Of a stretch of 64,000 bases of DNA, positions 1 through 64,000 are shown piece by piece. Below the pieces are notes generated by a model. That model had not been told where the DNA came from, searched no databases, and was given only the letters and a program-made list of their open reading frames with translations. Within the stretch, counting starts at the first letter, position 1; each line of letters starts with the position of its first letter. The position numbers and the translations under genes are program-made. Origin of the DNA: Acholoe squamosa (Eukaryota; Annelida; Polychaeta; Phyllodocida; Polynoidae); assembly GCA_949317995.1 (NCBI GenBank), contig OX439035.1, positions 83,763,959 through 83,827,958 on the forward strand, in the 5' to 3' direction.

Positions 1-357
1 ATCTCCAACCTCACCCCCAGGCAATTCTAGACTCTGGTGACGACTATCGGCTAGTTCTGGACCCTGGTGACGACCCTTCAAACTTAGTTCAGGTAGTTCG
101 TGACGACCTTTCATCAAACTAAGTTCATGTAGTTCTTGGCCCTGGTGGCGACCCTTTATCAAACTAAGATCATGTAGTTCTTGGCTCTGATGACGACCTT
201 TCATCAAACTAAGTTCAGGTAGTTCTTGTTCCTGGTGACGACCCTTTATCATACTAAGGTCAGGTAGTTCTTGGCCTTGATGACGAGCTTTTATTAGAGC
301 AAGCTCATGCAATTCTAGGCTGTGATTGCGACCCTTTGTCAGACTAAGATCAGCTGG
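1..357 (-). repeat. 45-bp coding tandem repeat (15 residues) in the bZIP gene
   Basis: Within the last visible bZIP exon the open frame encodes about seven degenerate units of the form GRHQ-x-QEL-x-(D/E)LSL-(I/M)K, 15 residues or 45 bp each. Central units are nearly complete and edge units are shortened. The frame stays open through all of them to the window edge, and differences between units are mostly in-frame substitutions or whole-codon losses, as expected for a translated repeat. A Gln/His-rich stretch (about 515-600) precedes it. Confidence 0.85.
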
Positions 358-2941
358 AGAGAGGTTAGTGGTCGTACGAGTGGAGGTGGATCCCTCACCT
401 TCAGTATAAGGTACATAGTAACGAGGTAAGGGGTTACCAGCAGTGGGACCGAGGTATTCAAAGTCGTCTGTGGTGGTTGGGTCAGACCTCGTACCATTGG
501 TATGTCCTTGGGTGTGCTGCTGTTGCTGTGAATGCTGCTGTTGGTGCACTTGTTGCTGTTGATGGTGAGGCTGTTGTTGCGGGGCTTGCTCCCGTGATTG
601 TTCTGACTTGACTGGCACATTACTGAAGGCATTAATGGAGGGTAGACGCTGTTGTTCATCCATGAGGGCCTGGTAGGCTGCTGGTCCCATCATAGGCATT
701 TGACCAGGGAACTGGAACTGGGTTTGTGTTCCTGGTGTGTTGGACGGCCAGATAAGTCCAGGGTAAGGGCTCCCTGCCAGCATCCTTCCATAGTAAGCTT
801 CTCCAGATGCTGTCGCAGTATCTTCCATCTCTCCAACCTGTTCATCATTCTGAAAAGACAATTCAAATGATTTAATTTTCAAATATCACTTATCATTTAG
901 ACAGTTCACAATTGCATGTAGCATCACCAAGGGAGTCGTTCGGCTGAACATTTACCTGAATAAAGATGGGGCGTTTAGTCATGTATGGTACATCAAGAGG
1001 TATCAAAAATTTGTTTGAATACGAGATCACTCCTTCTTTGTTAGTTGCCTGGGGAAATTCGAATCAATATCAAATCTTTACACTATGTTTAATAGAATGT
1101 AGGTTGTATGATTATGCTTAGGTAACAATGGAACAGCAGGTATGGGAATGCGCTACGGAGGTGCCCTAATATTATAATGTAGTTAGCAGTGTCGACACAG
1201 GGGGCGCCAAAGTACTTGGAAGTGGCACCACCTATAAGGCGCGCCACAGGGCACACAGCACAACTGAGATGTACATTCGGACCTTGCTTCCTCAGATTTT
1301 TAAAATGCAAGGAAAATTATCCGAGGAAGGAAACTATCTGAGGATTTAAGTCCAAATATAATAGAAAATATAGAGGAAGTTGTAGATCCTGTGTCTGAGG
1401 TAATGAGGGATCCGAAGAATCAAGGAAGCAAGGGCCGACTGTATTTCATGTACAAGCCGAGCCTAACATGTGGGGAATTGTGGTAGTCATTACAGGCTTA
1501 TAACAATATTCAATTGAGTATTATCTCTTTGCCTATACAAAAACTCACCTCTTCCCATTCCTTGCGTCCCCTCCTCCTCTTCTTGACGGGCATATTGTCA
1601 CTGGGACTGGTCTGAGTTTCTGGTCCGAGGTGGTCTAACTGAGTATTGATGTGCGGGGTGGTCAGGTGTTGCCTTGAATCTGTGGTACTAGGGGGGCGCC
1701 TTAGCTGCTGGTCATCACTAATAACACCAGCAGGTTGTGTTGGTATGCTGCAAAAACAAAGGATAAACTATTAGATAAAGGAAAAGTACAGGGGCGTAGG
1801 AAAAGGTGGGGGGGGGGGGAGCAATAATGGGAAGGTCCCCTATACCCGGTATAAGCTTATGTAAAAAGTATAGGATTTAGTTTGGACGTCCTGTGGGTCC
1901 ACCATTTTGAACTTTGCTGGTTGAGGTAAACCCAACTGACATACATGTACCATGATGGGTACCTTGTCCCTGAGTAACACCCACTTCCAGGGACATGCTG
2001 GTCCCTTGCTTGATCAGTTGTTATCAGTGCATGTCACCAGAACCAGCTCGAGATCCGCTTCCAGCCAATATGACTCAGTATGGAGGCCTAGTGGAGCCGC
2101 CATTTTGAATTTCGCTGGTTGAGGTTAAACCCACTGATAAGACATACCATGATGGGACATGCTGGTCCCATCTTATCAGTTCTTATCAGTGAGGGTCGCC
2201 AGAACCAGCTCCAGACCAGCTAGTGGCCAATAGCAGACCTCCACCCCCACCCCTAACCGAAACCCCTGTTCCTACATCATATTTGTCTGGAATTTGCTTA
2301 ATCAGCGAGCAAGTATCCGTAAAAGTTAGCAATTAATCCTTACTGTTTAATAATCCGACTTTAATTCAAGTCATAGGAAAGCCTCCCAAAACCCCTCCAC
2401 GTCCTTTTGCTAGATGAGCTCTTTAAAATCACACATAAATTTTAATTCCTCACCTGTAACTGTCGACGGCAGACATTCCATCCGATGTCATCCCAGGCCG
2501 GATGTTTGACTGCATGGGTGGTGACATTTGAGGGAGGCTAGTGGCCTGAGTAGGCACCAAGTCCCCATTGTCATCCGTGCTCAGGAACCGCTGGTCTAGT
2601 GGCAATCCAAACTTCACCTTGATGACTGCGAGCTCCTTACGAGCTAGACTGAGCTCCTCTTCTAGCAGCAATACCCGCGAGCGGACGTCCATGTCCATTC
2701 GGCGCTTTGTCTCGCGCGACCTTCGCGCGGCATCGTTGTTCCGTTTCCGTTTCTCCCAGTATTTATTGTCCTTATCGCCATCAGGTACATGCCGTTTCGT
2801 TCTTCTAGGTGTCGGGCGGGAGAGCAAGTTATCTGGCGTCCCCATGTAGTAAAATCGGCTCTGGTCGGCTGGCGTCCGATACGCAGCGTCTGAAGTTCCA
2901 TTTGGTGCAGCTTTAATGTCGTCTGCTCGTTCCGATGCCAT
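1..2941 (-). CDS. bZIP transcription factor, PAR/NFIL3/CES-2-like (3'-partial)
   Basis: Four exons read on the minus strand: 2454-2941, 1549-1747, 956-1048 and 1-849 (continuing off the edge). All junctions are GT-AG and in frame, giving at least 543 codons. Exon 1 starts at ATG 2941 and encodes a bZIP domain at about residues 57-112. Its basic region contains NNDAARRSR after KDNKYWEKRKR, and the zipper ends in KFGLP. The YWEKR..NN.AA.RSR pattern is typical of the PAR/NFIL3/CES-2 group, which binds DNA as dimers. Exon 2 holds a basic cluster (KKRRRGRK). Exon 3 (31 residues) encodes a compact hydrophobic stretch, and exon 4 is Gln/His-rich and then repetitive (see separate entry). The exact subfamily is uncertain. 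An upstream non-coding or N-terminal exon cannot be excluded because no in-frame stop lies just before the ATG. Confidence 0.82.
1892..2240. repeat. Imperfect tandem duplication in bZIP intron 1
   Basis: Two diverged units, about 1892-2087 and 2088-2240, share CCATTTTGAA, GCTGGTTGAGG, ACCATGATGGG, GGGACATGCTGGTCCC, a TTATCAGT block and CCAGAACCAGCTC in the same order. The second unit is shorter. No coding potential was seen. Confidence 0.75.
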
Positions 2942-3397
2942 TTTGACTGAAGGCGCGGGTGACCTCTGTGATGTCGTCAGAACTTCCTTGTTCTTTTAAA
3001 GAGAGAGAAAAACAAACAGATGAGGATTAAATAAGTTGTGAAGACATTCAATAAAATAACGTCAGAAATAGGGACCAGAAGGACTATATCAATCATCTCA
3101 GTTTAATGCAGCAATTCAATCCTTGCATGTCCAGAATTTGATTTAGGGCCATTTTCACGATGTTATCCGCAGCAGTCCTCCGTCTTTAAGGCATAAAAAG
3201 TTGTATTACAGTTAATAAAAAAGAAGAATCAACAAAAACTTCAGTGGCGGATCCAGGATTTGGAAAAGGAGGGGGTGCAGCCCAAAAGTAGGGGGCGCAG
3301 CCCCTATTTTTTTCAAAACAAATTTTACGGTCCAAGATGAGCAAATAAACTGTTAAGTAGACTCTACTAGCAAAAAGGAGGAGTACCCCCCATCTAA

Positions 3398-3622
3398 GTG
3401 CCTATACATGGGTGATCAAAATTTTCAGGATGTCACAACGTCACTTTTTTTTAGGAAGGATGGTGCGTCACTCCTTCAAATTTTATGTATATGACAATGT
3501 ACTGGGAACATTTGAAATTACCGTTGTCCATCATTTTCTAAAGCCCCTGCGTCACGGCCATCATTTTTTAACCGCTCCCCCCCCCCCGTCACAACTGTCA
3601 CTTTTTACCCATGTATAGGCAC
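3398..3622. mobile_element. MITE with 16-bp terminal inverted repeats
   Basis: The ends are perfect inverted repeats, GTGCCTATACATGGGT at 3398-3413 and its complement at 3607-3622. They are flanked by a direct repeat ATCTAA at 3392-3397 and 3623-3628, taken as a 6-bp target duplication. The 225-bp interior has no coding capacity. The superfamily was not assigned. Confidence 0.8.
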
Positions 3623-4730
3623 ATCTAAATTCGCCACGGATGTGACATAACAGCTACATGATTCATGTATCAACATTATCGTTAATGTCTGTGACGAAAG
3701 TGGTCCATTACACAAATATTCATGCAGAGGCGTCTAAACCTCATATGCACCTTCTCATTTATTTAATGCACCTTCCCAGGGGTAGCTGGGCATTTCACCT
3801 TTCACCATAGGTCTAACAGAGTGTAGCCATTAGTTCCATTTCAGATCACCAGGTGACAGCCCATCTCTGCTGCTTGACCAGGGTTTCGTTTCTATCATGA
3901 CTTAGAAAGGCCTCGGTTGGAATCTTGGTGGTCAATGAATTAGCTTGGAAAGCTTTTATTCACTGGCCCAGTAATGTCTTATCCAGAATCTTTTACTTTT
4001 ATGCCCCTCAGGCCCCTCAAATCTCTCTGAGAATCAATTCTTAGAGCGGGTATCAGTATGTGCGCTCTCCGTAGATTTCATCGATTTCTAGCATTGCCAT
4101 GGAGGTATGGTGTTCTGCAACCTAGAGAAGGTACTACGGCCTCCATAATATAAGGAGGGTTTTATCAAATAAATTGTGTCACAGGGGCTAGATATAACCT
4201 TCCCAAACAACGGCAATGTCCTTTGTAGCATAGGCAAAAAGTGAATCACATAGGGAGAAATCTTATGAGATGTATATGGAAAAAAGTTATAGAATTTCCT
4301 ATGGACTCGAGGGGGCACGCAAGAAACGTGCTTCTGCTTCTATTATCCCTACCAGAGATGGCGTTTATGGTATTTTGTTTGTCTAAGATGTCACCTAATG
4401 TCAAACCGCATACCTCTCATTAAAATGGAATAATGTACCCACCGGGTGTACCCAGTCAACAAGAGAAGCATGACGATTATCGACGATATGTGGAGAGTGT
4501 GTGTGAGTCAAGAGTGAGTGAATGAGCGAACGAGTGTGACGACACAAATGGTCAAATCATCATGCAAATATTATAAACTCATCAAACCCCCTTCAATTAT
4601 ATTCATATTGTGACTGTGTTAGCCATTTTCCCGAGGGGTATTTTATTTTTGCAACGTCTTAAGACGTATCAATGGCGGGATCAATGGCTGTTACGGGGTG
4701 CATGACACGGTGCAATATTACATTGTACAG

Positions 4731-4916
4731 TGAGTGAGTGAGTGAGTAATAGATGTTTAACGCCATTTCGACAACTAAGGTCATATTCATGGTGAGAACT
4801 ACATTACACAATTTCACAGGGGAATGTGTCAGTGCCCGCGCATGTGTGCACCACACACATCCGAGGAGATAGGAAAGATGAGATATAGACCCTTTTGACT
4901 GGGCTAGGGAAGCCCG
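4731..4916 (+). mobile_element. SINE copy 1 (GAGTGAG...AGCCCG family)
   Basis: The element starts with TGAG tandem repeats, continues through GTTTAACGCCATTTCGACA, and ends with the small hairpin GGGCT-AGGGA-AGCCC. An 11-bp direct repeat ACATTGTACAG flanks it (4720-4730 and 4917-4927), as expected for LINE-driven insertion. Other copies lie at 10307, 23872 and, split by the Copia insertion, at 37883/42609. No A/B box was seen, so its origin is unclear. Confidence 0.85.
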
Positions 4917-6673
4917 ACATTGTACAGTACTTTAGAAGGAAGAACAAAATAATTCCCCCATGCCAGGGATTTCTTTTTCAAGGGTGGTATATAACATCAG
5001 CCACGTTGAGATGCCATGCTGACTTTTTTGGTCAAGTGTATTTGATAATATTTATATGTTGTTTTCTTTTTACTTCTGTAGTATACATCTATAAAAACTT
5101 TAATTATAGGGTGCGACGGTGCATATATTTGTGATTGATATGGTGTTACTACCCGGTTTATTTTCATTATCGAAACCAATATCATGTACCGTCTGTGATG
5201 AATATTAGACCAAATAAAGTTAAATTGTTTCAAAAACCTAAACAGGTTCGTGAATTTTGATCGAAATATCCTCGTTTTCGCAGTGGATTTTATGACAATA
5301 TACATGTATGTTCATGTATAACAGTCAACAGACTGACATAGTGAGAGCTGACCAGGCAAGATCAGCGCGTGCCTAGAAATAGGGGGTGCTCAAAATTGCC
5401 AGAAGTCCATTATACATGAACAATATTTTTTGATGGCGAATTACATAATGGTACCACACCTGCAGCACCTGGACACACCTGTACATACAGTAGACTAATG
5501 AGTCCTGCCCCCCCCCCCCCCCACCCAATACCTCGCCGACATCCTCTTTCCTGCTGCATCACGTGGCGCCAGACGCTTACATAAGGGCGCGGCCTGGTGG
5601 TGGAGCACGTAACTAGGACTTACATAACGTATATTGATCTGCAAGCTGTTTACGTAAAGGGCCACTTACGTTGCCACAGCACACCTGTGTTACGTCATAC
5701 TCCATGACATAATAGGGCATGACGTCATCGAGAGGATCCACCAGGTGTATATGTACCCAAAGTCATATGCCTATTTCTAATAGGCCTATACCTATTTGTG
5801 TGAGTAGGAGACGTTTTATTTCAATTATATTTTTCACCTACAGTAAAGTGCTCTTTCTTTATATGTCTTCCCTTATGGCATAATAAGTTTTGTTTATTTA
5901 TTATACAAGTTTATAATGTTTAATCACATTATGTCATACAAAAAGGCACACCTCATACTATGTGAAATTTGGGCGCAGTCTCCAGAGCAGTGATTGGCAT
6001 ATGTTTGTAGCCAATGCTTCACACGATAAAATTTAATGATCACACCAGACAGCCCCCCCCCCCGTTGATTTTAATTTTCTCCATCTTATTAACTTATTAT
6101 TGTTCACATGCCTGGTCTAACAATCTGGAGTGGATGCGAATTTGCACATCAGATACGTTATAAAAGTACTGACATTATGAAAATTCATACCCCGGTAATT
6201 AGCGCAGTGAGCTGTATAACAGTATTGAATGTACTCCTAATATTACATTTTATTTTATTTATTTTTTTGAGCATCAAAAATGGGAAGTTTACTGTAATTT
6301 CTAGTCTAAGATCATGCGGCCAAAAGGGATACACATGCATGCGCTTGATAGTGTATATATGATCATAACGTCAAACTCGTCGGCATATATACGGTTGAAA
6401 AAATAGAAATAATTTCCTAATACCTGGATTTGATGGGGCCCGTCGGGCTGATGAGGCAGAGCGATGTTTCCATTTGTAACCCTTTTGCACATTATCTCTT
6501 GGAATTCAGTTGAGCATAATTTGGTCTGAATGCCATCTTGCATATGTTGTGTATTCGCCAACATGGGGATCTAACATGACCTATTAGCAATGCGCTTTGA
6601 AGAAAAATGCACTTTCGGTGTGTAACTAATAAACCCTTCTTTAATTAACATGAATTTCAAAACGTTTTGGTAA

Positions 6674-6845
6674 CAGGGATGTAAGCCAGACATGGGCAAA
6701 AATCAGGAAGCCCTACTCTTACTTGATATAAACGCCTTATATTTGTCCAAACAGCACCCCTACCACTCATATATGGATAATACATGTCATTCAAAATTTT
6801 CAGAAATCAGGAAATCCTGATAAAACCTGAAGACTTACATCCCTG
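6674..6845. mobile_element. MITE, CAGGGATGTAAG termini
   Basis: The element begins CAGGGATGTAAG and ends with the inverted complement CTTACATCCCTG. The flanks TGGTAA and TGGTTA resemble a 6-bp target duplication. It is 172 bp long and non-coding. The ends resemble those of the CAGAGATGCCACT family found at 14309, 25785 and 48534. Confidence 0.7.
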
Positions 6846-7098
6846 TGGTTATACTGCGCGGTCTCCACATGGCCTACCAGGGCCCCCTCTCCACAGTAGG
6901 CCTACATCGCTACACCACTGAATGGCATTGCAGAGATCCAAGTAAAGAGAGAACCGTTCATAATACCCCAGGGCAAAGCTAGAAGCCTGTCTTAGGGTGG
7001 GACTATATATCGGACTCAATGTAAAGTTAAGGCTGTAATACTTAACGAAAACATTTGCCAGGCCATAATGTACATACTCCTGGCGTGAGCCTAGGCAC

Positions 7099-7101
<3 letters not shown>

Positions 7102-7165
<64 letters not shown>
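7102..7165. repeat. (GA)n microsatellite
   Basis: About 64 bp of uninterrupted AG dinucleotides, followed directly by a G-run. Confidence 0.97.
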
Positions 7166-7174
<9 letters not shown>

Positions 7175-8249
7175 AAGGGGTCCTAAACCCTGCTGCTTAT
7201 GAATTTCAGGAATAGGATTGGGGGCAGAGGTATAGGGCTTTTTACGGCTCTCAAAGTTCCCAACCTTTTGATGGGGTTATTGGCCTCTGAAATCTCATTG
7301 GATCTGGACAGATTGAAAGATCTTAGAAAAACTGAGAAAAAAAACTGCATGTATATGATTGATTGAGGGAATGATTTTATCGGTCTAAAATATATGCAGC
7401 TAGAGGCCTATAGATATATGTGCAAGTCAAAACATGGGGAAAACTGAAGAGAGGACGAGGGAGAGGGGCCCGGAGAGAGGATGATTCAAGTTTCGGCCCA
7501 CATTTGGGATAAACCTACAGGAATAAAAGTAACGTGGGGGCGTCCATGGTAGCACATAACAATCTATTAAGCTACCTTTGTGAGGTAGGGGGTCTGCTTT
7601 AACGCGGACTTGTTCTTGGAAGGATTATGTAATATTTGGAGAAGTAAGCTGCCATGTTTGTAAGGCTGGCTGCCAGGCACACCTCCTCCTGACAATAGGT
7701 TCCATTAGTGGGTGGTACACCTGGTCAGTACCATGTCCGAACAGGTAGCACCACCTCCTGCTGACCATAGAACCCCCCCCCCCCACACTCACAACACCCA
7801 CACACCCGCCTGCAATAATATGGGACTGTATTCACCCTCAAAATAAGACCCCCTACTGGTCGATCTCACAGTTATGTATAATGTGTTTTAAGGAGACCGG
7901 AATGGAGGCTTCCAGAAACTACTGACCACAAGATGCACGTTCCAACATGTCTATTTACGTCTATGGGTCAGTCCTCAATAGACCAGGAGTGCCAAGCTGA
8001 CTGTTATCCCTGTTATATTCGGCTTACATGCTAGTTTAATCCAGTGGACTTCAATTACAGTTCTACTATTTTCTTACGTGGTGGTCGTATTTGCGCAGGT
8101 AATAAAATCGAAAGTTAAGTTGTGTATGCCATAGTTCTTAATCAGGGGCGGACCCAGGACGAGCTAAAACCAAAAGTATTGAAAATATCGTGATTAAGAC
8201 AAAGCATGTAATTATGGGGGAGGGGGATTAGTAATACAGTACACATGTA

Positions 8250-8251
<2 letters not shown>

Positions 8252-8311
<60 letters not shown>
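8252..8311. repeat. (TA)n microsatellite, left part
   Basis: About 60 bp of alternating A and T that stops exactly at the first base of the LTR-like element at 8312. The run resumes at 8982, so the element sits inside one (TA)n tract. Confidence 0.97.
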
Positions 8312-8315
<4 letters not shown>

Positions 8316-8536
8316 GGGGAACATGATTTCTCGTGCCCGGATGGCTGACCCGCAGGGGCGGGTCACCGTGTAGTCACATGTTCCTTATCGGTATCACACC
8401 GATCCAGGCGTAGGTGGAAGGTAGAGAACGTCAGGTCAGGGGAAGTAGCTCAGAGGAAGAGCTTCCGCTTCGAAGTTGGAGGGTCCCGGGGTTCGAGTCC
8501 CGGTTTCTCCAAAGACGTTTTCTGCCGACCTCTACA
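8312..8536 (+). repeat. Left terminal direct repeat (LTR-like) of element copy 1
   Basis: Begins TGTAGGGG and ends CCTCTACA. It contains the tRNA-like sequence at 8439-8510 followed within about 10 bases by a T-run. About 97% identical by eye to 8758-8981. Confidence 0.8.
8439..8510 (+). tRNA. tRNA-like sequence inside the terminal repeat (probable pseudo-tRNA or Pol III promoter)
   Basis: A 72-nt cloverleaf-like sequence. The acceptor strands GGGGAAG and TTTCTCC pair with two G-T wobbles. The D arm GCTC..GAGC overlaps an A box (TAGCTCAGAGG). The T arm CCGGG/CCCGG encloses TTCGAGT, and the B box GGTTCGAGTCC is a perfect match to consensus. The anticodon stem is imperfect, with loop TTCGAAG, so the anticodon is ambiguous (CGA or TCG). 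One extra G in the T stem distinguishes it from the other three copies. TTTT follows at about +7. Confidence 0.5.
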
Positions 8537-8757
8537 CTAATGGAGAAACCGTATAGTCCTGACCTGCGCGACGGGGGGGCTACGGAACTCGGTCCCTGGG
8601 TTGGTGTGATACGGCAAGCGCTTTGACCGCCCGGTACTTGTACCGGCATTTGACCAGGGAATCGGGAATGCCTCGCACTGCTTGATAAAGCCCAATCGTC
8701 TGGTTGGGAGGAGAGCCGGGTTGCTGGTCAGCGGTGGTCGAAGCTGGTTGGGGGCTG

Positions 8758-8977
8758 TGTAGGGGAACATGATTTCCCGTGCCCGGATGGCCGACCCGCA
8801 GGGGCGGGTCACCGTGTAGTCACATGTTCCTTATCGGTATTACACCGATCCAGGCGTAGGTGGAAGGTAGAGAACGTCAGGTCAGGGGAAGTAGCTGAGA
8901 GGAAGAGCTTCCGCTTCGAAGTTGGAGGGTCCCGGGTTCGAGTCCCGGTTTCTCCAAAGACGTTTTCCGCCGACCTC

Positions 8978-8981
<4 letters not shown>
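8758..8981 (+). repeat. Right terminal direct repeat (LTR-like) of element copy 1
   Basis: Same ends and order as 8312-8536. It contains the tRNA-like sequence at 8885-8955 and abuts the resumed (TA)n tract at 8982. Confidence 0.8.
8885..8955 (+). tRNA. tRNA-like sequence inside the right terminal repeat
   Basis: A 71-nt counterpart of 8439-8510 with the regular T stem (CCGGG/CCCGG). One substitution in the D stem (GCTC to GCTG) weakens the arm, which argues against a functional tRNA here. Followed by TTTT. Confidence 0.45.

Positions 8982-9031
<50 letters not shown>
8982..9031. repeat. (TA)n microsatellite, right part
   Basis: About 50 bp of TA dinucleotides that continue the tract at 8252-8311 on the other side of the LTR-like element. 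Confidence 0.97.
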
Positions 9032-9035
<4 letters not shown>

Positions 9036-9563
9036 CTATGAATCTGAAACATGACGCTCCTAGTTTGCACAAAATTATAGCTTTAATAGGGTTTTGAGGA
9101 ACGGTGCAGGTATCTGCCACGCAGATCCCAGGTAAACATATTTGTGCACCTTGAATTCATATCGGGACAGAAGTGTCAAGGTATGGAAATCTGAATTCTG
9201 AGAAGGGATATACTGGATTGATATATCCATGGTTTGTGATCTACGAATAATTGCCAAAAGTCCCTCTAAAATAACCTATTGTTGGCGAGGTCTTCGCCAA
9301 CTCACATATTACACATGGACCTTTATCCGTCCATTTCTATTTCTAGATGCTGTTTACAATCAAATCAGCACACGGTAATTTCTGGCCCTATGGTGAACTT
9401 AACAGCTCCAATCCTCTTTGTACAGACCCTTGGTCATAGTTCTGAGCTAAAACGGTAGTGTTGACACATTTACAGATTTAGAGAAGTGGACGATCCTATA
9501 CCTCCTATACATAGTGAAGAGGCCCTTGTGTATGTCAGTGCAGGGGTGGGGGATGACAGACTT

Positions 9564-10109
9564 AGATCCTGGGTCAGAGACCAAGTAAACACCCCATGTG
9601 TGAGGATCCTAGGTCAGTGAGTATATAAACAGGTCCTAATCACCACCAAGCTGGTTATGTAAGAGTACACTGTGTAACAGTCTCCATAACTATCAATACA
9701 TAACACCCTGTAGTATAATATACCGACATGTCAAATCCACATCTACGCGTGTTATCCTCATGAGGGTCTGAGACCTTTACTTCAATACACGTATGTGCAG
9801 TATTTGATGAAGAAATTCCGATGAAAATGCTGGAATTCCTGCTAAAGCAGTTTTCTGACATCCCTATCACTGTCAGTGTAAAGTATCCTTTCGTCATTTT
9901 TGTACTGACTGAGGCTCCTGGGTATGGGGATCATAATGTTCAACGTAAGAAACTCGTAAAGTTGGGTTATGGAGTATGAATCCAGCAAATAAAGTGCAAT
10001 ACGAGCCATCACAGGAGAATGCATATACCTTTATATGTACTCTAATAGCTCACGATGATTCAAGTCTGTATTGACTGACTGTGTTTACTTGGTCTCTGAC
10101 CCAGGATCT
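9564..10109. repeat. 546-bp segment bounded by perfect 29-bp inverted repeats
   Basis: Bases 9564-9592 (starting AGATCCTGGGTCAGAG) are the exact reverse complement of 10081-10109. The interior has no recognisable coding sequence. This could be a non-autonomous DNA transposon, but no clear target duplication was found outside the arms. Confidence 0.75.
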
Positions 10110-10306
10110 GTATAAGGCGCGGCTTTTACGCGAGGATATCTCTCAGTAATGCAGTATGCGCCTTGTATAAAAGTTTGTATCAAAGGTTCAAAAATAATGA
10201 CAGCTGCGCATTAAACTTTTGCTTCAACTCAGGGTGAGTTTTGAACGCAAGGACAAGGTGCACCTAGTATAAGCGAGGCATTACGATCTCGCCCCATCTC
10301 TGAAGT

Positions 10307-10498
10307 GAGAGTGAGTGAGTGAGTGAGTAATAGATGTTTAACGCCATTTCGACAGCTAAGGTCATATTCATGGCGAGAACGACATTACACAATTTCACAG
10401 GGGAATGTGTCAGTGCCCGCGCATATGTGCACCACACACATCCAGAGGGGATAGGAAAGAGGAGAAATAGACCCTTTTAAGTGGGCTAGGGAAGCCCG
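10307..10498 (+). mobile_element. SINE copy 2 (GAGTGAG...AGCCCG family)
   Basis: Same order as the copy at 4731, with a longer TGAG tract at the start. Flanks CATCTCTGAAGT (10295-10306) and CATCCCTGAAGT (10499-10510) form a 12-bp target duplication with one mismatch. Confidence 0.85.
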
Positions 10499-12164
10499 CA
10501 TCCCTGAAGTACACACTAATGAAGTCCAATTAGTTCTCGCAGGTCAACCTTCTCAATTACCACTAATTGACCTTTTGCACGCCAATTACCTCTACGCGTG
10601 AAGTCAATAACCATGTACCCGTACATGTGAAGTCAACTCAAGTTGACAACCCCCCCTCCCCAATAAAGCTCGATTCCTACCATTTTAGTTGTTACCCCTC
10701 GGATTTAAAATAGGATGAAGTAAGAGCCATATCGCACCCCTCCAGTGTCAGAACCCCAGCAGGTCATGCACGTGTCGTGATAAGGAGGGCAGAGGACCAT
10801 GTCCCATGTAACTTTCATGACGTAACTAAATCACCCACGTAATGTCGTCTGCTCCTACTCACCCTAAGTCCGACTGTCCCGTAACGATCCACGTGTGGTA
10901 GAAGGGCCGTGGCCAGATAGAGGCCGGCAGATGAGGGTAGGGCTGGCCGGCAGCAAGGCCGCTATGTCCGGCACAGGGGGCGGGGCGGGCAGCGTGCAGA
11001 CGCCGTGTTGTGGGCCGAGCTAGTGGATGTCGTAATACACAGTTACACCACGCGTCGTTACGTGCCGGACAACACTGGACGGGTCCACTAGCTGCTGACC
11101 ACTGGTCAGAGGGGTGGTAGGTGACGAGTCTCAGGTGGGACAGGTGCTAGAACCGTAGTGGGTTCTTAGTAGGCACGAGTGGCGTATGCGATTCGTACCC
11201 TACGGCACCTGTAAGGTGCACCTATTGAATACACTTGATGTGAAAAAGCTAAAGCGGGGTGTGTGTCTCGGAGAAGACGGGTATAAATTCTTCTATAAAA
11301 ATGCCTATGTGCTACAACTTGGAAGGATCTCTCCGTTGGCAAGTGCTAACCAATTCTATTGACTAGAAGAGGGGGGGAGGGGTAAAACAAATGTTGGTAA
11401 CAAAGACTAAACAATTTCTCCCGGCAAAATTTCACCAAACTGGTAGTACACGAGTTGAGCCATTTATGAAAAAAAATCAACCCCTTCTCTTCCGCAATTC
11501 ACAACAAACATAATCCGCACTAAGCCTAAGGATTCGGGAACGCTCAATAATTATGTCACTGATTTTTGGACCTTCACTCAGGACCCTGGCCCCATATCAC
11601 TTCTTTTATGCCTATGGTACCAATACACCTTCAATGTCGCTGCTTAGTACCCGCAGTCATATTTCTTGTACAGCTTTCCCTTTATAATATTTCAAGCAAC
11701 ATAGTTAAAAAGTGAAATCTTGAAATAAAATGCTTATAAGGTGTTTTTTTTTCTGATTTTAATGTTTCTAATAAACTCACATACGTACATGTATAATATT
11801 ATCATAGATATAAGTTTGTACATCCTCTCGAGAAAAAAAGAAGTTTTCAGAACGCAACTACATTTGAGAGAATGTATGGCAGTGTGTGCGATGTATCGTA
11901 TTTGGCACATGTCTTCTTTATATGGCCTTAGACTAAGCAAGCACGAGCACAACATATCCTGTCCTCGTTCGTTCAATAACTTGTAATGCAAGCCCCCACC
12001 CCCCCCCAAAAAAAAAAGAAAGAAAAAAACACATTGTCAAACGCATTAATTGTACTTGTTTAAGAAATCCTGATGCAAAACTGTCTTTTTTTTAAATCTG
12101 TAAGACTACTCGTCACTTTTAAAATCATCTTTGTAAATCGAAAACAAACAAAAAGTAAATCCCG

Positions 12165-15100
12165 TTAATCACCATCAGTCTTAGATTCTGTGTAACGCTG
12201 TGAGAGTGGTGTGCGTACTCCTGTGGTGAAGCATAACGTGGCCCTCTGGTAGTAATCCGACGCTACCTCCAGGTTATTTACAACGTCTTGAAGCGCCACC
12301 GCGCGCCCTATGCCTGAACCAGGAGCGTCAAAACGCACATGTGTGAAGTGGACGTGAAGATGGTAGTAGGAGGGCTGGTAGTGGAAGTAAATCCTCAACT
12401 TGTCATCACCTACCCCGTACTTATCCTTGATAGCAGCCTGAAGAAGATGTAGTACACATTAAACACATTAATCAGCTGCTTGTATAAAATTGATTCATGA
12501 ATAGAGTTTACTTTGGAAAGATGGGACTGCGTTCTTTGTTTAGTTATAATGTAAGGCTTATCTGGGAGACATATAAACAGAGATGCCACTCACTCATAAA
12601 TGAGAATCGGAAATCGTCCTTATTTTCTCAACTTTGAATAGGGAACATATGTATGAATGACAGCCTTAAAATTCGAAATTCCGACAAGGCTAGGAAAAGT
12701 GACATTCGGATAAAAAGAAAAGTTGACTGCACTTTCCAGGGAACAGCAAGGTTCAGTTTTAACACAACAAACGCACATGACAACTGTGAATTGATTTTGA
12801 GTGGTCTAGGTTGATAACTGTTGATTTTTTTTTTTTACATTTTATCAGGTTGTCACAGGCTACATTGAATTGCTATGCACAGGCAGAATACACATCATAT
12901 ATTTTGTATTTGCAAAATATCTAGTTATTACTGGATTGGACACATCTCTCCTTTATTTTCTACGCAAGATTACAACGCAAGAAGAGATCACTCACTGTGC
13001 CTTTATCCCTGATGTTGCGCAGGAGGGGGAGATGGTCTGCTGTGAGATCCCTCAGTGACTTGATCCCATGTCGGTGAATGATGGCCACAAGATACAGGTC
13101 CTCCACCTGCTTTCCGTCCCATTTCATGTCGGGGAGGAGGATGAAACCATTCTCTGCATCAGCGTCCTCGAACACAATACGCTCTGACTCTTTCTTCTTC
13201 TCCAATATATTATACACCCACTGGTATTTTAGAAAAGGAAGCCAGAAACATGTAAACATAAAAAAAGGTAAAATATACTGTTACATGTAGGGCGAATGTT
13301 AGTTTTAGTGTTACTTAATGCACTCGGCTTTTGATTACTACACACCCTACTAAACAGATACATACCCAATACAAGTGAACCTTTGCATTTATATTTCATG
13401 TTATTTTTGCCAGAAATTTTTTTTTCTTTAAAAAATATCACACAAACTTGATTATTTACAATGTTTTATTTTGAGTACTGTTACTGGCCGTGAGATACAG
13501 GTGGGGTGTGTGATACGGAGCTGCAGTGGTAAACCTATGGGCTGTCAGTATCTCGGGCATATCAACATGAAATAAATCTCTATTCTATAACATCGAGTTA
13601 TTCTTTCCATGTTATAGACCAAATTACACAAAGTGCACTTTATAAACATGTGTATTCACCTGAGTGTTGAACTGGCTTGCTTCAATATAGGGTAGTGTTA
13701 TTTTTGTGTAGTCTTCAGGTGTTTCTCGTATCATACATATGTCCTGTGATGTATTTTTATCTATGTGCTTCTCAGTTGCTGGATATATAAGCGTGGCTTT
13801 GACTACTGCAAAAGAAAATACACCTCCCTTAAAATGTAGATTTATTCTATTTTCATGTAATCATTGTAATTTCAACTGGTTTATTCATATCAGAATAATC
13901 TAGGGAGCAAAACTCTCGTTTCTAGGGACATGCAGCTACAGGTCAAATTACATAGGCAATGTACTGGGAAAAGTCACTTTTTTTCAGATTCCCTTTCTAG
14001 TATTAAGATTAGAAAAGTAGGCATCAAATATGTGATGTAAATTATTAATATCTTCCAGACTTTGTGATTCATAGGTGGGTGGGCATTTTTAGTAAATTCC
14101 CTATTTCATTTAACCCTTCCGGGGGACGTGCTGGTTGCTGTGATGTTTGTAATACATGTATACCCCATAGGAAAGTCTGCAGTGAATACCGGAAATATAG
14201 ATTGGTTGGCACTGCACTGCGCTTGCTTTCTATATTACTGGTTTGTGTTTCTAATTAATTTTTTGGGAAGCCTTAACAAAAACAAAAGAATGCAAGAGTA
14301 GTTGGATGCAGAGATGCCACTCACTGACCGACAAAAACCCGGAAAATTGGACTTCAGACACATTTGCCCAGGAATTTAACATAATTTAATACAGAAATCT
14401 TAGAATCAAAACCAGGAATTTCTGGTAAACCAGGAAAAGTGGCATCTCTGTGGGCGATACTTCAGCATGGTAGCTTTGCCAGCTTTCCTCATCACTCAGT
14501 AATGCCAATGGAAGATGATCTTACCCCGTTCTGTCACATACGACCAGATGTGTCATAGCGAGGAGAGTTTGCAGCTTTCCAAGCTATCACACCCCAACAC
14601 TTTGCAACAGCTAGACTTGGCATGATATCACAGTTTCTGCTAGATCTTCTCAGATATATATTGACGTCAACTGACAAGGATATTTCATTTCTACACATGA
14701 GGCGGACCAGCCTGTAGTGAAACCCAGCATTGATTTTGCCTGATATATTATAATCAAGATTTCAAAGCACCCGGTAAGTAATTATGATTTAATACAATCC
14801 TCATAAAGACTAGCAAAGACTGTGTATGACATAATGTTTGTATTTAAATTCAGAGATGATATTCCTTATTAAGGGAGGGGGGATCACTTTTTTCAAGTAT
14901 GTGAGTTGGGCGCCGAACCAACTTGTCCAGTATCATGAGTATGACTATGAGTATGTTATTGTTAATTGTTCTCTTTTAGTTTTACTTTAGACTCTTACCA
15001 TTCACATCATTGGTTGGCATGCACTGGAAAGTGCTGTATATATCGTTCTGTAGAGTCACGTCTGTCGATGTTCTCTCTGATAACATCTTCTCTACGGAGT

Positions 15101-15329
15101 CTTTCGTGAAGGGTGTCTTCTCAAGAATGACCACCGCATCAGCATCACTGCCCACGAACTTCCCGGTGACGCACATCACCTTCTCCCTTGGCCGATCGCT
15201 GAGTACGCGGTCAACATTGAAACCTGCAAAACGGTGTTCATCGGTCTTCAGCTGACCATTTCCATCGGCTGTCGCACTCTCAGAAGACAGCTTCACCTTC
15301 TTAACATCTGGTTCTCCCGCTTCAATCAT
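12165..15329 (-). CDS. DCPS: Scavenger mRNA-decapping enzyme DcpS (m7GpppX diphosphatase)
   Basis: Complete gene with four minus-strand exons: 14999-15329, 13660-13805, 12996-13220 and 12165-12437. Splice sites are GT-AG and the phases agree, giving 324 residues (human DCPS has 337). The enzyme is a HIT-family hydrolase that cleaves the cap left after 3'-to-5' mRNA decay, releasing m7GMP. The HIT signature HLHVHF lies at about residues 260-265, with the central His as nucleophile. Family-typical segments are present: [11 protein letters not shown] in exon 2, WVYNILEKK and [14 protein letters not shown] in exon 3, and [10 protein letters not shown] and APGSGI in exon 4. The N-terminal region is KKVKLS-like and basic, as in the human protein. 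The start at 15329 is the first Met of exon 1. Transcribed divergently from CFAP276. Confidence 0.95.
14309..14450. mobile_element. MITE, CAGAGATGCCACT family, copy 1 (DCPS intron)
   Basis: Starts CAGAGATGCCACTCACT and ends AAAAGTGGCATCTCTG, an inverted-repeat pair. The 142-bp sequence is nearly self-complementary, with internal AACCAGGAA and TTCCTGG blocks. Sister copies at 25785-25918 and 48534-48676 have plausible 6-bp target duplications. Diverged relatives occur near 12578-12705 and 43912-44042. Confidence 0.8.
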
Positions 15330-15790
15330 TATATTAATAGATTTTCTTTGAAACTTCGTGTCTTTGATTCACACAATTTCACATTTGCCGGCAATAGAAA
15401 AGGGCAGGAGTCGTTGTTGTATGAACCCGTTCAACCGCCCGTACTGTTAAAAAGTGACGGGAGATGGCGCTAAGATCGGGAAAATGTCATTCTCTTCCCT
15501 TTATCTGAAATCAAAAAGCCCCCGATCATATGTGTGGATATATTATTTGCTTCGATAATTTTGCATTTGAGTTACTTCATTTGCAACTACTTTCTTAGAA
15601 TATCTGTTGTTCAAGCAGATTTTCTGCAACTATTTAGAACTAAGACTCTGATGAAGAGTGAATCATCTACCCATAATGCACCTGCGTCGTCAAGGTAGTT
15701 ATGACAACAAGCACAGGCAGGATTACATCTAACTGAGGGAGAGGTGTGGTCGCCTGGGTTTGATTTGTTTTTATTATTTCTTCAAGCAAA
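15330..15790. promoter_or_regulatory. Putative bidirectional promoter between DCPS and CFAP276
   Basis: The two start codons face away from each other across 461 bp with no other gene between. A 14-bp sequence at 15695-15708 (GTAGTTATGACAAC) matches 10 of 14 positions of the RFX X-box, the usual control site of cilia genes. That fits CFAP276, but the match is weak. No TATA box was identified. Confidence 0.45.
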
Positions 15791-18700
15791 ATGATGTCTA
15801 CACGGGACCCCCTTGCTTTCCCTAAACTACAGAACGACGATGATTTCATTGGATCAAGATCAACTCAGGTAAGTTACCTTAGTAATTTGTGTGGAGTAGA
15901 TTTAGATTCTAGCCTAGCCCTAGACTAGACTCGAGTTAGGCTAGTCTAGAACTAGACTGAGTATCGTCTCTCCATGGTGGGCATTCTGTTCGGTAAACAG
16001 AGCTGCTTATGGTGGCTAGGCTAGACCTAGCCACTCTCGTAGCCCTACGAAAGTAGGCTAGACCTAGAAGTAGAATCCAGATCTATGGCTATGCAATATT
16101 CTGAAATAAATACTGGGCAAGCCTGGTCATGGATATCCAAAGACAAAGTTAGAGACTAAAGTGATTGTTTAGCTTCTTTTTTTTCTTTGATTGATTATTA
16201 TTCCCATCCCCCTGCTCTTCCTGCTTCCTGTGCCTGTGGGCAGAGAAAGAAAAACGTACCCTCTTTGCTGTGGGTTTTTTATTGTAAGTTGTGGCACTTT
16301 TTTTTCCTTTTTTTTTTTAAACAGTTTTATTTTATCCTGGTTACAGAAACTCGGTTAACCAGGGGGGAGAAAGGTGTGGGGTTGCTTCCCCTATTTTGCA
16401 AGTCCAGTCTATGTCACCCATTTCATCCACACCCCCTAAACTACCTAGCTATTTGTTGCATATAAAAGTATTACAAGACGTCACATGAAAAAAGATAAAG
16501 ACAGTACAAAGACAGGGACAGGGTATCGATTGCTTTCTAACTAACTAGGCAGCCGGTAACAAATGTCTCATCAGTACAACATTATCAATGCACCTAACTC
16601 TAGCACTGTGATTTATCGTGTCTGTCACTGTGATCAGGGATGGTGGGTTTGGGGGTGGACAAAAAAAATTCAGACCCCTCATAATCATAAGTGGGGGGAG
16701 ACAAAAAAAAAAGTCACCCCTTTTGAGCAAAAAATATGCACGCTACTAAAGAATAAAAGGGGGGGGGTACAGAAAATTTTCCCGTCCAAGGGGGGGATGA
16801 AAAATTTTTCGCCATGCACACGCAGAATTTCACCAACCCCCCTGGCCCTGTTGTTATAAAATGACCACTCCCTAATTAAGGCAAGACATCATGAATTGTC
16901 ATTTCTACCAAACACTCTCAGCTTGAGGTTCAGACAAAGCTGGTCCAGCAGGGTAATAGGTATAAAACGTGTGATAGGTATAAATAGGTATAAAACGTCC
17001 TAGCAATAGAATAATAACATATTTATCATTGCCTGCATTGTTCCAGAAATGATATTTGACAATTTGATATTTTTCCTTTTCAGAAACAACCATACACTGT
17101 CCCCACCCATTTAGCACAGAAGGAGGCACCATGGCAGAGACTGAATTCTACCCCAACTCTGGCCAGCTTTCGCCGTGAGGTTACTTACTTCGACCCAAAT
17201 GCACCCAGAGACAGTCTAGACTTTGTCCTCAAGGCAGAGTACAATCATCATGCAGGATTCCTCAAGGCACAAAATGAGACATTAGTCCAATTGGAAACCC
17301 TGAACGAAGATCACGGGTAAGCTACTGTGTGATGTTCTTTTACTCAGCAATCTAGAATACATATTGAATTGAGCTATATATACAAGTGAGTGATCTGTAG
17401 AATGTCGCTTATATATTAACAAGGATCATGCGAAACTTTAGATACAACAGTAACTTGCTACATGTTTTCGTGTTTTTTTGGGGTTTCTTTTTCACCAACA
17501 TTTGATGGGTTTTTCTACAAGCTTCTTCCTCGAATAATTTTAATCTGACTAAACTTCAAGTTCTATTACACAGTATTTCATAGTTTTTACTGCCTGAATA
17601 ACTATTTTTCCTATCTTATTGCAAGGCGTGTATTGAAAAACCGGCTTATCAATGTGCCACCAGAGAAGAACCCATTGAACCACCCCCTGCGGATATGTGA
17701 GCCAATCAAAAAGGAGAACATCAACAGCATCAAAACTGCCATCGGTAAGAAAAATCTTTTAATAACTAGTTTCATCAGTTCAATAACATAATGTGTCATA
17801 GCTCAACTTGCATGTCCCATAATGTAAATGTTGATACTACAGTACAGCAATTACTAAGAATTTTGAATGAATTACGATCCATACAATGTAAACACTATAT
17901 TTTCTTCGTTTCTGAATTAAAAGAAATACAGCCGAGATTTCAGGTTTGATATTCTATGGTCATGCACACTTTCATATTACACATATCAATTATTACATGT
18001 CAATACACATAAATTATACACACAAGTTTAGTAGGGCAGATGTTTATATTGATCAGTATTTGTGTCTTTCACCAACTTTGACTGATACATATATACGGTA
18101 CTCTGTAGTACACCCACATTTTCCTAGTGTAGACCTTTACCCAAAATTGACCTTTCAAATAAGGTTTGAACATTACCACATGTTTAACTACTTAGCTTTA
18201 ACCTAGGCGCTCCATATCTCACATCCCCCCTATGAGATAACCCACCTATGTATCTCACGGCCAAATACCCACAAAACATGTGAATTATCACATTTTATGC
18301 AATTTTAAGGAGTTTTGAAAATTTCTGACCAAAGTAACATGAAATAAATGCAAAGGATCATGAGAATTGGGTATGACTAAGGGTTATGTCACTTGGCTTC
18401 ACATCTTGTGATAACCCTCAGTCATACCCAATTCTTATGAACCTTTCACAGATTCGTGAATCTTTTGCCTATGTATTATGAGACAATCGTACTCGTTTTT
18501 ATCATATATGAGTTAATCTAAATTTGCTATTTTCTGCGTCCACCTATTTTAGAGAGCAGAATGTTTTTCGTTCTTACATTACCTGTACACAGAAGTTGTG
18601 TATAAGATCATTTTTAATATGGCAGAACAGGAGACAACCATTGAGAAATAATTAACTTTACAAATATACCATTCAATTTTGATGCGCTGGAAGTTTAGTG

Positions 18701-19220
18701 CGTTGTTTTGTAACTGAAGAAGATACTTATAATCTGGTTTCTCAATTCACTTACCATATTCCCCCGTGTTTAAGATGCGTCTTATACATAAATCCGAGGC
18801 CTCCTGCGCCTTATAGAAGAATCAGTCCAAAGACAGGGTGCGTCTTATGGGCAGAGAACCTATAGTACAGTCCTAAACCTTCAAAAATTAAGACCTAGGT
18901 GCGCCTTCTACTCAGGCTTTATCTTATACGCGGGATGTGTCTTATACACGAGAGACTACAGTAAATTCTTACATCTAGGTTAAAAAAGTAAGTTTTCTTG
19001 CTGTCCTCGAGTTGTTTTTTGTTGTTTTGTTGTTGTTTTTTTTTTTTTTGCCAAATAGATCTAGATGGAGAACCAAGAGGTTCTTTGTCTGTATCAATAT
19101 TTCGAATCAATTGAATTTGTGTATTAATAGTGTATCTATTGAATTGCAGAGGGACATCACACTCAGACAACCAACCGTGGATACTCCAGGAAACCAGATG
19201 GTGGCTTCTTCGCCTCATAG
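15791..19220 (+). CDS. CFAP276: Cilia- and flagella-associated protein 276 (C1orf194-like)
   Basis: Complete gene with four exons: 15791-15868, 17084-17316, 17626-17744 and 19150-19220. All splice sites are GT-AG with matching phases, giving 166 residues, close to the human protein as remembered. Recognised by conserved segments: RDPLAFP near the N-terminus, PTHLAQ then PWQRLNSTPTLAS in exon 2, YFDPNAPRDSLDF and YNHH soon after, and the C-terminal NRGYSRKPDGGFF in exon 4. The family forms part of the microtubule inner proteins of motile cilia. Two adjacent ATG codons (15791, 15794) leave the exact start open by one codon. Transcribed head to head with DCPS. Intron 1 contains a CTAGACTAG-rich patch (15900-16080), and introns 1 and 3 contain transposon fragments. 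Confidence 0.9.
18351..18447. repeat. Hairpin-forming inverted repeat in CFAP276 intron 3
   Basis: Arms with GAGAATTGGGTATGACT and its complement AGTCATACCCAATTCTTATG enclose a short loop, giving a near-perfect stem of about 40 bp. Probably a small fold-back MITE. Confidence 0.75.
18754..18961. mobile_element. TA-flanked MITE, CCGTAATCTCCCGCGTATAAGG family (diverged)
   Basis: Ends are degenerate inverted repeats containing GTCTTATAC blocks, flanked by TA on both sides. It belongs to the family best seen at 25188, 36535, 58418 and 62785. Confidence 0.6.
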
Positions 19221-20510
19221 ATCATATTCTCACCGTTATCACTCATTCCTCTCTCAAGCCTCATGCGCTATAATTTCGATGTAAATAGACAAACGTAATC
19301 ATGATTAACACATATGCATGGACTTGCTCAGTAAATATCGAAGAACAATCAAGATCAGTATTTATTATAATGGCACCATTGTTAGAAGTCAGTATACATG
19401 TAATTTCTGAAGCTGTGATAGCTCTATACAAAGAAGTTCAATGACTTATAATTGATAGAACCTACGCTCTGTATTAATGATTCCTTCCACCTGACCAAGA
19501 TCATGATTATTGGGTCTAGCAGTATATTCTTTTTTACTGAGAATGCCTTAACTTGTCATGCACTGATGCACTTGCTGCCCAAATAATTTTTTTTCTGACG
19601 TGGTAATGATGCATGTAATTCCACATTGTAATTCATCGCGAATGAATACATGTTCGTCTATGGCACATGTGTATGGGCATCTACAGTCGACCATACATAT
19701 CCCATATTGAGTCATTTTATTTGCCCCTGAAACCATGTTTTATAGAGTAGTATTTACTGTTTGTTTTGTTATAGTGTGAATGATAAAGGTTGTGAATTCC
19801 CCTGTGGGGAGATTGGATGCAATGTACTTATAGATAACCTATAGCCAAGAGCTCGTGGGTTTACCAAAGCAAAATGTGATAGAGGACGCCACCACGTTTG
19901 AACACTTCCCGGTTGGATCCCATTCCCCAAATAGGCTTTGTTTTCCCCCCCTTTAATCAAATTTAGCTGTGTGAACTATTTTCTCTAAGATGATTTATTG
20001 TTGAAATCAACTGTGATGTACCGGTATATTAATTTGACTTTGCGTTTCACCAATATGAACAAGTAGTACGTTAGCATGTATGAAAGTATCTGCAGTACAG
20101 TCGTAAGAGTGATTGATTCTACCCACTTCAATGTCAAATCAGAGAATGCACTATGTCTAATAGAATTTTACAGAAGAAATGTTTGCTGTGATACGGAGCA
20201 AAGCTACCAACACACTAGGTAACAGTATTAAGTTATTACGCAGAACATATCAGTAACAAAGGTTTACTTTGTTGCGTGTCAATAACCTCAGTAAGGTACT
20301 TTTATCCACTTGTATCGCTAATGCTTGAATAAACTTTTAAATCACCAAATATATTAAACACCACTTTAAGTTTGAGTTCTTTTCTGTAATTGACTATGGC
20401 TTACACACAAGTTTTTTTGCACAGCTACAATTTTGACAGCCTCTTGAAACTGACCACCCACCCCTTTTTTTTCTTTTTTTTTTATGGGTGAGCATAGAAA
20501 TGCACAAATA

Positions 20511-20664
20511 CATAAGCAAATGTCAACTCCCATTACATATTTTTGCATCGTATTCCCCGAGGTGCGGCTGGCGTATTCCACTCAACCGTATAATGGCTTC
20601 GTGGAATACACCTCAGGGAATACGATACAAAAATATGTAATGGGAGTTGACATTTGCACTTATG
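20511..20664. repeat. Fold-back element (about 65-bp arms)
   Basis: The left arm, with AAATGTCAACTCCCATTACA then ATCGTATTCCCCGAGGTG, is matched by its reverse complement in the right arm. Only a short spacer separates them. Confidence 0.8.
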
Positions 20665-20975
20665 TCATGGCCCACAGGATAATTTGCTTTTAAATAAAGA
20701 AAAACTCCCTGTTTGCTGCAACAGGTCATGTGACCGTGTTCAGTACTGTTCTATAGTAACGATCGTATCAGCCATGACATAATGTTGAATATCTATGGTG
20801 TGAGTAGTATATCGAAAGGTGTGAGTAGCATATGGTGAGATGTTAGTAGTTTATGTATATGGAATGGGTGTGAGTAGATAGATAGAACTAAACGACCGTG
20901 GTGTACGAGGACACCAGGGGAGTTTCGTTCTATATTTATTTTATGTTTTTAGAGGGTTTAATTAACTGAAAATTA

Positions 20976-21232
20976 GGGAGTGGTCATTATTTATCAACAG
21001 GGGGGGTGGTGGGTTTGAGGGGGGGGGCATAAAATTTTCAGACCCCTCTTGAGGGGGGGCTAGAAAAATTCACCCTCTTTTTAGCAAAAAAGCCCGTGCG
21101 CTACTATAGATCAAAGAGGGGCGCGGGGGGCGCAAAAAATTTTGACTGCAGTCGGGGGGGGGCGTAATAGATTTTCGCACATCCGCGCAAAAACCCACCA
21201 CCCCCCCCTGTTGATAAATAATGACCACTCCC
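20976..21232. mobile_element. PIF/Harbinger-like MITE with TTA target duplication
   Basis: Inverted ends GGGAGTGGTCATTATTTATC and their complement, about 28 bp each, are flanked by TTA at 20973-20975 and 21233-21235. A 3-bp TWA duplication is typical of PIF/Harbinger. The interior is G-rich and non-coding. Related ends occur near 16872 (GACCACTCCC) and 24234. Confidence 0.75.
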
Positions 21233-22291
21233 TTAGCAAAATCTGTTACCGTAGTTCACCGCACGAGCGCCGGTCCGCCACTTTGAATGTTTACACGCAG
21301 CCAGAACGAGGCTACGGTACTGGATCGGCCGCTGTGGTGGATCGGCACACGTTACGCCACTGGGGGTGTGCGGATCGGCCCTGCAATGCTATCTCTATGG
21401 GAAGAAGTTATTCACATAAAATAATATATGGTGAGGTGTGAGTAGTATATGTATATGGATGGTGTGAGTCGTATATGGAGAGGTGTGAGTAGTATATGTA
21501 TGGTGTGAGTTGTATCATGGAGACTAGAGGAATGGAGATAAAAGAAGGGGAAACCTGGGACCAGCTTATTTTCGATTAGATATGGTTAGTAAAGTCCCCA
21601 GCAGGTGGTAAGTGTCTCCTCTCCGTAACTAAGCTGCTCATACCTGCTGCTGTGAGGGCTGGGTCTGTGTACAGGATGGGGTGTAAGAGGTATTTAAATG
21701 AGGGGTTGATTCTAGTTGATACAAAGGCACACACAGAGCCACTGATACATGTTTGAGTTTGAGGAAACTTGTCTAGTAACCAATATCACATAGATATTTT
21801 TATTAGAAAATGTATTAAAATATGAATCTAAAAAGCAGGACATGTTAATTGGAATATGTATTTGCCAAAAAAGGCAGCATTTAAACATATGTTAATAATC
21901 GGGATTTAGTCAATGAGAAATTATTTATATAAATGTATTAAACAGCTTTCACTAAAATGCAAACAGAAAACTATGAACTATTTTCACACCTTTATAAAGC
22001 CTTATTTCTTTACTTTTTGTAGAGGTGCTTGCATTAGATGTCAACTTAATATATTTGTATATTTTGTGTTATTGAAAAAAGGATTTCTGGTGGTAACATG
22101 GTCTTCAAAGGCTTTCTGGCTAAGTAGGGGTTAGGGCTATAAAACTGGCTATGCTGGTGTATATTCCTCAGATGTTGGAGTTATTAAGGCCCTATGAAAC
22201 ACTCAGTAATGCCGACGGATTCTAGTTAGTTCTCTCGTCTTTTACACTCTATGGTTGTATATAGCGAGATGTGAGTAGTATATGTACAAAT

Positions 22292-23758
22292 CAGGGGCGG
22301 ATCCAGGATTTTCAAAAAGGGGGGCGCACATTCTGGCTATGGGATGTAGCTGGATGGGCAGATACATAGTCACAAGCGAAGCGCAGTGATTTCGCAAGCG
22401 ACATGGTGGGGAAGGTCTGGGGGCATGCCCCCCTAGGAAAATTTTGAATTCTAGAGGGCATTTGGTGCATTCTGGTACATTTGTAGACCGCAATTCAGAG
22501 GCTACCATAATCAATTTGTTAGAAAATTTCAAGGGCAGAGCAAGGGGAGATGTACATTTTGGTAATTGTAGTCTAGAATGTCTATAGGCATACATGTATA
22601 TCAAAAAGGGGGTATCAAGGGAAAAACTGTTGTCCTTGTTAAAGGAACAAACCCAACCCCAATTACAAGTCAGTATACCTCTCAAGATGCACCAGAAATC
22701 ACTATATGCCCTCCTAAATCCATGCCCCAATACCCCTTACCAAATTTGCTCACAATGCCATCAACTCAATGAGCTAGGTCTAGGCCTACACCCATTGCCT
22801 GTGATTGTGGTAAACCCCTGCTTTTACTAACATTAAGAAACTAGGCAAGGCCTAGCAAGTGTTCTGCATATCAGAGGTGAATGTTCCTTTAGGTCAAAGG
22901 GGCAGGTCTAAATAGTGATTTATAAGAGCAATATTTACCCTAGACACCTAGCATATTGACTGACAATGTTGGGATAATGAGAGTGCGGGTGAGGGCAGGG
23001 CGAGACTGAGAGTGGCAGGATGGTGAGATCATAAGGAATAGTGGAGAAATTATAAAAAGAAGACTCCCCACTTCCCCAGTGATCCACCTTTGCCCCTTCT
23101 GAAACTTCCCCCTTCAGTTCACCCCAAACCTTTACAATCTGTCCATTCCTCCCAATCATTAATTTTAAGGTCCCAAGTAGCCGTTTAGAGGCAATGGATA
23201 TATTATGTGTTGATATGTAAAGCCTACATATCATATGCAGTGGATCCAGGGGGGCCTAGGGGCAATGCCGCCCCCTCCCCATAGACCAGAGGAAAGGGGA
23301 CCTTAGTATGACTCTTAACTACAGGAAATCCAGCCTGGGACCCTGTCTGTGCCCCGCCCCCACACCCCACCAAATTTCATGGCTGCATAACCCTGACCAT
23401 CCTTTCTGGATCAGTTCCTTATAGTCTATTGTAAATTATAAGGATGGACAGGTCAGAACAGAAGGAAAGGACAGACAAAAACTACACCGCCTGATAGTAA
23501 AGCAATGAGGGAAGGCAATCAGTGAATGAGAGGAGAGAGGGAATACCTAGATAGAAAGAAAGGAAGTGAAGAGTGGGAGGGAATGGAATGACAGGGAGGA
23601 TTGAAGGCATGCCTGAACAGAACCCCCTATCAGAAGAAGACCTACTAAGTTCATGTCTATGAAAGCCCAGAAAAATATCTATCTAATACACCCATAGCCG
23701 GAAAAATAGGGGGGGGGCGCGCGTTGGGTGTGCCCCCCCCCCCCTGGATCCACGCCTG
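22292..23758. mobile_element. Element(s) with CAGGGGCGGATCCAGG-type ends
   Basis: The left end is CAGGGGCGGATCCAGG at 22292 and the right end is CCTGGATCCACGCCTG at 23743-23758. A second left-like end (CAGTGGATCCAGGGG) at about 23240 suggests that the 1.5 kb is either one element or two adjoining ones. No intact transposase was seen. Confidence 0.55.
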
Positions 23759-23871
23759 AGTCAAATGTATATATGGATGGGTGTGAGTAGTATATGGAGA
23801 GGTGCGAGGAGTATATTGTGAGAAGTGATTAGTATATGTATATGGATGATGTGAGTTGTATATGGAGAGGT

Positions 23872-24051
23872 GTGAGTGAGTAATAGATGTTTAACGGCAT
23901 TTCGACAGCTACGGTCATATTCATGGCGAGAACGACATTACACAATTTCAAAGGGGAATGTGTCAGTGCCCGCGCATATGTGCACCACACACATCCCGAG
24001 GGGATAGGAAAGAGGAGAAATAGACCCTTTTAAGTGGGCTAGGGAAGCCCG
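23872..24051 (+). mobile_element. SINE copy 3, inserted in the minisatellite
   Basis: Same family as 4731 and 10307. GGAGAGGTGTGAG occurs on both sides. Because this is also the minisatellite unit, the exact boundary of the target duplication is ambiguous. Confidence 0.8.
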
Positions 24052-24762
24052 TAGGAGAGGTGTGAGTAGTATATGTATATGGATGGTGTGAGTTGTACAT
24101 GGAGAGGTGTGAGTAGTGTATGGTGAGATGTGAGTAGTATATGTATATGGATGGTTGTATATCAAAAGAAACACAATTTCAATGCGAATCTGAGAGGATA
24201 TGTAGCCACAATAGTCCGATAATATATATGGTAGTGGTCATTATTTTTCAAGGCGGGTTTGAGGGGGGGGGGTTTAAAAAAAATTGACCCCTCTTGGGGG
24301 GGGGCGCTTATAAAGTTTAGTCCCCCGTTAGCAACAAAGGCCATCAGCAAATAGAGATCTTTCCAAAAAGTGGTCTGCCATTTTTGTACCTCTATTGGTA
24401 TTGTCACTATGGTCCTGTAAAAAAAATCGGCCATTTTGCTAGGGTCGGTCGGGTTAGTGGAAACACTTTTTTTTTTCTTGGCCTGAGTAGTATATGGTGA
24501 GTTGTACATGGAGTTATGAGTAGTGTATCGAGAGGTTTGGGAGCTTATTTTTTCGTTCATTATTCTTTCAGGTTGATATTAGAGTTCTTATTTGGATTAA
24601 CTTTGGCTGCACTTAATATCACTTAAGAGATTTACATAATGGCTGGGGGGGGGGGGGGAAAGATGCCGAGAACATGGTTGTGATTTTTTAAGTAATTTAT
24701 TGTAACAGTGGCTTGTAACAATACATAATCAAAAATAATTCAACCAAATGTACTTGAATTAC

Positions 24763-24961
24763 TGTAAGATCTCATGTATAAGGCATACCTCACGTATAAG
24801 GTGCATCCCCCAGCCCGAAAGAAAGCGACATGGTGCAAGTGAGGCTAGATTTTAAGTACTTTAGTACTGTTCTAGACTATAAAATGTATAACATCCTCGC
24901 CTATAACTTACCCATGGTTTCATCCATGGGTAAGTTACGCCTTACATGTGAGTTATTACGG
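24763..24961. mobile_element. TA-type MITE (CCGTAATCTCC family), diverged
   Basis: Starts ACTGTAAGATCTCATGTATAAGG and ends ACATGTGAGTTATTACGG, degenerate versions of the family ends. Non-coding. Confidence 0.55.
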
Positions 24962-25187
24962 TGGTGTCCTATTGCTGAATATCACTTTGATTATGCCATA
25001 CGAGTATAGTACCAATTCTTGTGATATAAAATTATCACATGAATAAAATCGTTACATGACAATTCACAAATTTAATCTATTATACAAATGACCAGACGAT
25101 TATGAATACACAGAACACATGTACAAATAAAATGCCCAGATACATTACGAATACGTGTTCCAGACTATGAATAGAATTTGTGAAATA

Positions 25188-25478
25188 CCGTAATCTCCGA
25201 CGTATAAGGCGCGTCTTATACGGGGGGTTTTAGTGCTAATTGCATCCACAAGGGGGACTCCAAGACCTTTCTTTTGACATGTTACATGCCCCCTTAGCCA
25301 TAATAGGATATATGGGGGTCCAGGGGGGTTCATGGGGCCCAAGTTACACATAGGTCTTTGAATTTTGAAAATTCATTCAGTAGAACCAAAGTTATGAATT
25401 TTTCATTTCTTTGAGAATTTTCCAAAACTCTAGGTGCGCCTTATACGCGGGCTGCGCCTTATACGCGGGAGATTACGG
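25188..25478. mobile_element. TA-type MITE, CCGTAATCTCCGACGTATAAGG family
   Basis: The left end CCGTAATCTCC plus GTATAAGGCGCGTCTTATAC is mirrored by GCGCCTTATACGCGGGAG and ATTACGG at the right. The interior closely matches the element at 62785-63071 (shared AGACCT.TCTTTTGA.ATGTTAC and CAAAACTCTAGGTGCG-like blocks). Confidence 0.75.
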
Positions 25479-25784
25479 GGTAATGTGCAAAGTCAGGCGT
25501 ATAATGCATCACAATTAAAGGAGTCAAAATTTTGTGAAAGAAAAAAGATATCATTCATATAACTGGGATTAAAATCGGGTATAATGGTAAATGATTCCTC
25601 CTAGCATTCACACATGCAAATCATAGTTTACACTATCTTCCAATCTATGAATGTAGGAACATTGGTACAGCTTCCCGATACTATAGCGTTATGTGGGTAT
25701 CATAGCGGTCTCTATATAGACTGGGTAGGTTCACCTTTTAAATGTATTCAAATAAAGTGAAAATTTAGTCGCTGAAGCCTCCAT

Positions 25785-25918
25785 CAGAGATGCCACTCAC
25801 TGGTCGACAAAAACCAGGAAAACTGGACTTTGGACACATTTTCCCAGGAATTTAACATAATTTAACACAGAAATCAAAACCAGGAATTCCTGGTAAACCA
25901 TGAAAAGTGGCATCTCTG
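25785..25918. mobile_element. MITE, CAGAGATGCCACT family, copy 2
   Basis: CAGAGATGCCACTCACTGG at the left and AAAAGTGGCATCTCTG at the right. CTCCAT flanks both sides as a likely 6-bp target duplication. Confidence 0.8.
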
Positions 25919-26653
25919 CTCCATATATCTAACAAAGGTTAAATTAATATTTCACCATATGAAGTACAGAATAACAACAATACCATCTGCGAGGATTATA
26001 TTTTGTTTTTTTCTATGGGGTTTGGTTAGACATAATTGAATCGATGCACGGAAGGATTTTTTAGGAACTTAAATTTATAAGAATTTAAACTTATTAGCTT
26101 ATTAACTCACCTTCTCTTGTTATCACAACAAGGTTTGATAGACAGTAACATATACATTACGATGAGCACTAAAGAAGGTAATGATTTATAACTTATATAT
26201 CACAGATCAATATCAATGCACAATCAGTAAATATTTTCAACCAGTGAAGAAAGTTTACTTCTAAGGACGGAATAAACACATGACTAGCATAAATCTATGC
26301 ATCAAATTCCCAATTTTACCCCATCCTATATTACATGTACCAGGTAATATATCAAATAAATATTCATATAGGCTTATATTCTAAGCAAGAATGGACGAAG
26401 AATTGGCCTACATAGGTTACACACTTAACTTAGAGCTGATACATGTGCGACATGATCCATATATAGGCTTCATAGAGCTATCGCTGTTATAAAGTAACAA
26501 ATGTGACTATTACTGCCCAGTAGATGTGACAATAATGTGGACAAGCATGATACTACTGACTAAAAAACAGAACATGCTGAACATCAACCGACACAGAGTA
26601 TCAGAATCAGAATACAAAAAAAAATTCTGCCAGGTGATCAAATTCTAATTTTC

Positions 26654-29600
26654 TTAGAAGACCTTTTCCTTCGATCCTCCGTGTAGTTCGCGCAGCCGCA
26701 CCAGAGTCTCGTGGTGGTCAGGAGGGTCCAGGTCATTGAGAAGCTGGTCTGCGATCCGGCTTCGCAGTCTGCCGATTGTCTGTTTTAGGTAGAAATCAAA
26801 TTGAAAAATTTGTTACAGACTGATATCTTGGAATCGTCAGACCAATTTCACAACTTTCTCAAGGGCATAGTAAAAAGAAAGTCTGACAACAGAGGGCACT
26901 GTAACATGAGTTGGGCTAATTAAGCTTATTTTGTGTTAAATGCAATTTCATATCAATAAAGAGTTTAATAATTAGGTTAATCCTGACCTCTTGAATATAG
27001 TTCTTTTTAGTGATTTAATACCTGGATAAAAAACAACCCATCGATAAAAGTCTTCTTGGGACCATTAGAAATGGGGAAGTGTCAAAACACAGAAAAGCTT
27101 TACATTTCTATTTTGAATCCTAAAGCCAATTTGTCGATGAACATATTTAGACAAGTAGTTTACCATTCCATATCAACAGCAGCCAACAACTCCCCTACCC
27201 GTGACACAACAAAGCACACCCACTACATGCTGAGATTTTCACTCCACATCAGTTTGCCTTATGCAATTCAATAAGTGATCAACTACCATGGTTTTACACA
27301 AATCACCCAAACTATTTTACATCCAGTATCAAAGGGCATGCAAATTCTGTCATAGTAATTACATTCAGAAATACTATTTGCAAACTTTGCGACCAAATCG
27401 TTTCCACAAATATATTGTGAACATAATTCTGGTATTATCGCATTTTAGGCGTGTTAATGATTTCGAAATATATTCAGCCACTAGTTGGTGCTGAGTATGT
27501 ACAATGCTTCTTTATGGTGAGTTATCATCATGGCGTGACAATAAATCCTGTTAACAAGTGTCAGTCAGGACACTAAAGATGGCATGATGGATAAGCATTG
27601 GTTATTGTGTACACTGTAGTAAGTAGCATTCAAAATATCTATCTTCCTGGTCAATCATAGTAGATGTATTTTAAATATGAAAAATTATTTACTAGATATA
27701 GTTTATGAAGCTCTTAAACTATCTAGATTCTGACGTAAAAAAAAATAATTGTTTCATTTTCAATCCTCCTCCCTAGAATACTCAAGATCTTTTCTTTTTT
27801 TTTCATCATCAGTAGTGCCAGCACCAGTGACCTAATAGTGAGATATTAAAGCATATAATCACAGATTAACAAAGAGATTTATTATGGCGTCTGAAACCGT
27901 TGATTCAAAGTTGTGCCCAACCTTGATCTCAGCTGTGTAGCTTCGATTTGACCTTGGACTATTTCTCCATGGTGCCTAAAAAGAGTCAATCATCCAAGAA
28001 GGAATAATTATAATTTAGCTGGTTAGAAAATCTTTCTCCATGTTGTAGTGGCTGCACAGTGTGTGTTACCTATGTAATACCTAAATTGCAAAGTATTCAG
28101 TAAGGACAACTCTTCTTGGTAAACCAAATTATACAATGTTAGTACAGAGGGCAGGGTGTTAACTTTATTAGAGACAAGGGATGCTAGTCTAGTACCACTC
28201 GGATGGTGCGGTGACGGGAGAGCGGGATACGTGCTTGGTCCATCTGGGGGCAAACATAAGCGATAACAAATGACTCAAATGTGAAATAAAAACTGAAAAA
28301 TAAGACAATACCACACTTAACTCTGGCTTGAGAATATACAAGTCTGTACATCCGTTTGCTTGACGACCAGATAGAGTAATGGGCAGTACAGAGAATCTGC
28401 CTCATCTTGAAATGGGTCTTTGACAAATATATATCTTGTAGGATAAATTCTCACCAATCTTTTCTACTAACTTCGGCTATAACCCCACAAATTAATTTGC
28501 CCAATGCATTCAAACACATCAATAGAAGCAAGGTCTACCAGCATGTCACAATGGTATCCTCTAAAATACATACATACTAGGGCTAACACTTTAGACATGC
28601 TTCTAAGAGACAGGTAGATCCTATAAGAATCATGTAGTACCTGAAACCTGCATCTTATTTCAATGATATATCCTCTTAACTTACATGATTAATCACACAA
28701 TACTGGATGGGAATCTCACTCATAAACATTCCTCAAACCAGAGCAAGCACCAAATATACAAAGAAGCCCTGGGGTTGCACAAAAAAATGGTATCTACATG
28801 TTTATCAAAGAGGCTGGGTAGCTTGTTGGCTATTTCCTCATCTGTGGGACAGCGCGCGCCCATGCTCTGTGTCTAAAAACAGTATTGTGGATAGATCTGT
28901 CATGCAGGTAGGTGCATAAACGAAGAATGTTGATAGTAAACAAGCCATGCCTCAACTTTAAAACTTGGAATAAAAGTTCTGAAAACAATTCAAATTCAGA
29001 GAAGAATAGAAGAGCAGGGTTTTCAGGTTTGCTTAACACTTTATCTCCTCACAAAAAAAAGTTTATTAACAGTGACTAAACTAAACTACTTAAACTTAAA
29101 CTAAGCTGGTGATTTTGAAAATTTAGAATGAAAGAGAATAAACTACACAAAACCTAGAAGTATATTATTCTGTAGGAGAATAAAAAGCAATCTTTATCTA
29201 TCCGCTCTACATTGTAATCTATTAGTAAATGTCTGCCATACTAGTTACCTGAGGAAATTAGTGATGCTTTAGCTCTTAGTTAGGGAAACAGAAAGTTCAG
29301 ACTGAGGTAACAGTAAGGAGTCTTACGGATTTATGTGAAAAGTTTCATACTTACCGTCTTTGGTCGCTGGACCCTACTTCTGTCCACAGGCAATGCCCTT
29401 TCGGGAGCTGGACTCGGACTGCGATTCGCTGGCCATGACACTGGAGGCGGCCATACTCCACCTGCCACACTTGACCGTCCTTTAGAGGAGCCCATTCGTG
29501 ACTTCACCCTTACGGCTGGAAATAGACAAATCGGTTTCAACCATTTTGTACTGTTTTCTGTATACCTGCTTAGTGTCTCATCTAGCTACACCATCCAATC

Positions 29601-32600
29601 AGGGTTGTCTGAAATGGCAGGGTGGTATTATCAATACGTCTGGAAAAGGAATTATCTTGCTTGTCCTAGGGTTAATGACATGCAGGTGTGTCATTGGGAG
29701 AGTGATTGAGGTTCTGATGTTAATAGAGTCATGGTATTTGGTGGTATGATTATATCTATACAAATGTGTACAACAGTGAGTACCGGTATATTTCTTAATA
29801 GCCTAGTCCTGCAACAAACTCGTGCAGGTTGAGGAAATTCTCCTTGGCATGAACAAAAAGAATGGGAAAAGTTAAAAACTTTTGTTCATGAAACAAGAAA
29901 TCTAAATCCAAAACAGTCAGTGTTCCCAACGGTGTCCAAATGCGGACGCCTTCTTGTCAGATGTTGTTACCCAGAAACCTAATTGCACACTTTGAAGTAC
30001 AAAGCAGCTCGTAAGTACTAGCATCTTTCAAGATGAACAAAAGTGCGTTTGCTGTTTTGTTATATGGGTGCACCTGATCCAAAGCAATGCAACAACAAAT
30101 CTCCAGGGCCAAAGCTAAGAATTCCTCAATCGAGAAAGCAGCAATGGCAGTGAAGTGGGGAACTATCCCAATCGATGTTTTATTTTGGCCACTACGATCA
30201 TCTTAAATTCATCATAGAGCAATAAAGGTAACGTAGAGTACAACAATTTATTATCATAAACATGCGTGTCATTTTACCTTCAGTTTCATCAGCACTTAAG
30301 AGTAAGATGAAATAAAGTTTTTCTTCTACAATGAGCTAATTGATAACGTTTCCATCAGCATAAATCAGATGCTTTAAGAAGTAAACAGCAACAACAAAAA
30401 AGCATAAATCGACAGAAACATGCTGCAATAAATAAATTCTCTGACACTAGAATAGTAGTTTGCACGATGTAGATAGAAACACATTTTAGTGATGAAAAGC
30501 AAAGCAAACCTGCTTCATTTCCAAAGGAAGTTTCCAATTCAAACTTGCTTTACGTACAGTGCTGGCATTTACAGATTTATTGAAATGTATTTATTTACGG
30601 CATATCACATCTTGTGCAAATTGCTATTTATGAGCGAACAATAGTTCAGTAGTAAAAACACACACAACAAAAGAGTTGGTTAGATGCATACAATGCTGCC
30701 ACCAGGAGGATAGGTTCCATACTTACTGCCTGTAGCCGTCTTTGGGCGTTGTGTACGTTCTGCCTGAGGCTCAAGTGATCTATCTAAACATCACAAATGT
30801 CACAGGTCAACGCACGGACAATGTTATTAACGGTGCGCTATCGGGGAGCAGCACTGGTATCTAGAAAAACACATTAACTTTTTTTTTCTTTCTATTTTTT
30901 TTTGTGTATTCATCGTAGCATTATTAGTAGTAACTAGCATCCCATTATATCGGGATACTGTATATAACTTGCAGTTTGACTCAACCAATTCTGAAATGTA
31001 AAGGTTCTATATTTCAAATGAACCAGAGCTGCTTCTCAAACAGTGCATGAACACATTGACAGACCAGAAGCTGAAGGCCACAGGAATGCGCACCAACAAG
31101 TTTTACCCAAATGTTACAAAACTCACTCTAGATTATTTACGTCCCACTCGATTTTAGTGTCATTTGCACAGTAAGTTGTTGATAGACATGGTTGTTTGAT
31201 TCATATAAATGTTTGCACTCACTTCCAACAGCGGTCTGTGGTCTGTGTGTGATAGGCAACATGCCAGTCTCTATGTCATAGATCTGAAATATATGACAAG
31301 AAATAAGCTTTACACTCTATGAGAAGGGCAGGAATTATCATACTTCAAGGACAAACATTTTGTTAAAGGAACTGGACTAAAATAATACTTTGTAGATCAT
31401 TAGTCAAATTGACTATGCATGCATCGATGGTGAACTAAGCACACAAAATCGCATTCTATACTAAATGCAGATGCTTTAATCCAAGGTGTCCGATTAAAAG
31501 CAAATGCACAGTTCTACAAAGGAGAACCTACGCGCCAGCTGAGAAATACAATATACTACCATGTGGAGTCCTTCATTGTCTTAGTGACACGAGGGAAACC
31601 AGGAGTATAGGTCTTTTTAAAACAGTTACACCTTTGAGGAGCCTGAGCGCTACAGTCTAGTTAGGGTGACCACATTCTACTGAATAAGGTACAATTTAAT
31701 AGCCGTTCTTCTAATAGTGACTCTACTTACTTGTGTCTGTAGGTCATCGACTCGCTGGAAGGCATCAATTTTTAGGGTTCGCTCATGGGTCAGTTGTTTC
31801 TTGATACTGGATACATCTTTCTTTACCTTATCGTTCATAAGTTGGTTAAGTTTTCTCGCCTTATCCTGTTCTTCACCCAACTGCCGCAGCTTTGACTCCT
31901 TCTCCTCCAACTCATCAACCTGAAAGAATAATATGTGAATATTATTATCTTATATTTTGTAAAACACAATCCTTAGGCTTTGCTACTCTATTTTACCCCT
32001 TACTGATTAATATTGCTAGAGGGATCTTAGTGCACTGACCATTTTGTCGATGTTCGCCTTCCGGGCTTCCTCCAGTTGCTTCTGGCTCTGCGCCTTCTGT
32101 TGTTCCGCGTGAGAGTTCTCCTTTTTGGCCTTCAGCTAGAAAATGCATGGATTATAAGCCAGGATTACATGACATTGTTTACATACTGGGCAAAAACTAA
32201 TTTCTCCTTTTCAACAAGAAAATAATACACCTAAGGTGCCTGAACACACGTAGTATACTTGTAGAGGGAAAGGGCACAATACGCTACAAGTGTACAGAAT
32301 GATGCCATACTGCATTAAGATGTCAGTGTAAACCTGAATAAAACGCCAATATTCAAACACTCAACAACAAACTTCTCTCTGTGCTCAATTTTCCCTCATG
32401 GGCCGTAATTTGTAACTTGATTACTTCTGAACAATATAAATCATAAAGCTCCTACGAAATTTCACCCTAACCTCTTCATCACCATCACGCTGAAAATGAT
32501 ATCAGAATTTCATATCAGTAGGACAGGTAGTGATTTATCTTAAGTGGTTGCACCATGCTTTGAGAACGGTAAGGTCTAATCTCGCTTTACTCTAAAAGTT

Positions 32601-35600
32601 AAAATATCAGGAAAAACTTCCCATTCCTGCAATGAAATGCAACACTGAAACTGAAGCATCTAGAATGTTGCTCATAACAGATCTAAGACAATGATGATCT
32701 TACCTCTTTTTCCAGCTGCTTCTTTATCTGCATGGCCTCTGTCTCGGAGAGCTTTAGCGCGTGGCGCAGTGCTAGCAGCTGTTCCCGGAGGAGGATGATC
32801 TTCTCCTTGGACACCATCTCCATCTCGATCAGCTGCTTCTTAGCGCGATCTGCCGCTCTGGTTAGATCAGCCACCTAGGTATATCACAAAGAGTAAGATT
32901 TGTTTCTTTTAAGTTCTACTTTTATGCATCACTTAACTAGGCATGTTCAAGTCGAACTTGTCTTTCTACCCACAAGGCACAACAAACTCAGAAATGTCTA
33001 CCAATGTGAGCACCTCAATTAAAATATCCAAGACAACTATTCAATTAAATTATAAACGACCAATGTTAACTGACCTCTTTGGCACCCTTTATAACGTGAT
33101 GTGTTTGTTTCCAGCTCCCCATAACCTTCATTTTGGTCATGAGTACAGAAAGTTGATGGTTGTCTGTGCGCATCGCATGCATGTCCTTTGAGTGTTTGGC
33201 CAGCCGTGTTGACTCATCATCATCTGAAAATGATGGGATGAAGCTATTTGATAATCTGAATAGACACTTCGCAAGTTTATTTACTTATTCATAATAATTA
33301 ACAATCTTATTAAGATTGTGTCAGGTGCCATTATCCAATGAAATTCAGTTCATACTTTGCATACATGTACATGTAACAAAGAAAATCTGGGTGCCTTTTT
33401 TGGTCGCAAACATAAAAATCGATGACTACCATTTGGTGACCCAGACTTCTGCTGCACTTTGTCCATTTCTGCTGTAGCCTTACTCCTCGTGGCTTCAATC
33501 TTATTCATGACATCCATGTGGAGATTTTCCCTAAAAGTGGACAAAAAGTTAAACAAATGATTTTTAAACAAGATTCCTGTTAAATTAACAATTATTTTCT
33601 TCAGTAAACGAAAGATCTTTGTAGAGGTCGGCGGAAAACGTCTTTGGAGAAACCGGGACTCGAACCCGGGACCCTCCAACTTCGAAGCGGAAGCTCTTCC
33701 TCTGAGCTACTTCCCCGTCTGACATTCTCTACCTTCCACCTACATCTGGATCGGTATAATACACAAGGGGGGCAGCTTATACCAGCTGACCAGCCCCTGA
33801 GGGCTGGTGCAACCGGAACGGGGCAGATGGCCTACCGCCATGGACTTACAGCCAGAGCTGGCCCCTACACTCCTCCCAACCAGCTTCAACCATGGCCAAC
33901 CAGCACCAAGCATTCCTCCCAACCAGATCGATTGGGCTTTATCAAGCAGTGTGAGGCACTCCTGACTTCCCAGTTGACCTACCAGTACACAGTACTGCCA
34001 GGGTCGAAGCGTATCTGTATTATACCGTTCCAGGCACCTACACCTGGATTGGTATGACACACACGTAGGGGGGGAGCTACCACCGGATGCCAGCCCCTGG
34101 GGGCTGGGATCTCCAGAAACGGGGCTGCTGGCCTTACGGCAGAGCTGGCCCCTACACCAGTGTAGAGGTCGGCGGAAAACGTCTTTGGAGAAACCGGGAC
34201 TCGAACCCGGGACCCTCCAACTTCGAAGCGGAAGCTCTTCCTCTGAGCTACTTCCCCGTCTGACATTCTCTACCTTCCACCTACATCTGGATCGGTATAA
34301 TACACAAGGGGGGCAGCTTATACCAGCTGACCAGCCCCTGAGGGCTGGTGCAACCGGAACGGGGCAGATGGCCTACCGCCATGGACTTACAGCCAGAGCT
34401 GGCCCCTACATCTTTATATCAAAGGTAGATACATTTCAGTTTTATGGGAATCTTGATTTAAGAAATTAAAGCAAGCTAAAAGCGCCTTATAGGATTGGCC
34501 CAAAGTTAGGCACTAAAATCAGGTTATGTCTTATATACATGTCACCTTCTAAGCGAGATGCTGTGGTGCTTTAAGACTTTTGAAAGATCTATACAGATTT
34601 TCACACCTCACTAAAATCCGCACAATTCTAAATTTACTACGACAATCTATAAAGGCTCACCTGTGTACATCAAACCGCTTTTTCAGGTCAAAAGTGCAAT
34701 TGAATAGGTTATGGATGAGTCCATGGTACTCATCACTAATTTTACTCCGCAGGTCCTGTTCCTGACATAGCGCCTTTTCGCGCATCTCGGCTATCTTAGC
34801 ACGAAGGGCAGTGATCTCCAACAGAAGGTCCTGGGAGTGGTCGGCCAGCTGGCACTGCACCTCCACCTCTACATTTAGCTTAGCCGCCGCCACCTGGTCC
34901 TTCAGCTGCTTGATCTCCTTCAGATTGTAACATAGGACTTTTTATCTAAATACTTGTATTGAAGTAACTTGAAGGTATGTATGTTTCTATGGGAATCCAT
35001 GACCGCTGGTCACATAGAGGTTCCCCATCTCCTATATTTGATTTTATTACCTCTTCCCCTGATATTGATGCTTGATAATACACAATATGAAATTATAAAA
35101 TGACAGATTACAAAATCCCTTGGACAGAACGTGTGTTCTTTAAATTCTTCTCCCGTTAACAATGAACTGATAATAGGTGCAAATTCAACACAAGGCACTA
35201 TACACGAAAAAGAATTTCTATTAAAGATATTTCACGTGTAAGACGTGCACTGTGGATTGGGTGTGTGTGAGATTGTCTTTGATCAAAGCTTATGGCACAA
35301 AAAGGTCTTATTTTGCATGTCCTGATAAGAACTGTGTAAAATTGGATATAGATAGTATGTTTGTTGTGTATAGATGCTGAATAGAAAGATTTAACGTGTG
35401 ATATATATCACATATGGCCCAGGGTCTACTACCCCCCCCCCAATATAAAAATTGGGCGTTGTGCATTGAAGCACAGAAGGCTCAGGGTAGATACCATAAA
35501 ACCCTCTATCAACCCTGTAGGGTCACAGGAATCAGCACTTGCGAAATATTGACTAATTACTTACAAATAGAGACTATTATCTATACATGTACTGACACCA

Positions 35601-37709
35601 GTCTGGCATAATCTTCTCTTACTAAACCCCTTGGACCGCTGGCCCCCCGGACACCTGGCCCCCGGACACCTGGCCCCCGGACACCTGGCCCCCTGGACAC
35701 TTGGCCCCCAGACACTTGGCCCCGGACACCTGGCCCCCTGGAGACCTAGCCCCTGGACACCTGGTCCCCTGGAAACCTGGCCCCCTGGACACCTAGCCCC
35801 ACCAGAAAACTTTATCCTTAGCATGCTTAGTTTATTGCTCAGTCCCCAATGTGTTATGTGTATAACTTGGACACTGTAAACATTGCCTGCTGAAAAAAAG
35901 TGTCTCACTTGGTGATTACCCATAGGACTCCATGTGCTAATTTCATCGCCAAAATCTATCTGACCCATAGACCCAATGGTTAAAGAACTTGTAGTCAGTA
36001 TAGCTCCCAAAAACATGACGTAAGTACAGCAGCTTTTTTCATAGAGAAAGACATCACTCACCATAAAGGACAAAATGTTGTCTGATAGATGAGATTTGAA
36101 ACTTTCCTTTGGCTTTTGAAAAATGTGTAAACTAACAGTATATCACTGAATGATTACACCCTAAAGTTGGTGATTACAAATTTGTGAATCTGACTGAAAA
36201 CCCGGCTCCAATAGCCCAGGGGATACCCTGGGCCAACAAGATATTCGGGTGGAAACAATTATGACAATGCAGACAGAGGACAGAGAAATGACTTGAATGA
36301 AATAGAAGAAGTTTTCCAGATTTAAAATGCTAAGATTTGTTTATAGATTCGCTTGCAAAAAGATTCCATCCAAATACATGCACTGCTTATATGACAAAGA
36401 ATCCAAAGTTGGAGAAAATGTCAAATTTCAAAACATCTTACCATTTATCTACTCCCTGGTTAATGAAATTCCAGAAATATTAGGAACTCTAATTCGTATG
36501 GACTAGTGGCACTTTCAATGAAATATATGAAATACCGTAATCTCCCACGTATAAGGCGCAGCTCACGTATAAGGCACCCCCCCAACTCACAGGGGGGCTG
36601 TTTTGCATAGAAGGCGCCCCCCTGAGGGCATATTTTTGTCAGTTTAGTACTGTTCTATAGTAAAAATACCCCCCTATAAGGCGCACCCCAAACTCAAGGC
36701 AATTTACCTCCCACATATAAGACCCAGCAGCATTTTGTTTGGCCTATAAGACGCGCTTTATACGCGGGAGATTACTGTAGTGACATTTTACTTTAAAACC
36801 ACTATTTTTATATTCCTTTCACAATTTCAGCACTATTATATCTAAGTCAGTACACTAATGTTAACGGAATTGGGAATTTTACTCCGACTTGAAGGCATCT
36901 TTCACATCCGCGTTGATTTACAATTGAAGAAAATTGAATATAATCCTTTTTGATAATGGCTGTGACCTACCTGTTGTCGACTGTACAGCAGTTGGTGGTG
37001 GGTCCGAAGATGGTTTTCGTAATACATGCTGTAGCTGTAACCAATGAAAATTAAAAGTTCTTTGTAATTTCAAAGTACATACTTGCATCTTAAACTGAAT
37101 TTTAAATCAAAAATATCTATCACTAGTGTGATGACTGTTTTTTTGTTGTTTTACAGCTCGGCCACTTCATTTTTAAAATTTTACGTGAAGTCACTTTTCA
37201 TGAATAATATCTCTATACTAACCTTTCATAATTTTGTTTTTCACGCGCCATGACATCAGAGGCAAGGCTAGATAGGCAGGAGTTAAGGTGTTGCCGGGGG
37301 AGGGTGACTGTGTCATTGGTAACTGTGGCATCTGACATAAGTTTGTTAATGAAATCATCGGCGATGTGCGGCTTGTTGATGGTGAAGCTCTCCTTGATGC
37401 TCTGAAAATTGGTCAAATTAGATTTTATCTTACTATTTATGTAATTGTATTCTATATGGTTGTTATATTTGTTGATATGATTTAAATTACCCATTATTTC
37501 TAAATCAGAGACAAGATTATGACAAAAGCTAGAAGAGTTAAGTCTACATCACACACACAAAAGATTTTTACCGGTCGTTTCCACAGGTCAGTAGGTAAGG
37601 CAGATTCCTCACGTGCCCGCTCTGTTAACACCAGGTTGAGCTCCCGAGCAATCTTCTTACGGATTTCCATCAACATGTGGCACTCGAGGGCCTCGAGGAT
37701 TTTCACCAA
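26654..37709 (-). CDS. Large coiled-coil gene, part 4 (C-terminal, 16 exons)
   Basis: Exons: 37572-37709, 37223-37401, 36971-37034, 34661-34917, 33430-33530, 33075-33223, 32704-32874, 32040-32135, 31731-31919, 31223-31283, 30727-30783, 29355-29515, 28798-28872, 28196-28243, 27922-27975 and 26654-26779. The exons from 34661 to 31731 encode long heptad-rich coiled coil (for example DLLLEITALRAKIAEMREKA and LLREQLLALRHALKLSE). Then come a basic Pro/Ser-rich tail and a final helical exon ending KEKVF before TAA. The three small exons 28798-28872, 28196-28243 and 27922-27975 are all phase 0 and could be alternative. The exon at 28196 could instead read through to a TAG at 28184 and be terminal. 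Confidence 0.75.
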
Positions 37710-40700
37710 CTGTAACCAAACAAAGTGACTGATAAAAGTAAACTCTAATTCTTCTTCAAATAATATATATAAACATATTCATACATGGAAATATCATATG
37801 ACTGAAGAACTGATATACATACATGGTTATAGCCCAGAGTTTCGGCATAGTACATTGTATTATAAGAGGGCTTCACTCTAAAGGGGCTTCCCTAGCCCAC
37901 TTAGAAGGGTCTATATCTCCTCTTTACTATCCCCTCAGGATGTGTGTGGTGCACATATGCGCGGGCACTGACACATTCCTGTTAGTGTGGAAGCCATTTT
38001 GTGGAGGATAATTTGGGCATTTACTTCTTCAAATGAAAGGATTAATCAAGAAACACTTCTTCCATTTGGATTCTCTGACTCCTCGTGGCCCACGCTGCAG
38101 GACCGGAAGTACTACTTTATTAAGTTGTCTCCAGTTAAAACAACAATGCTAGTTTACTTCTCTCACCACAGAGGGCGGCACAGTAGCGCTGTTCCCGCGC
38201 TCATTTACCGAGGATCGTGGGTTTACACTCTAACACCCCCACTTAAACTTACGATCGATACATTACTTATGTATACAACTTTGAATAACATATATCAGAT
38301 ATGATCAATACAATATTTATGATAACACATCAGGTTATCAATACATGATGATTTAGATTTATGTACCCATTAGTACACTCAGGAACTTCACAAGCCTGGG
38401 TTTTGCAACCGGCTTTGTGAAAACATTGGCAATATTTTCTGCTGTGGGTACATACTCTAGCTTGAGAGAATTATTCTGCACTTCATTTCTCACAAAATGA
38501 TATCTGATATCAATATGCTTAGACCTTTGATGATGTACAGGATTTTTAGCTAGTGCCAATGCACCTTGGTTGTCCCCATACAAAACAACACTCTCTGTTT
38601 GTTTAATACCAGTCATGTCGGTAAAAAGTTGATTAAGGAACTTTACCTCTTGGGTAGCAGCTGACAGAGCCATATATTCAGCTTCACAAGTGGAAAGTGC
38701 AACTGTCTGTTGCTTTCTACTTTTGTACGAAATGAGTGGACCATTGTTGGTCAACCTGAATGCATAACCAGTTATGCTCTTTCTGTCATCAGATGCACCC
38801 CAATCGGCATCACAAAAGCCACTGAGTTCTAACTCAGCATCAGATTTCTGAAATCTTAGTCCATAATCAAGTGTACCTCTGATATACCGTAGTACCTGCT
38901 TGGCTCTACCAAGATCAGCTTTGGTGGGATTCACCATATGTTGAGATAGTTTTGTTACAACATAACACAGATCAGGTCTTGTGATTGACATACAATAGAT
39001 GAGGCTTCCCACTATTTCTCGATACTGCTTAGCGTCAGCTAGCTCTTCGGAATCCTCATCCTTTGTAGTATTGGACCCTACATCACAAGGAGTCGATCTG
39101 GGTTTACAATCTTCCATTTTGAACCTTTTCAACAACTTCTCGACATATTTGGTTTGGTTCATTTCAATAGATCCATCTTCACATTTGAACTCAATACCTA
39201 GGAACCATGATAACTTACCAAGATCCTTCATTTTGAATCTGGTGGACAGAGACTGTTTGACTGTGTTGAGTGTCTTCTCATCGCTTGCTGCAATTATAAT
39301 ATCATCAACCCAAACTACAACAACAGTCTTGGAATTTTGTTCAAATTTAGTATATACACATGAATCAGTCTCAGACTGTTGGAAACCTTCCTCCTCAAGG
39401 TAAGTGTCCAACATGTTGTTCCAGTTCCTACCACTTTGCTTTAAACCATACAGAGATTTATTAAGCTTGCAATACAATTTCTCACCATTTTTACCTTTCA
39501 CCTCATAGCCTTCTGGTTGTTCGATATAGAGTTCACAGTCTATCGGCGCATTCAGATAGGCTGTCTTAACATCCATCTGGTGAACAACCATGTCCTCTTG
39601 GACGGCCAACTGCATAAGCATGCGAATCGATGTGATACGGGCAGTGGGTGAAAAAGTCTCATGATAGTCAATATTTGGGACCTGAGAATATCCTTTGGCA
39701 ACAAACCGTGCCTTGTACTGTTCATCAGCTTTTTGTCCCATTTTCATTGCATACACCCATCTACCCCCCACTGCAGATCTACCCTCAGGTAGTGTGGTGA
39801 GTTCAAAAGTATCATTGTCAATTAACGCATCCATTTCTACATCCATGGCGTTCTGCCATTTTTGCGCATTGTCCGAGTTCATAGCATCGTTATATGAGTT
39901 CGGGATGTGTGACATACGATAACAATAGTCCACAGTGGTGGTTACATAGTCCTGCAAATAGCCAGGCGGGTTACGTCCTCTGCGGGGATACCTAGCATTG
40001 TCCCTATTACCCTGCAGGTTTAGATCGGGTTCACCACCAACCCCATTCTGAGGAGCATCATCAGCTACATCCGGAGCTGGGTAAAGTTCAGGTTCTACCT
40101 GCGGTGTGGTATACACCGGTTCATCACAACTGTCTGTTACCTCCTCAAACTTATCAAAGAACTTCACACATCTTACTCTACGCACAATGTTACGCTCGGG
40201 AATATACACAAGATATGCTGGGCTACACTTATCATAACCTACAAAGATACCCTTCTCGCCGCGATCATCCAGCTTCTTCTTTTCCTGTACATAGGCATAA
40301 CACACAGTACCGAATACATGCATACCGCTCAAGTCTGGTTTCTTACCTGTGAGCGCTTCGAATGGTGTCATATTGACCCTGTCATTGAAACATCTGTTTC
40401 TGATGTATACACTACACATAACAGCATAAGTCCACATTTCTTTAGGTAATTTGGCTTCTAATAACAGACATCTTGCCATATCAAATATTGTGCGCCACGA
40501 TCTTTCTACTGTACCATTTTGGTGAGGTGAATAGGGAGCTGTTTTCTCATGTTTAATCTGATTTTTGACCAACAGAGCTTCGAAACTTGCACTAGTAAAT
40601 TCACCCCCATTGTCTGAACGAATACACTTCACCTTACCATATGGTGCACAATCAGCAAGGAACTTCTCTGTAGCTGTTACGGTGTCGCTCTTCTGCTTCA

Positions 40701-43700
40701 GAAAATAAACCATGTTTACCCCTGAATAGTCATCTACAAAAGATAAGGCATACCTGAAACCGTCTCTTGCTGTAGGATCAATTGGGCCTGCGAGATCACA
40801 GTAAACAACATCAAGTGGGGCCTCTGCCCGTTTATCTGGATCATGATTTCTGAACTGCGACATTTTACCTTTTACACAGGTATCACAATCAAAACTGTTC
40901 TTATCGCTGATTTTCATACCATCAACTACTGACTCGAGTTTCATGCAATCTCTTACATTACAGTGACCAAGAATTTTATGCCACTCTTCCACTGGGTGGG
41001 ATCGAACACTAGATTTACTAGTTTTGTTGAGAAAATATAATCTACCATATTTCTCTATTTCAAAGCGAGTACCATCTGGCGCATTTAATTCAGCTGAGTC
41101 GGGACTGAATTTAACACTGGCGCCTTTTTCAGTTGCCGCTTGCACTGAAAATATATCCTGCTTATAGGATGGGACATAGAGGGCATTCTCTAAAAGAATG
41201 TTGTGTGGCCTACCTGTACTGTCCTGAATTTGTACACTGGCTGTACCTCTACCTGCCACAACACCGTTTGTACGGCTGCCATCCGCCAACTCTATGTAGT
41301 GTTTCTCTGGAACAAAACTTTCATCAAATTTGACAAATTTGGATTTTTCGGTAACAATATGAGTAGTTGCACCACAATCAACCAATAAACTATACAGGCT
41401 AGTTGTATTACAAACATCCGCATAATCAACGCTAACCTTGAACGCAAATGCATGACCCGGTTTCGAACTATCGTCGCTGGCTACTTTAGCCGAGTCCTTC
41501 TTCCTACACTGATTTGTATAGTGAGTTTTGGTTTTGCAGTTATTGCACCACTTGTTACCCTGCTTTTTATTTTTACACTCAAAAGATCTGTGTCCTGGTT
41601 TTCCGCAAGCATAACATGTATAACTCGGTTTGCTGGGGTTGTCACTCCTCCCGGCATCGGACACAGTTTTCATCACATTCTCCTGTCTCGAGTTTAACTC
41701 AGCGTCACTCGACCGGCACTTTTCCGTCTCCTCAAAATTTCTAAGTGCCACTTTAAAGTCACTGAACCTATGGTCATCCTTTTGGGTGGTAACAGTTCCA
41801 AAAGTATTATATTCAGCTGGAAGACCTTTCAGAACCATAGCAACAAGTAAACTGTCACTCACTTCTTCCCCTGCTTCTTTCAGCGCATTTGAAGCGGTCT
41901 CCGCACGGATGACGTAGTCGGTGATACACTCATCAGTACCTTTTCTCAATGATGTCAGTTCAGTGTAAAGGGAAATAACCCTGGGCTTACTTTTGCTTTT
42001 GTAATGGTCTCTGAGAATTTTAAGAGCCTGTCTGCCATCATCCTTAGCATCTCTCATGATAAGGGATAAGCTCCTATCATCCAAATACTGTACAATTTCT
42101 GCATATGCCTCTGCCTTCTTATCTGCAGCTGCAATACCATTCCCAGCAATTGTATCCAGTAACTTCATTTGCCTCATGTGGCCTAAAAATCTACATTCCC
42201 AGAGTTCATACTTGCCCTCATCTCCATCAAACATCAACCTGTGTCTGGGCCCATGACCTGTTAGTGTGGAAGCCATTTTGTGGAGGATAATTTGGGCATT
42301 TACTTCTTCAAATGAAAGGATTAATCAAGAAACACTTCTTCCATTTGGATTCTCTGACTCCTCGTGGCCCACGCTGCAGGACCGGAAGTACTACTTTATT
42401 AAGTTGTCTCCAGTTAAAACAACAATGCTAGTTTACTTCTCTCACCACAGAGGGCGGCACAGTAGCGCTGTTCCCGCGCTCATTTACCGAGGATCGTGGG
42501 TTTACACTCTAACAATTCCTCTGTGAAATTGTGTAATGTAGTTCTCACCATGAATTTGACCTTAGCTGTCGAAATGGCGTTAAACATCTATTACTCACTC
42601 ACTCACTCTCACTCTAAAATATTTTTTCACTAGTGTTTAGCTAACACTGAAGATTCAGTTTGGGGAATAGATTTTGATCCAGAATATAGCGAGGGATGAG
42701 GTACTTAAAGCAGGGCCTACCTGTCTCATTTTGATTTCTGTTTCTGAAGCACCCTTTGGTACGACGAGTGGCTCATCGTCAGACACCATGCCCTCGTAAA
42801 GTTCACCCTGCCCATAGCGCCGAGCAACACTGGACAGGACTGGGAACAGCACCTCTTTTTTGTACTCTTTACTGAAATAACAGAGTAGCTTTGATAAACA
42901 TCAGCTGGATTATATGAGATAATTTCTTTTGTCATAACAAGAAGAAATGGTATATTTTATTTTACCTATGTTCAAAAGAGTGTTTAAAGAGTGCAGTCCC
43001 ATTTACCAGAACGCTTTGTAAAGGTTGGTCGTATCGATGGCTGGGACCTGTAGCCGATGACAACCCCAGTTGATTTTGAGGATCTCTAAGCGTTTCCACA
43101 ACAACAGGAATCCCTTGAGTAACTTGTAAGCTTCTATGGGCCGCTCTGTGCGAGACAGGGGCTTCTTTCCACCTGTTTCATATATAGAACATAAGGAAAA
43201 TTGAAAACTTGGAGATGTATTTCTATATATACTGCAACGTCTGTACGTATGTGTATCAACGCCTTACCCGACATTACATTATAAATCATCTTCCTTGCTT
43301 GGTACATTTTATATCACACATATTAATGAGTAAGTGCTAACTTTTTGAGCACCAGTGTTACTAAATATGTTGATAACTGATTTATGTTCTGTATTAGTTT
43401 ACACAATACAAACAAGTGTTAACATGTATAACTCAGAAGAAGCAGATAAGCTAACCTCTGTCCCTCCTGCCATAGTCTAGTGAGCTGGGGGGCCTAGATG
43501 ATGGGGCACGGCTAAGCTGTGAGGATGGGCGTACAGAAGATGCCGCATCTCCGGTCGTACTTTCAGCACCATCTTCCATAACTACTGCCCTGTCGTGTTG
43601 TCCCATTGTGAGCACGTCCTCCATGAGCAGGGACACACCCAGTATTTCACCATTAGCAACATGCCTACAAACATTAAATGTCCCTAGTATAAGACGTTTA

Positions 43701-46700
43701 AATATAAAATAGTTTTTTATATACTAGACAGCAATTTTAAGTGAGAGCAGTTCAAATGGTAACCAGTTACCAGTATGGGGGGCCGAGGAACAAGAGAGCA
43801 GAGAAAGTGGGGAAAAAACCAGGATTGCCTCAGTCCAACCCCATAGTATACATACAGCCTTACTGATATTTTAACATCAATCTACACCTGCATAATAGAG
43901 GTATATACTCCAGTGATGCCACCCACTGATCTCTGAAAATTCGGAAATTATCCTAATTTTCTCATCCTACAATAGGAAATGATTACAAAAATTACAACTA
44001 AAAATTCGGAATTCCGAAAAAGTTAGGAAAAGTGGCATCTCTGATACTCTTACTGCGATCTGAGATTGGTGCTGGATGAGACCCTCCCCCCTCCCACCAC
44101 TTTATTTTGATAACCCCTGTGGTCACCTACTAAGCCACTGACCCTACTCCTGCCCAAGCAGAACTACTGAGGCATGACTGAGTAGTCCCCCACCCACCCA
44201 GGACTGCGGAACAGTAGCTGAGTGCCCCCCCCTACCTCCTACACCCAGTGGTGTGCATGCCTGCCTACCTATAACCACCCACCCACCCTCCCCCTGCCTA
44301 CTATACCCACTGGTGATTGTCTGATGGTGCCACCACCTACCCACCCTACCCCCTGCCTTGACACCCAACTGGCTTAATTTGTGTGGTGACAAGTAGCTAA
44401 TTATAGTCAAATATAGAAGTGGAAATTTCTCAAAAACTGCCTATTAGAAACATCTCAAAATTTTCACATCCATTCCATGTCCACTGATCTCACAACTATC
44501 CCAAAATGAAGCTCCTGATTACATTAATAAAAAAGTCGATTTACTATAGAGTTCTATTGACAATTTGGACAGCTTTCACAAACCTCTTTTTCTAAACTTT
44601 CCACATCAAATTTCAACAATTCCTGGAAATTGTATGCACAAAAAATGTTAAAACTTTCTCACACTACTCTCTGATTTCCTGCATTTACCTCCACATGTCT
44701 GCTATTAAGCACCAACTTTGTCTTAATTTTTTGGCCAAACCCCTATGTAAAGAATGGGGGGGTCATTCTATATAGCCAGACATCGATAAAGCATGGCACG
44801 CCCCTCCATAACTAGTAAAATGCTGTTGAGAGTCAATATTTTAGCCTGAAATTGTATTACATTATACAACAGTAATAAAATTTACATTTACCATACTTGG
44901 AAAGAACATTTAAAAAGGGTCGATGTTTACCTGTCGACATCCTTCAGACCGGCAAGGCATAGTTGCATACAGCACTCAATCTGAGGCCACAGCCAAAAGT
45001 GTACTGGGAACGGCCCATACCTTAACACAAAATTGAAGTGCCATGGTTAATACCATTTCATTATAATATCAAAGGACAACCTCTGACCAAATACGATTTG
45101 AAGGAATTGACCTCCAATACTTTATTTTCCCCTTTCTTACTTTCAGCTTATAGGTAGGGTTAAAACACAGTGGAATTTATGCATGACAAGTAACTCAATA
45201 CTGGTTATGCCATACCAATTTTGTGAAGATTTCACAATGAGATTAAAATTCTGTTCCTTACTTGTTGAGGAAGCTTCGCCAGGGAAAGAGAACCTTAGCT
45301 TCACTGTCCCGGGCCTCCATCGGTTCAGGCACTGTGAGGTACAGGCTGGTTAGCGCCTCTTTCTGCGTGTTACTCAGGAAGTCAAGCGCGAAATGCATGC
45401 ACTGAGTAATAGCCTGCAAAAATTGGTATATCTTAAGGGCTGGTTCCACTGCAGTCCATCTTCTGCTAATCCGACAACTTTTTCCCATAGATTTGCCATA
45501 TAAAAATCAGTCGGATAAGCAGAAATTGGACGCAACTGATGCAGTGGAGCTAGCCCTTTAATGAAATTAATATTCTCTCATCAACTCAGAATGGACTACT
45601 CACGGCTGAAGGAAAATGCATATATCCTTTGTGCATTCTCCTAAAGTGGCTTTAGTTTAAGATGTAATCATATCATATATTCAAGATGGATTGGATGACA
45701 GCAATAGGTAAGATGCTATATATATATGCAAGGAAAGGGCAAAAAAGATCATGGCTTACCCTATTGGCAGGAGCATTCCCAGTTGCCAGGAAGGTGTCTC
45801 GCATTGAACACCGCACAGCAGTATCAAACTCAAGGAACATGACATCACGGCGGAAGGTGAGAAAGGTGCACACCTGGTCAGGGTCAGTCCGGTCATCAAG
45901 GTGATCAATCTGCTTCTGGATCTCACGTAGATCAGCACCTGAAAACAAAGTAGATTAGTTGTATCATTTAGAGTTACTATATTGTAGTTTATTCAAAAAG
46001 GTTTTCGCCATGCAGGCCACTTGGTCATGCAACGATTTTGCCGACTTCAGCCGGTATCTGGCGGGTTTTCATATCAATTGATATTGTTACGTTTACGTGC
46101 CAGGATCTGAATAAGAGCCAGTGCTGCAGCATACCATAACCACCAGGAATTGATCTACATTAGCGCCTGGGGTAACCTGGTGACCATGCATATAAATCTA
46201 TTAGCACTGAGGCGGTTATGAATGATAATGATGTATTCCATACTTTTGTATTATATACATGTATCAAGCATAATTTGACATATATAGAGAACTTTTGATT
46301 TGAATGAATGTTAACAGACGGATGGCTCACCTATGCCTTCGGTACCACCCCAGTCAGCTGATACAAACTCCACCTTCTTTGAGCCAAGTCGGGCATGTGC
46401 ACTACCCAGACGGGAATGTGCGCACAGATACTGCACAATGTCATGGAGAGCGGAGACGATGCGCAGTTGGTGCTGAAGTGCACGTCGACATGTAGCATCG
46501 TCTTGGTCTTTGTAAGCGATGAGCATCTCCGTGTGGTGCGGGATGAACCACACATTTAGCACCAGCTGCCCATCCTGAGACAGCACACGCCGCGGACGAC
46601 GATGTAATTGCCTGTTGTGAAAATTATTACTTATTTCTTGATTTAAGGTAATACTTTACGATATTTTCCATGCCTCTGCCTTGATTTTACACACTTCTCT

Positions 46701-49700
46701 GAAAGCAAATACCTGTACATTGTCTTTTCATAAAAATATTACTAAAGTTGTAGATGATAGTGTGATCAGTCGAATCTGCCTTGGCCTCTACTGATGTTTT
46801 TTTAAATTCTATCAACTACCCATCTCACCTAGATTCATTTCCGACATGTCTTTAAAATAAACCTGCCTTTGTGCATCGCGTCTTATTTACACCGTGACTA
46901 CCGTAAATTCTCTCGTATAAGCCACGGCTAGTACCAGAACCCAAATGAAAATGAGGCTTATAGGAGATTCCCGGAGTCAGGGTGCGGCTTATATGAGGGT
47001 TTTTTTACACCAAAGAACAGTACTAAATTATCACTTTTTAAGCCCTAGATGTGGCTTATAGCTCCCTCTCAAACTCAGGGTGCGGTATTTAAGTGAACAT
47101 TTCAGTCTAAGCCCTGTGACTTACAATGTGTATAAAAAATAAACAAATACATGTACTTGAAAAGGAATGCCATGCCTGGGATTCTTAACTGTAAACCTTT
47201 TATCTGTTGTCAATACTTATGACAGCTTATCAGTAGAGTGTATATTATAACCCGTTAATGATATGAATGATGCCTGTGACAATGCCTGCCTAGACTAAGT
47301 GCATAGTATCGAGTGACTTGTGTGACATTTTATACCTGGGCATGGAAACTTACTTTGTGTAACGTGACATCCTGCAGAGAAGATTTAATTTTTAGAGACC
47401 ATTCCAGTAACAAAATAAATGGTACCATAATACATCATATCAACTTGCCAATGGCTGAGGGAGGCACTACACCTATTAGCTTGTTGTTTACACGTCGTTA
47501 GAGTTTAATGGAGAGTTGATAATGCTCAGGGGCACGAGGGGAGGGGGTACAATGAAATGGTGGGCATACGACAAAGTATACTGAGAGCTGTAATAGGCAG
47601 TTATAAACGTCAGTTTATTCTAGCCATAGACCTAAGAATGTATATCAATAGATTTATCATCACTCCACTAATTCATTGAGCAGAAAATGAATATTCTCAC
47701 ATACCTTGGATCTGATTCTAGTCCTTTTACTGAATCCTGCGCAGTCTTTTTCTCATTGGTTTCTCCCATCAAGAAGTAGGATTCTCTGTAAAGAGTTATT
47801 CTCTATGAACACTTTCAGATAACAGTCAGGTAATGTTAATTGGTAGGGACCCCTGAGGTGCAAATAGGCAATAAGATGGAATGAAAAGCTACCTGATGTT
47901 GGGGAAGTCCTCTAGCAGGTTGAGTATGGAGTTGTAATAGCTCATAATCTGAGACCGTAGCGAGTACTGTGCCAGCCGCTGGTTAAAGCGGTAACAGTAC
48001 TCAAGGATCAGCTTCCTGAAAACATAGTCAGATTAGACGTACAAGAAGTTAAGCGTCATTCATAGTAAAGAGTGCTCTAACTGAAAAGATTATATGTTAA
48101 AATGTTTAAGTAGGACTTTAGTTACTTTGAAAACTTTACCTTTTGAATTTCTCCATCTCTTCTGGGTTTTTCAAAGTTGTAGCCATGCCAGACTTCTTGT
48201 TGATGAAATCATTTAGGATCAGGTCCCTGCTTGGTGTCTGAAATGAAACAACATGCATTTAGAATGGCAGTACCTTCAATGCCAAAGAGAATTTTTTTCT
48301 TTATCTTAAATCATTACTGTTTGATTTATAAATGGATGACTTTTACCTTTTCGAGTTGTAGTGAAACGAAGGCATCTGGAGTGCGAGTCTGTTTCTGACC
48401 TCGCTTGCCGCTTGCACCAACCACCATGTTACTAGAGGATACAGCAGTAGCAACTGTCGTTGAACTCTTTTCACTTTTGGTTTCTGCTGCACTACCTGGT
48501 CGTCCACTGAAAAATGCACAAAGATACAGTTGTCAGAGATGCCACTCTATGACCGACAAAAACCAGGAAAACTGGACTCTGGACACATTTCCCCAGGAAT
48601 CTAACATTATTTTGATACAGAAATCTTGAAATCAAAACCAGGAATTCTAGGTAAACCAGAAAAAGTGGCATCTCTGAGTTGTTAGGTTATATCCCTGGTC
48701 AACTAGGTACAACTCCTACGAGAGGAACAGAAGTAATGCTGGCATGCACAGAAAGACCAGCTACAGAACGTATAATGCATAGCCATCTTACCTTTTGGTG
48801 AGCTGTCCTTCCCCAAGGGTAGGTTGGCAGGCATCAGCTAAGGTAACAGCAGCCACCAGGGCATTCTTGTGAACAATTTGTGTGGCTAACACAGCCTGAA
48901 TGCTTTCCAGTCCAGTCTGCTTCATGATCTGTGAGTATAAGAAAATTGGGCGTTGTGCATTGAAGCACAGAAGGCTCAGGGTAGGTACCGTAAAACCCTC
49001 TATCAAACATGTAGGGTCACAGGAATCAGCACTTGCGAAATATTGACTAATTAGGCCACACTAAAAAAATAAGTTGGTCTACAGATTTGTATTTCTGAAA
49101 ATATGGAGAGGGAAATCCATAGACCAACTTATTTTTTTGGTGTGGCCTTACTTACAAATAGAGACTATTATCTATACATGTACTGACACCAGTCTGGCAT
49201 GATCTTCTCTTACTGAACCTCTTGGAACACTGGTCCCCTGGCGCACTGGCCCCCTGGCGTGCTGCCCCCCCCCCCCCCCCCCGGACACCTGGCCCCCTGG
49301 ACACCTGCCCCCCTGGAAACCAGGCCCCCCCTGGTGACCTAGCCCCCTCGCTCCCAAATCTCCCTCCCTCATAAATCTATTCACTTGAGCAAGTTAAATG
49401 TCAATTCACCTGGAGTTAGTGACAAGCGTCTGAAAATGTGGGTCGGTTTGTGCATGCGCAACTCGAAGTAGGTTGATGACTTTTTGTGCTTTTTCGAAGC
49501 CCAGGTCCTGGTGTGATGTTTCTCTCTTTATTCTTATATGATTGAACAAAAGCATCTCACATTAAGACGCTTTTGTTTAATCATATAAGAATAAAGAGAG
49601 AAAAGTAGGACCTGGACCTAAGCCTATGGGGAAGTGGATTGGAGATTCATTCAAAAGCGATCTATTTTTTATTTGAAAATAGTCATTGTAAATAGATGAG

Positions 49701-52700
49701 CACATGTTTAGTTTTTTTTCTTGCATGAACATACAGACAATTATATGAACTAATCGTCTATAACAATTTTATTAATGCATAACTTCTATTTCCTATAGAA
49801 AATATAAATTGAAAAATGGACTTTTGTTTATTTTTAAACTCCACCGCCAACCCGGCAGTATAGACTCAGGGGGACCCTGTGCTAATTATAACAGATTCTA
49901 CCAGTGCATAACACGATAATGCAGGAATCTATTATTTGAATTCCAAGTTAACAGTTATTGTGAAATCAAACTAGTTTTACCGATAGAAGTCCATCGCGAC
50001 TGCGAAAGCTGAATCGGCCAACATGTCCTTCATCAAACTCATGGATGGCCAGGTACAAACAGTTGGGTATATACCTGAAGTGAACAGGAACAAAAAAAAA
50101 GCTCAAGCTATATTGTTCATAACATTCTGGTGAATATATTGTCGCCTTAGTGCAAGAAGGTTTTACCTGCATGTGGGTCAACAGGGTAAAAGGTACCTCT
50201 CTGATGTGCCTCCTTAAGGTACCTGTTAATAATTTGTTGACCCAGATGCAAGTACAGCCTTCTTGCACTAAGGCAATGATATGTCATATTGTACACAAAG
50301 AAAACAATTTTTGTCTGTAACTGGTACAGTTCAAGCTTCTCATTTCCATTTATCCCAAAGAAAATGCACACATGCTCTAATGAGGTCACCATTGCTTACC
50401 TGTCAACCCCACTATCATCCTCTTGTATGGAAGAGATAAACACGGGGGGCGGCCTGCCTGCGTCGTGTTTGAATGGCGCAAACTCAAACTGAACTATACG
50501 CAGGAACAAGTGACATTCGTCATAACCCATCTCCTTGGCCTGGGTCCTGTATACCTGTTTTAAATCAGAGTTGAGATCAAAACTTTTCTTCAGTATTGCA
50601 TGATATTTATTTATCTGCATCACCAAAAGATTTTCTGAGACCTCAAAGAAAACCACATTCGTTGCGGTATTAAGATCATTGCAAATGTAGAAAGTATCTA
50701 AAGCTGTCTTATTCTTCAGCAAACATTGAAAAGAAAAACTGCAGTACTTACCTTAGACAGGATTTCACTCTCCCATGCTGACTCGATGAGACGATGGCGT
50801 GTTGTCAGCGTCTGGCAACAATAGAGATAAAGAAAATAGAGCAATTTATTACTATAGCGTAGGTTTAGTAACATCTTGTATACTAATAGGGCATGCTTTT
50901 GTGCTTTAATGTTATAGAATGTGTAATTACTGACATATTTTGAGAGGGTGATTGAATTCCTCTTCCAGGTGGTATTTGTGAGCTACTGTAGTACTCAGTG
51001 TATATGGAGACCTAAGTATAAGGCACACCCCAACCTGATTTCCTATAAGGCGCACCTGGCCCAGAACGCATATTTTGCAAAACCCTATGAATAAGGCTCA
51101 ACCTCAACCCAGGTGACAGTTGCGTGGGTGAGGTTCCTATCTAAAAGGCCAGAAAATTCATAAAAACCCACCACATACCAGCCTAGCCACTAGGTCACAG
51201 TTGCTCAGCATAGCAGTTTTGGATAGGTCTTTGATGAATACTACACTGTGCTATTTGCGGGCTGAATTGATACCATCAACAAGTCTGTCACATTCAGCCT
51301 AATTGTGGGTTCATTGTTCAGTAAGACTGAGGGCATGTCTACAAGTGTAAATGCCATCAACAAATCATTCTAGGATGCCTGTCACAGCTGACCGCACATC
51401 TGATTGGCTGGCATGTTTGGAGGTGCCAGTCTGTCTGCTACAAAGACCAATAATGTCCTTGTGAAACCTTCTTTTCAACAACCCTTAAACTACTTTTTCT
51501 GCACTCTTTATGAAAAATAAAAGCAGCATAGAAACTGGTTATCTCTCTAGTATTCAGCATTGCAGTGATTAGGCAATATATCAATGAGAAAAGGTCGATG
51601 GAGACAGATATAGAATGTTACATATTCAGGATTTAACACTGAGGTGAATGGCAGCGACCCCAACTACCAAAGGGCATACTTTTGTTTCTAACATATAGAG
51701 TTATAGTAACAAAAGCATGCCCTAATAAACTTTGATTAAATTGATAAATCAAAGAACAATTACAGAAAAGGAGTCGATATTTTGAAAAAGAGACAATCGA
51801 ATAGAACAAAAGAACAGCAACACAAATTAGATATTTTGCCGTTACAGAATAAAAGAAAGAATTTGGGAAGGATTCGGGAAGAAAATAATGCAATACAGTG
51901 TGCCTGAGTGGATAAGAAGCCTTTTTCTGGAGTATGACTTTTGGAAGATTAATATGACATTGTATTGTACTTGTATATTAATTTGCTTTCTAAAACATCC
52001 AAATTACCTCCATGAGGCGTCCAACCGTTGAAACCACTGCTATTTGTTTTTCTTTGGGCCCCACTCGCTGTTGTGCTTGCTCCATCTGTGCCACCAGAGT
52101 ATGTGCGATCTCATTGATGAACAGTGGATCCTCTACAAACACTTCAGCAAACAACTGCCAATGACAAAGTAATGGCTTTTCATTAGCTCTAATTGTTAGT
52201 GTAAAATGACAAAGCATAGCAAATTGACTTGTTGAAATAGGAATTGTAAAGTGACTTCTTTTAGGAAAGTCCAGTCCAACACATGCTTTTAAAATGTTTT
52301 CAGATCTCAGCTTTGGCACAAAACCCATTAGAACACTAGGCCTACTAAACTGTTTAAAACCAAACTCAAGCTGCGTTTTAGAGCATTTCTCTTAGGCACA
52401 CCTTATACCTGAGGTAATACTGTATCAATATAGAATTGTATAAAAATGTCATGATACATCCCTGTGAAGCGATACATTTATAGAACTACTCATACTTACA
52501 TCTTTCTGCACCTGTGAACCAAAAGAGCTGCCGAGAACTGGTAAAGTCTCCCACTCGGTTTGGCAGCGTTCAAGCAGCTTTCGCTCCAGAACAAGAGTAT
52601 CCATGATGCAAGAGGGCTTGTGTATGTGGCAGAGTTCCTACAGGAAAAGAAGAGAATAGATGATGCAGGAAACTCAAGGACTGTGTCAAATACACTACAC

Positions 52701-55700
52701 TAATTCTGATATGCTGTCACAGTAAATAAGTGGTTTAGTTCTTACGTTTACTACGTAGGCAGCCCAGATTTACTTCCCAAACCCACAGAGAACATTTTTA
52801 TTCACACACTTTTGTGATGCCTTTACAAGCTATTTAAAGTTTAAGAAAAAAAAAACATTTTGATATTGACACAATTCAATGTAATTCAATGTCGAGTATC
52901 ACAACTTACTGTCAGAGCATGGTTTAGTGCGTCTGGAAGCCGGCTCGCAGTCGCCAATGATGGGTGAAACTCTAACATGTATACGTTACGCAGTGCCGAC
53001 CTGTAATAACAAACATACCAAAAGAACTGAAATTTGCTTGAATAAAATTGATATTTTTTTACCCTTTTCTTTGAGATTCTGTTTGAAGATATTATCTTCC
53101 CCTGGAAACTTACAAGTAAAACTTATTCTACTCAGTCCTAGGGTGCAATTTATACAAGAGAGTTTTTCTGTACAGTGTTTGAAGTTTAGCTTCCCTCCTA
53201 ATTCCCTACTTATTTACATCCTAATCCAAAGAATAAGTGTTAAAAGAAGGTTAATTTCTTTGTAGTTATTATTTTCCTAAAAAATATTTTATTTGAAATG
53301 ATCCTCCAAGCCTAGGAACCCGTTTATCCAGTTTAAAGAAAGATCAATATGTGTCTAATGAAGAAGTCTTCCCATTAAAGCTCTCTATGTTAACGAATAA
53401 CAGGAAAACACACAAAACAAACCACACCATACAGTGAGGACAGATTTGTAGGCAAAGCATCGTGTTAGCATGAGATCTTTATGCAAGGGAAAATGCTGGC
53501 ACCGCGATATTTCAGTGATTTACTTTTCAGAACTTACATGTCTAGGATTGATCTATGAAGGCCTATAAGTGACCATGTAAGAAGCAACTGTAGCAGGCCT
53601 ATGAAATATACTACCGGTGATTTCCCTTACATTGGTATATTTCCTCAGAAGTTAAAGGGCGGCAGTTACAGGCAAATATGTTAACTTGTGGAGTTACGCC
53701 AGTTCAATGTATAGCATCTAGACTTAGTCTAATTACAAGCTAAGTCGCATGACTTATGAGAGCATGAGTAGAGTGAGACTATGCAGATCGAGCCATGCCT
53801 ATTAAGATGTATTTTCAAGTTAATAAATGAGACAAGAATCAGTACACAATGATCAACAACTGTGATTAAGCAAAAACACGAGCAGTCTAAATTAACATTT
53901 CAGAGCAACTATTTCTCAAAAGCCCGTCAGTGTGAAAGCCCCTGGCTGTGAAACTACACAGTGTATTGGGAATCCATTGATTCCTGGTCTAATAAACCTA
54001 CTGAAACAACATTGATGTAGCAGAATATTTCACTATTCTTTTATTGATGTGAGAGAACCAAGGGACAAGTTGTGGGAACAAACATGAGCATTGTTTTACA
54101 TTTGAAGAGAATAAGGGTGGAGGACAAAGTCAATCTGCGTTAGGCAGACATCAGCCACAAACATTTACCGAGTCACTTCGTCACTGCTGAAATCAGAAAC
54201 AAGTAACATTGGTGGACTATTGAAGGATACTGCAATTTATCTCTATAGAATAGTATTACCGTAAGTGTGTCAAGCAATACAGTGGCATCGTAAAGCCAGG
54301 AAGATTATACTGGTCTTACATACCGACACTTTGTCAAAAATCATATCAATAAACTTGTTATGCGCAAAAGGTGGACGCATGAGGAAAAAATATCCTGGGA
54401 CATTGACATTGCAGCTCGATGGGAAAGACAAGAATAGATAGTTATTTGTTCCCTGTTTTATGCGATACGTTTATTACCTAAATTCTGTCAAACAAATTAA
54501 GAACCAACCAATTTTCAGGACCATGATGAATGAATCTAATCATCAGTAATGACCCTGATAATAATGTGAAAATATGTTGTCTGTTGCACAGCATCTTCAC
54601 ATAAAACACCTTAATCGATATTGTGTCAAAACGGGAAGCTATGTGCGTAAAATCTCTCGGGTGGATCCACACGGAACACATTATCATCAGGTGGCAGAGC
54701 GGGGAAAAGATATGAGTTCCATATACTCCTTAAACATATTCTTAAATAAGTTTATGTTAGTTGTTACCTGCTCATGTTGACAGAGATTGGCTGTTTGGGA
54801 ACAATTTTGTGTGGAAGGCCAAAGTCGCTGTCGCCTTCCCGGCACACCTTCTGGATGTACTCTCGCTGCTCCTCAATCTGTGGGATGAGAAAAATACATA
54901 TGAACACCAAAATTGAAATAGCTCTTCCACATGATATATAAAAGTGGAAAATTTCTTTTTTTTTTAATCCTGAAAAAAAAATTGATTTGTTGGAAACTGA
55001 GCAGAAGGTATTAATACCTGAGCATCAAGGATGGTCTTGACAAGTTGTGATTTGTGACGCAAAATGACACACTCGAGGCGATAGCTGCGTACAAAGTAGT
55101 CTGCATCAAAGTCAAAACGTGGACGCTGATGGATGATATCAGTCATGGCCTGTGCAAGGCGCCGTTTTTCATCCCGATCAAAGACATGATGGTAGGCCTC
55201 CATGTAACAATCCAGCAACTGTGTAGATGAGATATGTTAACCTGAATTAATATGCATATCTTCTTGATTAAATTATTACAGTCATTGATTGAGGTCTTCA
55301 AGATCTCTTTTATTACTTTTTAAAGAGATACACTTTAATAGCCAAATAAAGAAATTCTGGTGGAATTATCAGACGCGACTTTATTTTTCTCTTTGAAAGA
55401 CCAATAACTCAATGGATTTGTATATGAGGGAATTGTCTATTAATTATTGGCAAAGTGCAGTTACACTCACCTCCTTCTTGCATTCCATAAATGCTGTTTC
55501 ATTGCTCCACAAGTCAAGTAGTACTGCAAACCTGTCCACATCCTGGTGGCTGTAGCTGGGAATGTCAAAATCTCCAACCGACTGCTGATGTTTGGAATCA
55601 ATTATAGAGAACACTTTAAATTTACAGCGGAAAAACTAGCGATGAAGTAAAACTAACAATTCCTAACAATGATGTTTTTTTTAATCTTCACTTACCATGT

Positions 55701-58700
55701 TTTTCCTGCGAGCAGACATGTTTCTTGCCATAGCTGAGGCAGTGCGAAGATCCCGATCTTTGGCCAGGTAGAAGCTACCGACAAGTATTAGGTCCTTTTC
55801 CAGATTCCTAAAACAGATAAAAATACATGTACATTGGATGAAAAAGGTATGTCTTTATGGGCACCATATTATTTCTGTGGTTTTTGGCAATGCCCCCTGC
55901 AACAACACTCTTTTTTGTACATTTTAACTGCTGTATTAGTGTAATACAACGCATATAAGCACCCCCCCCCCCACATATAAAGCGCACCACGAGTTCAGAT
56001 TCTGTAATGCGCAACAAGGTGATATAAGGTAGGGCAAACCTGTGTCTAAGGCAAACACTAAATTTGTTGCCTCAGTGCAGCACGAGTGTATCTGCAATCA
56101 GCATTTTTCAATTTTGTAGGAGAGGCAAAAGAAGTGTTCTTATCAATTTAGTACATAGTGGACACAATTTTATTGCACTGGGCCCTGTGGGCACACATAA
56201 AATAGACAGAGTTTCAATACTTTCATAGTAGGTAGACAAGGGTCAATAGATGTTAAAACTGAAGAAAACTCAACTTTGCCAAAATGTCAGTTACAACCTT
56301 ATTGCACTGGGCCCTGTGGGCACACATAAAATAGACAGAGTTTCAATACTTTCATAGTTGGTAGACGAGGGTCAATAGATGTTAAAACTGAAGAAAACTC
56401 AACTTTGCCAAAATGTCAGTTACAACCTTGTTGCACTGAGGCGACGAATTGAGTTTGATAGAAACCTATCAGGTGTAGCTGACACCTGATTCTGCCAACT
56501 TTAGTAATACCTTGAGTGTATATTGTATATCATGCCTCCAAAGCACGCCCTGACTTTAGTGAGGTTCCATAAAGCAGAGTTTCACATATAAACTAAATAT
56601 ATAATAGGTAGTCCACTTCTACAGCATCTATTGCGCCAAGATGAAAAGACAATCATACCTGAGATCTTCTAAAGCAGAGTCATACATGACGTAGTAACCT
56701 CGCTGGTCCTGCACGTGAACGCGACCCTCGTCCAGGACATAAAAGTCGTCATGGTTCTCGATGTCAGTGAACTCCATGAACTCGGATTCAGCAATCCTGT
56801 GTCACATAAAAGAATCAAAGAATATGTGAAAGCAAAAGCTTTTACTGTCTTTCAGACCTAGGCAATCAAACACAGATTTTAGCTTCTTTTATTCTCCCTC
56901 TTCCTTAAGTCACAGTAGAAGAAATCATCAGTGTATACCCCCTTATTACAAAAACATTAATCAAGTTTGATATATAAATTTTTGTTCATTGAGAAACTGA
57001 TAACATAGAATATGTACTTACTTGTAGTCCTTGGGTGTGTTATGGATATACTGGTGGGAGCCAAGTGCACCACCTGTTCCCATGCTTCCATCTCCTACAG
57101 TTTTTCGGTGGTTTTGTGAACTGTTTAAGAACAATAACCAACAATACTTTCACACAATTTCCCAGCTTAGGTATATGCATATCACCAAATAGCCTTACTC
57201 CTATTAAAATATCTCCAAGTGCGCAAGAGACACAAAAAAAAGTTAAATTGACCTATCCTACATGGTATCTGGTGTGTACGCAGATTCATTTCACTGAACA
57301 GGAACCCTTCATACTGCAACTGTAGACTAGACATATACCAGTAGAAAGTAATGCCTTCTTTACCTTGATGGACTAACTTTTCCCGATTCATGTGATAGAC
57401 CTCCATCGTTTATTGTCAGGGTTCGCTCTACGGAACGGAAATAGTTTTGGATACTCAAAGTCTGTATAAAAAAAAGAAGGTACATATCAATTCTCTCCTT
57501 TTTCATTCAACACAAACATCTAGAAGTGCTAGGAATGCCAGTTGAATTTGGATAAATGCGCACTTTTTAATTGATTATACAGATTCTCTATAGTTATCAA
57601 TATTGCTTCTTCACATATTTTATGTTGATCCCATATAACTGAAATATGTGGATAATATTGCTTTAGCAAAGAGAAATGCGATACATACTGTTCTCTGAAG
57701 ATCCCGAATTCGCAAGTGCCTGAGCTGCAGGAACGACAGGTACGCACCTTGCAATGATGCAGGGTCATCATTATCAGTGCCGCCTTCATCCAGACCTACA
57801 AAGACAACACAAAGATGATTAATGTAATACCCATACACTTTCCTATAGTCTGTGCTTTGTACGAAAGTTATTGATATACAAGAAATTATTGTATTCCCAT
57901 CTTCCAACACAACTGCACCTATCCATTTCAGTCCATGCATCATCAATGAGCCTCAGGTTGTACGTGAATCTGAGCTTACTGCGCCTTAAAGAACCTTCAA
58001 AAAGAGGGGATGCACCTTATTGGTGGGGTAAAGCTACATTAAACTAGTATTAAAGTGGGGATGATTGGCAAGGCGTGATTAAAAAGACTAGTAATTTCTT
58101 AGACTTGGCCTGCCTATATGTTCACATACAGCCAGGTCGCCAGCTAATGCAGCATACACCTAAAGCCATTTTCTTCTTTCACTGCAAGTATTTTGAATAG
58201 CCAGACTTACCTAGGAGTTGAACTGTGTTAACGTAATCGTAACTGTCCTTACGTTTTCTCGCACTCTGTGCTCGTGATTTAGTAAGGTTTACATTTTCTA
58301 CATCTTTCTCATCAAAGTCAAAATCTCCCATGATCATGTCATCATCTTCATTGGATCTGAAATGGATAAAGAAACATCTTTAATAATATGCATCAGTGAA
58401 CGTACATACTCGAAATACCGTAATCTCCCGCGTGGAAGGCGCGTCTTCTACGCCAAACAAAATGCTGCTGGGTCTTATACGCGGGAGGGTAATTGCCTTG
58501 AGTTGGGGGTGCGCCTTATACGCGGGTTTTTCCAACATCTCCGATGACAGCTTGAACTCATAGCGCCAGCAGCACGGCAGACCAGTACGTGTCAACGCGC
58601 TCGGCGGGTTCAAGGAGATGACAGCATCAACTCATAGAGCCTGCAGCCCGGTCGGTGTACAGGCGCTCGGCGGGCATTACGCCGACCGTGTGCCGATGAC

Positions 58701-61700
58701 AGCTTGAACTCATAGCGCCAGCAGACCGGCAGACCGGGAGGTGTCGACGGGTGCTCGGCGGCTTCAAGCCGACCGTGCGCCGATGACAGCATCGACTCAT
58801 AGAGCCCTCACTGCGGCAGCCCGGTCGGTGTACGCCCACCATGCGCCGATGACAGCTTGAACTCATAGCGCCAGCACCGCGGCAGACCGGGAGGTGTCGA
58901 CGGGCGCTCGGCGGCTTCAAGCCGACCGTGTGCCGATGACAGCTTGAACTCATAGAGCCCTCACCGCGGCAGACCGGGAGGTGTACAATAGTGGGGGGGG
59001 TGGGGAGGGGGGCGCCTTCTATGCGAAACAGCCCCCCTGTGAGTTGGGGGGGCGCCTTATACGCAGGTTTTTCCAGAAATCGATCCAGAAGAGGTATGTG
59101 CGCCTTCTACGTGAAAAGGCATTCTCTGAGTTGGGGGGGTGCCTTCTACGCGAGCTGCGCCTTCTACGCGGGAGATTACGGTAGCTCATTCAAAAATAAT
59201 CCCAGAATTAAATTAAACTATTGAACATTTTTAATGTACTAATAAATGTATTAGACATCCCAGAGATAGGGGTAGTCTAATGCGCTGAGGCGTCCTGAGG
59301 CTTAGGAAATTCCCTGGAGAAAATACACTGCAACTATGGTCAATACCCAAAGGGCCCATGACATCATCAAGTAAAACTCCAGGCAAAAATTATAACTCAC
59401 TTGGCGTGAAGTTCTGGGTTGGTATAGATCTTCTTCCAGATCTGAGTTGTGTGGTAACTTGTACGGTTGGATGTGACGCGGACAGGGTTCACAGTGGGTG
59501 GGTCACGTACCATGACCGCATGGTCCCTCAGAGCATCCTGTACCCGCTGTTTAAAAAAAAGTTAGTATAAAGCTAAATCATAGACATGTACTTTGTAAGC
59601 TCAACTGAAATGAAACAACCTTCATGTAAGACTATAGAAGACAGTTATGGGGAAGCTTACCTCAGCATCAACGACATGTAGAAATTTGGCCTGTACCCTA
59701 AGAAGTTCATCTATGTCGTCTCGGGAACGCAACTCGACCATTTTACGCTCCTGTGATGGATCATAGTGTGGTCGTAGACGTATAAAGGGTAACCAGTTGG
59801 ACTCCTGCTTCAATGCATGCATCGAGTGGTCTGCGCCCCAGTTCTCCTGGCCGACCTGACAGAGGTAGAGTTATGTTTAGATACAAGACACACAGTGATA
59901 TTAGATTTACCAGCGGTTCACAAGTTTAGCACTATTCATAGGGGAACATTTAAACTGATGTTTTAGGCTGTGTATTGGAATGTCTTAAGATATGAAATTA
60001 TTTACAGCAATGTGTATCTCAACATGTCTATGAAGACAAACAGACCAGTAACTTTAGGACCTTCTAATAGACATTTTCACACACAGAATAAAGCTTGGTA
60101 CTAGACAGGCCATATCCTTCATCCAAGGTTTGAAGCAAGAATCCTAGAGTACGAACACGAACAAGAACATTCAATACATAAACAAGCATTCTATTCTACG
60201 CGATAGCAAAGGCAGTGCATGTGACAAGCAATTTATCAACCGTTTGTGCCAGATGATTTTTTTCTCTTCATTTCATTACAATCATCCCTGTGACTTGCGG
60301 TATCATCCTCATTTCAGATATGGCTACTTCTGATTTATGAAGAGTGATCATAGTTGTGCTTGAATTTGTAATTCCAAAATGGAGTACTATACTACTGTGT
60401 TATATTTAGAATTTAGAATATGTGGAACTACAGGTAGTGACAATATTTACTGTGTCTTAAATTTATAAAAGAAAAAAAAAGTATTTCAGATATTGTGACT
60501 GTGTGTGCACTTTGGATTAGTTTATATGTTTTCCAGATCACTTCTGATATTGGATGACCATGAGAAGAGTGGTACCAGAGGTCAGAACGTGCATCTAAGC
60601 TACTCCTATAAAAACTGAACAGTACGAAGATGGCAAAGACTACTCTGCACAATCTAACTTACCTTCTACAATCATTGCGAGCAAAGCAGAGACAAAATGC
60701 AGGTTATTTCTATCATTCAATCCCATTTTGTATGCCTTTTATGAGTGAAATTATTGATAATCTGAAGTTTCTGAGTCTTATATTTCTTTAACATATATAT
60801 TGAATATCATGTTCTCTAAGCAGAACGCTAAGCTCTAAGTAAATACATCTCCATTTCGCACTGACCTAGGTCTTAATCTATTGTCTTTCTATTGAAATGG
60901 CCAACCCTTGATTCTTTTTCAAGCTATTTTTCTTGGCGTGCTAAATGTAAGCTTCAGTTGGAGAAAGGAGACGTTTGTATCAATATATGATTTTTGATCA
61001 ATATAGTTAAAATCATTCTTGTGATTTATCATGAAAGTAAAAAAATAGGGACATTTCTTACCTCAATTCTATCATATGTTTTGAATGTTTTCAGATGCTC
61101 CTGTCGTGTGTACATTTGTCTGAACTTGCGATTGACGGCCGCATATAGCTCCATCTCATCTGCTGATGTGTGAAGTGTTTCCACATTCTGAGTAGACAAG
61201 AGTCGTTTTCAAAATAAGGGACAGAAATTTTGCGATTTCACTTTTTTTTCAGACTCAATTATCAAATCATAAATCGTGTACAAACTGATAAAGTTGGCTT
61301 TACAAGTTAGCTATACACACCATGTTGATGCCGTACAGGTGAGCAAAGAAGTTGAGTAGTGGTCTCAAGTTTTCCATGTCATTTCGGTGAAGAGGCAGTG
61401 AAAGGTTTTCCTCATCTGATGCAATACCACCACCTGAAGAAATTCAAGTAAAAACAGTCTTATTGAACTCGAAGTTATAAGATTTACAAACATACCGAGA
61501 GACAATGCTCACTGACGGAATAATCATCAAATTCAGTATACTAATGAAAAATGGCTAACCACATATAAATTCCACTTCATCAAACAGGTGAATAATTCCT
61601 ATGACTTTGTGCGATAGATGCATGAGATTATGTGCTACAATTTAAGCTTTACCTGCAGCAGCTGCGGCATAGCTGAGTTGGTTGGCTGATGCTGGGTTGG

Positions 61701-63836
61701 AGGTGAGAAGTGTTGGGTTTAGAGGTGGAGGCTGTGGTGGTTCTGATAACTGTAATGGGTGTTGAGCAGATGGAGGTCTAGATGATGCCGAAAGTGGACG
61801 AGCGATGAAGCTGTTATCATCTTGGTAGCGTGCTGGTATACGCGCCATGTTCGAATTTTCATCCTGAAATTATCATAAATATCTTGTTATGCATATGTAT
61901 TTTCCATGTGTGATGAAACCTTACTTTACAAAAAGCATAAAGTGCAAAAAGCTTTATGATCTCCTGAAATTAAATTTGATATGGTAATTCTATTTCAATA
62001 TCTTAAAGGACATACTTTGTGTACTGTATCAATATTCACTTGAGATTTCCACTCGTTCTTCTTATCAACAACAACAAAGTTTCACTCTGGGACAGAGGCA
62101 ATAAGAGCACATACATGGACAGGGGTCACTGGGTAAGCTACAAGCATTGTAAAACTGCAAAGCACATGGTCACACAGGCATAAGATTTGGGGGGGGGGGG
62201 CTGTTGGGGGCTTGGGAAGACCATGGGAACAACACAAGTACCTCTTCATCATAAATACTGACAGTTTCCTATGTGGCCAGCATGAGTGGAACAAAGGTAA
62301 CAGGACGAAAAAGTGTAATAACATCATGTAATTACTCAGTTTACTTAATCCGTGCTCCATAGGTATGAGGCACAATTAAACATATTTGTAAATTACACGA
62401 CTATGATTCTATTAGTGGTAAGGTATATTTCTTTGAAAAGTTGTATACCCGATTGTTTATGTACTGAAAACTATCTATTGCGCACTATAAAAAAAAACAC
62501 TTTTTATTTTATGTGTGATAGATAACCTATCTTCTTAGACCATTATATTACTTGAATTATTCTGTCCTACCTCAGTTGCTTCTTCTGTATCTGGTCGGAT
62601 GTCCTCCCGGTGTGTCACAGGTAGCCATTCAACAACCTGGTCATCAAATATCAATATAGGGGCTGAGTGAGGTCAATACAAGATAATTTCAACTATGCTG
62701 GATAGAAACTCAGATGTCATTCTGAATGTGTTAATCAACTTTGCCAACAAACTCCAAATGAGATTTACACTGAAATATGAACTACCGTAATCTCCGGCGT
62801 ATAATGTGGGGCTTATACGTGAGGTTTTAGTTCTCCTTGGATTCACAAGACCTCTCTTTTGATATGTTACACTCCCCCTAAGTCATAATATTACATACAT
62901 ATGTAATGGGATTCAGGAGAGCCTGGATATCATTAACTACACATAGCTTTTTAAATTTTTAAAATCCATTTAGTAGAACAAAAGTTATGATTTTTTGATT
63001 TTTTTCACCATTTTCTAAAACTCTAGGTGCGTCTTATGCGCGGGATGCGCCTTATACGCAGAAGATCATGGTAGTTTGATTATATAGGACAGCACTATTT
63101 GCGAAAAGTCTATCCTCCTAAGAACATATTAGCTGAAAAGTGGTTGACTGTTTTACCTTAAGGAACTGGTTGAACCTCTTGATGGAGTGCAGGTGACAGA
63201 CCAGGAAGCGCAGGTAGATGAGTAAGTCATCTAGTTGAACCGCCTGTGCCGCCGTCTTAGCTTTGGCTAGGTATGCCTCACGAGCCACGCTCAGACGCTG
63301 TGCACGGGCGATACAGTCATTGTACTCACTCATAATGTGCCTGAAAAATAATCAGAGAAAGTTGTGATATGATGGAAAATACCACATAAAGTTTTCTTGC
63401 TAATTGTGTGATTGTTCTCATCTTTTATATATCATATTCTCAATGAGAACAAATTTGTACTCACGCTAGTCGCCAACTGTAATGTGGATACAAAGCCTCG
63501 ATCGTGCTTGTGTGTTCACAGAAGCGTTTCCATCGCAGCATATGCATATGTTTACATTGTACCAACTGTTGGATCCGGTCACTAAAGTACTGGAATAAGA
63601 AAATCATGGGTTTATTATATGTTATTGCATTTTTGCCTAATAACAAGATTGAACATGTGTATCACATATACCAATTATTTCTTTGATACATTTATCTGAA
63701 ATACCGTGCCTTGACACCTACTTACCTGGTGAAGAAGTAATGGCAGGCTTTCTGTCGTATACTCATTGATGGTGGCATTATTTAATTCCTCCTGCATCAC
63801 GTCGGCTTGAGCAATAAGCCCCTGCGCCTCACATAC
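26654..63836 (-). CDS. Very large coiled-coil protein, probably CCDC162-like (5'-partial, 54 exons)
   Basis: Fifty-four exons on the minus strand keep one reading frame from 63836 to the stop at 26654, a total of 6960 nt (2319 codons plus stop). Junctions are GT-AG and phases 0, 1 and 2 all agree, which is strong support for a single gene. Exon coordinates are given in the four part-entries. The N-terminus lies beyond the window. The protein is mostly soluble and helical, with a Pro/Ser-rich linker and a long coiled-coil near the C-terminus. No enzyme motif, signal peptide or membrane segment was seen. Length, modular helical character and C-terminal coiled-coil recall metazoan CCDC162 (human C6orf183/184/185 region), but this rests on memory. 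An intact Copia element, a TRIM-like element and many MITEs sit in its introns without disturbing the exons. Confidence 0.75.
33646..33716 (-). tRNA. tRNA-like sequence inside terminal repeat, element copy 2 (3' repeat)
   Basis: A 71-nt sequence with GGGGAAG/TTTCTCC acceptor strands, D stem GCTC/GAGC, A box TAGCTCAGAGG, perfect B box GGTTCGAGTCC and T stem CCGGG/CCCGG. The anticodon arm is imperfect. TTTT follows downstream as a possible Pol III stop. Confidence 0.5.
34187..34257 (-). tRNA. tRNA-like sequence inside terminal repeat, element copy 2 (5' repeat)
   Basis: Identical to 33646-33716. If transcribed from this upstream repeat, a Pol III transcript would start inside the repeat and stop at the TTTT before the repeat's end. 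Confidence 0.5.
35448..35815. repeat. Dispersed repeat with internal GGACACCTGGCCCCC minisatellite, copy 1
   Basis: AAATTGGGCGTTGTGCATTG through CAGTCTGGCATAATCTTC is shared with 48942-49205. It is followed by about 175 bp of 15-bp units (GGACACCTGGCCCCC and variants) at 35635-35810. It lacks the MITE seen in copy 2 and so shows the uninterrupted site. Confidence 0.85.
36535..36777. mobile_element. TA-type MITE, CCGTAATCTCCCACGTATAAGG family
   Basis: CCGTAATCTCCCACGTATAAGG at the left and TATACGCGGGAGATTACTG at the right, with TA on both flanks. 243 bp, non-coding, intronic. Confidence 0.75.
37980..38235 (-). repeat. Copia 3' LTR
   Basis: 256 bp, TGTTAG...CTAACA, identical to 42259-42514. 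Preceded on the minus strand by the tract AAGTGGGGG. Confidence 0.95.
38359..42276 (-). CDS. Copia Gag-Pol polyprotein
   Basis: One 1305-residue frame with the Ty1/copia domain order. An N-terminal Gag region (about 1-215) is followed by two CCHC-like knuckles (CYACGKPGHRSFEC about 221-234 and CNNCKTKTHYTNQC about 244-257). The aspartic protease comes next, with its active site at D300 in a VDCGAT context; Cys replaces the more usual Ser/Thr. The integrase has an HHCC zinc site (about 433-467) and DDE residues D494, D555 (SDNGGEF) and E591 (NGTVERS). Reverse transcriptase carries VDD at 990-992 and RNase H has D1156 in CDADW. Copia order (integrase before RT) excludes Gypsy. The ATG lies inside the 5' LTR, 18 nt before its end, so the primer-binding site is translated as codons 7-11 or so. 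Confidence 0.96.
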   Translation of the reverse strand: MASTLTGHGPRHRLMFDGDEGKYELWECRFLGHMRQMKLLDTIAGNGIAAADKKAEAYAEIVQYLDDRSLSLIMRDAKDDGRQALKILRDHYKSKSKPRVISLYTELTSLRKGTDECITDYVIRAETASNALKEAGEEVSDSLLVAMVLKGLPAEYNTFGTVTTQKDDHRFSDFKVALRNFEETEKCRSSDAELNSRQENVMKTVSDAGRSDNPSKPSYTCYACGKPGHRSFECKNKKQGNKWCNNCKTKTHYTNQCRKKDSAKVASDDSSKPGHAFAFKVSVDYADVCNTTSLYSLLVDCGATTHIVTEKSKFVKFDESFVPEKHYIELADGSRTNGVVAGRGTASVQIQDSTGRPHNILLENALYVPSYKQDIFSVQAATEKGASVKFSPDSAELNAPDGTRFEIEKYGRLYFLNKTSKSSVRSHPVEEWHKILGHCNVRDCMKLESVVDGMKISDKNSFDCDTCVKGKMSQFRNHDPDKRAEAPLDVVYCDLAGPIDPTARDGFRYALSFVDDYSGVNMVYFLKQKSDTVTATEKFLADCAPYGKVKCIRSDNGGEFTSASFEALLVKNQIKHEKTAPYSPHQNGTVERSWRTIFDMARCLLLEAKLPKEMWTYAVMCSVYIRNRCFNDRVNMTPFEALTGKKPDLSGMHVFGTVCYAYVQEKKKLDDRGEKGIFVGYDKCSPAYLVYIPERNIVRRVRCVKFFDKFEEVTDSCDEPVYTTPQVEPELYPAPDVADDAPQNGVGGEPDLNLQGNRDNARYPRRGRNPPGYLQDYVTTTVDYCYRMSHIPNSYNDAMNSDNAQKWQNAMDVEMDALIDNDTFELTTLPEGRSAVGGRWVYAMKMGQKADEQYKARFVAKGYSQVPNIDYHETFSPTARITSIRMLMQLAVQEDMVVHQMDVKTAYLNAPIDCELYIEQPEGYEVKGKNGEKLYCKLNKSLYGLKQSGRNWNNMLDTYLEEEGFQQSETDSCVYTKFEQNSKTVVVVWVDDIIIAASDEKTLNTVKQSLSTRFKMKDLGKLSWFLGIEFKCEDGSIEMNQTKYVEKLLKRFKMEDCKPRSTPCDVGSNTTKDEDSEELADAKQYREIVGSLIYCMSITRPDLCYVVTKLSQHMVNPTKADLGRAKQVLRYIRGTLDYGLRFQKSDAELELSGFCDADWGASDDRKSITGYAFRLTNNGPLISYKSRKQQTVALSTCEAEYMALSAATQEVKFLNQLFTDMTGIKQTESVVLYGDNQGALALAKNPVHHQRSKHIDIRYHFVRNEVQNNSLKLEYVPTAENIANVFTKPVAKPRLVKFLSVLMGT
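42259..42514 (-). repeat. Copia 5' LTR
   Basis: 256 bp, identical to 37980-38235. Contains the start codon of the polyprotein at 42274-42276. Confidence 0.95.
42721..50074 (-). CDS. Large coiled-coil gene, part 3 (13 exons)
   Basis: Exons: 49981-50074, 48792-48928, 48347-48506, 48140-48237, 47893-48015, 47705-47785, 46331-46611, 45760-45938, 45262-45413, 44931-45020, 43456-43664, 43007-43172 and 42721-42871. The 281-nt exon at 46331 encodes LVLNVWFIPHHTEML and following helices. The exon at 43456 ends in a Ser/Arg/Pro-rich patch (SRAPSSRPPSSLDYGRR) that looks like a flexible linker. The exon at 43007 encodes LLWKRLEILKINWGCHRLQ. The exon at 48347 is Ser/Thr-rich. All joins keep frame. Confidence 0.8.
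45434..45560. mobile_element. MITE, TAAGGGCTGGTTCCACTGCA ends
   Basis: Inverted ends TAAGGGCTGGTTCCACTGCA and TGCAGTGGAGCTAGCCCTTTA enclose a near-palindrome with CTTCTGCTAATCCGAC and GTCGGATAAGCAGAA. 127 bp, intronic. Confidence 0.7.
46901..47100. mobile_element. TA-type MITE relative (CCGTAAATTCTCTCGTATAAGCC)
   Basis: The left end is clear and flanked by TA, with internal GGCTTATA and GTGCGGCTTATA repeats as in the other copies. The right boundary is not resolved, so the end is approximate. Confidence 0.5.
48534..48676. mobile_element. MITE, CAGAGATGCCACT family, copy 3
   Basis: CAGAGATGCCACTCTATG at the left and AAAAGTGGCATCTCTG at the right. AGTTGT flanks both sides. It lies 27 bp from the exon start at 48506. 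Confidence 0.8.
48942..49370. repeat. Dispersed repeat with CCTGGCCCCC minisatellite, copy 2, interrupted by a MITE
   Basis: Shares its first 110 bp and the block from TTACAAATAGAGACTATTAT onward with 35448-35815. The minisatellite (about 49210-49350) is more diverged. A 94-bp MITE sits at 49054-49147. The repeat begins 14 bp from the acceptor-side boundary of the exon at 48928, so repeat DNA probably contributes to the intron's 3' end. Confidence 0.85.
49054..49147. mobile_element. PIF/Harbinger-like MITE with TTA duplication and an in-window empty site
   Basis: A 94-bp near-perfect palindrome with ends GGCCACACTAAAAAAATAAG and its complement. TTA at 49051-49053 and 49148-49150 is the target duplication. 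The matching uninterrupted site in the repeat copy near 35560 reads GACTAATTACTTACAAATAG, with a single TTA, so the insertion is directly visible. Confidence 0.92.
49501..49615. repeat. Long hairpin (about 45-bp arms), probable MITE
   Basis: CCAGGTCCT and TTTCTCTCTTTATTCTTATA then ATTGAACAAAAGC on the left are matched by GCTTTTGTTTAATCATATAA, AATAAAGAGAGAAAA and AGGACCTGG on the right. The loop is short. A microRNA-like precursor is possible in principle but nothing specific supports it. Confidence 0.8.
50144..50274. mobile_element. Fold-back MITE, GCCTTAGTGCAAGAAGG ends
   Basis: 17-bp perfect inverted ends (GCCTTAGTGCAAGAAGG). Further inside, TGGGTCAACA is matched by TGTTGACCCA, and GGTACCT by AGGTACC. 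Intronic. Confidence 0.8.
50400..57120 (-). CDS. Large coiled-coil gene, part 2 (13 exons)
   Basis: Exons: 57022-57120, 56659-56796, 55696-55807, 55471-55584, 55018-55218, 54768-54877, 54320-54414, 53538-53562, 52910-53000, 52500-52637, 52008-52154, 50752-50811 and 50400-50554. Notable segments are FVLD-like DDFYVLDEGRVHVQDQRGYY, AYHHVFDRDEKRRLAQAM, and GYFFLMRPPF. Phase agreement between 54320-54414 and 52910-53000 requires a 25-nt microexon at 53538-53562 and use of the downstream donor at 54320 (GTAAGA) rather than the one at 54324. These two choices are the least certain points of this part. Confidence 0.75.
50888..51724. mobile_element. Segment with 16-bp inverted ends TAGGGCATGCTTTTGT
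   Basis: TAGGGCATGCTTTTGT at 50888 is exactly complementary to ACAAAAGCATGCCCTA ending at 51724. A second inverted copy of the end (AGGGCATACTTTTGTTT, near 51668) suggests internal rearrangement. The interior contains a TA-type MITE fragment near 51015-51060. Confidence 0.55.
56173..56430. repeat. 129-bp tandem duplication in an intron
   Basis: Two adjoining copies (56173-56301 and 56302-56430) start TTGCACTGGGCCCTGTGGGC and differ at only a few positions. Confidence 0.92.
57364..63836 (-). CDS. Large coiled-coil gene, part 1 (12 exons)
   Basis: Exons: 63726-63836, 63465-63589, 63157-63340, 62571-62636, 61653-61863, 61321-61433, 61062-61187, 59661-59855, 59401-59546, 58211-58356, 57689-57795 and 57364-57461. 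They encode helical sequence (for example HLHSIKRFNQFLK), then a Pro/Ser/Ala-rich linker in the exon at 61653 (PPQPPPLNP, SYAAAAAG). An acidic DFDFDEKDVE segment follows in the exon at 58211. Tryptophan-rich WLPFIRLRPHYDP sits in the exon at 59661. No domain could be named with confidence. A further exon in 63837-64000 was not found. Confidence 0.8.
58418..59181. mobile_element. Large TA-type MITE with an internal minisatellite
   Basis: Starts CCGTAATCTCCCGCGTGG and ends CTACGCGGGAGATTACGG, flanked by TA. Between about 58535 and 58985 lie repeated blocks (GATGACAGCTTGAACTCATA, GCGCCAGCA, AGACCGGGAGGTGTCGACGG, GCTCGGCGGCTTCAAGCCGA). These form several copies of a roughly 90-120 bp unit. Open frames here are repeat artefacts. 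Intronic. Confidence 0.75.
62785..63071. mobile_element. TA-type MITE, same subfamily as 25188-25478
   Basis: CCGTAATCTCCGGCGTATAA at the left, ATGCGCCTTATACGCAGAAG and ATCATGG at the right, with TA flanks. The interior aligns with 25188-25478 over most of its length. Confidence 0.75.
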
Positions 63837-64000
63837 CTGACAGATAGAGAAAAACGATGTACCACACACAGATCTGTATGCCATGTACACTGTTTTAAAC
63901 ATATACAGTGTATATAACAGACGATGTCATTCATGATTCATTTATCCATTGGGGAATGTGATGCAAACCACTAAATATATTAGAAACACTGAACAAATTG

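Follow-up and report, generated by a model that had tools for sequence, protein, structure and literature searches.

In the window, that is, the whole 64,000-nucleotide stretch of Acholoe squamosa DNA that was analyzed, I found that a gene-less LTR element carries a primer-binding site (PBS) matching the 3′ end of the tRNA-like unit in its own LTRs. By its structure the element is a Helenus-type TRIM, as judged from the descriptions of the published Helenus families. From the sequence it is quite likely that this Pol III-promoter TRIM supplies its own CCA-tailed, tRNA-like primer for reverse transcription. The class has already been published. What appears to be new is the match of the PBS to the element's own unit, and with it a putative self-supplied primer which contradicts the published conclusion.

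Two copies in the window

The element at 8312-8981 (plus strand, as are all its features) is 670 bp in length. Its 5′ LTR of 225 nt (8312-8536, with TG..CA ends) and its 3′ LTR of 224 nt (8758-8981) are 97.3% identical, begin with TGTAGGGG, terminate with CCTCTACA and enclose an interior of 221 bp. An earlier note on this DNA had described such paired repeats with TG..CA ends, a non-coding interior, and in each repeat a tRNA-like unit with a downstream TTTT; all of this was confirmed. Both units were found by ARAGORN and by the Rfam tRNA model, at 8439-8511 (43.2 bits) and at 8885-8956 (45.2 bits), above the gathering cut-off of 29 bits. The unit at 8439-8511 has the A and B boxes, the anticodon CGA, and a T stem with a 1-nt insertion. 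The TTTT sequences, candidate Pol III terminators, lie at 8518-8521 in the 5′ LTR and at 8963-8966 in the 3′ LTR. A candidate polypurine tract, GGTTGGGGGCTG, identified by eye, adjoins the 3′ LTR (8746-8757). The target duplication of this copy is illegible because the insertion lies within a (TA)n run.

A second copy of the same kind, absent from the earlier note, was found on the minus strand at 33620-34410 (791 bp). Its 5′ LTR (34161-34410) and 3′ LTR (33620-33869), each of 250 nt, are identical, and their tRNA-like units at 34186-34257 (50.1 bits) and 33645-33716 were likewise found by ARAGORN and the Rfam model. The interior (33870-34160) consists of a PBS remnant, CTGG (34160-34157), a tRNA-less U3-like unit starting from 34156, and the interior proper. 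A candidate polypurine tract, GGGAGGAG, precedes the 3′ LTR (by eye). The copy is flanked by the 4-bp target duplication AAGA, at 34411-34414 on the upstream side and at 33616-33619 on the downstream side. It is a deletion derivative of a longer family form, of which L056 (992 bp) is a member. The idea that its PBS is a wobble-paired variant was dropped; most relatives carry the full PBS. The stop-to-stop frames overlapping the two window copies reach up to 147 and 210 amino acids, and none of five such frames has a Pfam match at an E-value of 0.01.

Some other features of the window were noted. The second copy lies between exon-like stretches of a coiled-coil gene in the same orientation (33140-34950, minus strand, by eye) and is probably intronic. 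A Copia-type LTR retrotransposon at 37980-42514 (minus strand) carries a single long gag-pol-like frame without stops at 38359-42324 (by eye). Its two LTRs, each about 256 nt, are identical, and it has duplicated the 5 bp ATTCC; it is a very recent insertion. Stop-free frames of short repeated peptide motifs at 58627-59106 and 35561-36142 (minus strand, by eye) are probably minisatellites.

Copies in the host genome

The host genome (1.48 Gb) was searched, and at least 41 matches to the 670-bp element were found (40 of 2686 first-pass candidates were scored). The 40 matches outside the window were covered by 39 fetched stretches. Both ends are present in 30 of these, 29 with TG..CA and one (L015) starting with AG. 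The duplication count omitted the other nine stretches, retained L015, and counted L046 and L047, which have common flanks, separately. Exact 4-bp duplications flank 18 of the 30 copies; nine others have one mismatch and three have two or more. None of these 30 copies has a duplication extending to 5 bp. For the family of the second copy, 33 loci were fetched and the tandem loci L085-L087 were excluded. In the remaining 30 loci, exact 4-bp duplications were found in 25 and identical LTR pairs in 14; this family is young. The shifted control gave 0/30 in each of both sets. In a viral contig collection and a genome contig collection, exact patterns yielded no copies.

Thus, the genome copies are LTR retroelement insertions rather than SINEs, because they have the 4-bp duplications, the LTR pairs, and the PBS. 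Single units and tandem arrays are also present among the sampled copies. L085 and L087 are tandem Helenus arrays, the latter with ten LTR-end motifs and only three tRNA-like ends. The earlier note had considered that copies occurring mostly as single or tandem units, without pairs and duplications, would indicate a SINE; paired copies with duplications are common in the sample. A tRNA-SINE (SINE2) is a single dispersed unit without an LTR pair. That a tRNA-SINE or a tandem tRNA array merely mimics paired repeats here is extremely improbable. Arrays do occur (L085, L087, and L128), and units without a PBS behind them were found in one fetch (see below), but the TG..CA ends, the LTR-interior-LTR structure, the PBS, and the duplications with their empty controls all contradict it.

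Relation to known elements

Helenus is a TRIM class with a tRNA-like sequence in the LTRs, known from six animal phyla; its animal members have 4-bp target duplications, and its sizes range from 311 to 1263 bp (Kojima 2024, PMC10886601). The 670-bp element, the second copy, and the 992-bp L056 fall within this range. They share with Helenus the gene-less TRIM structure, one A/B-box tRNA-like unit per LTR (all four units in the window exceed the Rfam gathering score), the 4-bp duplications (18/30 and 25/30 exact), and a PBS at +1 with a polypurine tract, GGGAGGAG or a similar purine-rich sequence being present in both window copies. Tandem arrays are also shared, e.g., with the zebrafish LTR-11_DR (PMC10886601). 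Transcription by Pol III, a feature of Helenus and TRIMp3, is predicted here from the A and B boxes and the TTTT.

The earlier note likened the element to Cassandra, with a Pol III promoter derived from tRNA, and did not take it for a SINE, which stands; its statement that no described family fits does not, given Helenus. The plant element Cassandra is also a TRIM whose LTRs contain a small-RNA unit for Pol III, and its transcript spans from the 5′ LTR unit to the 3′ LTR unit (PMC10886601). In contrast, the Cassandra unit is 5S rRNA, while Rfam at the gathering threshold yields only tRNA in the window. I know of no 5S unit acting as a primer. The biv-TRIMs of bivalve molluscs are LTR elements that likewise lack genes and occur in solo and tandem forms (Satovic 2019, PMC6934838). 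A canonical PBS was not identified in them, and their terminal repeats, compared by description, differ in having no reported tRNA unit.

In Helenus, according to Kojima, the tRNA-like sequence of the LTR is not complementary to the PBS, and host tRNAs were concluded to be the primers (PMC10886601). This non-complementarity is not part of the definition of the class, and it is contradicted here: the PBS matches, and covaries with, the 3′ end of the element's own tRNA-like unit. The earlier note, too, took the unit as a promoter only, missing its match to the PBS and hence its possible role as a primer.

Match between the PBS and the tRNA-like unit

The PBS starts one base past the LTR and reads TGG and then, in reverse complement, the 11 nt at the 3′ end of the unit. 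The partner of this TGG is CCA, a sequence not encoded in the LTR, where the unit is followed by AAGACG, TGACAT, GAGACG, or similar. The CCA complement is thus unexplained by LTR DNA and points to a processed, CCA-tailed RNA. In the 8312 copy, the PBS TAATGGAGAAACCG (8538-8551) forms 12 of 14 Watson-Crick pairs with the unit end CGGTTTCTCCA (8501-8511) plus CCA. This pairing is unique on the plus strand, and one minus-strand position ties with it. Both mismatches lie in the CCA complement, a double change absent from the 39 stretches. The relatives in subfamily A mostly have TGGTGGAGAAACCG, which is perfectly complementary to CGGTTTCTCCA plus CCA. Among the 39 older stretches, the pairing with the own 5′ unit is 14/14 in 18 and at least 13/14 in 33, and in the young family 26 of the 30 loci have a 14/14 match with their own unit plus CCA. 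In the 8312 copy, CCTGACCTG also pairs with the leader on the 5′ side of the unit; this was dismissed, since most relatives have CCTGACCCG and the type B leader differs.

Could the PBS region be a remnant of inverted LTR DNA, left by snap-back or rearrangement, with a non-functional complementarity? Three places in the interior of the 8312 copy do match its LTR in reverse complement, and their order is inverted. However, such a remnant would read CTTTGGAG... and not TGGTGGAG..., and the PBS is not an inverted LTR copy because it starts with the complement of a CCA that the LTRs do not encode. Moreover, the TGG keeps a constant 1-nt offset across subfamilies, and both this helix and the U3-interior helix described below show compensatory differences between subfamilies. 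This explanation was rejected owing to the CCA complement, and I consider it very improbable.

Five covarying types (A, B, D, E, and F) were found, whose unit ends CGGTTTCTCCA, CGGTTTCCCTA, CGGTGTCTCCA, CGGTGTTTCCA, and CGGTATCTCCA go with matching PBSs; in subfamily B, for instance, CGGTTTCCCTA goes with the PBS TGGTAGGGAAACCG. It was predicted beforehand that the PBS of a new locus would match its own unit. Eight loci (seven distinct) were fetched after a pattern search for paired units; six of the seven have a unit without a PBS behind it, and in L110 (the same element as L111), the only new locus with a PBS, the prediction held, with the unit end CGGTGTCTCCA and the PBS TGGTGGAGACACCG. Seventeen further paired loci were chosen where two listed pattern matches lay near each other. 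In fourteen of them, the PBS pairs at 13-14/14 with the unit of the same locus. Two more fit when inspected by eye, namely L117, whose unit was not parsed, and L125, which has one inserted base; the remaining locus, L130, does not fit. In a type with the PBS TGGTGGAGATACC, all seven loci fetched have units that end with TATCTCCA or, where decayed, with TATCTGCA/TATCTGGA; five of these loci are from a single array, and one was read by eye.

When the loci were pooled, using the best-preserved unit per locus, 96 of the 101 classified loci were concordant, and 22 of 123 were unclassified; many of the fetched loci had been selected by a PBS or tRNA pattern. L001-L008, L085-L087, and L109-L116 were left out of this count, as were eight loci, including all seven F-type loci, that were counted separately only. 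L031, L040, and L047 (common flanks, or no PBS where one was expected) are outside both the pooled count and the extraction of loci for alignment, and L017 and L039 are outside the extraction. The five discordant loci are L096, L130, L141, L142, and L143 (at a site different from the one with a truncated unit that was examined separately), and the unclassified L145 has a mismatch. Since such loci exist, recombination or priming by the tRNA-like RNA of another family occurs. The types differ at four diagnostic positions of the acceptor strand (67, 69, 70, and 72), and loci within a type share ancestry. The number of independent co-changes is therefore about five and not 96. In an alignment of 46 of the 64 extracted loci (43 distinct rows, which share ancestry), pairing was found in 94.2% of the cells against 38-59% in the slid control, and cells changed on both sides numbered 10 against 2.0 in shuffles. 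Neither the pairs changed on both sides (2 vs 1.5) nor the further pair types (6 vs 6.6) exceeded the shuffles in this alignment.

The unit end and the PBS are separated by just 23-27 nt in the 64 extracted loci. Thus, it is conceivable that no separate RNA is involved and that the genomic RNA primes itself in cis, its 5′ tRNA-like region folding back onto the PBS and being cleaved after position 73. Tf1 is primed in a comparable way by the 5′ end of its own mRNA, unlike the tRNA-like, CCA-tailed RNA that is proposed here. Self-priming by an element-derived primer is named for Tf1/sushi-type elements in Satovic (2019, PMC6934838). The PBS, however, contains the CCA complement, while the genomic RNA has no CCA, so that a 3′-processed, CCA-tailed primer is needed. 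A variant in which the 5′ fragment is cleaved and then CCA-tailed would satisfy this. On balance, priming in cis seems rather improbable.

Comparison with host tRNAs

The main alternative to a self-supplied primer is that a host tRNA, most likely tRNA-Ala, primes what would be an ordinary Helenus TRIM. The tRNA-like unit would then be only a Pol III promoter, and its likeness to the primer would come from the descent of both from tRNA-Ala. The published assignment of host tRNAs as Helenus primers (PMC10886601) favors this, as does the tRNA-Ala-like character of the unit. In L110, the units (1501-1571 and 1959-2029) score 68.5 bits with the anticodon TGC, against 68.4 for a host tRNA-Ala gene, and an annotation could take the unit for a genuine gene of this kind. 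A single mismatch separates the type A, D, and F ends from a host tRNA-Ala end, so that their PBSs pair at 13/14 with a host isoacceptor.

The ten host tRNA-Ala genes that were read end with CGGGTTCTCCA, CGGCATCTCCA, or CGGCGTCTCCA, which predict the PBSs TGGTGGAGAACCCG, TGGTGGAGATGCCG, and TGGTGGAGACGCCG. Behind the LTR end CTACA + N, these were found genome-wide at 4, 0, and 0 sites. A degenerate self-type pattern for A and B was matched at 1707 sites, against 5 for its control; among the 100 listed, 83 are exactly A, 11 are B, and six are others (by eye). Twenty A/B-pattern sites were fetched, and a second LTR lies downstream in 16 but not in four; one of these four, L105, is not Helenus. 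A self-type pattern for D, E, and F was matched at 383 sites, against 0 for its control. In HIV/SIV, the primer can serve as the template for the progeny PBS, which so records the primer used (PMC4549124). The near absence of exact host-type PBSs is thus hard to reconcile with a host primer, which would be expected to rewrite the PBS. Furthermore, Watson-Crick pairing with the host Ala ends read does not exceed 11 of 14 for type B and 12 of 14 for type E, and the changes of the PBS track the element's own unit. The B-type end in T-arm context has 282 sites, and all of the 100 listed have a Helenus-type trailer, a few of them decayed (by eye). The A-type end has 2602 sites, and the 100 listed all start a Helenus-type trailer, which is truncated in one of them, C1:4941448 (by eye). 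These two surveys would miss a host tRNA with another T stem. Taken together, a host tRNA primer is unlikely, and I favor the element's own tRNA-like RNA. No autonomous partner with the same PBS was identified in a search covering LTR ends other than ACA, in which CA + N + the A-type PBS, not preceded by A, occurs at 14 sites.

The anticodons of the units vary, being CGA in type A (8439-8511), GAA in type B (L042), and GCA in type E (L120), and the acceptor disagrees with them. The type A unit has G3-U70, which is an alanine identity element. Separately, a large tandem array of the host tRNA-Ala(AGC) type was seen at G000:C12 ~51.451-51.477 Mb, with a spacing of mainly ~290 and 390 bp; one member (L163) was read.

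A helix between U3 and the interior

Eighteen bases of U3 (8837-8854 in the 3′ LTR; 8391-8408 in the 5′ LTR, placed from the 3′ LTR copy) are complementary to an interior segment about 58 nt past the LTR (8595-8612). In the two window copies alone the evidence is weak, as shuffles equal the helix score in 16 and 10 of 500 cases. In 35 type A and B loci, with L038 additionally left out, 15-18 of the 18 positions form Watson-Crick or wobble pairs. In the young family, 15-16 of 18 do so in the 30 loci, when the segment nearest the 3′ LTR, placed by its likeness to the window copy, is taken. Several pairs differ on both sides between subfamilies (by eye). In Ty1, the CYC5-CYC3 helix downstream of the PBS cyclizes the RNA; there, too, a segment just past the PBS pairs with the 3′ end region of the RNA (PMC4974528). 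By analogy, the U3-interior helix may serve RNA cyclization; the likeness is one of description, and the function here, in contrast to Ty1, is suggested by the between-subfamily changes only.

Discussion

LTR elements are known to start reverse transcription with a borrowed host tRNA or with the end of their own mRNA. To my knowledge, as far as a literature search mostly outside subscription journals reaches, no LTR element encoding a tRNA primer has been described. In the elements analyzed here, Pol III would initiate at the LTR tRNA-like unit. Most transcripts would end at the nearby TTTT, giving a short RNA that would be trimmed and CCA-tailed in the manner of a tRNA, while some would continue past it as far as the 3′ LTR TTTT and serve as the genomic RNA, with the repeated tRNA-like region as its R region. 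The short RNA would anneal to the PBS and prime reverse transcription, the U3-interior helix may join the RNA ends, and an autonomous LTR element would supply the reverse transcriptase and integrase. From comparison of the subfamilies, it is likely that the promoter, the R region, and the primer are one LTR-encoded, CCA-tailed tRNA-like gene which co-evolves with the PBS, freed from the host tRNA sequence, and that each subfamily keeps its own primer-PBS pair.

The middle LTR-like unit of the young family lacks the tRNA-like part (L056, L063, L069, and L088 were examined); its absence is expected if a Pol III unit in the middle of the element would disrupt the genomic RNA. A partial loss of the PBS, with a break in or beside the TGG, was seen in the window copy at 33620, L069, and L071, and would fit faulty strand transfer at that point. 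The minimum-energy fold of the isolated unit is not a cloverleaf, and folding of the predicted transcripts gave no decisive structure.

If confirmed by RNA, this would be a new way for an LTR element to start reverse transcription, and Kojima's question of priming by the element's own unit, which had been answered no, would become a yes. It could explain why the LTRs retain a complete tRNA fold beyond the promoter boxes. The family would also provide a natural system in which the co-evolution of primer and PBS is readable from many copies, and some predicted tRNA genes in such genomes would be transposon primers.
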